From NCBI GenBank assembly GCA_030062745.1, contig CP099844.1, positions 24,552,596 to 24,616,595 of the forward strand: a stretch of DNA of 64,000 nt. Direction: 5' to 3'. This document shows, one piece after another, positions 1 through 64,000 of this stretch. A model generated the notes under the pieces. It searched no databases. It saw only the letters and a list, made by a program, of their open reading frames with translations, and was not told the DNA's origin. Made by a program: the position numbers and the translations under genes. Numbering within the stretch: position 1 is the stretch's first letter; each line of letters opens with the position of its first letter. Origin of the DNA: Capitulum mitella. Taxonomy: Eukaryota > Arthropoda > Thecostraca > Pollicipedomorpha > Pollicipedidae.

Positions 1-278
1 TAGATCGGAGCGCACGAGTCCCTGCCCGGTTGTGACGTCACTGTCAGCCCCACTCGTGAGCACGGCCGACCTGGTGGTGCGGAACCATGTTGGAATGATC
101 AGCGTCCGTTGTACCTGTCCCTGCCCGGCTGTGACGCCACTGTCAGCCCCACTCGTAAGCACGGCCGACCGGTGGTGCGGAACCATGTTGGAATGATCAG
201 CGTCCGTTGTACCTGTCCCTGCCCGGTTGTGACGTCACTGTCAGCCCCACTCGTAAGCACGGCCGACCTGGTGGTGCG
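1..278. repeat. Tandem array of a 98-99 bp unit, 2.8 copies, running off the left edge
   Basis: The block beginning ccctgcccggttgtgacg starts at 20, 119 and 217 (periods 99 and 98). Each copy continues with cactgtcagccccactcgt and acggccgacc. The first two copies share ggaaccatgttggaatgatc, while the third departs at about 278. Copies one and three contain a perfect palindromic TGACGTCA (33-40 and 230-237), changed to tgacgcca in copy two. The array probably extends beyond base 1. Confidence 0.9.
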
Positions 279-760
279 GGCGGAGCCATGGCGAGACGGG
301 CTGGCATCGTAAGCTCGTACGCCGCCCTCCCTGCAGTCAGCACAGGCAGGCACCGGTCCGGTCCAGTCGGCTCAGGTCATCCCGGGTCAAGCGGCCCCCC
401 GTGGTCTGCAGCTGCGCCCAAACGGCACGTCCGACCCCGCCGATTGGCTTCATGTTTTGGGCTTTACTCGGTCGGATTTCAATGATGATTAAGCATGTTC
501 AGCAAAGGCCAGTCCACCAGTGAATTTACTGGGGCCACATCTCGTCCTGATCGCATCATCGCAGCACCGTCATGCCGACATCGCAACTATGCAGCTGTCT
601 GCAAAAACCATGTGCGCCGGAAGTGCATGCAAGCCCTGCTGGTCGGTCAGACAGTAGCGGCGTATCCGGCCACCCTGGTGCGGTGCGTCACAGAGCAGCG
701 TCATCGCCGGCGGACATCATCGACACCGAACAGTGTGCCTGTACAGTATATCCCTGCATA
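279..760. other. Non-coding, no feature recognised
   Basis: Mixed-composition sequence between the left tandem array and the CT microsatellite. Short open frames here have no recognisable protein character. Confidence 0.5.
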
Positions 761-833
761 CTCTCTCCCTCTCCCTCCCTCCCTCCCTCCCTCCCTCTCT
801 CTCTCTCTCTCTCTCTCTTTCCCTCTCTGCCTC

Positions 834-868
<35 letters not shown>
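761..868. repeat. CT/CCCT microsatellite
   Basis: About 108 bases of almost pure pyrimidine: CTCC and CCCT repeats followed by two long (CT)n runs, interrupted by tttccctctctgcctcctct. Open reading frames through it on both strands are artefacts of the repeat. Confidence 0.97.
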
Positions 869-871
<3 letters not shown>

Positions 872-2648
872 CCTAATCTGTGAGGGTGTGTGTACACTAT
901 AACAGGACACTCCTGACGGTCCCTTGTGGCAAAGCGTTCCTGGCGGCACCTTTCGGCTAGTGGTCTTCTGCGAGACATGAGCTGTTTCCCGCAGTAAACA
1001 CCGCCGAACACTGGCCCACTCGGCAAGATCGTTCGGCATATGCGGTTTTGCAGCGAAGTTCTGGTCGTAACGGAAATCCCGCATCTGCGGTATCGAACAG
1101 GAACTAGATGACATTTTTAGCCGGGACTGGCGTGTTGCTTTCAGAAGACCTTGTCGAACATGGATCTTTGCCTTCCGTTTTCTCACGACGAAAGCTTGTA
1201 CGCTACAAATTTAAGATGCATTTTGCACCGCGCAATTAAGCAGCGCTGCCAAAGATCCCAAGGGGATTTCCCTGCACATGGCGGAGAGCTAAATCATGGG
1301 GTAATTTCCAGCTCGTGACAATCAAGCCAGCCGTTAGGAGCATTTGTGGATCATGTTCGTACCTAGAGGGTGATGTCAGATGTGCACTTGCACAATTCAT
1401 TGTTTGTTTTATTTTGGCACCAATGTTTGATGCCTTGTGGCATCCAATCCGTTCCTCCGGTCTTGTTCAAATCTTGTTTTTAAAAATCCATCCTTTTTAC
1501 TCTGTGAGGTCAATTATATCTTTCTGACCGCTTTGGATCTCTGGCATTCGAAGGGAAATCATTTTCTGAGATATCACCTTTAGTCGGAGTCCCTGCCATT
1601 CCTGGATACGAATATGTTGGAGCGTATGCCAGTTAGCTGCTTCAAGGAGTCCTGGAATCGTCCTTGGACTCTGCTTCTTATGCCCAAATGAATGCCCAAT
1701 CACACTGGTTAAATTAATGCACATGCCTTTTGGAACAATGCATGCAATGGTAAGAAAGTAAAGATTCAATGAAAATAAAGGACATTTGCGAATTTCGATA
1801 TTTACTCAGGGTGTCTCCTTGAGGGAAAGGTTCCCCAAGGCTGGTTCCGAACTATGGCATTGCCTGGCGCTGTTGTTCAGGCGCAGTATTAAGACATTGG
1901 TAGTTTTTCCTTTTATTAATACATTGTTAATACGCAACATAAAGCTAACAATATCTTGATGTTCATGGCAAAGGACCACCTGTCATTAGCAAACTTACCG
2001 TGCATGGCAGACATGCACCTGGCGAACACGCTTTTTATCCCATCCCATTGACAGCGTACAAGTGTTCAGTGTCTCTTTTTGTAAGTATAGCCGAACGTAT
2101 TCAATGCGTGCAATGTGCGGTCGCAGAGTGGGACCCTGCCACGAGGGTGCTGCCTGGTGGCTGCGGCACTGCAATGGACCGCCCTTCTCTCCGCCGCCCC
2201 GTTCGGGCTGCCGGAAATTCTGTCATCCTGTCGCGTCGTTCGCCCGGGCCTGCGGCATTCTGCCGCGACCTCTGCAGTGTCGACGCGGAGCGGGTGTCAC
2301 GTGCTCACGGAGCGTAACGGGGTCCGTCACGTCCTTAGCCAAGGTCGAAGCGTAAAAACTCCCGTCTGCCGGCCACTTTTTGCGACGGCCGGCGCGTGGA
2401 GACTTGGCCGGGGCAGCTGCGCAAGAAGACCACACATGGCACGTACGTTTGGACGCTTCTGTGTACGCCGTGAGACCCTGTCCTCAGTCACGTTGAAGGC
2501 TGCGTCCGAGGGACGCTACCTCTTGCGCAGCTCAACCGAGGTGACGAGACAGCGAAAAGCATTGCGCGAAAGTCACGTGAAAACGGCTCCTGGTGCTCAC
2601 GGCCACTGCAGTCATGCCTGACTTCAGAATATTGTGTGAGATAACTTC
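869..2648. other. Non-coding upstream DNA, no feature recognised
   Basis: The stretch goes from mixed to AT-rich (about 1200-2050), then a more GC-rich patch at about 2110-2460. Several overlapping frames are open across the GC-rich patch, but none has a recognisable domain, and no repeat or RNA gene was seen. Confidence 0.45.
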
Positions 2649-2848
2649 AGGAGCGCAGCCAGGGGGGCTTAGGACCCGTCCGCCAGCCCTTGGGGCTAGA
2701 AATTTAATGTTTCTTTACGCACCAAAAATGAAAACAGAAATTTTCAGAGCTCGAAGATAAAGTGATCGAAATCCGAGGAGTTTTCAGTTTTGAGGGTTGG
2801 TTAGGTTTGTTTTGGCCCCCTTCTTGGCGAAATCCTGGCTACGCTCCT
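2649..2848. mobile_element. MITE-like nonautonomous DNA transposon, 200 bp
   Basis: The ends are inverted repeats: AGGAGCGCAGCCAGG on the left, and CCTGGCTACGCTCCT on the right, whose complement is AGGAGCGTAGCCAGG (one mismatch in 15). The interior is AT-rich without coding capacity and contains ataaagtgatcgaaatcc and gttttcagttttgaggg, also found at 12193, 30613 and, more diverged, 60639. No clear target-site duplication was found. The superfamily is not assigned. Confidence 0.65.
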
Positions 2849-5190
2849 AGTTTAGTGTAAGCTTGATAGCAGGCTACAGATACCTGATCATTTGCACCAG
2901 ATATTTGATCGAGGTGAATCAACAACTAGTGGAGCGCGGAGTGCAAAGGGCTAGGGCCGCAGAACGTGGATGATAACTGCAATAAATCACGTCTTCCATG
3001 ATGCTTATTTGTGTAGTGTAGGTTACCTGAACGACTTAACTGACTGCATACGTCGCCGAAAGAATTGCAGACTATGTTGTTTTTTATGCGTCAGTCGAAT
3101 GCCGCGTTTTCAATACGGAGCCGCTCAGACTAGTATTAATTCTAAAAATGTGCTTTGCACTCTGAAGAATCGATCGATGTAAATCCACGGCCTTGGCAAT
3201 CTTGGCAATCCACCGGCAGTTACGTTCGTAAAATCCTCATGATATTCTAACTCTCTAGAACCAGTTTCTTCATAACGGTTCTCTGTTGACCCCATCAATC
3301 ACTGCACAACGATTCATCTTAACGGAAAGGCTCCCAGGGATCCTAATGGTTGAACAAACAGGGTGAGGAATTACTGGGGTTGGGCCAGGGAACGATGCCG
3401 GCTGTAATACTTATCATATTACCAAACCTGCCGGGGAAATCGTACTAACCACATCCACCCAGCCACGAGGTACAAACTTGGATGCAACAAGCCTTTGGAC
3501 GGGAAATGAATACGCGTTTTAATCATCCCCAGGATTCACCATTTGGCCACCTTCGGCAGAACGGAGGGGCGCCCAACCCTCCTGCCATTTCCCATCCTCA
3601 CTTCATAGATCAATGAAATAAAAACGAGCGTGTAGGTTGTTTTTTTCGGCATACAGTGGTAGCCAGTTGCATTCCTTAAATCACATAGCGACGTTGCCGG
3701 TGACATAAGAAAAAGCGATGTTAGCGGATACTGGTTTGCATTAGATCATGTAGGAAATCCTACATTAGATCACATGTAACCTCTAGGGACTTTTTAGAGA
3801 CCAAGAAGGACTTCGGACAAGGAAAAGGAGCTGGCACTGTTTTGACTGTGCACATCAGGCTTCCAATTACTTTATGACCTCTACGCAGTTAATAAGGAGC
3901 AAAAGGGATCAGCAGTTTTAATCCATTGTTTTAACTTTGATCTAGGATTAGTGAACGGGTGTGGACCCAAGTACTGGGTTCACTGACACCATTGGTGACA
4001 CCCATACGCAACAATGAGTACACTAATACCGTAAGACACTTCCATGTTGGCTATACGGTTAAAATAGGAGCCGTATCCTAATTTCTTCATTGATTTCTTG
4101 AAAAAGAGAGATAGGTCAATGGTCTGAAAGGCGTTAACCTGGAACATGCACTAAAAGGGTGTACAGGCAAGATTTTGAACTAATGTACGTAAGGTTTCAG
4201 AGCGATCAAACTGGTCGCTGTAGGCCAGCTTGCGAAACACCACGGAGGAGTTGCACCAAACGCCGTACTGACGAGGATTAATCTTCTTCGGAGGCAATAA
4301 CAGGCTTTCTTGAACCTTTCGCAATTGCAAGAAGGAAAGTCAAAGCTGGATCTGCGAGATCATCTGTCTAAATACCAGCAATGTCCAAGACTCTGCCAGC
4401 ACCTAAATAAAAGAATGAAAGTCACTGCAGGTTTTTGAAGGTCCTACTGTTGCCGAACATTGACGTTTGTGAGAAGCAATGAAAATAATGTAGACTGTGA
4501 AAAAGTGAACACTTATCGCAGCACCAAACGTCCGTGACGTTTGGACAATGAAACTGAATAAAAAGATACTGCTCGAGACGTGATGTTTTTCTGCCCGGAT
4601 AATTTTTATCTTTTGGTATTCATTACACATGCATTTACGATGTTTCCATGCAACATTTTCCTAGATACCTCATTGAAAGTTATCCTGTTCGATATTTTCC
4701 GTTCCATGTTTTGTAAATTTGTCGGGAGCTTCCTTGGCATGTGCCGCAGAGATACTGATTCCCTAAAAAAGGCAACGCATCATTAAGTAGGCATATTTTC
4801 ATGCGGACAGTTATGTGATGGCAAAATTATGGGATCGTCCCATGAACATTTGCTATATCACTTGGCTCAAGTAAATAACAGTTTGACGCAGTCCGTCCTA
4901 AATAATTTTCCCAATTTTCATCTGGCCTTATTTTATGGACACAATTCCCATACAGCTATCAGTCTGGTGGTTACTGTTGTGTGCTTGCCCGTTGCATGTA
5001 TAGTAAAAACATGGCGTATTATTCCTTTAGATTCATGTGCTTAGGTATGCACAAAAAAAGGATTGATAACCTTTCTCGTTGTTTTTTTCCATCGCCATGT
5101 AATCGAAACCGGTCTCTGTTTGTGTCTTCTAAAACATGGGTACTAGACTACGACACACTGTAGCTGACGGACCCCGCAAAAAAGGCGTAC
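2849..5190. other. AT-rich non-coding upstream DNA
   Basis: About 2.3 kb of AT-rich sequence with only short, domain-free open frames. No repeat family, RNA gene or conserved motif was recognised. Confidence 0.5.
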
Positions 5191-5199
5191 GCATCGGCC

Positions 5200-5560
5200 G
5201 ACGAATTCTCCACTCCTTCTCTCCTCTCCTCATCTCTCGATCTCCAATCTACGCCGCTGCGTCGGTGAGCGGCGCGCATGCGCAGTGCGCCGGGTGGGCG
5301 CCGACTGGCGGCACGTCGTTTTCTGCTCTGCTCCACTCCGTGCTGCGCGCTCCGACAGGACGGGGACGGCGGGCTGCGCGCGAACGGCCCGTCCGGACAG
5401 CAGCAGCCCGGCTGACACAGCGCAGACAGGTGGGTGACATGCGCAGCGGCCGGCTGAGATCCAGGTCACCGGGCTGTGGCGGCGTGCCGAACAGGACAGC
5501 TGACAGAGGATGGGAAGGGTGGGGAACGCCGGCGGCGAGCGTGGGCGTTTTGTAACGGAG
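5200..5560. promoter_or_regulatory. CpG-rich candidate promoter with an NRF1-type site and a strong donor
   Basis: An abrupt rise in GC and CpG follows AT-rich DNA. CGCGCATGCGCA (5273-5284) fits the NRF-1 consensus YGCGCAYGCGCR exactly. A pyrimidine-rich strip (ctccttctctcctctcctca) lies just before it. At 5429/5430 CAG precedes gtgggtg, a good 5' splice site. It could be the promoter and first untranslated exon of the Patched-like gene, about 11.7 kb upstream of the ATG. No transcript evidence is available, so this is inference. Confidence 0.3.
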
Positions 5561-5879
5561 AGTTGCATAACGCACGGTGAAATGTGCTCATTTGCGATGA
5601 GGTGGCGCCTGATAGTATGGACTGGTATGTGATGTTTTGAGCCTGCTAGATCGTCCTGAGCTATCGGCTGGTAGATCATCGCGAGGCGTACTGTTTGCGC
5701 CACTCGCATCAATGTGTCGTAAGGAGAGGTGCTGGACATTATTCACTTCCAGAGGGCTGCACGGACTTCTCGCATCTCCAGTCGACCGCACTGGGCCGCG
5801 CTGTTTTCACTCTGCCTCGTCCGCGGGCGAAGTAGGACGGTCTCCGGCGTCTGTTGTCCCAAGTATCCTCAGCACACAG

Positions 5880-7130
5880 GGCCTGGGTCACGGTCCACCG
5901 GTGTTTATCATGGCCCGGTGCGGCGGCGGTGCCGGACAGCTCTAGGACGGCGGACCGGCGGGCGGCGGCCGTCTCGGCTGCCGGCCTCTGCCGGCCGCCA
6001 TCTCGCCGCGGGCTGACCGACCGACCCGCGCCGCCGCCGCCGCCGCCGATCAGTCACGCTCACGTACAGATGTCCGGCGCGCGCGAGTCGATTACGCCGG
6101 TGGGGCAATCCGCAGCCTTGAGCCCGGTCGGGCCAGGTCGTCGCGGCCGGCGGCCGTCGGACCGCGCCGCGGGACAAGCCGTCGGACCGGCTTTCGCTCT
6201 CGGTTCGCGCGGACGGCGGCCTGTCGGCTCTGGTGGCCGGCGCCACCCGGAAGCCGCCGCCGCCGATCTCGCGGCGTGCGCCGCCGGCGCCTCCACCGCG
6301 GAGAAACCGGCCGCCGCGGCTCATCGGGCCGGACCGGGACGAGAACCAGAGACGGCCGCCACCAGAGCCGCCCGGCCGATACCCCCCCCCCCCCTGGGCC
6401 GTTCAGCCGGCGCCGTGGGCGCTGATGGGCCTTTGTGGCGCGGGGTCGGCGGGAGCGGCGCCGGCCGCGGCGAGCAGCGGTGCTCGGCGAAGCTCGGCCG
6501 TGAGATGGGCGGCCGCGCGCGCAGCGCCGCCCCCGGCCGCCGGCGTGCGTTCCTTCACGCATCAGCTGGCGTCGGAGTCGCTCGGCGCGCGGCGGCCGGC
6601 GACGCCGACGCTAAATAGGTCAGTAACACGCCGCCGGACGGGCGGCGGGCGGCCCGGCCCGGCCCGGCCCGGCCCGGCCCAGCCCTGCCCGGCCCGACCG
6701 GAGCCGTCGTTTCAGCGACAGCCGGGGGCGGCACGTGCCTGCGATCGATTGGGCGGACGGCGGGGCTGCGGGAAGGGGGCGGGGGTTGGTGTGGACCGTC
6801 GGTGACCTCGCCCGGCCAGGACCGACCGGGTCCTGTGTAAACCCGGCCGTCGGCCCGAAGTTGGTCAGGGCCTCCAGGTTGGTCGGCGCGCCACGTGCGG
6901 GCCGTGTAGCGGCTCCGGGGGCGGGGCTGTTGCATCACGGTCGCTGTTGGGCCGGCGGCTCCGGTGGCGGCAGGCCCGGAGGGGCGGGCCGGCCGCCGCA
7001 CCCCTGCCGCCCGCTGCGTGAGGCCGGAGGCAGGGGCCGGGACCTCCCTCCCCCCGCCCCGCCCGGTCTGGGCTGGGGCGACCCTGGGTCCTCAGGGGAT
7101 GTGAAGGACGGCTTGCTGCGCTCGATGGAA
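5880..7130. promoter_or_regulatory. Large CpG island, 1.2 kb
   Basis: Dense GC and CpG, with a (GGCCC)n run at 6651-6696 (perfect for 30 bases) and a C homopolymer near 6381-6393. Long overlapping frames in all directions (up to 254 codons) are typical of GC-rich sequence with few stops and show low-complexity Arg/Ala/Pro/Gly composition. It is another candidate promoter region for the downstream gene. Confidence 0.4.
6651..6696. repeat. (GGCCC)n microsatellite
   Basis: Six perfect GGCCC units (6651-6680) are followed by three diverged units. It lies inside the large CpG island. Confidence 0.9.
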
Positions 7131-10100
7131 GCATGGAAGAGCGACGACGGCAAAAACATCACATGTTGGGAGAGTGTGGAAAGAGTTAGGCTTCGTACGG
7201 AGCAGTAAACTGCGGGAGGCAAGATACCGTATGCCTGCGTTTATGTTTTTAATGTGGCTTGTTTAAGTGCGGGAACGAAATGTCGTGATACTGGTATTTC
7301 GTAGGCCGCGCCTTTTCTTTTTAAAATTCGAACATTTCCCTTAACAGAGTAGCGATTTCGAATGATATGAGGACGCTGAGTAGACGCAGAAGATAAAACT
7401 AATTGTTCAATGGCGTGTGTATTTCTACCAACATTAGAAACTTAATAAGTGTAGAGTATTGCTATCGTTCTTTAGTCGTTCCGTTCCGACGCCGCACTTA
7501 GTATTGCTAATTTTTCAGTCTGGGAAGTCCCGCACTTTCTTTCATGATTCGCGTGGTCAGTTCGACTCCAAAGACGCTTCAGCTACATTTTTCTGACACA
7601 CTCACCATGCCTCCACGCAGCATCGTAGTACGGATGAAGGTCAAGGGTCAGCTAAACCTAATTTAGTGCAATTGTTCGCTGTTTTAAGCATTGGGCGGGC
7701 TCGAACGGCAAAATATTCCGTATTTTCGACATCTGTTCCAGATCTTGCTCCCACCATTTAAGGGAACCCTAACTTTGTCTTTGCCGCCATGGCGTCCAGG
7801 TCCCGGCCAATGGCCGCCGGCTGCTCCGGTTCCGGTGGGCGACCGGGGTTCGGGCCGGCAGGCCGGATTGCGTAGCCCGATACAGCAGCCCCCGAGCTTT
7901 GCGTAACGATGCGCCCGGTAGGACGGTGATACGGGCCGGGCCGCCGGGCGCCGGACGGCCGGATCGCGAGCCATCGCACGGTTGCCCAACGGCGCGCTGT
8001 TTGTCAACCCGGTCACGGTGTCGGGTAATGAGCCGAATTCGTCGCCGCGCGCGGCCAATTAACAGGTCGGAATGGCCGTGGTAACAGGCGGCTGGGCAGG
8101 CACGCGGCTGCCGCCTGGCGCGCGCGCTGGGAGGCTGCAGAGTCGGCAGGGCGTGAGGACGGGAACGCTCGTCGGCCCACGGCGCCACGTGCGTCGGCCC
8201 GAGGCACCCCGTCCGGTGGCAGATGGGATCGTCACGGCCGTTCAAATAGTCCCATTTTGATGTCTTCCTCACCGGCATATTTTGTCCTCGATGAATGCAT
8301 GAAATGTTGTCGGGGTGGCTGGATGTCATGTATTTCGGTATTCGGTGTTGGGAATTAACGAATTGCTGTCCTGCGACAACACAGGCAAATTGGTCTAAAC
8401 AATCACCAAGTGGTTGAAATGACCCATTTTACATGTTACTTTCGGCAAGCGAAGGGTCATATACTCCTGCCAAACGACTTTCACTTCTCCATCATCTGAC
8501 GAGCGCGCCCGAAAACACCACTAAACAGCAATAATCATCTTACGAGCCATGCTTCGGAAACCTTTTAACTCGGAAGCGCCTACAAAGTAAGATGTTAAGT
8601 TGCTTTCCCCAATACCAGTGAATGCTGTTGCCCCTCATTCGCACGAAGGATTATCAAAAGTGAACAGTTTCACTGCACAGTGGATGTTTTTCCACCTTTC
8701 TCACCGAATAACGGGAACGAGATGCTTTCGCTGGTTCATCCGCTGTACCATTCAAGTCGTGTCGTAATGTATTGGTCTCTACGCCGGTATATGGAATGTT
8801 GTAACAGGTCTCTTGCTGTCATCAAGCACTTTTCGGCCCGTTGAATCTCTTCCTGTGTTTTCGTTCACGTTATGCCAGAACCTCCTCAGGCTAAGTAAAT
8901 CGTCCAGGGACCTTAGACGACCCTGCGTGTTATCAGGCGATGGCATTGTTATGCTTGCCGCAGATGGAGGCCCTCGGACTGCCCCCAGAGGCCTGGAGCA
9001 CTCCGTCATCCGGGGTCCACGACCCTCGAGAAAGGCCATTCATACCCTCAGCTCAGAGTCACTGGTCCGCTCTGGCCGTGTGTGACGTCACCACGTGCGT
9101 GACGCCATGGAAAAGCCCAGGAAGTGCGCAGTCACTCCGCAGCGCGCGCGTGAGCTATTTTTTGTGCCACTCGAACAGCGTCACGCCCTTTCAGCGGAAG
9201 GTCCGAAGAAAGGACTTCCTAATGATCTCGTTCAAAACTGCTGCCCATGCGAACGATTTGGAGACAGTCGGGTGTCGTGGGAAAGAACAATGTTTTCTTA
9301 TTGTGATGGGCGTCACGCCGTTGCTAGAACAGCGAGACCATCCATCCTTCTCTAAAACAGTTACGCCTTGGATTATATTTGACGTTATTGTCACGCGCAA
9401 CATTTACTAACCGCATGTTCGCAGTGCTCGAAGCATTCCCACCAATAAAGAAACTCGTGAATTGCTGCCACGCGAAGCCATAGTAGTTGCCTCCTTTGTA
9501 GCTGGTACTGCCCCGTGTACCTGACTGGCATCAGAATGAAATTCTGTTCAGCAGCGAATCTGTTCCTTTTCTGCTCTCCGTCCCGCTCCTCTTGGTGCGT
9601 GGCTTTTCCCGCCACTTGTCCCTGTCTTGATCTGCTAGTTTCTTTAGTGCACCCCAATCCCTGTAGAGTTGTCTAACCTAAATTCTCTTTATTTTCACAT
9701 TGCAGTTATGACTTTTTTGTTCAGCAGGCTGTGAATATCTTGTCCCAACTTGTTACAAACAGTAGCGCGATGGCACGCGCTAAATCTTTAATACTGTTTG
9801 AAAAGTGGTAAAGGAAGCATAATTCATACGGTATCGTTATTTCGGTTTACAACACGGTATTTGTGGGAGACTGGTGCCGCATGCAGCGCTCGGCTGGCTT
9901 TGCTTGTTCTCCGGTGTTTGTTTGCGGGCAGAGGTGCGACGCACGGGGAGGAGCACGGTGCCCTCTTTGCACCGCAGTTCTCCAAAACTGCGTGATAAGA
10001 TTCGCATTAGCTGACGAATCTATTGATATAGAGCTTGACAACCAGCAGGTTTGTTCCGTTCAAATGTATGCTTCCATTCACAAATGCCAGGCCATTGGGT

Positions 10101-10190
10101 CTAACCTGACGCCTCAAACAATCCTGGCTATGCCTTTGCTTGAGGGTCAAGTGGATAAAGTCGGGCGGGAGTCCTGACTGCGTCCCTGTC
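7131..10190. other. Non-coding; AT-rich with one GC-rich patch (about 7780-8260)
   Basis: AT-rich DNA to about 7780 is followed by a 480 bp GC-rich CpG patch and then mixed sequence. Frames in the patch lack domain character. A TGACGTCA/CACGTG cluster lies at 9083-9097, entered separately. Nothing else was recognised. Confidence 0.45.
9083..9097. promoter_or_regulatory. CRE palindrome next to an E-box
   Basis: TGACGTCA (9083-9090, full CREB/ATF site) is separated by one base from CACGTG (9092-9097, bHLH E-box), with a further gtgacg just after. The spacing is suggestive of an enhancer or promoter element, but such short motifs also occur by chance. Confidence 0.3.
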
Positions 10191-11899
10191 TGCGAGTCTC
10201 TGTTCAATGCCGCCGCCACCGCCTCCATCGCCGCCGCGCCTCGGGCGCCGCGCGGCCGCCGTACCGTTACGTCAGTGGCGCGCCACCAACGCCGCCGGCG
10301 GCCGCGGCGAGTGGCGGCGCGGCGCGGGCGGACGCGGCCGAGGCCGCCGGACAGGTCGGGTCAGCAGCGCTGCCTGCGGGCCTCACTGGCAGCCGGGCCG
10401 TTCCGGCTTTCAGAGGAACTTCGACGACCGTGTCATGACAGTGGGGTCGATTCGACGTGGCGCGCGCGCGGTGGTGGCTTTAAAACGTGCATTAACCGAC
10501 CAGAATGGGCCTACGGTGACATCGAGAGAGAGAATGTGAAACTGAAACGGTCTGTTACCGCCTGGCTTCATTTTACATTCATTTTATTTGCGTCAGATTG
10601 AGCCAACGGAAAAACGCACCCGAAAACAGACGTCCCGGTCTCACTTGTGTTACTGTTTCAGCTTTTTCTTGTGACGCTACGTTCCATTAATATGTATTTT
10701 TCCAGTTCCAGTTCAGTTACAGTCAGACGTAAATCTCGTCTGACGTGTGAACTGCGATACCATTGTTTGAACTTCTTTTCAACTCATGACGCATGATGCC
10801 TTGGTTCTCCGCCTTTCAGCAGGTCGATTCGTTGCTTGGATGATTCTCTGTAGCTGCACATGCACAGCTCATAGCGTCTCATGACACCACAAGTAATCTC
10901 TGTTTAGTGCGTGCCGCCTATCGGCGCGAGCTAGTGCCAGAGCACGGTAGCTCCTGACAACAGCTGACTGGCCGGTGCCTGTTCCGCCACTGCCGCCTGT
11001 TGCCTAATTCGGAAGTCACGACAACGTGTCCCCACCTCTACCGTAAGTTCTAAAACGCTTTCTCTGGAAATCCGCCCGCACATGCAACTTCTTTCGACGG
11101 CGTTTCTTGGCGGTCGCAAGTCTTGCCGAGGTGCCGCCGCTTGCGGGGTATGTGTGTCAGTTCAAGATGGCTTTTGTTAGCGTTACTTCGTGCGGGTCGT
11201 GAGTACGCGCTGACCAAAGTCCTGCCCTCTCAGCGCTATCTGTGCTTCGTGACGATGTTTGGTGTCATTTTAGATGCTGGTTCTTTTCGGAGGGACACGA
11301 ACATTTGTGGGAAATGAGCGCCCATGATAACGGGGCCTACAAGTCCCGTTACCACGAGGACGCTTATGATGCAGTAAACACAGCGATTGAGAACAGAGCC
11401 GAACTTGAGATGCGGTATGCCAGGTGAATGCAGGAACGGGAGCAGGGGAGAAACGTCACAGAACATTGTATTAGATCACATCAGTCTTATTTCATCCTTC
11501 ATAAAGTGAGATGTGATTTGGACGGTGTCATAACCCGCCATTCGTTTAGTGCGACGACTTTGGGTAGTTATGCAATTCATTATATCCCAAAACGATGGCA
11601 GCTCTGGATTGTTTGGTGCGACATGTGTTCTATGGAGAACAAGAGAACAGAATGCGGGCAGATCAATGAATCTCTTACGTAAGAACAGCGGGCCAGGCGG
11701 GGTCTGTCTTTGCTAAGTACACGAGTTCCAAATTGTCGAGATGTACGCTCCGTTAAATACCTCGGGCGAAAACCCTCCGCTGCATCAGCGGGAGTTGAAA
11801 TATTTCCGCTTACCGTCCTCACGTATATAGCATAACAGCTCCAAAGCGAGCCGTTTGTTTCCCCTGACACAGAAGCCAGGGGTGTCGATTTGTATTCTT
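10191..11899. other. Non-coding; GC-rich patch at about 10200-10480, otherwise unremarkable
   Basis: The GC-rich patch begins with a GCC-rich stretch (ccgccgccaccgcctccatc) and is CpG dense. The remainder is AT-balanced, with only short domain-free frames. Confidence 0.45.
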
Positions 11900-12062
11900 T
11901 TGAGAGGGCCCTGGCCCACCCAATGTTGATTTGGGCCCACCCAATATTTTTTGCCGTTTAGAAAGGGTACTGAGTAATAATAAGGAAAAATAAGGCCGCC
12001 AATTACAAAAAATAGGCAGAACGTAAAGAATAAAGTCTAAAGTGATGTATCTATCTTTCTGT

Positions 12063-12115
<53 letters not shown>

Positions 12116-12280
12116 ATACCTGTATACATGGGGATAAATGTGGATTTTCATTTGATAAATAGTATCAAAAAACCTGTAAATTCCCGTTGGTCAAAATAAA
12201 GTGGGCTAAATCCGTTCAGAAACCCACATTCCGTGGGAGGTTAGGCTGTCGGGCCCTCGGCTCGGCCCATCCAATCATTT
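11900..12280. repeat. Diverged repeat containing a (TA)n microsatellite
   Basis: The segment contains aaaataaagtgggctaaatc at 12193-12212, a close match to the core of the MITE-like copies at 2649 and 30511. It also carries gggccctggcccacccaat near its left edge, echoed as cggcccatccaat on the right. A pure (TA)n run of about 48 bases (12065-12112) sits in the middle. It is probably an old copy of a related element invaded by a microsatellite; its ends are not defined. Confidence 0.45.
12065..12112. repeat. (TA)n microsatellite
   Basis: About 24 perfect TA dinucleotides, an expected site of slippage and cruciform extrusion. Confidence 0.97.
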
Positions 12281-15200
12281 ACAGAAATCGGCACTCCTGA
12301 CAGAAGCCGTTGCCGTGGAGATAATAAAGTGTAATCAGACTGAATGCCTTTCAGCGCCTTTGATGCATGATTAACGACACCGGCACCTTGTCGGACGATC
12401 AGGCGCCGTGCAGCCTCCTTTGAATAACATGTGCTCCAAGGTCACCAAGCACCCGTTTTTCTCGTGGCCACCATAACAGCACCGGCTGGGAATGCGGTAA
12501 AAGTGGGTTAGTCAGTTTTTCTTCGGACGAGGTGCTCCTGAATGTGGGGCCCGAGTGAGCCTTCTCTGACTGGTCGGCTACGGTGTTGAACGTGACCCTA
12601 ACACTTGACCCCATCGAACGATGTAGCTCTTGTTTTTACCATGCAGTTTTTGTACAACTTTCACTACGCTATAAATAAATATACATCAGAGTTGTCTTCA
12701 TGTGTGAAAAGGCAGGGAGACGGATACCATAAAAGAAAACGAAAATGGCTGTCAAATGGCGACTGGCGCTATGACTGCGAAGAGAGATGGATGTCGGGAA
12801 GGAGAGATCTCTCAGAGAAGAACGTTCCCCTTTCCAATGCAGCCACAGCAGGTCTGGATTATCAATGCAAGTACCCCATTTGCCATCACCCTGGTGTTCC
12901 TTAGACTCCTGCGCCTTGGAAACCTTGGAAACCTAGACCAACGTCAGGCCTCCAGTCGTCAGCGGAGTGTCAGCTGCCCCATCACCTGTTCCTTTCTGTG
13001 CCCTGCCCATCACCAGCGGTCGGTCGGCGTCCCGGACGGGAGGCGGGGGGGGGGGGTTCGATCGCAACTGAGAACCCCCGAGGGCTACAGGCGGGCGCGT
13101 CCCCGGCAGCAGCCCCGTACCCGCACACGAATAAGTAATTACGCGAGAATCCCTGGTATTACGGTACGGAAACCGTTATACCCGGACAGACCACGTAGTC
13201 GGAACTGCACGCATATCTGCGCGCAATGTCACTTCGCGTCAGCAAACGAGGGAGGCAGCCGGGGCTGCCCCAAGGACGGAACTGAAAATCTAGACGTATC
13301 AAAAGACTGAAGGGGACGAGACATCGAGATGGATTCATTATTAGGAGTAGCAATCGGAGCTACTGCGCGCGGTCAACGGGCGTCACTGACCCGCCTCCAC
13401 CAAGCCACTGCAACAACTCAGACTAAGATTATGCAGTGAGGCACCCGGGGAATCCTTGTGACGTCCATCACGCTGTGCAAGAGACGCTCTCCCCGTGCCA
13501 TTATAGTGACGCCATGATCGGCGTCGGCTGAGGCCGGGGCACGTGTTCGCGGCAGTGGTTATGAGCAGGCCCGCACGCTGGGCGGGCTGGCCTGGCTCGC
13601 CCCCGGCGGCGCCGGGCGCTCGAGCGCGCCAGTGCGCTGCGGCCCCGTGGTTTCCGCAATCCTTGGCCGCCGCGGGCGCGCACTTTCTCGCCGGCGTCAG
13701 CTGATTTCGCTCCGGGCGGTTCGTCGGCCCCGCGCTCGTCGGCGAGTTAATTAATCGCCGGGACTAGAAATAGCATTGTTAACAGAATTTACGGATGCTT
13801 TCATTCAAGGGAAAGGTTTACCAGATTCGCAAGCCTTGCCTCCAAATCAACAGTAAAACATTTTTGTGCAATCTTAAATTTGCATAATCTTGAGCATGGG
13901 TGTGGGCTGGTAAAGCTCGTAGGGGCAGAACCATTTTGTGGCTATGTCTTCTCATTTATCACAAAAGGACCTACGCCGAATTTTCCGAATCGGGTAAGGT
14001 TGGTCCGTGGGTTGCTGCCCTGAAAGTTAGAGTTGCATGACGTGTAAAACCAGATGATACTAGCCAAGGTTTAAATAGATTTGGTTATAGCGTCAAGTTA
14101 GTCGCGTTCCGTTTTTAGTTTTGGAGTTTTTTCGGCTCACTTTCAATTTCAATTTCAATTTCAAGTCAATCTCTTTCAGGACTGAATGTTGATCCTGGAA
14201 TGATTGCTAATGGATATGGTGGACGTAGAAACGAGTTGTGAAAAAGTCGGGGCTACAAGCCCCTTGAAAACGTGGGAGTGTTTCCACCCGTCAACACGTA
14301 CGAAGCTGCGGTCAGGCGCCGTTCAGCCCGCCTCTCATCCCGCGGTCCGCCGCTGCCGTGCCCATCCTGGCAGCACGAGCCATACAGGCCAACCGCCTGG
14401 TGGTCTCTCTGCTCAGATATCGGAACCAGGACGCCGTGCTCTGTGGTGTCGTGGCTGATTCACAGCGGCATGTGCCAGACATCGATTCGAAACCCGGAGG
14501 CCGTAACTGACGTGAAATATTAGCGGTTGCGCAGGTTTGAAAAAGTTGTGTCATGGTCAATGTAGCATTGTTGCGGCTCACACCGTAGTAAAGGGAATGG
14601 ATTTTTATGCCTGAAGGTGCTTGTGGATTCTGAGTTTCACCTGTGGCTGAGAGACCGAAATATACCTACATTAAGCTGAAAACGCTAGACAGAACGATAA
14701 ACACCAAAGACACGAACGTTTGACTGGGGTGTAATCCAACTGCGTCCAGCAGGCGCGTGATCATTGATTGGATTTCCGGACGGCCAAGGCTTTCGTAGGA
14801 TACATGAAATATTAACCATTGTAGACTAAAAGTACTATTCATATGTGCAGGTCGTCCCCAGCGTTACAAAGTCGCTAAGATACGGCACTCGTAGGACCTG
14901 AAGTTTTGCGTTCCGATGGCAGTCATCATGCGTTAGATCGAAAGGTAAACGAACCGATCGCCGATGTCCTGCATTTTATCGCGTTTCCACTTGATGTATC
15001 TTTCCTCCGATCCCTCTATTCGTTCTGTACAGTGCGGCCCCAGGAATTAGCCAATGTCACCCAGGAGTTAGTCAATGAGCCCGCCAGGGCCATTCCTAAA
15101 ACCACTCTACTCTCAGGCCATGGGGCTTGGAGGGCATTTGTTACCGTCTCCACCGTTAAACACGACTGGAGCTAAAAGTGGCTTTCTGGCCCGGTTATTT

Positions 15201-15369
15201 TTCAACGCTCCTGAGCCTGCTGCTAATGTATCGGCCATCTAACCTTCGGCTGGGTGGAGCTGGGCCATTACGGTCACTGTTGAGTGCACTAACTAAAGAT
15301 TCCATAAAAGAGCCGTGGACTCCGGACAGACGTCCTGGACCGCCGCCATGATGCCTCAGCCTCCGCCAA
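12281..15369. other. Non-coding upstream DNA with a small GC-rich island
   Basis: Mixed DNA with a G homopolymer tract near 13048 and a CpG-rich island at about 13500-13745. A four-copy ATTTCA-type hexamer run lies at 14141-14164. No coding region was recognised. A weak match to a Pol III box B on the minus strand near 14480-14495 was not convincing. Confidence 0.45.
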
Positions 15370-15880
15370 GGGCCGGATTGTGGCCAGATGGCCCGCCACG
15401 GACCAGACCTTGGCCATACGGTCCGCCGCAGACCAGACTGGTCAGACAGTCCGCCGCGAGCCAGACTCCGGTCAGACGGCCCGCCGCGGACCGGGCTGTG
15501 GTCAGACGGTCCACCGGACTCTGATCAGACATGCCGAGTGGACCAAACTCTGGTCAGACAGTCTTCCGTGGACCAGACTCAAGTCAGACGGTCCATTGTG
15601 GATCATTCTGCGGTCGGACAGTTCATCAGAGTTTGGTCAGACATTCCGCCGAGGACCAGACTCTGATCAGACGGGCCGCCGCATACCGGACTGTGGTCAG
15701 ACGTTCCACCGGACTTTGGTCAGACACTCCGCCGTGGACCAAACTCTTTCGCCGCGGACCACATTCTGCAGAGTCTGGTCCGCGGCGGACCATCTAGTCC
15801 GTCCGCGCCTGACCATGGTCAGACGTTTTGCCGTGGACCAGGCTCTGGTCGTACAGCTCGTCGCCGGCCAGACTCGCTCC
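15370..15880. repeat. Degenerate minisatellite, about 17 units of 24-30 bp, with internal dyad
   Basis: The approximate consensus is ggaccagactctggtcagac followed by ggtccgccgc. Clear units start for example at ggaccagaccttggccatac, ggaccaaactctggtcagac and ggaccagactctgatcagac. Each unit carries a self-complementary core (gaccaga/tctggtc). One longer perfect foldback, CGCCGCGGACCA at 15750-15761 against TGGTCCGCGGCG at 15776-15787, lies near the right side. The array sustains a 270-codon frame on +, but its product is only a translated repeat. Confidence 0.85.
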
Positions 15881-17083
15881 ACTCTGCGGGACGGCGGTCG
15901 GCTGCGGTCGGCGGGCGTTCACACAGCACTGCCGCCGTCTGCCGCTTCATGGCCGGCGTCCGCGACCGCCAGAGTCCCCGCCGCGCTGCGCTGGCCCCTG
16001 TCGACGGGTCCGCCGGCCCCGACCTTGTGCGCCGACGCCGACGACGGCCGGCGCCGGTCCTACGGCCTGCTCGGCGCCTGCTTCTGGCTCGTCTGTTGGA
16101 CCGCGGACGACGGGAGGTCAAGCCGGGGGCCGGTGTGGTTGGCCGTCGTGCAGGACTCGTGGTCGAAGGGATTTCTCAGGTGGCGTTGTTGAGTTTGGCT
16201 GTTGGTTGGCTGGCGGTGTCGGTCGGGCGGGGTTGTCCGGGGCTCGCGGTAGAAGGCACCGCGTGGGTCCGCGCTGACCTCGTGTTTCGGTGGCTGGAAT
16301 TGGAATGCGTCCTGCCTGGCGCCCCGCTTGGCGCCTCCGTCGTCCTTGGCGCCTTGACCCCAGGCTAGGACAAGTCTCGTCAGACGCAAGAGTTGGCCTC
16401 GTCTGTACGGAACTACGTGTTGATGGGTTTAGCCACTCGGCCTCCAGCAGCTACACATTCGGACTTTTCTGCGAAGATCCAAACGGATGGCCACGTCGAC
16501 CTTGGACGGATGGGCTGAATTCAGTCACGGTTCTTCAACCATCGAGTGGCTTGAAATTTGATTGATAATCACTTGACAATTATGAACAGGGCCAAGGTAC
16601 GGTTCGCTTTCAGACGTTCTCACGCCTGGCAGCTCCACCGCCATATGGTCGTTTCATCACTTCTTGTGTATTCCCCGAACTATTTATGTGGTCTGGTAAC
16701 CCTGGCACTTAAAGTGGTGGTGTATCAGGGCTGCCTGCTCTTTACGAGTTTTTCCGTCTGCGATCATCATCCAGCATGCCATTTGAAGTACGTGCTCTGC
16801 CAAAGAGGGAACGCGGGAAACGCGTCCCCCACGTGCGCTGGGAACACGCCTGGTATTCGTCAAATGAGACTCGCATAGTCGTAGGAATTTAAGAAAGTGG
16901 AGCAGCAGTGGCAGATTTTGCTTTCATTGTTTTGCAGCGTCGCGGGTCTAACGTCACAGTCAAAGAAAAGTTTAGAGTGGCGTCTTTTCAATCATCTTCA
17001 CGCCTTGGCAATTGGAAGTCATGTGACCCGACCCTGCCAGCTCCTCCTACACACTTGACCGAGTCCCGCCTCCGAGCGCCGCC
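15881..17083. other. GC-rich then mixed DNA upstream of coding exon 1
   Basis: A CpG-rich stretch runs to about 16380, followed by mixed sequence to the acceptor candidate at 17107. This could hold an upstream untranslated exon or promoter, but no decisive signal was seen. Confidence 0.4.
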
Positions 17084-17134
17084 CTTACCTGACCTCTGCG
17101 CCGGCAGGTCCCGAGCACCGCGCCGGCCGCCGCC
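17084..17134 (+). promoter_or_regulatory. Candidate 3' splice site and 5' UTR just upstream of the start codon
   Basis: Cttacctgacctctgcgccg followed by gcag at 17107 has a branch-point-like ctgac, a pyrimidine-rich stretch and an AG. The 27 bases from 17108 to the ATG would then be the end of the 5' UTR in the coding exon. This implies at least one untranslated exon further left. It is inference from sequence form only; a promoter directly upstream is the alternative. Confidence 0.45.
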
Positions 17135-17805
17135 ATGAAGTGCAGCAAGAAGTTCAAGATCGTGGACCGCGTGCTGACGGCCTGGTTCCAGAAGCTGGGC
17201 CACCAGGTCGGCCGGCGGCCGGGCTACTTCGTCCTCGTGCCGCTGTTCCTCACGGCGCTGGCCGCCACCGGCTTCCAGCGCATCCACTACGAGGACGACC
17301 CCGAGTACCTGTTCTCGCCGCTGACCGGCCGCGCCAAGCAGGAGCGCGCCATCGTGCAGACGTACTTCCCCAACAACTTCAGCGCCTTCAACGCGGGCCG
17401 CATGACCGACCTCGGCAAGTTCGTGCGGATCCTGGTGACGGCCGCCGACGGCGGCACGCTGCTGCGGCCGCACGTGTTCGCCGAGATCGTGCAGCTGGAC
17501 GAGCTGGTGACGAACGTGACGGTGGACAGTGGCGAGTCGCGGTGGGCGTACCCCGACCTGTGCGCGCGCTGGAACGGCAAGTGTCTGGACAACTCGATCG
17601 TCAAGCTGCAGCCGTTTCTGGACGACGTGCAGGCGGGCAACATCAGCCTGACGTACCCGGTGTGGTTCAGCGACAGCTACGACGTGTTCGTGTTCCCGGC
17701 GTCGTTCGGCTCGCCCGAGATTTCGGAGCGCGGCGTCGTCGGCAACGTGCCAGCGCTGCAGCTGCTGTACTGGGGCTCCAACCACTCCGACTTCGACATC
17801 AACAT
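17135..17805 (+). CDS. Patched-like gene, coding exon 1 (start codon, TM1, first extracellular loop)
   Basis: Exon 1 encodes residues 1-223 plus two bases (AT) of codon 224. The ATG has a GCCGCCGCC context and is the first in frame after a likely acceptor at 17107. A basic cytoplasmic start with KKFKIVDR is followed by TM1 (GYFVLVPLFLTALAATGF, about 30-47) and the family signature EDDPEYLFSP (53-62). The remainder is the first extracellular loop. It has four N-glycosylation sequons (N81, N127, N169, N216) and two cysteines (C143, C150) in DLCARWNGKC, a stretch conserved in patched-related proteins as I know them. The exon ends at AACAT followed by gtgagt. It is very GC-rich, with third positions almost all G or C, unlike the AT-rich intron around its downstream neighbours. 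A 265-codon reading frame on the opposite strand is a shadow of this composition. Confidence 0.96.
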
Positions 17806-18148
17806 GTGAGTACCGCTCGGCGCCGACGAATCCTGGTTAGAGGCCTCTGGTGTTGGTGGTTTGTGAAAGAGTTTGCGCGCAGGCATCGATCCTCCAACTC
17901 CAGCATTTTCCCCGCATAGTTTAGTGGCATCTGGATTCAATTTTAGACTGGACTGCCATCATGTCAGCATCTACGGAAGCTCCCCACGAGATCTACTCCT
18001 GATGCTGATGTGGGTCTATTGCCGAGAAGGTAAATTCCCAGCCGCTCAGTACCGCGTCGTGCCGCGAGACGGTCCAGGCTGGTTGTACCTCATTCGGGGC
18101 TCTCGCGAGGCTAGGCCGAAGGTCTCGGCCGCGTCTCAATGTCATCGC

Positions 18149-18186
<38 letters not shown>

Positions 18187-21100
18187 AGCGGCGGCGGTGG
18201 CAGCATCCGCCGACGGTCCGCAGCCTGCCGTCCGCGCCCGTCCAGCTCTAACGGCGTGTGGAAGCGACCACCTGCGCTCGAAACGTGGCCAGCCGGCCGC
18301 GGCTGGGATGACTGCAGAGCGGCCGGCACCGTCCAGCGGGTCCCGGGACGCGCCGGCCCACGCCTCTGACTCCGGCGTCTCGGGTGGCCCGTATCCGTCC
18401 CGTCCACGCCGGGGCGGGGAGCGAGGAGTCATTGTTTTCGGCCGATGCGAGTATGCTGAAGGGCGCCGGCGCACGGAGGGCCGCTCGGTCCGCGTCGGAC
18501 GTGAGGTTCGTGTCATCGGCCGAGTTGAGTGCCGTGACACGGCGCGGCCGGCGTCTGCCCTATCGCGGCGGCGGCGGGCGGCGGGCGGCGACCGCTTACA
18601 TTCACCACCGCCAGGTGACGCAACGCGGCCCAAGGTCCCGACCGCCGCCCGGCCGGCTAGGCTGTCCCGCAAGGGTCGGCGGCCGCCCGGGTAGCGGGGT
18701 TTCGGCGACTGGCGAGAGTGTGGGATGGCAAAACAAGCCGGTAAGGCCAGTCGAAAATCGCACGGGATTTCGGGCACATTTAGGCTGGCCTTGCCATCCC
18801 CTGCCATTTTGCGAGATGTTTTGCCGCCTCTTACAGGCCATTATAATGTCAGAATCCCGATGAGAGACGTCTAGAAGTTGAAAGGCTTTGTACAGCTGTC
18901 CGGCCTCTGAATGTTTGATGTTCCCGTGACGATTTGGCTGTTGACTAGTATCAAGGCAGTTAGAATAGCGGCATATACAGGGGCCGTACCACTTCTCAAC
19001 AGCTGGGTGAAAGCGAGGTTAATTGGCTGTTTCCTGCCACACAACAGCCAAAGGTGGCATCAATGTTAAAATGCCTTCAATTTCAAAATTCGTAGAACCT
19101 GGGGACACTCTCTCCCTTACCCTTTGGGTTCAGACCATGGCATATGGTGTGAATGCGTCGACAACGAGACGTGAGTTACCTATTTTTGGCAACGCTCTTA
19201 CCAAATGACATTCCGGATATTAATCCTTCCTACCCTGAAACTGTGACATGGAAGAGGAAGAAGAGCCAAGTGCCGTTATGTCCGGCATTGCCTTTGTTTT
19301 TGACTGAAATGTCGTCTAACACACTGGGTTGAAAACTAGGGAATGAGCAACATCATTTTACGATGCATTTGCTTTAACATCTTTGCAGAATTCTTTGAAT
19401 AAGTGCGGGGATAAAGAAAAATGCCTGTGTTGCACACGTCTTTTTTCGGTGGAGGAGTGTTGGATAATTATTGCGAGTTTGTTGTAATGTACCAGTCATG
19501 TGTTTACAACACATGCCGTCAAGTGAATCGCCTTCAGCAAATCCAATTCCGGTTCCTCGTGAAAAGTGAATGTAGCGAAGTCAGCCAAAGCCCTGACATT
19601 AACCTTCTGTGCAATCCAAAACGTCCGACTGTGCGCTCCGAAAGTTGTCGGTCCGGTGCGGCCACTTTCGCCTAAGAACGGCGACTGTTTTGAAGACGCC
19701 GTTGGCGGCGGCGTGGCGCGCATGGCAGCGGCGCGGTGCCCGCCGCGGGGCCGACCTCACCGGGCACGGACGCCAGTGTTGCACCACCGCCGCCGCCGCT
19801 CTCCGCGAGGCTGACCAGTTCCGGTCGCCAGGTTTCGTCAGGAAAAGCCGCTGTCGCGCCATTGTGGCGCGCGCGCGACGAGAACGCGGCGCAGCAGCGC
19901 GCCGCGCGCCGGTCACGAGTCCGGGCTCAGTTCCGGCGAGCGCCGCCAGCGGCAGGGAACGGCGTCAGATCAGCTGATCAGGTGTTCCCTCGTGCCGTCT
20001 CTCCCCGTGAAGGCTGTGACGGAGCGGTATTCACGGATCGTGTTGGCAACAGTCATGGCGTGCTTTATCGCTGTTGTTTGCTTGGAACTGTGCTGCAAAA
20101 GCATGGCACATTTGGAAAGCACGCCACAGTAATAAATTGCGTCATAAACCCAGAATCTGTAACGATTACAATTCAGTTTTACGGAGATGTTCTTTTTTAT
20201 TGTTTTAACTAAGACGTGTAAAAGTCAATAAGTGACTCACGTTTTCCACATTCAATCTGCATGGTCCCAATTCCGCACTGAACTTTGCGAAACATGGCTT
20301 ATAGACGCAGGCCCGTTGAAATATTCCGATATCGACGTACTTGAGATAGACAGTTACAACCCACCGACCAGTTTGCGGCTGTTCGAGCATTGCCACGGAT
20401 CGTTATCACACTGACGCCGCTTGACGAGCCCCGCGTCGCGCACGGCACACCAGATCCATGACCGTGGGCGCGCGAGCGCCCGTGTGTTCTGCACGCCTCC
20501 TGCCCGCTGCTACAATCGCCGTGAGGCAACGCACTGCCAGCTGGTGGATCAAATTGGAATGACCTAGTTCATGCCTGGACAGAGCTCCCCCGCGCTGTGC
20601 CGCGTGGTGCCGGTGAAATCGGGTCTTTTGCCGCCTTGGATGCTCGTCAGGTATGGGAAGTCAGACGCCGCCTCGAACGGATCCCGTTGCGAATCGTGGA
20701 AAACATTTACAAATACATTCGCATGCCCGTCTTCACAGTGCTTCAGAGCGGAACAAGCCAAGTGGTATTCGGAAATTAATGAGATCTGTGATACCAGTAA
20801 AGCTTTGTCAGGTCCGAATGCAGTTTCACATGTGACGATCACATCAGACAATGCGACTCACTCGAGACGCTCTCTACGTTCCCGCCGCGCTGAGTCCGAC
20901 AGTGGTATTCCGTCATGGGTATCTGGAGCGCGGACAATAGATTCACGTCATTCTACGCGACGTGCGCCCTGGTGCGTTCATGGTCAAATGGTAATTTTAG
21001 AAACAACTGTCGCCAGTTTCCGCCTTTGGCATACGGTGTTGGCATTCGACGGCTCGGGTGGCTTGTGACGTTTGCGTCAGAAAAGCAAACTTCCTTCGAT

Positions 21101-24100
21101 CGTGGAACCACTTACCAACCGGAGGCTTCTCCCCTACCAAGATAATGAATCATGCACAAAGGATGCTAACAGGGACTGACCACTTTCTAAGATGTGTCGG
21201 CATCTGTGCTGCTGAGGCGGGAACTATCTGACTGGCAGAAATTTGTCATTGTCTTGGCAGTGTTTAATCACAGTTTTGCCCAGGGACAAACGATGGGCCA
21301 AGGGAGCCAATTATTTCAGAAAAGCTTAAAAAAAAATCCAGCTAACATAGCTGGCTTGTGTAAAGAACGGCCGCAATTTGAAAAAATGGTGTACTTTTTG
21401 GACAAAAAAGTTATACGTTTGGGGTAAAAAGCACAAACTGTTGGCGGAAGCAGGCAAAACACCCATTTCGAATAAAAAAAGTCTCTTGCCAGGCCGAGAT
21501 TTTTTGAGAGTTCAAAAGTTTTTTGAAGACTCAGGAACTTTTTAAAAGTTTAGAAACCCAGTTGAAATTTGAAGGGCCTATTTCCAACCTAAGGGGCCGT
21601 TTTAAAAAAAATCAGAACCCTTTCAAAGGTTGGCTGGCCTTAATGACTCAGATGTTATTCAGTTACAGCCGGGGCGTTAAGATGTTACGTGGGAAACATT
21701 ATAGTTTGCATTTTCTATTTGATAAGCGACACAAGCTAAGATTCGTGAAAAGCCGCGGAAGTGTGTTGTCAACGGTGAGATGTTGCATAAAGGCTATCTT
21801 CATTGACTACAGCCGATTTTCGCATGTTATGCTGGCTGTGTACCGAGGACGATAACTGTAAACTTGTGAAGAGCATGAAGCACTTGCCCGCACAAATGCA
21901 TGACACTGCGGCTTCCGCGTGACGTTTTCCTGTCGCCGTGGGACTGTGCCGATCAGTCTTGCCGCCTGATGCCCGTAAGACCGAACCGGCGCAACCTCGC
22001 ACCAAATGACTCCCTGACTCGGGAGGTCCCGGCGACAGGAGGGGTCTCCCCGCGTCTCCCACGTCCCGACCCCAGCCGTCGTCGGTCGGTCGTCTGTCGG
22101 AGCCGACGATGATCTCTTTTTCATTTCATTTTAGGTAGTTTCATCGACCAAACAAAGCAAACACTGAATACACTTACGGGATTGGCACAAAATTCTCAGA
22201 GCGACTTAACCTTGGCACCTCTTTGATGGTATGTTTTGATGTACGACGATGGTTAAGGCGCGTTATTTTATTTGCACTGTAATTCAAGGCAAATATAGCT
22301 CCTGACTCCCCCGCATGAAACTCGTCCTATTAAATGTGTCGTATCTCCAAAGAATGGCATACGAAGTTTTAAATAAGCCGGACCGCCTGGTGGCCGCTGC
22401 CGGGAGGTCGGCTGGACTCCTCCGTGCCGGCGGCGGCGCTGCTCCAGGCCGGCCGACACCGACCGCCGCTCCGGCTGTTTGAGCCGCGTCGTCCCGGCGA
22501 CGTGGCCCGCCCGTGACGTGACGTGACGGGGCGGCCGCGGAATCGTGACGTTCCCCTCCCTCTGCCGGCGCCGATGTCGGCCCGGCGTCGCCCCTCGCCG
22601 GAGCAGGAAGGATATGATCTTGCGTGACGCGACGGCTTTAATGTTACGTAAGGTCTTGTGGCTTCTGGGTATCGCCGTAATGCGCTGAATTGTTGCGGAA
22701 CGGACGAGGGAAGTGCTTTGTAGCTCGGACAACCTTTGCGGCTGCTTTTGGCCAAGAATGACTCAAGTCAGACGGGTAAATATTGCAACGCCCGGGCCGA
22801 GCTCTTGCACTCGTAATAGGCTTATATTCCCAGCCACCGTCCTTATCTGATGCGATGGTCGTGAAGGCCGCGAACCCAAGCAACGGACAGTAGCGCGATA
22901 CAATCGACCAGCCGACTCATTCATTTTACACCGGTTCGCTGGTTGCTGCGACACCTGGGACTCCGATGACCTCGATCGCCGCGGGGTCTGTTTAACTGTG
23001 CCTCCGAGTCCAGCTGAATCGCGAGACACGGAGGAATACCTTGAAGGAGGCTCGCTGTGCTCGAATGCACGGAAAAGGAAGCTCGCGGACCGTCGGATCG
23101 GGTCGCGTTCTGAGGCCGTTGCGGCTCCCTCTGCAGCGCTGCGGTACCCCGGCTGTGGAGAGCAGCGTTCCAGGCATGTCCCGTGTTTGGCCGTGCTGAA
23201 GGCCGGATGCGCGGCGCCTGACGCGTGACTGATTGCGGTGACGTGGCTCTGAGTGCCGTGCCGGCGCGACGAGCGCCGTTTAACCGGCCGCATTGATCCG
23301 GAGAACACCGACACATGCATTGTCGCACCAGCGGTGCATCGGCGGTCCGTCATCGATCCCTCCGCCAGTGGATCGATGACGGACATTGGTATGTCTTACA
23401 GACGTCATAGGCGGACCTGGGCGACCTGCAAAGCAGTGCGAATGAACTGTCCAGGGGACGTTTGCAAACCGTAATGCTGTGTTGCTAGCTGACTGACGAC
23501 GTGGTGTCACAAATATAATGACGGGAGTTTGCGCACAAATGTGCACCAGTCAATGCCTATTCTGGTGTCATGTAACATGCCAAGTCTCATTGCCAGTTTC
23601 TTACGTTGCGAGTATCCCACGAAATGAGTGTGTTCAGAACGTTCGTTGCCGTAGTAACGGCGGCAGACGGCAGAACGTTGCCATCGTGACCAGGCAGGTT
23701 ATCCCAGGAAAAGACCACATCACTATTGATTTGCACTCTCAAGTTGCCCTGCCTCTCTGAACAGGGCAGCGGTGGGTCTTGTCTCCAGGTAGGCGCTACA
23801 GAGACAGTATCACGAGAACAGGCCTTTCTCCACATGTGTGGCATGTATCGATTTCGGGGCTACATGTTCTCGTCATCGCTGGGAAACGGTTTGCGAGACG
23901 GCATTGATTGCTTCGGATTTTGGCACTTTTTTATTAATGTTTGACGAACGAGAAGTGTGTCAGGAAAAGTTTTTGGGAACCATCATTATTTCATCTGATT
24001 TCGAAGTACATTTTATATTCCTTCGCCCGATCTGTCTCAACAAATACGCGGTGTGGGCGTGATGTATATGTTTAAGTCAATGTCGCCCAAAACAATATGA

Positions 24101-27100
24101 CAAGCTCGGTCGATGTTCCTGCCTTATGCCATTTTTGCCCACTACCGTTTTTCGCCAGACTACTTCGTGAGCCCAAAATGAATGGAAAATGTCACCCGAT
24201 GGGACGATTCTCATTACGGCCCTGGTATCCATTACAAGAGACCTGCACCAGCATAAGCTATGCTGTACCCGAAATCTCACAATCAAATTCTCCCCGACAA
24301 GGCATGGAGCCTGGCCATCTGGACCTCGGAACAGGCACGCCCTGCAGCGTGTACAACTCCTCACCATCTCATGGGGACTATTGTATGACGCATACTTCTT
24401 CGTCTCGTCTGATGCCCTGCGGCCTGCCAGCTGACGTCTGTGACCTACTTTTGCCATTCAAAGAACGCTGTATTTGACTCCCGTGCTGCGAGCCGGATGA
24501 GAAGCCGCGCCATTCCCGCGGGCGACGATGACGCACCGCGCGGTGCGTAGCGCGCGCGACGTGCCGTCTGCGAGGCCGGCCCGCCTCGGCGAGGGTTCCC
24601 GGCGCGTCGGTTGCGACACGGACGCCGCCGTGCATCCGGGAGCCGGGGCCGGCGGCAGGTCCGGCCCGCCTCTTTCTCGTCCCGGGGCGGCGCCGCGGAG
24701 CCGGAGCCGATGTTTACGCCGCGGCGCGGTCGGCCGGGTCCGGTGCCGTGTGCTCCGGATCGACTCTCGCCGGCCGCACGCTTTCTCCCGGAGCGCGGCG
24801 CGGCGGGCGGCCGCCGGCGCCGCTGCCGACGACGTGACACGTCGCCCGTCGCGTGCGCCGCGTCCGCGCGGCGGCGGCGCCTCTCGCGGGCCGCGCGCGG
24901 GGCTCTCCCGCGGGACGGAGGCATCCGGCTCTCCCCGCCGCCGCGCCGCCGCCGGACGCGGTTGCGTCAATCGCGCTGCGGCGGCGGCGGCGGCGGCGGG
25001 AGGCGGATAGTGTGTCAAGGTGGAGCCGCGGTCGGGTCGGGTCCGGCCGGCCGCGGACGTGCCGACCCGGCGGCCGGCCGCCAGACGCGCCCTGGTGGGC
25101 CGGCCGGCGCGGCCCAAAACAGGCGTGCCCCCTGCTTTGTCACGCGCCGCAGCCGCGGACGGACTTGGGAGCAGTGGGGGGCCGACGGCGGAGGTGTTTG
25201 GCCGAAGATTGATCGGGGCTGTGGAAGGTCTTCGTTGAAGGGTGTTGATGAGCTAGGGGGACCGAGAGTGTAACGTTTTAATCGCCGGCTCCTTTCGTAT
25301 GTCAATCTGCCCTTTACCGCCCTCTCGCCTGTTTATGCTTGGCGGTGAAGTGTTTACGCGGTATCTAGTTGCTTGACATGAGTTTGTTGGCTCTGGTCAT
25401 CCAGCTGATCTTCTCGCGTCCGACTTGTTTACACTGCATGACAATCTGACAAAGCGGACGCCGATGACCATTGGCATTCTGACGAATTCGCCAGTCTTGT
25501 TCGACCTTCGAGTGACGCAGCAGAGCATTGTGCTGCCATGGTCCATGAAGGGCCTCATAAAGATGCCAGCGTAGACGTGCGCAAACTTCGCAGTACCCTA
25601 GGCTCCGGGTCCAAGGGTTTCACGTTTTGGCATGGCATCATGTTTAGGAGACGTGTAATATGATTCTTGGGTCAAAGACTGAAATCTACGCGCTTAGCCT
25701 CCGCACAATAAGAATGCGGCTAAATGGCTCGGTTTAAAACGCGGCAAAACGCTGCTGGTTTTTCCATGTTTTCTGTATGGAAACAATGAAGCTTCAGACA
25801 CTGTTAATGTGTCGCTGTTTCCAAGCAGCTCATAACAGATGGCTTATCCTCCGTTTTATTTCCGCAGATCGCTTAAATGGGAATTCGAGGTGCTCCGGGT
25901 TCTCGAGAAGGCCGCCGGCCGCTTCGAGCACATCAACATCGCGCGCTTCACGTCGCAGACGCTGCAGACCGAACTGGAGGACAACACCGTCTCCATCATG
26001 CCGTACATGACCGCCACGGTGGTCATCATGATCGTGTTCTGCATCGTGACCTCGATGATGGGCGACTGGGTTCGCTCGAAGCCGCTGGTGGGGCTTCTCG
26101 GCGTCGTCAGCGCCACCCTGGCCACCGCCTCGGCGTTCGGCTTGCTCATGTACTGCGGCCTGCCCTTCATCGGCATCAACATGGCGGCACCGTTCCTCAT
26201 GCTCGGTGAGTACCGCGCCGTCCACGCGGCCCATCGCTGACGCGGTCAGAGTGCGCTCCGTCGGTGCTGAACGCTGCGGATTGCCGGCTGGCGCTGTGAA
26301 TCACGTGATCAGGCATGCAACAGGTGGAGGTAAATAACAGTTTGGCCGCGGATCAGCTGGCAACTGACCAACAGAGGGAGCTGACTATCTCACGGTTGTG
26401 TTGAGTGTGGCGGCACGCTAAACTTTCGTCACAAAGTTGACCATCACTTTGAATCGCACGACCGGGCTTAGGTTCAGGATAGGTGTACCGAGCTCTGCTT
26501 AGTGCGGACTGTGATCCCAAATACCACCTTAGCAGATCATTTCCATCAAAATTTTGAAACAGAATACCCCATGCGATTTGTACAAATATACCCACTATAA
26601 AATGCTCGGGAGCCGAACAAATATCAGCCTTCAGTTTGGAACGAATCAAACACTTCAGTTTTTTGATAGAAGTGTACGGATTATTGGGTTATAACCTAGA
26701 CGATGAAACTATAAAGCTTCTTCTTTTAAATGCCATCGAATTACAAGCAAATTTGTCACGCATGGTGACTGACTTATTATTCTTGTCTGTTTAGACCACC
26801 GGGTAGCAAGATTAAAATTATCTGAAATGGACTCAAAATACAAGTTCCCGTGAGACTGCAAAATTTATCCGAAGGACATCTACAGGCTTGCATGTTTTTT
26901 TTTGTTAAGACGAGACACCCATATGACAATGCTAACGTTTTGTGTAAGTTTTCTCTGACACTTCGGATTAGTGTTAGCACTTTTTGTTACCATCCACCCT
27001 ATAAGCACTCAGTCAAGGCCTCGACTGTATTTGTTCACTTCATCTCCCAAAAAGCGCTAAGAGCAAAGGCGACGTGAATCCCAGAAATCTGACTTCACTG

Positions 27101-30100
27101 TTTGCCCGCCCACGTCGCACGCCACGGCCCGAGGGGCTCGGAAAGGCCCGGGTTTGCCGGATCTCCGGCAGGGCTGTTTTGTCCTCTGCATCGCCACAGC
27201 GAGGCAGCCGACGGAGCGAACCGCCCGCGGAGCCTCCGTGTGACGTCATCGGTCGTCTCCTCTCGGCGGCGGAGAGAGTCGGGGCTCGGGGAGCCCGGGG
27301 CGACGTCACGGCGCCGTGTTTGATTGGCGGTTATCAGACGGGCGGAGAGCCAGTGAGCGGGCTCCGTCGTCACCACGGGGCGAACGCTGCGGATCGGCGG
27401 GGTATCCGGCCTCGCCAGGGATGGTCAGACACTTGGTTTGTTCGGACCGGGGTGCCGGCACCGTGATGAACGAAACGGGAGTCAGCTTAGCCGGGAGGCT
27501 GTGAAAAGTAGCTTCGCTGGGAAGAAGAATACTTTGTATGCTCTCGGCAGTTTCGCACTTTGGGAAGTGGCGACGCCACGTATTCAGGACAGCGGGATAA
27601 ACGACGTTTTCGAGTCCTTTCTTCCCGTGTATTGCCAGTGGAATGTCAAATTTCCCCTAGTTTGGAGGTGGAGGGAGGGGGGTCAGCTATCCTCACTGCT
27701 CCGCCGGTGTCGCCATCGCTGGATTTTGTCGCCGAGGTGATAACGGGGGCCGACCCTGATTGCTGGAGTGTCCGACTGGACCTTGAAAACCACACCTGGG
27801 TCCGATAGGGCCGGTTCCGTTGGACAGCTTTTTACCGGTCCCGAATAACGTCAGCTGATCTTGAAGACAGATGTGTCAATGGAACGAAAGTCAGCATTCT
27901 GGCAAGGCCATGGGACCGCTGAGCGTTTTGAAGAACATAATTGTGCCAAGGCGCAGTGCAGGGAATAAATGTGGGAGCGTGGATTGGAATTGCACGCGAA
28001 CACCGCTCGTCAGCAACCAGGAAAATCGCTGTGCGAGCGAAGCATGACAGCGCGCGGCAGGGCGTGAAAAGCTAGCCACTGGGCTGGCATCCGCACGTGA
28101 GTGACCTTGTATTCACACTTAATACGATAAACTTTCCTGTCATCTCTTCTGTTTCTTGTGCTGTCGTCATTAACGCCATAGATTTGGTCTCGTGTGTTTT
28201 TTTATGCATTGGGTGTGGTTATGAATGTACTTCAAAGTGGCCAAGGAGATTTTCCCTTTAATCATACTAGAAAATTAGCCTTGAAACCGATCACTCACCC
28301 GAGGGTTCCTCAAAACATACCTGATTGTATGTGGCGGAACGCAAAAATATGTCCGACTAAAAGTGGCGGAACGCAGAAGTAAATCCTTCATTTATGCCTG
28401 CTCCCTCAACAATGCCGCCATAAATGACTCACTCCGTTGTTTCATGATTGCATTTTCTCATTATCTTGCTATCCATTGCACAGCAGTATAACTCACCCCA
28501 CTCAGTATCGCGCCTTGCCACCATTCATCGGCTGTCCGTCGTCCAGTGCCCAATCGCCAATGCTGCCTGTCGCCGCTGTCTGACCGCCTCACATTTCATC
28601 TTAACACCTGGCCGCCTCACAGCTCTTTCCATCTCCTCCCTCGTGCTGTCCCCGTTGTGATGGCTTAGCTCACACTATTCCTGCTGAGGCACTCCTGTCT
28701 ACTGAAGTAGTTCATTGCATGTTACCCCTGATGCAGCAGCTCATCTCATGTTGTACCCCCCGAGGCAGCTGAACTCGCGCTGTTTATGCCGGGGAAGCTC
28801 AACACTTTCTAGTCTCTCAGCTGAAGCAGAAAGAACTCAACTCAGGCTATTCCTGAAAGAGCGTTCCAACTCCTGTTGTCACTGCCGTGGGAGTGAGCTC
28901 AGCTCACACTCTCCCTGCCGCGTCAGCCCCGCTCAGTTTGGTCCTGCGGTCGCAGCAGTCTGTGGGTCGGCTCCGTTGTGTGGCCGACCGCCGTCCGGTG
29001 CGCCACGCCGCGCCACTTTTTGTCGCACCATTTGGTAGCCATATGACAAACGGTCCAAATGGCCACCAGCAATATTTTGCCGGCTTTCTGGAAATCGAAA
29101 TGGCCGCGTTTTTGTCGTTCATTTTTTCCAGTGCCAACAAAGAGCATGGCGAGTGCCAAAAATCGACGTAGCGATGTCGATAGCGATAGCGACTCGGAGT
29201 TTCATCCTGTCGATAATCGTCAGGTAACAGAGGTCAGGATGATGACTGGTGATACTGTGTTTGTACATTGTTTGCGGAAGTACCTAAATTTCTACGAAGC
29301 TTGGTCTATTTGAGTAGCTTTGCACACCGATTAATATTCGGGAATGATTGTTAATCCAGTTGCCCTCAAAGATGTTTCTCCTTGCACTTTTTCTTCATTT
29401 TAACTCCTTCATAGATAAGAACGCAGATAATGTCGTAACCCTTATCAAGTAATGTACGACCCTTTCGAAAGCGGATAGCACGAGCTGCATTAGCGCCTGA
29501 TACCGGATTAATGAGGCACTGTTCCTTTTACTCACTTAGTCCAATGCTCGCCCGTCTCGGTTTTTTATGTCCCCATCTTACATTGTTTCTGCTGCCTCCT
29601 TTCTTTCTGTATATCGATTTTTTCTCTTGCTCTCTCCCTCCTCAACCGGCTGCGCGTTCCCGCTGTCATCCACATCTCTCATAAGCACGCACCACGCCGT
29701 GCACGTAGTGAGCCTTTCCCACCCCCTTGAACTGTTGAACATTTCAGTCAGCAGCCTGGCTCCTCCGTCCTTCCACGGCCGCTGCCCTCCCCACCCCACA
29801 CAGCCCACCAGGACGGTGGATGAGCCTCTCCGAGCAACCCGTGCGGAGCGGACCCACTGATCCGCCCTCGGGCGACTGCGGACCGCGATTTCACGTGCGG
29901 CCGCCGCGATTAAGTTGTTTGCCGCCCGGCGCCGGGGCGGGGAGCGGGAGGAATTCCGGAGCTGGCGGGGCTGTCCGGGGGCCGATCGGCCGCGCAGGCC
30001 GCCGCGTGGTTAGCGTGGGACCGTGGGAGTCGGGTTACCCTCGTTACCGGTCCGGCGGGCAGGGCGGACCGCGCGCTTCGCCGGCGGCGTCAGAAAATGC

Positions 30101-33100
30101 GCCAGAAAACGCCGCGGGCGGGCGCAATTGCCGCCCGGCTCTGCCAAATCGGACACGGTCGTTAAGCGTTCAGGCGCGACTCGCGGCTGAAGGGCTCACC
30201 AGTTTATGCGCCGCACGGGGGCGCTGTAAAACGGGGCGATTCACAGCTTCTTCGAGCCGTGAATCACGGCTTCCGGAGCCGAGCCGAGCCGGGCGCTCCG
30301 GCCCGACCGTCGTCGCCCGACGTTCGCCCGCTGCTGAACGCGTCCCAGGGCTGTCGCGCGACTGCGGCGTCTGTCACCGGACGTTATCTCCCCGGGTCGG
30401 CCGTCAGGCCCGCTGTGAAGTGGGCCGCCGCCGCCGGCGACGCTGCCGGCCGTAGGCGGTGGCTCGTCTAACTCTTCCCCACCGACCGCGCTGACGGCCA
30501 CCCATGACACAGGGCCGCGGGGGGCAAGAGGCTTTTGGGTTCTTTGAGGTTGAAAATTTAGCGTTCCTTAAGGCGCCGGAAACGAAAACAGATAACTTTC
30601 CGGAACTCGAAAATAAAGTGGCCTAAATCCCAGGAGTTTTCAGTTTTGAGGGGATAGATTTGTCCTGGACCCCTCAGAGGCATCTAGGTTTGTGCCGTCT
30701 CGACACGAGCTCGTGATGTTCGCGGCTCCCCTCCGCTGTCCGGCGCCGTCGTCTGTTTGTGCGCAACGAAAGCTGCATTGAGTTTTGATTATGGCATCGT
30801 GATGTTGTCACCTTGAATGCAGTGCTGCAGGGTGGCTGTGGCGCCCTCTCGATGCTATGCACACAAAGGACGTTCCATGTATGGCGGAGGCGGTGCCCAC
30901 GCGAATGCCAACAGCCCGTTTCCGCAAGTAAGGCGCTAACCGCACGGCACATAGGCCCGTAAAACGCGATAAAACCGACTGCATAGGAATGCGGAGGCGT
31001 ATGGCCTCGAACTTCATGCGGATGTAAAACTACGCTCACCTCCGTAGTGGTCAGGAGAAGTGGGCATGGCAGCCGTAACTCCGAAGCACCCCCAGCTGCT
31101 CCCGTGTTGGCGGCGCGCCAGATTCGCCGCAACGCAGCAGCAGTGGTGCAGAGCGGCCGCAGAGGTGGCGCCATCCAACGGGGTGATGGTCGTTCGCCAC
31201 AAGTGCTCATGGTTTGCGCCGGAGTTGGATGAAGGGGCGGGAACAGGCACGGATCCAGGGGGAGGGGCGAACAACAGGGCCACCTCCTCGCTCCCTGGAC
31301 CCGGGCCTGTTCGGCGAAACCTTTAGCCGCAGAAGGTGGTAAGAGCATGGAAGCCATTCACAGACCATGTGCGCCCCGGTCTTAGATAGGCTCCGTTAAC
31401 GCAGTTGTGTGACTCAGACAGGACGCAGAGGACACCGAATTGATGGAGTGTGGGTACCCTGGCGTTGAAAAGGCGCCGGTCGAGTTTGGCCCCCTGCCGG
31501 CGAGAGTTGGACGCCCTTTCGATGCGATTTTGGCGCCCCCACAGTATTGTTTTGGCGATTCTCGAAAATTCTCCGCTTGACAAAGCTCTGGATCCATGCC
31601 TGGGCGAGAAAAGCCATCCTCAACATTGACAGTTAACTGGACATTCATTTTTCTTATTTAAGAAAGAGGGGCCAGATTTGTGTACTAAAAAACGTGCATA
31701 ACGATGGTTGAAACTAGGCGCTCAGTGTGCGGTGTTTTAGATGCTGTTTAAAAATTTCGCCGCGTTCATGAGTCATTAGATCAGTACATTTGCCCTGTCA
31801 TGAAAGGAGCTTGCAATCCCAGGCGTTTTGTGTTTTGAGGATCCCTCCTCAATGAGGCGGATTTTCCCAGGTCTGCTTGCCCTTTACTGGTAAGATTGGA
31901 ACCGAGAACAGGGGCGTCAACAACGTCTTATAACATCATCAGGCGACGAACAATGAGTGTGTGCGGCGAATAGAACGCAGCAGTGACACGCTGGACGACT
32001 ACCAAGAGTTCAGCTCGGAAAAGCAATAGCCGACTCCTAGCGCGCGCTTTTGACGTGAAGCTGTGGTCGGCTGCAGTAAAGCCTGTACTTGCATCGGTCC
32101 TCGATAGTCCTGTTCTTACGCCAGACCCGGAACAGAGGGGGAAGGACTGGCTCCTCGAGATCCGGCGGTACTTTTTCACGTCCGAGACACACGCATCGGA
32201 CGCGGCTTCTTCTGATGGAAGTCCTTCAGCTCCGAAACGGTTCTGCAGTTGCAGATCCCACGAGGATGTTCAAGATTGCCACGCTTTTGACGTTATGTAA
32301 GCGGTGACCACGAAGCGAAAGCGGCGATGAAAGTCTCTCATTACGAGTTGCACCACCAAGCTGATCATCCAGGGCTATTCCAGGTTCATATGACGGCTGT
32401 TTAATGCTCGGTTTTCTGCATGAATCGCAATTAAGGCATCCGACTGCTGCCCTGCAGCGACCGCGACCACGAGTGCGGGCTCGAGTCGGGGCTAACCCCC
32501 GGCCGATTGCGCCGGCGGCGGCGGCGGTGGCGGCGGCGGCGGCGGCGGCTGCGGCAGCTTGGTTCCGCTCGCCTCTGACCTGTCCGGCCGGTTCAAGGAG
32601 AAACTCACTCGCGCCGGGACGACTGCCGAGACGGGACGCAGAGCCGGGCGAGTTTGGCCGCTTGCCGGTCCCTCTCACTTTCCATGCGGCCGGGCCGTCT
32701 GCGGCCGCCGGAGAGTTCGCGAGGAGCGCTCCCGCCGGGGCGGTGTTATTTCGCGCGGGGCGAGACAGTCTCCAGCGACTGCAACGCTCGGGATGGCTCG
32801 CAAGTGACGTCTTCCGGAGAAGGCGCACCACCTGGAGGGATGGTGCGCAGTGGTGGTTGAATTGCAGGGTCGTGAAATCAGCCCTTCTTCACTTTTTTGC
32901 GGCCATTGTTTCCATGAGACAAAGATTGACGAACCCTTCAGCTCTCGCAGGGGTGCTATATGCGGGCAACCTACGACTACCTCCTTTCCCAACCTCTTTC
33001 GTTTCGTTAGATCATCAGAATAATTGTCCGCTCCTTGTTCTGTCGGATGCTCCTCATTTCTTTAAACGCCGCTCCGCGCAGCCATTTGGGGAGATGACGA

Positions 33101-36100
33101 GCTGGCCAGGGAACAAGGACCGCGCGGGCTGCTCCTTTTCCTTAGGAAATCGCAGTCCTTGTCGTTAGCTTAGCCGTCAGAGACGTGAACTCATCGCATG
33201 ACGTGGGTTCGAATCTCGACGTCACCAGCTCTCGGTCGGTCACACGCGTGGTGTCGACCGGAGACGCTGTACGACGAAGCCCAAGTGGCTATGCGCCCTA
33301 GCCCAAACCAACCGGCCAGCCCAGTGGCGCGATGACCGGCGGAGCCGTGCGCCGGCGGCGGTGACCTTGCCGTCCTGCAGACTGGGGCACTGGGCCAGCC
33401 GGGCGGGACCCGCCGCCGTGCAGGCCGCCGGCGCGGCGCCACGCAGCGGCGGAAGACGTGCGCCGCGCCGCGCCCGTCGAGTCACCTGCGCCGCTTCCAC
33501 GGCCGGCGACCAGCGCTGGGGTACCCGCGGCTGGAAACATGTTCGGCTCTGTCCCGTACCTCGCACCTGTGTTCGGCCCCTCCAGCGGTACGCAGGCTCC
33601 TCCAGTACCCGCAGCAGCCCGTCGCCCCGAAGGAGCGGAAGGCGCGGAGCCGTCTCGCGGTCCGCGCCCTCGTCTGGCCTTCGTCCGGGCGTCCCGCACT
33701 TTCTCCCGCCGTCTGGCGATTCTCGTTCGTTGCCCGGCTGTCGGCCCGTTCTGTCTGCCGCGCCCGCAGGCGGCTGCCGACCCTGACTCCTGCTGGCTGG
33801 CCCCGGCCTGGCCGGGTGCAGGATGGATGGAAGTGGGAGTTAAGCGTAGTGCGCCACGTTGCAGTTCGTGCGTAACGCCAAGCACATGATTTGCGCAGTC
33901 ATTAATGTAAGGATGTCACTGTGTGCTTCGTCCATTGGCCTTCGCTACGAATCAAGATTGAGGTTCCTTTGAACTGTCGCCGTCCGTGAATTACCGTGAC
34001 TTTGAATGCCCGCGGTGGCCCTAAGGAATACGACGATTCTTTGAAGCCCTTGCCATTTTATTGCTCTTGGCATTCGCATTACTTTGATCACGTAAAGCTT
34101 CGTGGCATTTTCTGCTGTCTTAAAAGCAAGAAGTGCCCTCTTCTGTTTCGAATTTAATGTTCGCGTGGAAATCCTTGGCCTGTTTTCTCGTGCGGTTTCG
34201 CTCCCTTTGCCCCACCCTATCTCCTCATCTGAATCATCAGTCATTTAAGCTGATTCTCGGCCATTTGTTTCGAGGATGATTTGCTGGACGCAACCCATAG
34301 TTGAGTTTTGCTGTTATTAATGTGCTTTATTCGTCTAAACGTAGCCAGGAGCCAGAAGGCTTAAATGACCCATTTTGCTTCCAGTGAACATGATAAGTAA
34401 ACCCCTGCTAATAAGACGGCAAATAAATAGTCTTGTTGAGGCCTTGAGCCGCTGACCCTGCATTTTTGTAATTTTTTATCTTGACGGCCATTTTAACTGT
34501 TTAACCAAAGACGACCAGACAAAACAGATCGTCAGGTTGTTTGCTGTTCAGCTTGAGAGCTTACATTCTAAAACCGGAATCAAGATGTGCATTTTGCCCA
34601 CACTGCATTTTAAATTCCAGATACATCGTCGCGGACCAAGAGTCTTTTGTTAACATCTACTGACGGCTATGGCATTGTTATTTTTTTAGAAACTCGCCAT
34701 TTTCACTCGTACCCTTTTAACTCACATGAGTTTGGTATCGATAGTTTTGTAGACCATTACAGCGTCAGTGGAACAGGGCGTTCAGGGATGCGGGCCTCTT
34801 AAAGATTTCATTCCGGACTTCCCTCAGAGACCGATCCCTTCCACTCCCCAGTGCCCCTCTCCGTAGATTGGACTCCCATATGCGCTTAAGCGCTGTCTCT
34901 GTACAGATTGCTATTCTTTTATAGCCAGAACCGGTGCTTCCCATTCTTCCATAACTGAAACTTTTGACAGCCGTGACTCCTGCAATGTGGTATCTAACTG
35001 CGCGATTTTTTTTTATGAAATCCAACTTCACCGTCCACAAAGTTCTAAACTCCATTGTCCGTCTACAGAATTCCGTGTCAGCTGTGGAGAGTCGCAGTAA
35101 ATTCCGGAATAGCTTTATTGCTCTCGCCTTGGTCACAACACGAGGTCGGGCGCTACAGAGCTGCGTCTCCCACCGAGTCCGGCTGAGCCGCTCGGGGAGG
35201 CAGCCGCCCGGTGCAGCTGTCCGCGCCCGAGCCAGCCTTACGAAGGAGCGCCACATGGTCGGTGTCGCGGCGCCGGGCTCGGTGTCGACAGTTCCGGCCG
35301 ATAGCTGGAATACGGATTCCGAAATCGGTCGGCCCGCGAGCGGCCGCCATAGTCAAGGTCGGGCCCCGGTCGCCAGTCGAGAGCGCTTTGTCGAAGAAGG
35401 AATTCCACCTGCTCGGGTCCAGACCTGAAGCTGTTTCGTGCCGCGCCCTCGCCTCTTTTGCACTTGTCGTTTCTCGCCAGTACTTGTGGTGTTTCTTTTG
35501 CTTTTTTTTAGAAATAAGGCAAAATGTGAAGGAAACGAATTCAAAAGTTATCTCGACCTTCAGATCTCCGTATTCCATTGAAAGCGATGAACGTGTAGAG
35601 TTTGTTCCCTGACGAAGAAGGACTTGGCGATATTACTACAATCGTTCATATGCGGTTTCCGTAAGCAATGTTAATAGATCGTGGCCTTTTCAGAGATTGT
35701 CTTGCGCGTTCAAAGTCAAAATGAGTGTCCATCGTTCACTGCTCATCATCTTGCGTCAGAACGCTGAACGTCAGAAGCCTGCTTTTTCCGGAGACCGTTT
35801 CTCTCCAATTTTGAAGTGGCATTAGTCAGCGAACGATAACATTTTCCTTTCTCATTACCGCACAACTTGTGTCCGGTTGAAGCAAATGATATCATCGAGT
35901 AGTGTACGCCTGTGTAACACCCATTTTCAACCATGTTCGGGCTGACTCCAGTGTCGAGCCTCATGTCGTTTTTTCTTTGTCGGCCTCCGAGCGTCAGTGT
36001 CATCAACCCCGCTCCTTGCTCACATCCACAACTAATTATCGATGATGGCGGGGACGAGGGTATCGGCTCTGGGAGCCAGGGCCATAGGGAGCCCCTGACG

Positions 36101-39100
36101 CAGTCGCTTGTTGACACTTGGGTGCGTCCTTTACGTCCGAACTACGATGTGGAATTCCCGAGATTCGCGTTGCGCACTGGAGCGTTCTTTAAAGGCAGTG
36201 TGTCTAATTACTCTGGATATCCAAGAAGACATTCCAGCGGATACTCGACCTCAGCTACGATTTATGACACCAGTGAAACGCGCGTTTGGGGCTTCGAACA
36301 ATGATAATTCACTCATATGATGTTAATTGTTTCCCACTCCGCGATATCGATAGCTGTACGAGTGCGAATACAGTATAAAGGGACAGCAGCAAAAGAAGCC
36401 AATTAACGGGTTGGAAACGAGCAGGACGTGCGCACCCGAGACAGAACAAGATCACAGAATGCCAACATGTTGATGGGGTAATCGCGGGCTACGAATGGTT
36501 ACTGCCAGTCTCAACCAGGGCCGTAACTTTGAAAGAATTTCACATCAATATCTTGGTCTGTTCAAGCGTTTTCCTGCTTTATAAAATAATGTGCTGTTTA
36601 TAGGTTATCATCGTCAGACGTAAGAATTTGATGAGTTTACTTTTCCATACTAAAATTCCTTCCAGTTTTACACCCATGCTCTCAACGGTATTTGTTTGAA
36701 GGAACTCTTATTTTTCTCATTTCTTCGTTTTAGGAAGGGTGAAGTCTTGCAAACTACGTCGGGGAAGAGGGCTAAACAAGGCAAAAGGGCTAAACCTGCC
36801 CGCAAAATACACACGAACGGATTACTCACAAAAACGGATTCTCTCCGTGTTTGGTCCACTTTCTTTTCAAAGTCGGGGGGAGAGCTCGAGCCAAAGTTTG
36901 GGGCGCAAGCCCCCCCCCCCCTCACGACTGAATATGAAACTGCACCCCTGGCTCTAGGTGTTACTTGGGCATGATATCATTTGCAATACAATTTGGTTGT
37001 AGATGGCAGAGCCAGGTTCAAGACGAGATGTGCGACTGCCGTGTCGGCTTCAGTTCGGCAGTTCCACACCTGGTATTGGGTATTCTTTTCTCTGATATAA
37101 CTTATTTCTTCATTCATGAAGACAGTGTTGCCTATAGCACTTACCAAGGCATATATATATGGAATTGTATCATCAAACAATAACTAGTATAATTCGTATC
37201 CGCCATTTCCATAGAGCACATCGGAATACAACCCGCTTACATAGTCAAACACTTGAAAATTCCAATCATCTGTGACAATCTTCGCCATCCATCTCAGGGC
37301 ACATGGTAAACCACACACTGCCAAGCGCAGCCGAGACCAAAACAAATACTAAATAACATGCAAAAAATAACACTGCGTTTCAGGTAGGGGTAACTCAGTC
37401 GGGTCGTTCCATGACAGATACCATCTTACGTTATTGTGCTATCCGTCGATGATTCCCAGAGCCTAACAATGCGGGGTACATTGGCTTTCGGAGCGTGCTT
37501 CAGAAGCTTTGAGCTGCCCACAGCCTCCCCCCCAACGCTAACTGCTCTGCACGCTGCTGCGGCGCCGGCCGCTCAGGATACGCAGACTCCTCGGTCAGCT
37601 GGCCGTCGGCGCCGGTGGCGCGGGATGCACCGACTCCTCGGCCAGTACGGGCCAATGGGCGTGACGCAGGCAGCGCCCATTGCTCGGCGCGCTGCAGCGA
37701 CGCCAGCCGCTCCGGATGTGCAGACTCCTCGGCGAGTTCGGCGGCGGCGTCGGCCGCTCCTGGTGTACGGACCCATCGGCGACTCGACGGCGATACCGAC
37801 CGCCTCAGAGATGTCGCCTAAGGGCTTTGCGTTGCTCCCTGAGCGAGCTGATGTGCTCCGCCGATGGTTGGGCACCGGGATTTACGTAGGGATGCATCCA
37901 TTGTGGGCCATCGGTCCTCCGACGTGGGCCAGGGATGGATGCCTCTTTCCTGAAAGCCACCATCAGGCCGGAATATTTCTGCAACGTCCGGATAGCCCTT
38001 TGGAGCTCGCTCTTGTCGCACGACGACCTTTTCCTTTGCCCGGTTGTGCACAAGGACTAACCTGTGAGTAGTAGTTGGTTTTAGGCGTATGTGATGATGA
38101 CCAGCTTATATTCGAACCGTGTACCGCCTGTTAGAATGTCAGCGCGTAGCCTGTCAGTGGCCCAGGGCAATCACAAACTGTTGATTTCGCCAGGTGTCGT
38201 TGTCATATCCACTTTCTACATGCGATTGCGCTATGAATGTGATACAACGTGTGGGTTATCATTCGGCTTCTAGATGGCATTGTTAGAATTACTACCACTT
38301 ATTAGTGAGCATGTTCACAAGCCGGTTTCAGATTTGGACTATTCTGATAGCGTCAACGGTCAGCCAAGAGGCTTATCTGCACATTACCAGTTGCTACCAA
38401 AAGTAAATCGAAGCATTTTGCTAATCTTTGAACTGTCATCACACCTTTGCAACACACACCACAAGGTTTGCAGCAGGTTTGCAATACCTATTGATGGCGC
38501 CAATAGAGTACATGTGCAAATACCATTGTTTCTGACATTCTTTATATTGAGATATAGCCATCATGCACGCATTACAGCCTCTGACGAAGCTACTGCAAAC
38601 TCTTCATTCTGTTAGGGCCCGGGAGACCAAATGCCAGTTGGTAAAAGCCTCTGATCTCATGATAAAGTGTCACTTACCCTAAGGACAACATTAACCATAC
38701 CCTAAAGCCAAGCCAATACCCCAAAACCTTCATAGTCACAGAACCAAAACCCCGTATGGCGTGAAACTCGCAACTCGAAAGATGATTCGCTGGGCACAGT
38801 CTGCTGTCATCGCTGACGAACTCGCAACTCAAAAGATGATTCGATGGGGTTAACGATATGTTATTTGTGCGGTCGGTCCCACTTAGTGGCGAAAGGAGCT
38901 GGAGTAAAACCGATAAATCTGTACTGGCAGCGCGGTGTTGGAGTAATGGGAAATATCGGGAAGTATTTGGCCGCCGTAGGTCAATGAAGACGACCTGGCG
39001 AAAACCAATGACACCTGACGATTCAGGCAATTGTCTTCTTTGATCGCACGTATACAGATAAAATTCGAGATTTGACTAGACACATTGCCTTTGACTGCAC

Positions 39101-42100
39101 CTCCCTCGTTAACTATGCGTCATGAGCGTCTTCGCCTTGTTAGAATTTTGAAGCGGGATGTTTTTGTTGTGATTTTTGCGGGTTGCTCCTACCCCTGTAG
39201 AATCTAGTTGTTTGTGCAAAATCTCCCATATCTGCAATGTTCCAAACTTAACTGGGCGGCATCTTAACTGGGCATCTTAACATCGGCGTTGATCTTAACT
39301 GGGCGCCGCCATATTGCTAGGAAGATGCGAGAGCTGTTTCGCGGATTCCCCGATTTCACGCGAAATTTCGCGCAAAATTCCGCGTGGAATCCGTAAAAGT
39401 GGCAGTCCCTGGGAAATCTCGGGAATTCAGCGTGAAGTGTGCGATAAAGAACGCGCCCTCACCACGTCTCATGGACCCCTCCTCGATGTAATTAAGGTCT
39501 GCCCTGCACGATGAGTTTTGCCGTGGTCGGTGCTTCCGGCGCAGTGAGGCACTCAATGTAGGAAATTTGTGTTTATTGGATTCGGACAAGTGGTCATTAG
39601 GAAGTGGGCGTTATGCTCAAATAGTGTTATGTATTTTGTATGTCTGCAAGGAATTTCTGCGTACATTTCTACATTGATGGAAAAAACTTTTTACCACCAC
39701 GCATGCTGCGCCAAATAACTAAGAATTACATCATTTCGGCAGATATCAAGAACGCAAAAGCACAAAAGAACAAATGGGACCCAACACATATTGGCTTACA
39801 CTGAGGGTTTTTAGTTTCAATAGATACGCTCCCGTGAACCTTTGTCTTTTGACCACGCATTAGCATCTTAGACTGATCTAGCAGACATGGCAAATAATTT
39901 TGCAGCAATTTTGCTGGCTGATGATTACGCTAGCTCTTTTCTACCTCTATCCTGCCTGGTTAAAAAAAAATAGTTTGGGCCATTTTAACTACCTCCCTGT
40001 GAGTAAGGCGACATATAAATGGCGCGTGTGGGCGAGAGCAGTACCTGACACGGCCCCAGCCATTCCGCGGTCGGCGAGTGAGCCATGTTCCTCGCCGTGA
40101 CGGCTGCCGCCTGTAACGCTGCTCCCTGTCTGCTCCTTTATGGACATACGTTAGCTGCATCTCATCAGCGACGTCACCGCGCTGGGGTGATGCCGTGGCT
40201 CCGAGCTGCAGGCTCTGCTTAGTCCTCCGACTGCAGCCAAAAGCAACACGTGACGGCGAGTCGTCCTCGTACTGGGGCGACTGTTGCTGAAATGGCAAAC
40301 CGTGCGCTCTGACAATGCTTTGCACTTTTATCTTATTCACGAGAACTGCCTTCCGAGGAATGTGTGTTATTTTGCGACGCATGCTTTGGATTACTGGATT
40401 ACCTGATTACCGAATTATTCTTAAGTTGCGGAACTAGTTATGTGATTAGACGACGCGTAACTATTTCCGCAGCTTACGAATAATCCGATCTGCAGTTATT
40501 AGGGCCATTTTAATATCACTGGTGAATGTCTCGCACAAGAGACAGCACTTAGTTTCACAGAATCTTTATATTTGTTCCCGGTGGCGATTTCGACCTTAAG
40601 TTTGGTATCACAGGCGAGCGGATTACCAACATCTGCAATGCTTTCTTCCAACATCTGTTTTCTTCCGGGGGAACCTGTCCCCACATTCGCTGTTATCAAA
40701 CGAAAGGTATTGCCAAGGTTGATAAGCTTGAAGGTCACCGGGTCAGAAGACCAACGAACCATCAGCAACAAAGATAGCTCCTAACGGGCCGGATGTGGCG
40801 CAGTGGCGAGGGGGGGAGACAGTGGCGGTCACGGCGCCGATCCGCCATTATTTACGTCAGCTGGCGTGCCGTCCCTCCCGGCATTCACTACAGCGCCGAG
40901 GCAGGGCGACCGGCTTCCGTGGCGCGTGGCCCGCGCGCTACAACGCACCTCTTTGGTGTTGACGTAACGCGGCGTTTAGGCGCCGGACGTGTTGCAATGT
41001 CAACCCACAAGGCGCGACCGCTGCCCGGCGTTGACGTTATTTACGGTTTCCGTCAGGCTTTGGTGAATGGGCCTTGGACGTTGGCGGTCCACGTTAGGGA
41101 CTGCTGGCGTCTGTTTCTCCCCATGTGTTGCGTCGCATCTGCAGATTGTTGCAGATGCTTCTCGACTGTGGCCGATGCCGCGCCGGGCGTTTTGTAAGTC
41201 CGGCGTCTCTCGTGGGCCATCGGCCTCCTCGTCGGTCGGCGGAGACGATTGCGGTCACGTGCACCGAGCGTCACCCCAGGCCGCCAGCCGCCCGTCACTT
41301 TCCCGTGCTCCAACATTCGCCTGCCGATCCGACGTTCGCTTCGCGTCCAGAAGTCACGTCTGTTCAAGAACGACATTCTTTTCACAGCCTGCCGCCGTGA
41401 CGCAAAGTTTTCCTGTGGACGTCCCGTTCACTTGAACTCTCGCCAAGTTTTTGTGTTGCTCTCCGCGCTGACGTACTACCCAGCTTCACAATGCCTTGGC
41501 TCGGAAAAGTTCTCCCCAAGCCCGATGCTCGGCAGATATCGTTGGCTCGCTCTCTGCGGGCGCCATCCCTGATTGGCTGGACCGCCCTACTCCCCTGTCG
41601 GCCTCCCTGCTTGGCTCCCCGGCTCCCGGGCCTCTGGCCGGCTGCCCGGTCGGAGCCTCGGCGGCCGATCGGTCGCGCTCGGCACCTGCCGGCCGCCTGA
41701 CCCTGAGGACGCTGTTTGTGTCGTCCCCCGGCCGGCGGCTGTCGGCTCGGCCCGGCAGACGGCGGGAGGGCGGCGGAGGGAGGGGCAGAGGCCGGAGGAC
41801 GGCGGGACGGCGGCAGAGCAGGGAGGACGCCGCGGAGGACCGAGGAGCGGGAGGGTGGCCTGGTGCCGTGCAGGAGACGCGAGATCTGGGCTCCCGTGCT
41901 GATATCGCGGCCTGGCTGGGGCGGACGTTACCGCTACGACGCACGGCCACTGGTCGGCAGGTTGCGGCCGCTGGACAGCTCGCCGCCGGCTAGGTGGCGC
42001 TAACGGCCTACCGAATGACCCGGACGCGGGACCGCACCTTCAGGTGTGTCCTCTCCGGACTGCCCTGGCCTTGAGCCGCGACTCGATCGTGAATCTGCGG

Positions 42101-45100
42101 CGACCTCCGCCTGCTGATGGGGCGCTGTCCGCGGACGTTCCTGCCTCCACGGGCTAGCATTTCAAACGGCGCGCACGTCCGCCGGGTTTTCCGTGCCGCG
42201 CCTTCGGGTCGTTGCCGCGGTGAGCGTCTGGAGCTCGCGGGCCGGTCGTTTGGCCGATGAGAGTGCGTAGCGGGGAGTTTCCACCGACTCCCCTCCTCCC
42301 GGGGGATGCCCGAGGACACTTCGCGGTCGGACGGCCCCGAATTCATCCGAACACCCATTACGCGTGACCTCCCGGCGTGGGCGGGTCATTAGGCTTCGGC
42401 GCTTCTGTGATTTCCGTCGCCAGGGGTCAGAGTTGTTTTGGCCTCGGGCGTTTTCTCTGGCTGGCAGGCTTACATCGTCCCCGAGGCCTGGACGTTATCC
42501 TGCCGTCCCAGCTGGCCGAGGTTCGGCCCTGCTCCGTCTCCAGTTTAAATGACGCAGTCGTGTTCGGAGTGTTGGGCTCGGTGGGTGTTCGCCTGGACCT
42601 TGAACCTCCCTCTGGTGTCAAGAGCTTCCTGTGCTCGCAGTATGTATATTTTTGCGGAGCTTTGATATTTTCTGTTTCCACGAAGCTGTGGTCGGCGTGG
42701 CCCGTTTCCAATTTCGTCAGCGCGTATGGTTCGTTGAAAGTCGACAGTTTCAGGGAATTGACTGCACATTGCGCAAGTCGGCGTGTGCACGTCGCAATCT
42801 GCTGCCGTCGCATTAGCATACACCACGTGGCAAGTATTGCCGCTATCACACTGCTTAATGCTATGTTGCACGATTCAAACGTATATTCCGCATTGTGCGG
42901 TGGCAAGCGAGCAGTTACTCCTTGTATTGCGCCACGTGCGAACTGCAGTAAAAACATCTTTCAGTCTTCGGTCAGGCAACCCGTCTGTATTCAGAAGTCT
43001 AAATTTAGCCACGTGCGGTGTTCGGCGTTTGAGTAGTGGTTGAGTTCCGGCGAGCTGACGTTTACGACGAAGCCTGGTCCAAATTTGGATCATCTAGGAC
43101 GCTTACGACACCGTTAAGGAAAATCCCGTGGTCAAATGCCTGATGCGTAAGCGGCGGATTTTTCGGTTATGTAACCAGTTTGCAGAGCGGCCGTAAATGC
43201 GCAGAATCCGGGGATGAGTCATAGTTCTTCCGCTACGGACACTGCTTCTGCTTCCGCAACCTTGAAACGTAGTTGAGGGAATTAGCGCGGTCGTTGTCTT
43301 TCGGTGTGGTTCCGTTGTTTACTTTTTGACAGTGATGGGCGTAATAGAAAGAAGCTTTTTGTTTCATTAGTCAATTAGTTTGCCTTTCAGATACCATAAA
43401 TCCGATGCATGTTCACAAACTTAAAATTATAAAAAAATTGTTTTGCTCACGTTTTGTTTCCGCTTCTCTTCATTCAAAAGCTAAGCAGTTAATATTTGGC
43501 AGGAATAACAAACTGATCCTCAGCTTTTAAACCAATACTTAAGCTGGTACTGTGGAATGTTTTCTCGGATAAGATTACGTTTGCTTAAGCCTCACGGGGC
43601 GTATTCGATATCGAACATACATAGGCATTTAAATGTATCATTCCGTGGCTGAGTGGCGTGGAAAGTTGATTTTGACATCGTTTGGCGACACTGCTATAGA
43701 ACACAAACGTCGGAAAGTTTTTCGATCACTGGTCAGCGGATTCCACTCCGGTTCAAAAATCAAAATTGAAACTTGTCCATGATGTTAGTCTGTGTTGACG
43801 TCTTAGTTTTGTATGAAACTACGCGGTCTTGTCAAGGCGAGGCCGTAAGCACAACCGTCCAAATTTTAGGCTTATCACCAGCGAGCAATGAAAACTTTTC
43901 CGTGCGCCTGAGGGTGATAGTTTGAAGCAACGTAGGCAGTTTCATCATCATCGGTATTCGCTCATTGCTGTCTCCACATATTCATGGTTTTCACATATTC
44001 ACGATCGATTGCTTCACGAAAAAAATGCAAACACAAGGACAGAAGCCTCGATATCCGCTTTCGTAATACCAGCCAATCCGGTGACGTAAAATCCACGTAC
44101 AATAAGAAGTAATTGCTATCGGCCTAATTTTTCGCATTTTTTAACACTCCCGCGTGATGTCGGTGTTCGTTGTCACTGTGGATCAGTTTCGAAAGAGTAA
44201 TGTGCCCACGTTCCAGGTCCTCCACGTGCCTGATTCTCTCAGTGAACTTCAGAAACCCGGCGACAGCTCCTGCTTCTGAAAGCCTCGGGCAATCCACGCA
44301 GTCTCCCATTTCACTTTTCATGATCCCGTCCGGATTTTCCATCACGTCAGGTCGTCTCCCTCCAGTAAACAAGGCCACCGGTCTTGACGTAAAATCCACA
44401 TACAATAAGAAGTAATTCCTGCCGGCCTAATTTTTCGCATTTTTTAACACTCCCGCATGATGTCGGTGTTCGTTGTCACTGTGGATCAGTTTCGAAAGAG
44501 TAATGTGCCCACGTTCCAGGTCCTCCACGTGCCTGATTCTCTCAGTGAGCTTCAGAAACCCGGCGTCAGCTCCTGCTTTTGGAAGCCTCGGGCAACCCAC
44601 GCAGTCTCCCATTTCCCTTTCATGATGCCGTCCGGATTTTCCATCACGTCAGGTCGTCTCCCCCTAGTAAACAAGGCCACCGGCTGCGCACGGTCAGCGC
44701 GGGACACCACCGCGAGGTCGTTGCTCCGCCTCTCGTTCCACGTGCTCACGCGCGTGTGCGACCGAGCTGTGTCCACGGTCCGCCGCCGCCCCCTCCCCCT
44801 TCCCCTTCAAACTCGACCTTGGCGATACGCCGCCCTTGGAGGCAGGTGCCTCGGCATCGTGCATCCCGGCTCGGCCGCGACGTAGATCTCGCCGGGAGAC
44901 CGTATTTTAATGAGCGGGCCGAAAGGGGCTGCCACCATCGCAGGGCAGCACGCCGCCGCCGGTCCAGAGCCCGGCCCGAAATCGGCCGCCGGCGCGGACA
45001 CCAGCCGAGTCAGCCGCCGGGATAGATCCCGGCGGCGGGGTAAGACGTCGGAGGGTGGGGAGGGGGGTAATGGGGCTGACGGCTCACCGTCCTGTGGAGT

Positions 45101-48100
45101 AGGCGCGGACGCCGCCGGAGACGACCTGCCGCTGCTCTGTGGAACCTGCGAATTTCGCACGATTCAGATGAAGGTTTCGCGGGACCACACACCTCATAAC
45201 AGAATGGTGCAGCAGCAAATGCGCACTGGAGAAGCGGCGGCCAAAAGGAGCTGTTCTTCCTCGCTGCCAAGAATTTGTAGATTGGAAGATGTCTTTGCGT
45301 AGCTATGGTAACAATACTCGGGCGGTAAAGAATGAAAAAGTGAACCTCTGCGACAGTACCATAATAACGGCAGGTGCACGCGCTAAGGATAGTGGCGACA
45401 CCGTCAGTGACTAGTGACACTGCCTCCGCACTGTGATTTGCGAGTGAACTTTGAGTCACAGCAGTGCCGCCCGGGACCGCGTCAGCGCGCAGTGACGTTT
45501 CTCTCCGACCGTCACGTGACAAAGAGGGAGCTTTTAGCGGCCGTGACGCCACGGACGGACGGCGCCAGCGTGCGGTGACGGCGCCTGTGACGGTGAGAGG
45601 AGCGGACGGCGGCGTGACGGCCGCCTCCCCGCGCCCTTCCCCGCCTCATCGCCAGCTGTCGCCGTCGGTCGGCCGGCAGATGCCGTGTTGAAACACCGCG
45701 GGCGCCGGGCTTTAGCAACACGTCCGTCTCGTGCGCCGGCGGGAGACAGCAGGCTCTCGGCACGGACGCGGTGACGGGCGGGTGGGTCCGAACGAGAGCC
45801 CTCCGGTCTCAGAAGGGGCTGAGACAATGACTGATGAGTTACGGCCGCCGGCGACGGCTGGTGGATGAGGAGTCGGATATCAGAGCCCGGTGCAATGCAG
45901 ATGTTGTGTTTGGTTTCTGGAAAGAGTATTTACATTTTGTCCTTGAAATATTGGAGAGGCCGCGTCGTAGGGTAAGCGAAGGATAAAGTTGCGATAATGA
46001 TCCTGCAGGATCACCTGGTTCAGTGCCTGGGGGTAATGTTACCAGATGTTTTAAAAAAAAAACTGAGAAGTAGGATCAGGACCCGCGCAGTATGCCCGGT
46101 TTAGCAGCCAATTCATGAACAGCGTGAACCAAAGCCAACGCCATCCAGATCAACACATGGTCTTAAGGTTATCTGAAAACATGAAACTGTCGGAAACAAT
46201 AAATGAAAGGAGACGTGATTACGACGCCAGCGACGAATTCCCGCGAGATCCGCCAACATCGAGTATCGTAAATTTCTACATTCGTTGCATCGTAATGCAT
46301 CATGATATGGATATTTCGAATGGTATCTGGTTTTGTAATGCTAATGGCTGACGTCTGCTGTAACCTTTCCGACATCGTTAATTCTCTGCATTCGCATACA
46401 TTCTGCCTCCACCCTAATCGAATGTGGTTATTTTTCTCCGCAGAGATCCACCTCTGCCCTAAGAATCTCTCCGCAATGAGATACTACATTTTCCCAATTT
46501 CCCACGATCCTCGTTCTCAGCTTGTCGAGCTCTGCTGGCCTGCCAATGAACCCGCCGCCGAACTGACCGTGGTCTCGTCTACCCCCAGGCATCGGCATTG
46601 ACGACACTTTTGTGATGCTGGCGGCGTGGCGTCGCACGCGCATTCAGGACCCGGTGCCCGTGCGACTGGCGCAGACGTACGAGGAGGCTGCCGTCTCCAT
46701 CACCATCACGTCGCTGACGGACATGTTCTCCTTCTGGGTGGGCGCCATCACGCCCTTCCCCAGTGTACAGATCTTCTGCATCTACACCGGTGAGTGTTTC
46801 TCGCACGGTCACTGTGTCGATAGGAGCGGGAGTGAATTGGTTGGGTTTGTGTCTGGCTGGGTTCCTTGCCTGTGTGTGCGCATGTGCGTGTGTGTTTGAG
46901 CACATGAGCAGTTATATGTCAGCGCCTGTGTATCTAGACGTCTGTGTGCTCCTGTATGTTTGAACGTGTACCTGCACCGCCTGTCGGTCTGAGTTATGTC
47001 CAAGTACGGAGAACGCAGGCGCGCCTGTAGTTCTGCGTGCGTCTGAGGCGGTGAGTGATCACGATCCTATTCGGCCAAGTCCGACCCTGGTCTCGATCGT
47101 GACTAATAGCGAAATTCGCGGCGTCGCGAAGGTCCCTGCGATTAGCTCGTGCGTTCGTGCTGGCGTTAATGTTCACGCCGTGTCGTCTCCGGTGCCAGGA
47201 CCATTCGCCAGGTGGCGGGGTGGCGATGTTATCTGGGCACCGGCTGCCCGGGGACCCCAAAGTGGTGCTATTAGTTACGCAGCCTTGACCGAATCCTGGC
47301 CATTTGGGCTAATCATTTTCGATATCTGTAGCTATCTTTTCTCAAGCGATTCACGATATGATTTCAGTTGTAAGCCATTTAACATTCGGACACTTTTTGA
47401 TATTAAATAAACATGACGGCCCTTGTGTATGACATTTCTGTTTCGATGAAAGACATTCCGTCATTAATAATCTTTTGAATGTAATTCTTCTGTCGAAACC
47501 CTTTCAATGATTTTGCTAATAACACTGTTCACTGCTGACAATTTTTGAAGAACTGCCAAACCTTTTTTCTTCCATCAACGATATTTCGTGCTAGTTATGA
47601 TTTTCTGGGCTCTCCAGGACTTTGAACGTTATATTCGTCCAGATTCCCCTCTCCCAACGCTCCGCGCAAAAAGCGGGCAGCAGTGCTTGGAACATAAATC
47701 GGCGACGGCAGAAATGCTCTTGGGACGTTTTAATGCTTGTTATCCTACTGTTATATGATAAAGGTGTCTTTCACAGATCCATCTCGTTTGGTCTCGGATG
47801 GCTAGCCCAACAGCCAGTAGTACCGAATTGTTTGCTGCAGCATTGTGCTTGGCTGAGGAATGCTGCCATGGGTGGAATCTCCGGTACTACTGATGTTGCC
47901 AACGCAGCACATTAATTCCGAAAGTTAGCGTGCAGTCAGTAGGATGCATGGAAAAACCTTTTTTACTTACCAGAGTGGATTGTACTATTTCGAATGACAA
48001 CGGCTTTTATGTTCCAAGTTCTTGCAGTTTTTTCTAAGTTCTTGCGGTCAGTTTTTCCATGCAGTTATACATTTGTCCTCTCAGCCTGCTCTCATGTTAC

Positions 48101-51100
48101 CTCTAGAGAGAGGGGGGACGTGCCTGCCTCGTCATGGCTTGTCACGTGTCACGGCTTGTCCGTGCGTCATGGTTTGTCACGGCTACTGCACTGCCTCGCT
48201 GATGCACCACTGTTGCGGAACCAGGGTCACAATGACCGCCTGTCACGGGATGCCCTTGCTGCAGTGCTCTGTGTTTAGTGGGGACGTGGGTTCTGTCAAA
48301 AGGGGAGACGTGCGTTATCATTAGCTGAACGCGTCGTGTTAATGTCACTGCACAGTTTGTGCGAAAATCGGAAATCACAGATTTATGGGAACAATTTGCT
48401 ATCTTTTTATGGGTGCTCCGGCATCACCAATTTGTATTGCGTACCTCTCAAAGATTTATTAATTTAAATGGGACCATATGTGATGAGCACCCACAATGAT
48501 TTGGTGTCCCCTGATAATGCATGGGCGAGCACCCCCCAATCCACATTAGAAAGTTACACTGTTGCTCGTTTCCATGGTCATCCGCATGCAGAGGCGCGGG
48601 AACCATGGGGCGAGGGGGCCTCAGCCCCCCAACTTTTTTGAAATTTAACGTTGACCTTTTGGGCGTTGACTGGAAAGAATTGACCCGAAGTGTTTCTCGG
48701 TCCTCTCAACTGAAGAGGAGTTCTCGTGTCCCTGTCCGCATGGCTCGGCCAATGGCTGATCTGCACGTGGCGTCATGGCTTGTCACGTTCTCTGCATAGA
48801 CCATTGTTTTTTATCGTTTTTTTTTTTTATTCACACCGAGCAGGGATTATCCCCCCCCTGGGAGACCCTCCACTGCATGCCTCTGACGTGGCAGACGGCG
48901 GGGAACGGCGGGGATTCCCCGTCGTCAAGGACATTGCTAGACTTATACGACGTTAGTCCCGGATGCATCTCCTGTGTCCCTCCCTCCTCTCGCAGAGCCT
49001 GGGACGTAGTAGGTATAGCTGGAATTGCCGCAGGACGGAGAGGTGTAAGGCCCTGGTTCGGTAGACGTCTTTAAATGACCTGTTGCAGTGGCTTGGGCCG
49101 AATCATTTTGATCTTATTCCGTGCTGGAGGGCAAATTCCGTCCCCCTCTGGTTTTTCTCTCGCTTTTCCGCGGGGTTTTGGGGTCTGCTTCACGAAACTT
49201 GGGGAATTTTCCTAAATATGTTTTTTTTCATACGTCGTCACAACATTTCAAAAATTTAACTCCTTCATAGGTGATTCCAGGATACTTTTTAAGGAGACAT
49301 GTCTGAGAAATACCGCGCTTTCTGGAGATCGCGCACTTCGACGTGGTCATGTACCATTTTTCGACGTAGTCATGTCGGGCAGGAGTACGGAATACGATTA
49401 AACGCGTTTTACCATTTTGTTGTTTTCCGCGGCTGGAGCTATTTTCTGTTCACCCTCGTCGCAGAGCTGATGTCCTACTGCTGGTTCGGGCACGCCCATG
49501 GCTCAGCTTGCGCTAAAGTTTTAATGAATGCATTGCATGCATGTTTTGCACATTTGGCATAATGAATGCAATGCACATTTTGCCTTGGACGATGTCCATT
49601 CCCCACTCTTGACTGAATTTTGCTCAGTTTCATGGCAACATTGCCGTCATTTCCTGTCCATTACGTGCTACAAAATGACCAGGTCCCCTGACAAGGGAAT
49701 CTTTTCTTCAGTATTCTGTGGGAATTTGTAGGAATAACACAGCTGCGCCTTGCTAGCACTTTCTGCCACCTCATCTCTTGTCAGTTATGGTATGGTGGTA
49801 TCATTTCGTGCTTGGCTTCTGTTATGTTATTCTCCCCATTTTTATGCTGGCTTACCTTACTCCGTCGTTCATTCCAGAGTTGAAAAAAGCAAATGTTATT
49901 TCGCTGTCGACATTGCGATGTGCTCCAGCGTGCATGTGCTTCGGAGAATTTCCAATATCGGTAGGGCAAGCATCATTTCCAATATCGCTAGGGTTTTAAG
50001 AGCATTTGTTTTCATATCCATTCCGTCCAACACCATAAGGGTAATTTCTGTTGTTTGGAAAGTCCCACGGGGCCAGGCTTACCGATCTGTAGTGAAATTT
50101 GCTTATTTTAGACGGGTGCATACAATTCGAAACGGTGGGAATGTCTAACAGCCAAAAGACAACGTGCGTTGGCGCTAAAAAAGAGAATAACACCAAAAAG
50201 TTGGAGCATCGAGGGGGCCGCTTTTAGTGGTTAGATCTTGAATTTTTAACTCTGTACTCACCAAAACCCGGCCACTCGTTCTGAAACCAGCGGCCAGCCC
50301 TCTGCTGAGGGGCTGGCCTAAAGTGCGGTCGAAACCGCTCACTTTGTTCGATATGCTCCGCCTTTCAGGGGGTCGATGACGCCGTTCCTCACACGGTGCA
50401 CGGCGTGACAGACCGTCCTCTGTCGGATGGTCCCGCCCCGGCGTCCGATCAGTGGGAGCGACGCGGGCGAGTCTGACCTGAGACCACCCAGTCGGTGTGC
50501 CGGGTCAACATTCGGGGCCGCGACACGACACGACACGACTTCGCCCCAGACGATCCTGCGGATGGTCCCACAGAGGGCCCCGCAGACGGTCCCGCGGATG
50601 ACTTTGCAGACTGTTCCCTAGACGCCGCAGTCCTGAGCTGTCTGTCGGCTGTGTGGGCCGACCGGCAGCCTGCCGTCGCGGCGCACGGCCGAAACCGGGT
50701 CCTGCACGGCCCCACTGGCTCCGGTTCGGCCCCCGCTGGTCCCCGCGCGGCCGCCGGCGCCGCCCAGGAGCCAGAGGACCGGCTGCCGAGGCCGGGCCGC
50801 GATCCGCACGGGCGGCCGCAGCAGTGAGCCGTGACGCCCAGGGCCGTCTACAGAGGCGGCACGAGGGTCGTCAGGCTGTGCCCATCGCCGAACTGCCAGT
50901 GGAAACCCCGGCTTTTTGTCGGCGTGTCGAGTTGGAAATCGTTCTGTTTTTCATGCGGAGCGCCTTGTTTTGATGTCGCCTCGCGGCTCGGCGGTATCCC
51001 GCCCGTGGAACACCGCTGCGTCGGGTCGTCACGGCAAGACCGCTCGAGGGTCGAGCTGGCTTGTCGTCGTGGTGTTGACGTGATTTGTGGGATTTGCCGG

Positions 51101-54100
51101 GACGTTGTACTGGCTTGATGCTTTACGAACTTCTGACTTTTAATCGTCCTCCTTGGGAACGTTAAAGTTGATAAAATCAGGGCCGTAATTTGAGTTAGCC
51201 TCTTTTCGCCACTATAGCGCCTTATGTTGTTATCCAAAGGCTCTAAAGCTGCCGAAATTTTAAGTAGCTTCTTTCCGTCACTATAGTACCTTACGCTGCT
51301 ATCCAAAGGTCCCACAGCTGCCGCCCCACCTGTCCTTTAGGCTGTTACCACGACGCATTTAGCGTGATGCTGTGACTGAATATTTGGCATTGTCGCCACC
51401 CAAATGTTTTCAGAGTTCACAGAATTCTGATTAATTTGTCTTTATCCGCATGGCATTGTTATGCATCCTTCCACTTCATTTATTCACACTTTCCTTAGGC
51501 ACGGAAAGGTCATTCAGTCCTTGACGCTAAAGCATACGTAACGCATGTATATCAGACGTCACCCATTCCACGGATGACGTTTGATGATCTGTTATTGGTC
51601 TGAAACAAGGCATCGGCCACCATCCACGCATCCTTAACGCGCCATTAATCATTAACGCGTCATTACTGCGTCAGTTTACGTCGCGGCAGCGGTAAACAGG
51701 CACCCGGAACTGGGCTCAGCGCCATCCTGGCCTCATCGGGGCAGGTCCGCGCGTGCATGCCCAGAGCTCGGCCGCCGCGCCGCCGGCACACCATCCGCCG
51801 AGGCCGCCGGGGCACACTGCGGCCGTGTTTTCGTCAACAGTCGCCGGTGTCGGCGACCCCAGCGCCGTGCCGCTGCCGCCGCCGGCGCCGCGTGCAAAGC
51901 GTGCGACTGGCGCGGCCGTCGCCGGGATGGGAGCTGTGGGGAGCGGACGGACGGGACGCACACGCACGGGGGCGTCCCCCGCCCGAGGCGGTGTGCCGCC
52001 GGACGCGGGGCAGGGACGGGTGCCGGAGTCGTGTTGAAGCTCCCCGAACGTGAGCTGAGTGTTGAACAGGACATTAATCGTGAGGAGAGAGTCGCGGATT
52101 CGATGTTGTTTGATGGGTGTTTTGCTGGCCTCTGGGTCCCGTCTGGTAGAAGAGGTAGAGCCCGTATGGTGCCACCAGGTGGCGAGGTGTCTGTGTGACG
52201 AAGAGACGCACGAGGTGGAGTGGTAGGAGACAACAGCTCATGAGATCGCTGTTCCGTAACGCCTCCCAGATGACTTTAGCTATCGAACATCATATTTTAG
52301 CAGAACATCGTTTCGGATCATGCTCCTGAACCCAAGTCTAAGCTCTTCACTTCTAACGCCTGGAGGCGGGTGCTGTTCGACGTTGTGTGTATAGGAACGT
52401 GTCTAACTAGACGTGTCTGACTGCCCTGTTATTCTCCGAAGACATTGAATTGTTTCGGGTGAATTCGTGATTCATTGGCGCTAGGAATGAAACCAGTGAC
52501 CGTCTATTCCCACCGGTTAATGCAGTTCATACCCGCGGGAACTCGGAGAAAGCTGATGATTGCTTCCTGCCGACTTCGGGAAAGTGTCGGACACCAAGGC
52601 TGCGCATGAAGGCGGTATGTCGGCTAGCGCCCGAATGGACCCCGGATCACCACCGGGAAGTGTTTTCCAAGTCCTTGAAAATGGCCAGACGGTCTGACCT
52701 CCTTGCACGGCTAGCTGATGCCACACCTGTCGGCGGATCGCCCATTCAGCCGGCTCGCCTCCGGCGCATCCGGCCCAACGATCCGACTGACCCCGACTCA
52801 CTGCCGTCGGCTGGGCGAACGAGGCCGCTCTGATTTGCAGCAGCCCCGCCTGGGAAGCGGCTCGCCGGCAACGGAAAGTGCTGGCAAACCGCCTGCCGGC
52901 ACGAACCGGCCGTTCGGACCCAGCCGATTGGCCTTGACTCGGCCGTTCGTCTCGTTCATCCTGACCTTGGCTGGGTCGGCTCCGCCATGGGTGAACGGGG
53001 CCGCAGCGGTGTGCTATGCGAGATGCCTGGCAACCCCACCTGTTCCCCAACGGCCGACAGCGTGGCTCCCAGCTGTCTCGCTGTCAAGGTCACCGTCTGG
53101 GCCGGCTGGCCGGGTCTGGTCGTTGCACAACGCCCCCATTCGGCGCGTTCGCCCTAATGACCGCAGAATGGGTCATGACCGGGGCAACGGCTTCTCAAAG
53201 CACCGGCGACCCGCGCTGGGTGGCAACGAAGAGGGCTGGGTGCGGCGAGTCGAGGCTGCTGGTTTCGGCGTGACCCACTATCGGGGGCAGTCATGCACGG
53301 CGCCGCGGGCTGTTCAGCGGTGGACAGGTGTTCAGCGCCGTGCGGTGGATACGGCCTTTGATACGTGGGCAGAACACAAGTCCGGTAACTCACCATGGAT
53401 GTGGTCTTTGTGGTGCCGTAATGCTCCTGACGTTTTCCTTAATCGGGACAGGGGAGGCCATTGTTCCAGTGTATTGGGTTATTGGGAATTTTTTTTTACG
53501 TTTGGTCGATTCCTTGTATTTCTCGCGACTGACAACTCATCGTTGGGCATACTATGTGCAATGATGCAGGCCATAATACGGGTTTCGCCGCATTTTTTAT
53601 GGCATACCCAAAGGCATTTCGCAGAACAAAATGCTCAGGAGAACATTGAGGCTTTTAAGTTATTTCTTTCCCTTCCACGTTGCTAACGGCCGCAGACGTC
53701 AGAGGCGGTGATGACGCATAAATAAAGACCCCTCGGTGCTTTTCGTTAGGAGTAGGCCGCGTGCCGGCACCTTGGCTGAAAAATAACGTAAATCGTATTT
53801 TAACATGTTTAAGGAGAGCTTAAGTAACGGCACATGCAGCAGTGCAGGGCACGATCCCCTTCATATTCCCCTAAGGGTCTTGCCGCCTCTGCTAAGTGAC
53901 CAACGGCTGTGCATAGATATTGTCGCGGTTTGTGCTGTGCCCTTTTAAAGCCTGCTTAAAACCTTCAAGACGTACTTAGAACACATTCTAAACGGCATCA
54001 GCCTCCATTAAAGAAAAAAGCAGTTAAATCACATTTAATATCGGAGACACTGCATGCGGCTTATTGCTGTTTACCTCGCGACCCTGTGAATCTGTCCGTT

Positions 54101-57100
54101 TCTTGCGTGGTGTTGCTGGGCTGAGTGGCGCAACGTGACAGTTCAACAGCGCCTGTCGACTGGACCAGACGGTGCCCATTTCTGCCACCGCCGACGTCAG
54201 AACGTCACGGCCCACTGCCTCCGAAGCCTGACTGAGATCTGAAACGTGCATCATCTGCAGTGGACAGGAGTGTCACCCTCCATTGCCAGTCTCCAGCACG
54301 GGAGCTAGACGCAGTTCCGATATTTTCCGAACAGCTTGATGACCATGTCTGGGCAGGCACATTTGTGACGGCGGTTGATGCGGTGGTTATGGCTCACGAC
54401 TTCATGTTTCCTCGTGATCTCCGACGCGATCTGCTCCAGTATTGTCTTCAGCTGTGACGTACTGACCGTTGCTGGTCCTGTCTTACAGGCATGTCGGTGG
54501 TGTTTACCTACCTGTGGCACATCTCCTTCTTCGGCGCCTGCATGGCCTTCTCCGGCTACATGGAGGAGAGCGGGAAGCACAGCATCACCTGTCGGCCTGT
54601 GCTGCCCGTCTCCGAGTCAGGTCAGTCGGCCGCATCAGGTCACGTCAGGTCAGGCCACGCCAAGTTACGTCAGGTCACATCGGGCGAGCGTAATCCCGTT
54701 CGGATGCTCAAAAGGCATCAGACCACGTAAAGCCATGTCCCAACATACCCAGGTACATTTGGTGGATTCATATCATTTCAGGTCAGTTCGGCTCATGTGA
54801 GATCACTTTCAAACGCCTCAGCCTGCTCCTGACTATGTCAGGGTACGCCAGGTTGTGTCGAATCCAGAGCGTGCTACACCGCATTAGGTTAAGCAAATCC
54901 ATCCACAAACACATCAAGCTCCCCCAGATCTTGGGAATATGCATCAGACTGCGGCAGGCCACGCAGGCTCACGCCAATCGTATCTTACAACATCAGATCA
55001 CACAGTATTACACCAGGCCACATCACTCAAGACAAACCATAGCAGGGCACACCGGGCCAGTTCTCATCGGGCGTGGACTGCTCCGCCAGATGGCGTTTAT
55101 TCCGATGGCTTCTGTGGATGTTTTAGCCTGGGGTCGAGCTGTGGTCAAGCTTTTTCTTTAGCACTTCACGGAGCCAATCACAAGCGACAGATAGCCTCGA
55201 TAAACCCGACCAGGGCTATTGTTGGGGAATGCTACGGTATCCATCCAGTGGTTACACAATGTTGTCAGAGGAAGTTATTCTGTGCATTCTACCTGTCCAG
55301 TTCAAGTCTCTCTGAGCTCAGATCAGCATCAGATCATCAGATTCCATCAGTTTGCTTCGTTTTGCACTAGTCGTGAATGTGCAGGAGCTGTGCTCTCTGC
55401 GATCGTTGTGCTGTGAAAGCATGCACGGCCATTGTCCAGTGAATTTACACACAATACGTAACACATTTGCATTATTCGTGCCACCTCATTCACCCAGCTC
55501 CAGACCCTTTGTGAGCATTTCCTGTCGGTTGGGAACCCTGACCCACAGGATCGCTGGTTTTGTTTAAGACTTCAGACCAGTGAAAGAAACGTTCGCCTGC
55601 TTACAGCGGAGATTGCTTGATACAGCCGCGGCTTCAATGGAGGTCTGTTTCAGCTAGTTGACTTTCATAAAAGAGCGTAGGTCAAGGGCTCAGCTGAACC
55701 CCCATCCCATCCCTGCATCACTGACTGTCATGACCCGATGGTTTGTCAAATGGTTTGCTTTTTCATACTATTTTGCGTTCTGGATACACCTCTGTTTATT
55801 CGTATAAAAGTTGTAAGGTAGCATAAAAACACATAGAGGCAACAGATCTTGCGGAGCAGGCAGTTTTTTTTGGGAATGTTGATCAGAGAAATGCTGTTTT
55901 GCATTTGCTCTTTCGCTCTAATCTGTTTCAGTCTGTTTTCGCCAATATCAAAATACATGAACTGAGTTGCTCAGAACAGGAAGCATGAGGCTAGGATCCA
56001 CTGGGGACAATGGACACTACAGTGTCCAAAAAATTCCTTGAACAGTCAGCCAGGAAAGCCTGGTGAGCGACAGACAGGTCGTGTGGCTGGCTCCTTTTCT
56101 AAAACCTTGTTTATAGGTGGGACATTGTTTTACATAATCACGGCTCGCACAATGGAATAATCATTTTGCCTCTGAAGAAACGCGACGCTTTGTATCGGGT
56201 TGGACACTGGTAGTGACCTTGACACCCCTAAACGTCAGGTCATCGCGTGTATCGCTCATTTACGAGCACTTGTCGCCGGCTGAGGGGAACCGGTCATGTT
56301 TTGTGTGGACGGGCCAAGTCGGCGATAGCACGTTCCCCTTCACCCTGACCGGCACGCGAGCATTGCGCAATGAACAGGTCGCGGGTTTTTAAAGCAACAG
56401 TCGATGCTGCCCGGTCACTGGTGTCTGCTGCAGACACGGTCTCTGTACAGCCAACGCCATTTCCCGGACAGTGCCCAGGACACGGCGGCGGAACGTTAAC
56501 GTTGTTCATGCATGCGAGCGGGATGTTTCTGATGTGCACTGCCCTCCATTTTGGGATGGCTTGCGTCGATCGAGAGCATGTGCCGTGCGGCGGTTGCGTG
56601 CTGGCCGCGGTATGCCGGACTCGTGACGGCTGATGGTGAAAAAGTCGATCGTTTTCGCTGACACCATTCGGTCTGATGCAGATGGCATACCTTGGTTTTG
56701 GCGGCTGCTCTCTCTTCGTGACGTGTGAATTCCACGGGTCACGGACATGCGCCGGGTGGACTCGTGATCTGACATCCGACGGTGTAGGGTACCGTGACAG
56801 GCAGCGTTGTTTCTCAGTTCGTTATGGGGCGTCGTGAGCCGCGATTAAACAGTTTTTGATATCCAACACGCATTTTTCCACGCCAAGATGGCGTGGAAAA
56901 ATGCGCGGCGAATACCTACCGGTTCTGACCTGACCGATGAGCGATAACGGATTTTCATGGTCTGAAAAAGATCGTCGTCGCACACGGTTTGTTTGTCCCA
57001 GCGCCGCCTTATTCCTTTCTTCCGGCTGACCATTTCGGATTATTTTCGAGCGAATGTTTACTGAGCACTGTCCGCTGACGTCATCATCCTGTCCTTGCGT

Positions 57101-60100
57101 CCTGTCCTGTCTTGCCATCCCACTTCGCCTTCTCAGATCGGAAATATCGGAGCCTCGTCCACTGTGGAGGACCGGGACGTCTATACAGAGGCATTCGAAC
57201 CTGGTGGCCAGGTCGCTGGAGGCTGGACGGCGGTAGTGGCCCTCATGTCATGTGTGAGTCCGGCAGAAGATTACCTGGCGCCGAGGCGATTCTTGGTCGA
57301 GGGAGTGTCGGGGTCATTGGTTTCCGGGCGTGGGTCTGCACGTCTGTGGCCGAGCGGACGGCACTCGGCCAGGCTGAGATATTCTGCCAGGGCCCGGTCG
57401 CTGGAGGCGCGGGAATTGACGGGATCTGTTCAGAGTGGGATGGTGAAATGCCTTCCGCGAGCATAGGTGGGAAGTGGACGTGGTGCGTGTCATGTGCTTT
57501 TTATATGTAATTAATTATCCTTCTCCATTTTGGCAAGGATATGAGGGTTTAGAGAAATCATGGCTACAAGCCTTATGATATTCCGCCTTAGCTAATGGCC
57601 CATCGAAGTTTACGAGTTTCTTCGATGAGCTGTATGCCATTATCTTTAGCAGCCACTCGCACTACTCGAATATCATGTCGAAATCGGGTCATGGTCTCTC
57701 AGTGAATGAATGCCCGTGGTTGAAAAGTGGATTTACGTTTTGTAGAGAGGTTTCGTGGCCATTTCGTGGTTCGATTAGCCCATGGTTTACAAGGGTCTGG
57801 CGCCATGTCATTGTCCTTTCGTAATGTAATACCGTTGTCCTTTCATGTCCTTTCATCTGTGATGTAGCTGAGATTATTGCAAGCACGATTTTGGTTTGCC
57901 GATGATCAGTGATCACTGTCTCAAAACAATGATCCATAACCAGAAAATTATGGATGGCGACAGACATAAGGGTAGGGCGTTTTAAATGTTGCTGCGGCCG
58001 GCTCCGTACCTGCAGTCAGTCATTTCTCTTCATCCCATCATGGACGTGGTAATCAGACTGGTTTGAGCGTTTAACACATAACCATGCGTGAAGCAGCCCA
58101 AAGCGGAGGCAGCGCAGCGGGCACTTGCAGTGACCCTCCCAACCACGAACTTGGCAATTCCCTCTCAGTTTCCAGCTTGGCAATGGCCCCTCCAGCTTTT
58201 CGTAATTTTAACAGTAATTCTAAGGTGTGGAAACAAATCCCCGAAAAAATAGCTCGGGCTCTGCCAACTCTGAAAACGCTGCTGTGATGACGTATGCTAC
58301 CCTCTGAGGACAGAAATGAAACACATTCCGCTGAACACATTATTCAGCTATCTTCGGACTGGAGCCGGGGAGAACAAAGGTGCACGCGACCCTGTCGAAT
58401 TCTTGCCTACGGGCCGTGAAAACCTCCAAGAAAATTAGAAGAGAGCTAAACGGCCATTATGCCGTTTTGTATCTTTTCCCTAAGAGGCGTTCGATCTGCT
58501 TCACCCCCGGTATCGGCATCTGCAGCTGCCCTCATCAGCTGTCCCGCTGTCCGCCGATGCCCCCCTCCCCCCCGGCGCCGCCCGCGCCAGAAGCCGCCGA
58601 CCCCCTGACCCTGGCCGGCCAGACATCACGTGACCTCAGCGGCCGGCCAATGAATGGGCTCGGCCCGGACCGGCCGGGCTGACCCGGACACCGGCCGGTT
58701 CTTGTTGCTGGGGCGTAAAAACCGGCGCTGCTTCTGCCCCGTCCCTGACCTTTACGGACGCAGCTCGGGGGCCACGGGGTCCGGCCGACCCGGGGTAGCC
58801 TGATTATGTATGGCCGATGGCGCAACGTGCCGATCGCTGGGTGACTCAGGAGACGGCCAAGTGGGCGCATTGTCAGTGTGGGAACCGGTGTTCGTCTGGG
58901 AAAAAGCGTACAAAAGCGCAGGGCTTGTCCGATGTGTCCGTGATACGCGTGTTATTGCTGGAAGCGCGTCGAGACAGCGCTGTAATGACGATTTCTTCAT
59001 CGGGATGTCAACGTACCTTGGGCTCTCGAGGGCAAACATAGTGCTTGCAGTACGGTTTCGTTGCTTAGATGACTAAGTGGTTGGCTCAAACCGTTTGCAG
59101 CGCCACCATGAACGGGGCAGAGGATTGGCCAGAGGTGCAGCCACAGGAGGGGTCCGTAACGAAGAACCGGGACTGTAGGATTCCTGTTCATTGATAGCCA
59201 TGCTTAACATGAACATTGAAAAGTTTTGATATGTAGTCAGACAGCAACCGCTTTGCTTCATCCAAAGGCACCGGTGCAGCCAAAGGGGGTCCGGGGAACC
59301 CGTCTCCCTCCTCTTCAGGCCCGCTTTTTGTGAAAACCATTTCACGTCGTCTTCCTAGCGGGCGGTTTTCGTGTGGTTTCAGTTCATATTGAGCTCCCCC
59401 CTCATGAAAATCCTGGCTGCGCCCGTATCCACAGGTACAGCCTGAAAGCGCATTTGTAAGGTCATTGGATGTCCTGCGGATGGTCCAACACATTGAAAAT
59501 GTGGGGAATCCACTGTTTAAAAGTGTGTTCCGTCTGGCCTCTCAGTTCGAGGTAACCTGGGCTGTTGCCCTCGGGACACCTGCCAGCTTTGCTTGTCGAA
59601 TTCTACTTTACCCTAACAGCAATACACGAAAAGAAACGATTATAAAACCTTCTTCATATCTGGAAACAGACCACCACTGCTGACGCGAACCACCTTCTCA
59701 ATATTTTGCGTCGGTTTAAGTGTCGCAGCGTCATAGTGAAATGTCTAATTCAGGAGGTATCCGTTCTTTGAATCCCTTCGCCACCATTCCACCTTTTTAA
59801 ACTTGCAGGATCGCCGATTTTCTTTTCCCAGTGGAAACAGATTATGGCAGCTAACAGGCACGGAGAGTCGCACATGTTCATCACTGTCTGCTCCGGAATT
59901 GAACGCGAAGCTGTGTCCAGTGCCAATTGACCCACGCGCTGTTACTTCGCAGAGGACCGCTCCGTCTGGTACCGTCTCTGCTGTTCCGGCGGCGTGTCCA
60001 AGACGGACCCGTGGAACAAAAAAGATAACAAGGACCACATGATCATGGTCTTTTTCAAGGATGTGCTGGCTCGGCTTCTCAACATTCCTGCCATAAAAGG

Positions 60101-63100
60101 TATGGTGTTTTTGGTAGCCAGAAAGTATTTTTTTGCATCACAAAGAAGCAAGAAGTTCGAAATAGTTTGTCGGTAGAATGCTAGAGAAGAGCTGTTTGTG
60201 CCCACCATGCTTACAACTTTTATTGATACGACGCAGATGAGCGTTGTTTTATCGTGCAATGTATTCTGGTTGATGGAATCCTGTGAATGAATTGTATCCT
60301 GGGAAGGGTGGTAATAAAAATCGAGCAAAGACGAAATCAGCGGTTTTGGTAACAAAACCGCTTCAACAACAACAAACTACCAACTTACTTCGCAACAAAG
60401 AGGGTTTAAGAAGTTGCCATGTGGAATGTAACGCGCATGCGATGTGGACTGAACAAAGATAATGATTTAGGAATGAAGCGAATTAAACATTTATTTTTTT
60501 GTGAAGCATGCTTGAAACAGGAAAGCCGTACTGGGACGTAGCCATGAGGTCTAGGGGCATCCCTTCCCTCCTTGGGGGGCGATTATCTAGCATTTTTTGC
60601 TCACCAAAACTGAAAATAAATAAGAATATGGATCTCAAAAATCAAGTGGTCAAATCAGGCGGGTTTTCAATATTAAGGGGTTTAGGCTTGTCCTGGTCCC
60701 TTCCTTGGCGGAATCTCCGCTACGCCCCTGAAACGATACACATACGTCAAGATCCGAGTCCCGTGAATTTCCCCAGATTAGATGGAAAAGCTATCTTACT
60801 CACGTGTCCTTTTTAAGACTGTCAAATCACGACAGAAAATTAGTAGCGTGGGCATACCCTGAAGGCATACTTATTCACGATGCGCTTGCGATACACACAC
60901 CGAATAGCGGTCGCCATAACGACGTTGCTCGGACCTTGGGCCGGCGGACCTTGTCGAACGGTCCCGGACGCGTTGCAGCGTTCGTTGCCTTGTCGCGCCC
61001 GACTGTCTGGTCCGGGCGGCGTGTCACCCGTCTCTGACGACGACCCGCAGCGTTCGTTGTCTTGTCGCGCCCGACTGTCTGGTCCGAGCGGCGTGTCACC
61101 CGTCTCTGACGACGACCCGCAGCGTTCGTTGTCTTGTCGCGCCCGACTGTCTGGTCCGAGCGGCGTGTCACCCGTCTCTGACGACCCGCAGCGTTCGTTG
61201 CCTTGTCGCGCCCGACTGGCTGGTCCGGGCGGCGTGTCACCCGTCTCTGACGACGACCCGCAGCGTTCGTTGTCTTGTCGCGCCCGACTGTCTGGTCCGG
61301 GCGGCGTGTCACCCGTCTCTGACGACGACCCGCAGCGTTCGTTGTCTTGTCGCGCCCGACTGTCTGGTCCGGGCGGCGTGTTTTGCCTGTCTGGTGGGCG
61401 GCGTGTCACCCGTCTCTGACGACGACCCGCAGCGTTCGTTGTCTTGTCGCGCCCGACTGTCTGGTCCGGGCGGCGTGTCACCCGTCTCTGACGACGACCC
61501 GCAGCGTTCGTTGTCTTGTCGCGCCCGGCTGTCTGGTCCGAGCGGCGTGTCACCCGTCTCTGACGACGACCCGCAGCGTTCGTTGTCTTGTCGCGCCCGG
61601 CTGTCTGGTCCGAGCGGCGTGTCACCCGTCTCTGACGACGACCCGCAGCGTTCGTTGTCTTGTCGCGCCCGGCTGTCTGGTCCGAGCGGCGTGTCACCCG
61701 TCTCTGACGACGACCCGCAGCGTTCGTTGCCTTGTCGCGCCCGACTGTCTGGTCCGAACGGCGTGTCACCCGTCTCTGACGACGACCCGCAGCGTTCGTC
61801 ATCATGGTGTTCCTGGTGTACCTGGGCGTGGCCGTCTGGGGCTGCACCATGGTCAAGGAGGGGCTGGAGCGACGCCGCCTCTCCAAGGACGACTCCTACT
61901 CCGTCCAGTTCTACGACGTTGAGGACAAATACTTCAGGGAGCACCCATACCGAGTGCAGGTGGGTGTCTGGCCTCCCGCTGAGCCGGGAAGGCCCAGCGA
62001 TCGGCGCGGCGGCGCGACGCCCAAATTTATGCAGTTGTCATGGCAGCGGCGGTGGCGGCGCGAGGGATCTGCAGACGATGCACATTCCGGCGGAACCTCC
62101 CGCCGCCAAACATGGATGGGTTGGGGTGCGATTTACTGCCTCTGTCCTGGCGGCGCTGGTCGTGACTAACGGGGTCCAGAGGAGCTGCGTGCCGTGTGCA
62201 CTGAGCAGACTGGGGCGTATCGGACCAGGATGAACCCGTTACCGACCACTGGGCATTGACCGCCGTCTGGCCAGCGATCTCTGGTCGACCACTGATCGCT
62301 GGCCGCTGACTGATGATCGCCGGCGACTGATCACTGATCACGCATTGCCAGTGACAGGCCGCGGGCCATTGATCACTGGCCACTGACTGACGAGCGCTGG
62401 CTTCTGATCACTGATCACACAGCTTCCATCACTGACGACGGATCACTGATCACTGGTCACCAACTGGTCGTCACTGACCACTGATTATCGGAGGATGAAC
62501 AGCCACTGGCCGCCCAGTGACCACGGGTCGTTGAGTGGTCAGCAAGCGATGACTGACCACTGGTTAGTCCCTCACCGGCCGGCTTCCTCCCTCCAGTGTC
62601 CACTGATGAGAGCCTCGCGGCTGCGAGCTCATTCCCCAATCCTTGCCTGGCGAGAGCTAGCAACACGTAACCCTCAGTCAGCGCCATCGTGAGTCAGCAC
62701 GCAGACAAACGGCGCGCCTTCTTTGTGAACTCCTGGCCGTTTGAGCGACCGGGTGACCTCCCAGCGGCGCCCGGACGGCCGGTCAATGACCATGCGCCGC
62801 TGATACGGCCAGATGGCTGGCGCGCACGCAGCCGGCTGGCTGGATGTTAGCGACGCCTTGCATGCTTGCATCACGCTTGTCGGTCCGTCTGGATGTCGGC
62901 AGACCGGAATTTCAACTAGCGTTCGCAACGCGCATGCGTTATTCAGACCAGGTCGTGCAAGCTGCACAGCAAGCACATTCAGGGTCAAGGATTTCTGAGG
63001 TTCATGGCCGAGACGGTCGTGAGATATTTCTGCCTTGCCATTTGTTTAGGGAGAAATTTAAAATAGCTTCTGCTTCTTGCAGGATGTTGTTTATGTGAGC

Positions 63101-63525
63101 TATGTTGGTAATTTCATTCTCCTGAACTCATTGTCACTAAATATGCAGACATCTCATTAAACCGGGCTAATCGCATGTGTCACATTTCATCGACTGTTCT
63201 TTTGAAATATCTGCTGGCGTTTACCACTTTCTGTGTTCTCACCTGAAGCTCATGCCTTCCGTCCTAGATGATCATAGAGATACTGACCTGAAGCACATGC
63301 TTTCCTTCCTAGGTGATCATAGAGGGTGAACTCAACTACTTCGAACCGGACGTGCAAGAGAAGGTGGAGACGCTGATGCAGACCTTTGAGAACTCCACAT
63401 ACGTCGAGGGCAGCTTCTACACGGAATCATGGCTGCGCGAGTGGACCAACTTCATCCTGCGCGGCCAGGATATCCTCAACCTTAACGTCACCACACAGGA
63501 CACCTGGCTGGATAGCCTCAAGTCG
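17135..63525 (+). CDS. Patched domain-containing (PTCHD3/patched-related-like) membrane protein, 5' seven exons, 3' end outside window
   Basis: The coding exons are 17135-17805, 25868-26205, 46589-46789, 54489-54620, 59953-60099, 61793-61959 and 63313-63525. They join without a stop into 623 residues. All six introns are GT-AG with phases 2,1,1,1,1,0. What is seen: TM1 about residues 30-47, EDDPEYLFSP at 53-62, TM2 about 266-288, DWVRSKP at 290-296, TM3 about 296-317, TM4 with GIGIDD at 337-342, TM5 about 373-393, TM6 about 397-422, KDNKDH at 471-476, TM7 about 498-514, then VKEGLERRRLSKDDSYSV in the second extracellular loop. This order is that of the Patched/Dispatched/NPC1-like RND family, with TM2-6 forming the sterol-sensing domain. 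The two acidic residues of GxGxDD in TM4 are typical of proton- or cation-coupled RND transporters. Family members usually have 12 TMs and 800-1,000 residues, so TM8-12 should lie to the right. Lipid or sterol handling at the plasma membrane is known for relatives; the substrate here is unknown. Exact orthology (PTCHD3, Ptr or another PTR) is not resolved. Confidence 0.95.
18151..18200. repeat. (GGC)n microsatellite
   Basis: About 11 perfect GGC units (18151-18184) are followed by interrupted units to about 18200, within a CpG island of intron 1. Confidence 0.93.
23345..23384. repeat. Perfect 15 bp inverted repeat with 10-base loop
   Basis: GTCCGTCATCGATCC at 23345-23359 pairs exactly with GGATCGATGACGGAC at 23370-23384. 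The loop is 10 bases (23360-23369). The flanking bases do not pair, so the stem has sharp ends. It is too short to be recognised as a transposon and lies deep in intron 1. Confidence 0.9.
24490..25210. promoter_or_regulatory. Intronic CpG island just upstream of exon 2
   Basis: About 700 bp of very GC- and CpG-rich DNA with a (CGG)n tract at 24977-25000. It ends 650 bp before exon 2. It could be an internal promoter or enhancer, or simply a GC-rich segment; frames through it are compositional shadows. Confidence 0.3.
24977..25000. repeat. (CGG)n microsatellite
   Basis: Eight CGG-type units in the CpG island upstream of exon 2. Confidence 0.9.
25868..26205 (+). CDS. Patched-like gene, exon 2 (end of loop 1, TM2, TM3, start of TM4)
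   Basis: The acceptor is a pyrimidine-rich tract ending tttccgcag. The first base completes codon 224 (AT+A, Ile), followed by SLKWEFE. The exon encodes residues 224-336 plus one base. It contains HINIARFTSQTL, a conserved segment before TM2 in this family, then TM2 (IMPYMTATVVIMIVFCIVTS), the cytoplasmic turn GDWVRSKP, TM3 (GLLGVVSATLATASAFGLLM) and the start of TM4 (FIGINMAAPFLML). These form the first half of the sterol-sensing domain. The exon ends at CTCG before gtgagt, and the G joins GC of exon 3 to give Gly337. Reading past the donor adds only a short unrelated tail to a stop, which supports the splice. Confidence 0.96.
28656..28935. repeat. Degenerate minisatellite, about 9 units of roughly 30-34 bp
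   Basis: Loosely repeated units of the type agcagctcanctcangctgt followed by tcctgccg. Examples begin gtgatggcttagctcacact, atgcagcagctcatctcatg, aggcagctgaactcgcgctg and ggagtgagctcagctcacac. Units are strongly diverged, so the array is old. Confidence 0.6.
30511..30675. mobile_element. Decayed copy of the MITE-like family
   Basis: The interior gaaaataaagtggcctaaat followed by cccaggagttttcagttttg matches the element at 2649 closely. The left end (agggccgcggggggc) and right end (ctggacccctc) are diverged. It is non-coding. Confidence 0.55.
31815..31885. mobile_element. Short fragment of the same MITE-like family
   Basis: Aatcccaggcgttttgtgtt followed by ttgaggatccctcctc parallels the right half of the copies at 2649 and 30511. 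Only about 70 bases are recognisable. Confidence 0.4.
32512..32549. repeat. (CGG)n microsatellite
   Basis: Interrupted CGG repeat in a GC-rich island of intron 2; the interruption reads ggtggcgg. Confidence 0.9.
33165..33226 (+). repeat. tRNA-like sequence (Pol III A and B box pair), possible SINE head or tRNA pseudogene
   Basis: TTAGCTTAGCCGTCAGAGAC resembles a tRNA box A and D arm. GGGTTCGAATCTC about 40 bases later resembles box B and the T loop, followed by cgtcacca. The T stem has only weak pairing, and the would-be acceptor strands do not pair, so it is not a working tRNA. A tRNA-derived SINE head is possible, but no second copy was found in the window. Confidence 0.35.
36847..36960. 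repeat. Possible fragment of a dispersed repeat with a C homopolymer
   Basis: Gtcggggggagagctcgagc is followed by ggggcgcaagcccc and a 13-14 base C run, then cacccctggctctagg. It resembles the edges of the MITE-like copies, but no partner end was defined. Confidence 0.3.
37561..37790. repeat. Degenerate tandem repeat of about 46 bp, roughly 5 units
   Basis: Gcgccggccgctcaggatac followed by gcagactcctcgg (37562) recurs as gacgccagccgctccggatg followed by tgcagactcctcgg (about 37698). Intermediate and later units share only the core gactcctcgg or gacccatcgg. It keeps a 211-codon frame open on +, which I attribute to the repeat and GC composition. Confidence 0.5.
44083..44683. repeat. Tandem duplication of a 303 bp segment, about 95% identical
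   Basis: Copy one is 44083-44385 and copy two is 44386-44683, both starting gacgtaaaatccac. I count about 14 substitutions and one single-base indel. On the minus strand both copies encode the same peptide segment (for example GFLKxTERIRHVEDLERGHI, then TLSKLIHSDNEHRHHAG). In copy two the indel splits this across two frames. The peptide is not recognised; it may be a fragment of an unidentified gene or mobile element. Confidence 0.9.
44124..44405 (-). pseudogene. Unrecognised minus-strand reading frame in duplication copy 1
   Basis: 94 codons ending LERGHITLSKLIHSDNEHRH followed by HAGVLKNAKN. The upstream part reads PDVMENPDGIMKSEMGDCVD. The amino-acid composition is more protein-like than that of most frames in the window, and the second copy keeps most residues despite a one-base shift. 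No start context, splice site or family could be confirmed, so it is listed as a possible gene remnant. Confidence 0.25.
46589..46789 (+). CDS. Patched-like gene, exon 3 (GxGxDD motif, TM4 end, TM5, start of TM6)
   Basis: The acceptor is ctacccccag. The exon opens with GIGIDDTFVMLAAWRRT, the hallmark of TM4 and the following cytoplasmic turn in Patched-type RND proteins. D341 and D342 are the paired acidic residues linked to ion coupling in the superfamily. After RIQDPVPVRLAQTYEEA come TM5 (AAVSITITSLTDMFSFWVGAI) and FPSVQIFCIYT at the start of TM6. It encodes residues 337-403 plus one base and ends at ACCG before gtgagt. It lies more than 20 kb from exon 2. The isolated exon is recognisable without help because the motif is so conserved. 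Confidence 0.97.
48129..48184. repeat. Three imperfect 17-18 bp direct repeats
   Basis: Tcatggcttgtcacgtg, tcacggcttgtccgtgcg and tcatggtttgtcacggc follow one another. A further tcatggcttgtcacgt occurs at about 48773. Confidence 0.65.
48589..48885. mobile_element. Possible nonautonomous DNA transposon, about 297 bp
   Basis: The left end is CAGAGGCGCGGGAACC followed by gaggggg and tcagccccccaactttt. The right end is gcatgcCTCTG, preceded by a C run. The inverted match of the ends is short (CAGAGGC against GCCTCTG after one shift), and no target duplication is evident. The form resembles small DNA elements common in invertebrates. Confidence 0.35.
51182..51319. repeat. Tandem duplication of a 69 bp unit (23 codons)
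   Basis: Copies at 51182-51250 and 51251-51319 share cactatag, atccaaagg and agctgccg. I count 16 differences in 69, mostly transitions. On the minus strand both copies are in the same open frame (PLDSSVRYYSDGKKLLK / PLDNNIRRYSGEKRLTQ). It lies within intron 3 and is not recognised. Confidence 0.75.
52718..53686 (+). other. Longest non-repeat open frame in the introns (322 codons), no recognised product
   Basis: It lies in intron 3 in a GC-rich segment to about 53300, after which it continues into AT-rich sequence. The translation is Arg/Pro/Ala-rich in the first half, with no signal peptide, transmembrane pattern or known motif that I recognise. I treat it as probably non-coding, but it is unusually long for AT-balanced sequence at its 3' end. 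Confidence 0.15.
54489..54620 (+). CDS. Patched-like gene, exon 4 (TM6 and start of cytoplasmic linker)
   Basis: The acceptor is gtcctgtcttacag. The exon encodes residues 404-447 plus one base: GMSVVFTYLWHISFFGACMA completes TM6 and the sterol-sensing block. SGYMEESGKHSITCRPV is the expected cytoplasmic continuation. Relatives have a similar short segment here with a His-Ser/Ala-Ile-x-Cys pattern. The exon ends at GAGTCAG before gtcagt, and the G joins AG of exon 5 to make Glu448. The downstream 100 bases repeat TCAGGTCA-like sequence several times, so other weak donors lie close by. The chosen one is the only donor that both keeps phase and leads directly into exon 5. Confidence 0.93.
54612..55060. 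repeat. Degenerate CAGGTCA/CATCAG-rich tract starting at the exon 4 donor
   Basis: Tcaggtcagtcggccgcatc is followed by aggtcacgtcaggtcaggcc, acgtcaggtcacatc, and further on tttcaggtcagttc, gtcagggtacgccagg and catcagactgcggcaggcc. Units of roughly 10-20 bases are strongly diverged. The first unit contains the donor of intron 4. Confidence 0.55.
56869..56905. repeat. Perfect 16 bp inverted repeat with 5-base loop
   Basis: CGCATTTTTCCACGCC (56869-56884) pairs exactly with GGCGTGGAAAAATGCG (56890-56905) around the loop AAGAT. The stem is a compact hairpin on either strand, in intron 4. Confidence 0.93.
59269..59427. mobile_element. MITE-like nonautonomous DNA transposon, about 159 bp
   Basis: The left end ACCGGTGCAGCCAA and the right end CTGGCTGCGCCCGT are imperfect inverted repeats. 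The interior has agggggtccgggg and gagctcccccctcatgaaaa. It is non-coding and has no obvious target duplication. The ends resemble those of the 2649 element, but the interior differs, so it may be a different family. Confidence 0.5.
59953..60099 (+). CDS. Patched-like gene, exon 5 (central cytoplasmic linker)
   Basis: The acceptor is gttacttcgcag. The exon encodes residues 448-496 plus one base: EDRSVWYRLCCSGGVSKTDP followed by WNKKDNKDHMIMVFFKDVLA and RLLNIPAIK. This is the linker between the two Patched half-domains. KDNKDHMIMVFFK matches the family pattern before TM7, where relatives read for example DNKDHxxMxFF. Codon use is less GC-rich than in exon 1. The exon ends at AAAAG before gtatgg, and the last G joins CG of exon 6 to make Ala497. 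Confidence 0.95.
60553..60729. mobile_element. Copy of the MITE-like family, 177 bp
   Basis: The right end, ttggcggaatctccgctacg followed by cccct, parallels ttggcgaaatcctggctacg followed by ctcct of the 2649 element. The interior shares caaaactgaaaa, aagtggtcaaatcagg and gggttttcaatat. The left end is aggggc only, so that terminus has decayed. Confidence 0.6.
60979..61792 (+). repeat. Tandem array of 11 units of about 72 bp, each carrying a copy of the exon 6 3' splice site
   Basis: Units start at 60979, 61051, 61123 (69 bp), 61192, 61264, 61336 (97 bp, with a 25 bp internal insertion), 61433, 61505, 61577, 61649 and 61721. A typical unit begins cgttcgttgtcttgtcgcgc and ends ccgtctctgacgacgacccg plus cag. 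The final unit ends exactly at the intron 5 acceptor, and exon 6 itself begins cgttcgt like a unit. Units differ by only a few substitutions (gactg/ggctg, gagcgg/gggcgg, tgtct/tgcct), so the array is recent or homogenised. In the exon 6 frame every unit has a TGA in ctctgac. Frames of up to 348 codons on the minus strand are translated repeat only. Confidence 0.97.
61793..61959 (+). CDS. Patched-like gene, exon 6 (TM7 and start of second extracellular loop)
   Basis: Residues 497-552. The acceptor gacgacccgcag is the last of about twelve tandem copies of the same sequence. The exon starts CGTTCGTCATC and, with the G from exon 5, reads AFVIMVFLVYLGVAVWGC, which is TM7. VKEGLERRRLSKDDSYSV and QFYDVEDKYFREHPYRVQ follow. 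This is a highly conserved stretch at the start of the second extracellular loop, so the frame is secure. The donor is CAG before gtgggt, phase 0. Only the acceptor at 61792 gives an open frame. Starting at any upstream copy gives AFV, about 16 unrelated residues, then TGA. Confidence 0.96.
61960..63312 (+). other. Intron 6 of the Patched-like gene (1,353 bp)
   Basis: Donor gtgggt, acceptor tttccttcctag, phase 0. It contains a degenerate TGATCACTG-rich tract (62235-62570) and a 45 bp duplication of its own acceptor at the end. The rest is mixed, with nothing recognised. Confidence 0.9.
62235..62570. repeat. Degenerate tract rich in TGATCACTG and CACTG
   Basis: Short words such as actgatcactggtcac, tgatcactggccactgac and tgatcactgatcac recur about every 10-20 bases. 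TGATCA itself is a palindrome, so the tract has much local self-complementarity. Confidence 0.65.
63241..63330 (+). repeat. 45 bp tandem duplication spanning the exon 7 acceptor
   Basis: Copy one (63241-63285) and copy two (63286-63330) both read acctgaagc, catgc, tcctag and tgatcatagag. The first places an AG at 63267, the second at 63312 (the acceptor used). Tactgac, a good branch-point match, lies at the junction. From 63268 the frame reads ATG ATC ATA GAG ATA CTG ACC TGA. Confidence 0.95.
63313..63525 (+). CDS. Patched-like gene, exon 7 (second extracellular loop)
   Basis: The acceptor is tttccttcctag, phase 0. The exon encodes residues 553-623: VIIEGELNYFEPDVQEKVET, LMQTFENSTYVEGSFYTESW, LREWTNFILRGQDILNLNVT and TQDTWLDSLKS. 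Two sequons are visible (NST and NVT), consistent with an extracellular location. The ExxLNYxxxxVQ and W-L-REW patterns fit the region after TM7 in patched-related proteins. The donor is AAGTCG before gtcagt; beyond it the frame continues only into an unrelated tail. A 45 bp duplication immediately upstream gives a second, near-identical acceptor at 63267. Confidence 0.94.
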
Positions 63526-64000
63526 GTCAGTAGCACCGTTGCTAGCAGCCTCAGACCACGTGGTCTGTTTTCAGGCAGAAGTCTCAGGCAATTATCTTTC
63601 TGCCCATTATGAATGCTCTTCACCCTTGCTGGATGTCATGTTTTAACTGCTGCTAGTGACTCTTCTATGGCAGCAATATTTAACTGACGCTAGTCTTTTG
63701 CGCTTTTGAAGCCACCTCGTTGTTCTTTGTTGGTGATGTAGTGATCTTGCAATCTATCCTTCTCATCGATGGTTTATAGCGCCAAAACCTCATGCGAAAG
63801 GTATAACAACGAACCCTCTAGAACGCGAAACTTTTGCGATGTTCCAGTCGTCTTTCAGTCTAGCTCAGCGAGTAACATGTGAATTATTTATGCACTCTCC
63901 GTGTTAGTTCGTTTTGGTATGCAGATTGCAGCTTGATTTGCAAGCTGCATGACGCCCCAGCCGGTCTGGTCGCCCTCTGTGACCTCTCCGCCGCCGACAG
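63526..64000 (+). other. Start of intron 7, with a likely acceptor at the window edge
   Basis: Donor gtcagt. The stretch is AT-balanced and without features until the last bases, where ctgtgacctctccgccgccg followed by acag looks like a branch point, pyrimidine tract and AG ending exactly at 64000. Exon 8 would begin at the next base; this cannot be confirmed here. Confidence 0.4.

Follow-up and report, generated by a model that had tools for sequence, protein, structure and literature searches.

Minisatellite-like duplications of intron–exon boundaries were described as "mirages" in the amphioxus globin genes BflGb6 and BflGb9, with earlier cases at Adh3 (PMC3087553), and TnC and PGBD5 have been added to the amphioxus mirage genes (PMC3902484). 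In these papers, mirages appear as boundary-spanning tandem repeats with many units that carry AG/GT splice signals and with high unit identity homogenised within clusters. At BflGb6, the duplicated segment covers the 3′ end of an intron and the beginning of the exon that follows, haplotypes with 6 and 3 units were found and units are 81–100% alike; somatic instability was reported at Adh3 (PMC3087553). The results given in that paper suggest that regular splicing is not interfered with, and the repeated AG/GT signals are considered potential cryptic sites. A related process, for which PMC3087553 cites Rogers 1989 and subsequent studies, is intron gain via tandem duplication of AG/GT proto-splice sites.

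We found a comparable array in the barnacle Capitulum mitella, within a 64,000-nucleotide stretch of contig CP099844.1 (hereafter the window), at the boundary between intron 5 and exon 6 of a patched-domain gene. We consider it likely that this is a mirage-type minisatellite formed by duplication of the boundary, that the genuine acceptor is picked through exon definition and that the array is tolerated at a small cost at most. As in the amphioxus cases, tandem units with AG/GT signals span the boundary, and as in BflGb6 the 3′ end of the intron is repeated together with the start of the exon behind it. The array differs in belonging to an arthropod and not a cephalochordate, in having eleven units against the 6 and 3 of BflGb6 and in including just 7 bp of exon per 72-bp unit; length variation and undisturbed splicing are reported from amphioxus. 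Tandem splice-site copies as raw material are shared with proto-splice-site intron gain as cited there, but no new intron is seen here, and 61393 is the one fair donor in any of the units. The minisatellite of PMC3039753 was rejected as a precedent, as it concerns a promoter/5′ exon region and not a duplicated acceptor. A literature search that included barnacle genomes and acceptor choice, and which covered few subscription papers, gave no boundary-spanning minisatellite that we recognised outside amphioxus among the matches listed. The array is thus likely a mirage outside the cephalochordates and new beyond lancelets, and it would extend boundary-spanning minisatellites, known only from lancelets in the papers found, to the arthropods. 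NAGNAG tandem acceptors, which are few and closely spaced, likewise offer several acceptors per exon, whereas the barnacle array places twelve near-copies of one acceptor before one exon. Poison exons also lead to stops but have their own donor, which the barnacle decoys lack, and the repeated W exons of the Epstein–Barr virus IR1, where splice signals similarly recur in each tandem unit, are full exons and are used, while the barnacle acceptor copies come without donors.

The host gene encodes a PTCHD3-like protein, and our spliced model places its first six coding exons, with a product of 552 residues, inside the window. The product contains both the Patched and the sterol-sensing domain that mark the Patched/PTCHD family (Pfam PF02460, 165.4 bits with a cut-off of 23, and PF12349, 127.4 bits with a cut-off of 22.3). 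A protein search scored 7997 candidates and reported 175 proteins, and relatives were named from the best 120 of the 175. Among those listed, the top match came from the barnacle Amphibalanus amphitrite ("Patched domain-containing protein 3", 78% identity over the whole query), followed by a second Amphibalanus protein (57%) and a protein from Pollicipes, a goose barnacle (61% over 90%). The structure of the gene is as follows, with acceptor scores computed from a weight table (PWM).

17135–17805, + strand: exon 1, from the ATG; spliced model, donor gtgagt, alignment to P0001
25868–26205, + strand: exon 2; spliced model, acceptor score 11.6
46589–46789, + strand: exon 3; spliced model, acceptor score 9.6, CTGAC at −23
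54489–54620, + strand: exon 4; spliced model, acceptor score 9.8, CTGAC at −24
59953–60099, + strand: exon 5, ending in phase 1 (..AAA G/gtatgg); spliced model, acceptor score 9.0, TTGAC at −23
60100–61792, + strand: intron 5, 1693 bp, of which the array is the final 814 bp; spliced model and repeat coordinates
61793–61959, + strand: exon 6, 167 nt; spliced model, protein alignment, donor gtgggt with score 9.7

The array and its edges are made up of the following elements.

60975–60978, + strand: GCAG at the left array edge, holding the first upstream AG and the sole unit portion preceding the first full unit; repeat comparison
60979–61792, + strand: eleven tandem units; TRF, GCAGCGTTCGT positions and consensus comparison
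60979, 61051, 61123 (69 bp), 61192, 61264, 61336 (97 bp), 61433, 61505, 61577, 61649 and 61721, + strand: unit starts
61336–61432, + strand: the 97-bp unit, with 25 bp inserted; consensus comparison
61791–61792, + strand: AG of the genuine exon 6 acceptor, the twelfth and last; spliced model and Amphibalanus protein match
61793–61799, + strand: CGTTCGT, bases 1–7 of exon 6, present in every unit; repeat comparison

The 11-bp sequence GCAGCGTTCGT occurs 12 times on the + strand, at 60975, 61047, 61119, 61188, 61260, 61332, 61429, 61501, 61573, 61645, 61717 and 61789; it is confined to 60975–61799, with zero copies elsewhere on that strand of the window. These positions bear out the original prediction, in coordinates as well as description, that about eleven units of some 72 bp are each followed by the cgttcgt that opens exon 6. 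TRF covered the array with nine overlapping rows (scores 366–1408). The copy number, which comes from one assembly, comprises nine units of 72 bp, one of 69 bp (61123–61191, one GAC short) and one of 97 bp, and all 11 end in CGCAG. The period of 72 spans the exon–intron boundary and overlaps conserved coding sequence by 7 bp; by simple arithmetic, seven exon bases would be shared by chance at a rate of about 4^-7, or 6e-5. The units are nearly identical, with 0–3 substitutions from the consensus in each, the last unit having the most (3), and a mean of 2.0 and maximum of 4 pairwise differences among the nine 72-mers. The units fall into 8 distinct types, arranged as ABCDEFEGGGH, with E and G recurring within the array, as with the homogenised clusters of mirages, and the units contain AG/GT splice signals. 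An array or copy number created in assembly has one parallel in an amphioxus mirage whose assembly in the draft genome was aberrant (PMC3087553). Eight unit types, single units of 69 and 97 bp and a nonperiodic order are, however, unlike what is expected from a graph loop or collapsed copy, and we hold an artefact to be highly improbable.

The position of the genuine acceptor is indicated by related proteins. Amphibalanus P0001 and P0062 carry ...NIPAIKAFVIMVFLVYLG..., and the junction is identical to that of exon 5 joined to 61793: exon 6 opens with AFVIMV, and the AFVIMVFLVYL at the exon 5/6 junction is the same in both proteins. As the residues match the protein models of a related barnacle, we infer that 61792 is the productive acceptor. 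The Pollicipes protein model stops three residues beyond the corresponding lysine (...NIPAVKGLT), an end that read-through into the intron here would produce. Since AFVIMV is conserved in Amphibalanus, the opening codons of exon 6 presumably predate the array, and the CGTTCGT of each unit would therefore be a copy of exon sequence. The 7-bp overlap and this conservation support the earlier claim that the array grew through tandem duplication of the junction between intron 5 and exon 6. In such a course of events, a segment over the boundary, consisting of about 65 bp of intron end and the 7 bp that open exon 6, would have undergone tandem duplication, and unequal exchange or slippage would have raised it to eleven homogenised copies. 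We looked in the unit for decayed exon 6 sequence from past base 7 and found none (score 13.0, null mean 15.3).

At its edges, the 72-bp periodicity overruns the whole units by 7 bp on the right (CGTTCGT, in exon 6) and 4 bp on the left (GCAG), and the 11-bp excess is compatible both with truncation of the leftmost unit and with an insertion that duplicated 11 bp. According to the latter, a 61-bp filler would have been inserted at the boundary with duplication of GCAGCGTTCGT and then amplified, such that 60978 is the ancestral acceptor and the intron part of the units is foreign; the splicing outcome would be the same as for a tolerated mirage. An excess of exactly 11 bp agrees with this, as does a left-flank acceptor scoring no worse than the genuine one (0.5 vs. 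0.0, PWM), but a truncated leftmost unit accounts for the left edge equally well, and yTnAy, a motif that the units contain, is absent from the final 60 bp of the left flank. We give very little credence to the insertion. No decayed unit was found left of the array in 60900–60978 (score 15.0, null mean 15.4).

The genuine acceptor is preceded by eleven decoys. On the intron side, 9 of the 11 are identical to it over 34 bp, the one at 61192, which comes after the 69-bp unit, over just 12 bp, and the one at 60978/60979 over 4 bp; this corrects the description of about twelve near-identical acceptors in the original prediction. The last unit differs from the 8 decoys of equal length by 2–3 mismatches in 65 bases and has no AG at unit position 37, an internal AG being found in 5 of the 11 units. 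These differences farther upstream leave room for an intron-side preference for the last acceptor. With the PWM, exons 2–5 have acceptor scores of 9.0–11.6 and exon 6 a score of 0.0, while the decoys score 0.0 (nine cases), 0.5 (60979) and 2.0 (61192). Several of the 76 AGs scored in intron 5 and exon 6 exceed the genuine acceptor by the same table, the best being 6.2 (61909) and 4.7 (60777). The exon 6 donor, in turn, scores 9.7 and the other donors of the gene 8.4–10.1, and none of the donor-like sites within the array is comparable to it, the best scoring 6.1 (after 61393, CTG/GTGGGC, in the 97-bp unit) and the next 2.1. An acceptor and this only fair donor-like site of the array enclose a possible 58-nt cryptic exon at 61336–61393, which would shift the frame.

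As the genuine acceptor is no stronger than its copies and the last 34 intron bases are shared by most of them, the decision probably lies with exon 6, through its own sequence and the donor 167 nt away. The site at 61792 would be chosen as the sole acceptor abutting a real exon 6 with a good donor at that distance, consistent with exon definition, and the upstream copies, equally weak and placed on would-be exons of 239–981 nt that mostly hold an early stop, would be mostly ignored. Predicted RNA folding was no stronger than in shuffled sequences for either the array (z +1.46; 18 of 20 shuffles folded equally well) or the last unit (z −0.26; 74 of 200). Twelve acceptors, with 9 of 11 decoys sharing the final 34 bases of intron and the initial 7 of exon with the genuine site, amount to a natural experiment: they bear on how the spliceosome distinguishes an exon from a duplicate of its border, and clean splicing of exon 6 would mean that information beyond the splice site itself decides.

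The original prediction also proposed a poison or decoy array, in which upstream copies capture the splicing of exon 5, the stop-containing mRNA is degraded and expression is lowered according to copy number. It had every decoy giving AFV, about 16 residues and TGA; we found 19 codons and then TGA for 10 of the 11, whereas the frame from 61336 escapes the TGA owing to the 25 bp inserted in its unit and stays open for 195 codons, entering exon 6 in the wrong frame. Any leak through a decoy, located 239–981 nt from the exon 6 donor as compared with 167 nt for the genuine acceptor, would place a premature stop 180–922 nt ahead of that donor in these 10 cases. The early stops and the close likeness of nine decoys to the genuine acceptor are what a poison role would call for. 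However, an in-frame stop was present in 1467 of 5000 shuffled units (29%), a frequency that gives no excess of stops beyond chance, and the TGA of the decoy frame (e.g., 61777–61779) forms the centre of the branch motif CTGAC. The stops are therefore an ordinary accident and do not point to a poison device, and the proposed role is left with no support of its own. The decoy acceptors are moreover weak by the PWM, and the amphioxus analogues are reported to leave splicing undisturbed. A poison function therefore appears unlikely, and tolerance by means of exon 6 signals fits both the sequence and the amphioxus precedent better. In competition experiments with two equal acceptors, the upstream one is often favoured. 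The first AG downstream of a branch point is strongly preferred, according to PMC7317903. Given such preferences and the cryptic-site potential of repeated AG/GT signals, the same facts would also permit partial use of the decoys.

The branch motif lies unusually close to the AG. The two copies nearest to exon 6 are placed as follows.

61704–61708, + strand: CTGAC of the next-to-last unit, with A at 61707, 13 nt ahead of the decoy AG ending at 61720 and 85 nt ahead of the genuine acceptor
61776–61780, + strand: branch-point-like CTGAC of the last unit, with A at 61779 (−14), holding the TGA that ends the decoy frame

The A of CTGAC is at −14 for the genuine acceptor and 9 of the 11 decoys and at −11 for 61192, and there is no such motif near the first acceptor. 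Ahead of exons 3, 4 and 5, the A of yTGAC is found at −23, −24 and −23, respectively, and the intron ahead of exon 2 has CTTAT at −22 without yTGAy. A CTGAC just 13 nt from the AG, compared with −23/−24 in three sister introns, is the least ordinary feature of the array. According to PMC2991248, predicted human branch points peak at −24 and AGs within 12–15 nt of a branch point can be bypassed, although the bypass zone is perhaps as short as 7–8 nt. The combination of a very weak acceptor and a close branch motif suggests either strong enhancers in exon 6, the use of another branch adenine or a contribution from the branch points of neighbouring copies.

In the last of these, each unit's own AG, 13 nt away, would be bypassed and its branch point would mainly serve the next AG, 85 nt on; this would aid the poor exon 6 acceptor, and the array would be kept for that reason. 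The −14 and −11 positions, contrasting with those before exons 3–5, and the published bypass zone of 12–15 nt accord with such an arrangement, and so does the lack in the last unit of the internal AG seen in five of the eleven. On the other hand, other adenines (e.g., TCAC at −25) may be the true branch site, the bypass zone is perhaps as short as 7–8 nt in the same paper, and a geometry common to nearly all units gives no selection of the last AG; we judge the arrangement decidedly unlikely. A stronger version, in which the array repairs a defective acceptor, the branch point of one copy serving the AG of the next and proper splicing of exon 6 needing at least two copies, seems very unlikely. 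If it were true, the minisatellite would be a required, copy-number-dependent part of the splice site. Tolerance of the array remains the reading we prefer.

Searches for relatives of the unit gave little. BLAST found no convincing further copy within the window, the best match outside the array having an E value of 0.084, and there was no exact 33-bp match to the unit in viral_contigs, from which records of the window's own genome may have been excluded. Rfam gave 0 matches at gathering scores and the tRNA search 0. At the remaining boundaries of the gene, 4 acceptors and 6 donors, 22-mers matched only themselves on the + strand of the window with up to 5 mismatches. Long open reading frames through the repeat on both strands result from a period divisible by 3, and we rejected them as genes. 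The frame-0 translation of the unit (RSLSCRARLSGPGGVSPVSDDDPQ), one of six frames, resembles the exon 4/5 region (RSVWYRLCCSGGVSKTDP, 59953–59998) more closely than 500 of 500 shuffles do. Descent of the unit from exon 5 by decay was nonetheless kept as a lead only: by that test frame 2 matches an unrelated N-terminal stretch (p 0.022), and at the DNA level exon 5 ranks 93 among 2516 segments (p 0.004, single test).

Several other repeats and repeat-like segments are present in the window. Outside the array, the segment that aligns best with the unit is the GC-rich 33651–33800 (score 55; p 0.0015 against Markov shuffles, uncorrected for the 2516 segments). A degenerate 30-bp minisatellite at 15379–15850 has a core (GTCTGGTCCGCGGCGGA, on one strand) that resembles GTCTGGTCCGGGCGGCG of the 72-bp unit, and the alignment of 15601–15750 (minus strand) to that unit beats all 2000 Markov shuffles. 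Intron 6 holds a second, degenerate tandem repeat of 77 bp (CACTGATCACTGGCC-like) at 62287–62460, about 330 bp past exon 6, with similar words to about 62560. At the start of the window, 18–279 is a 98-bp tandem repeat of 2.7 copies with 95% matches.
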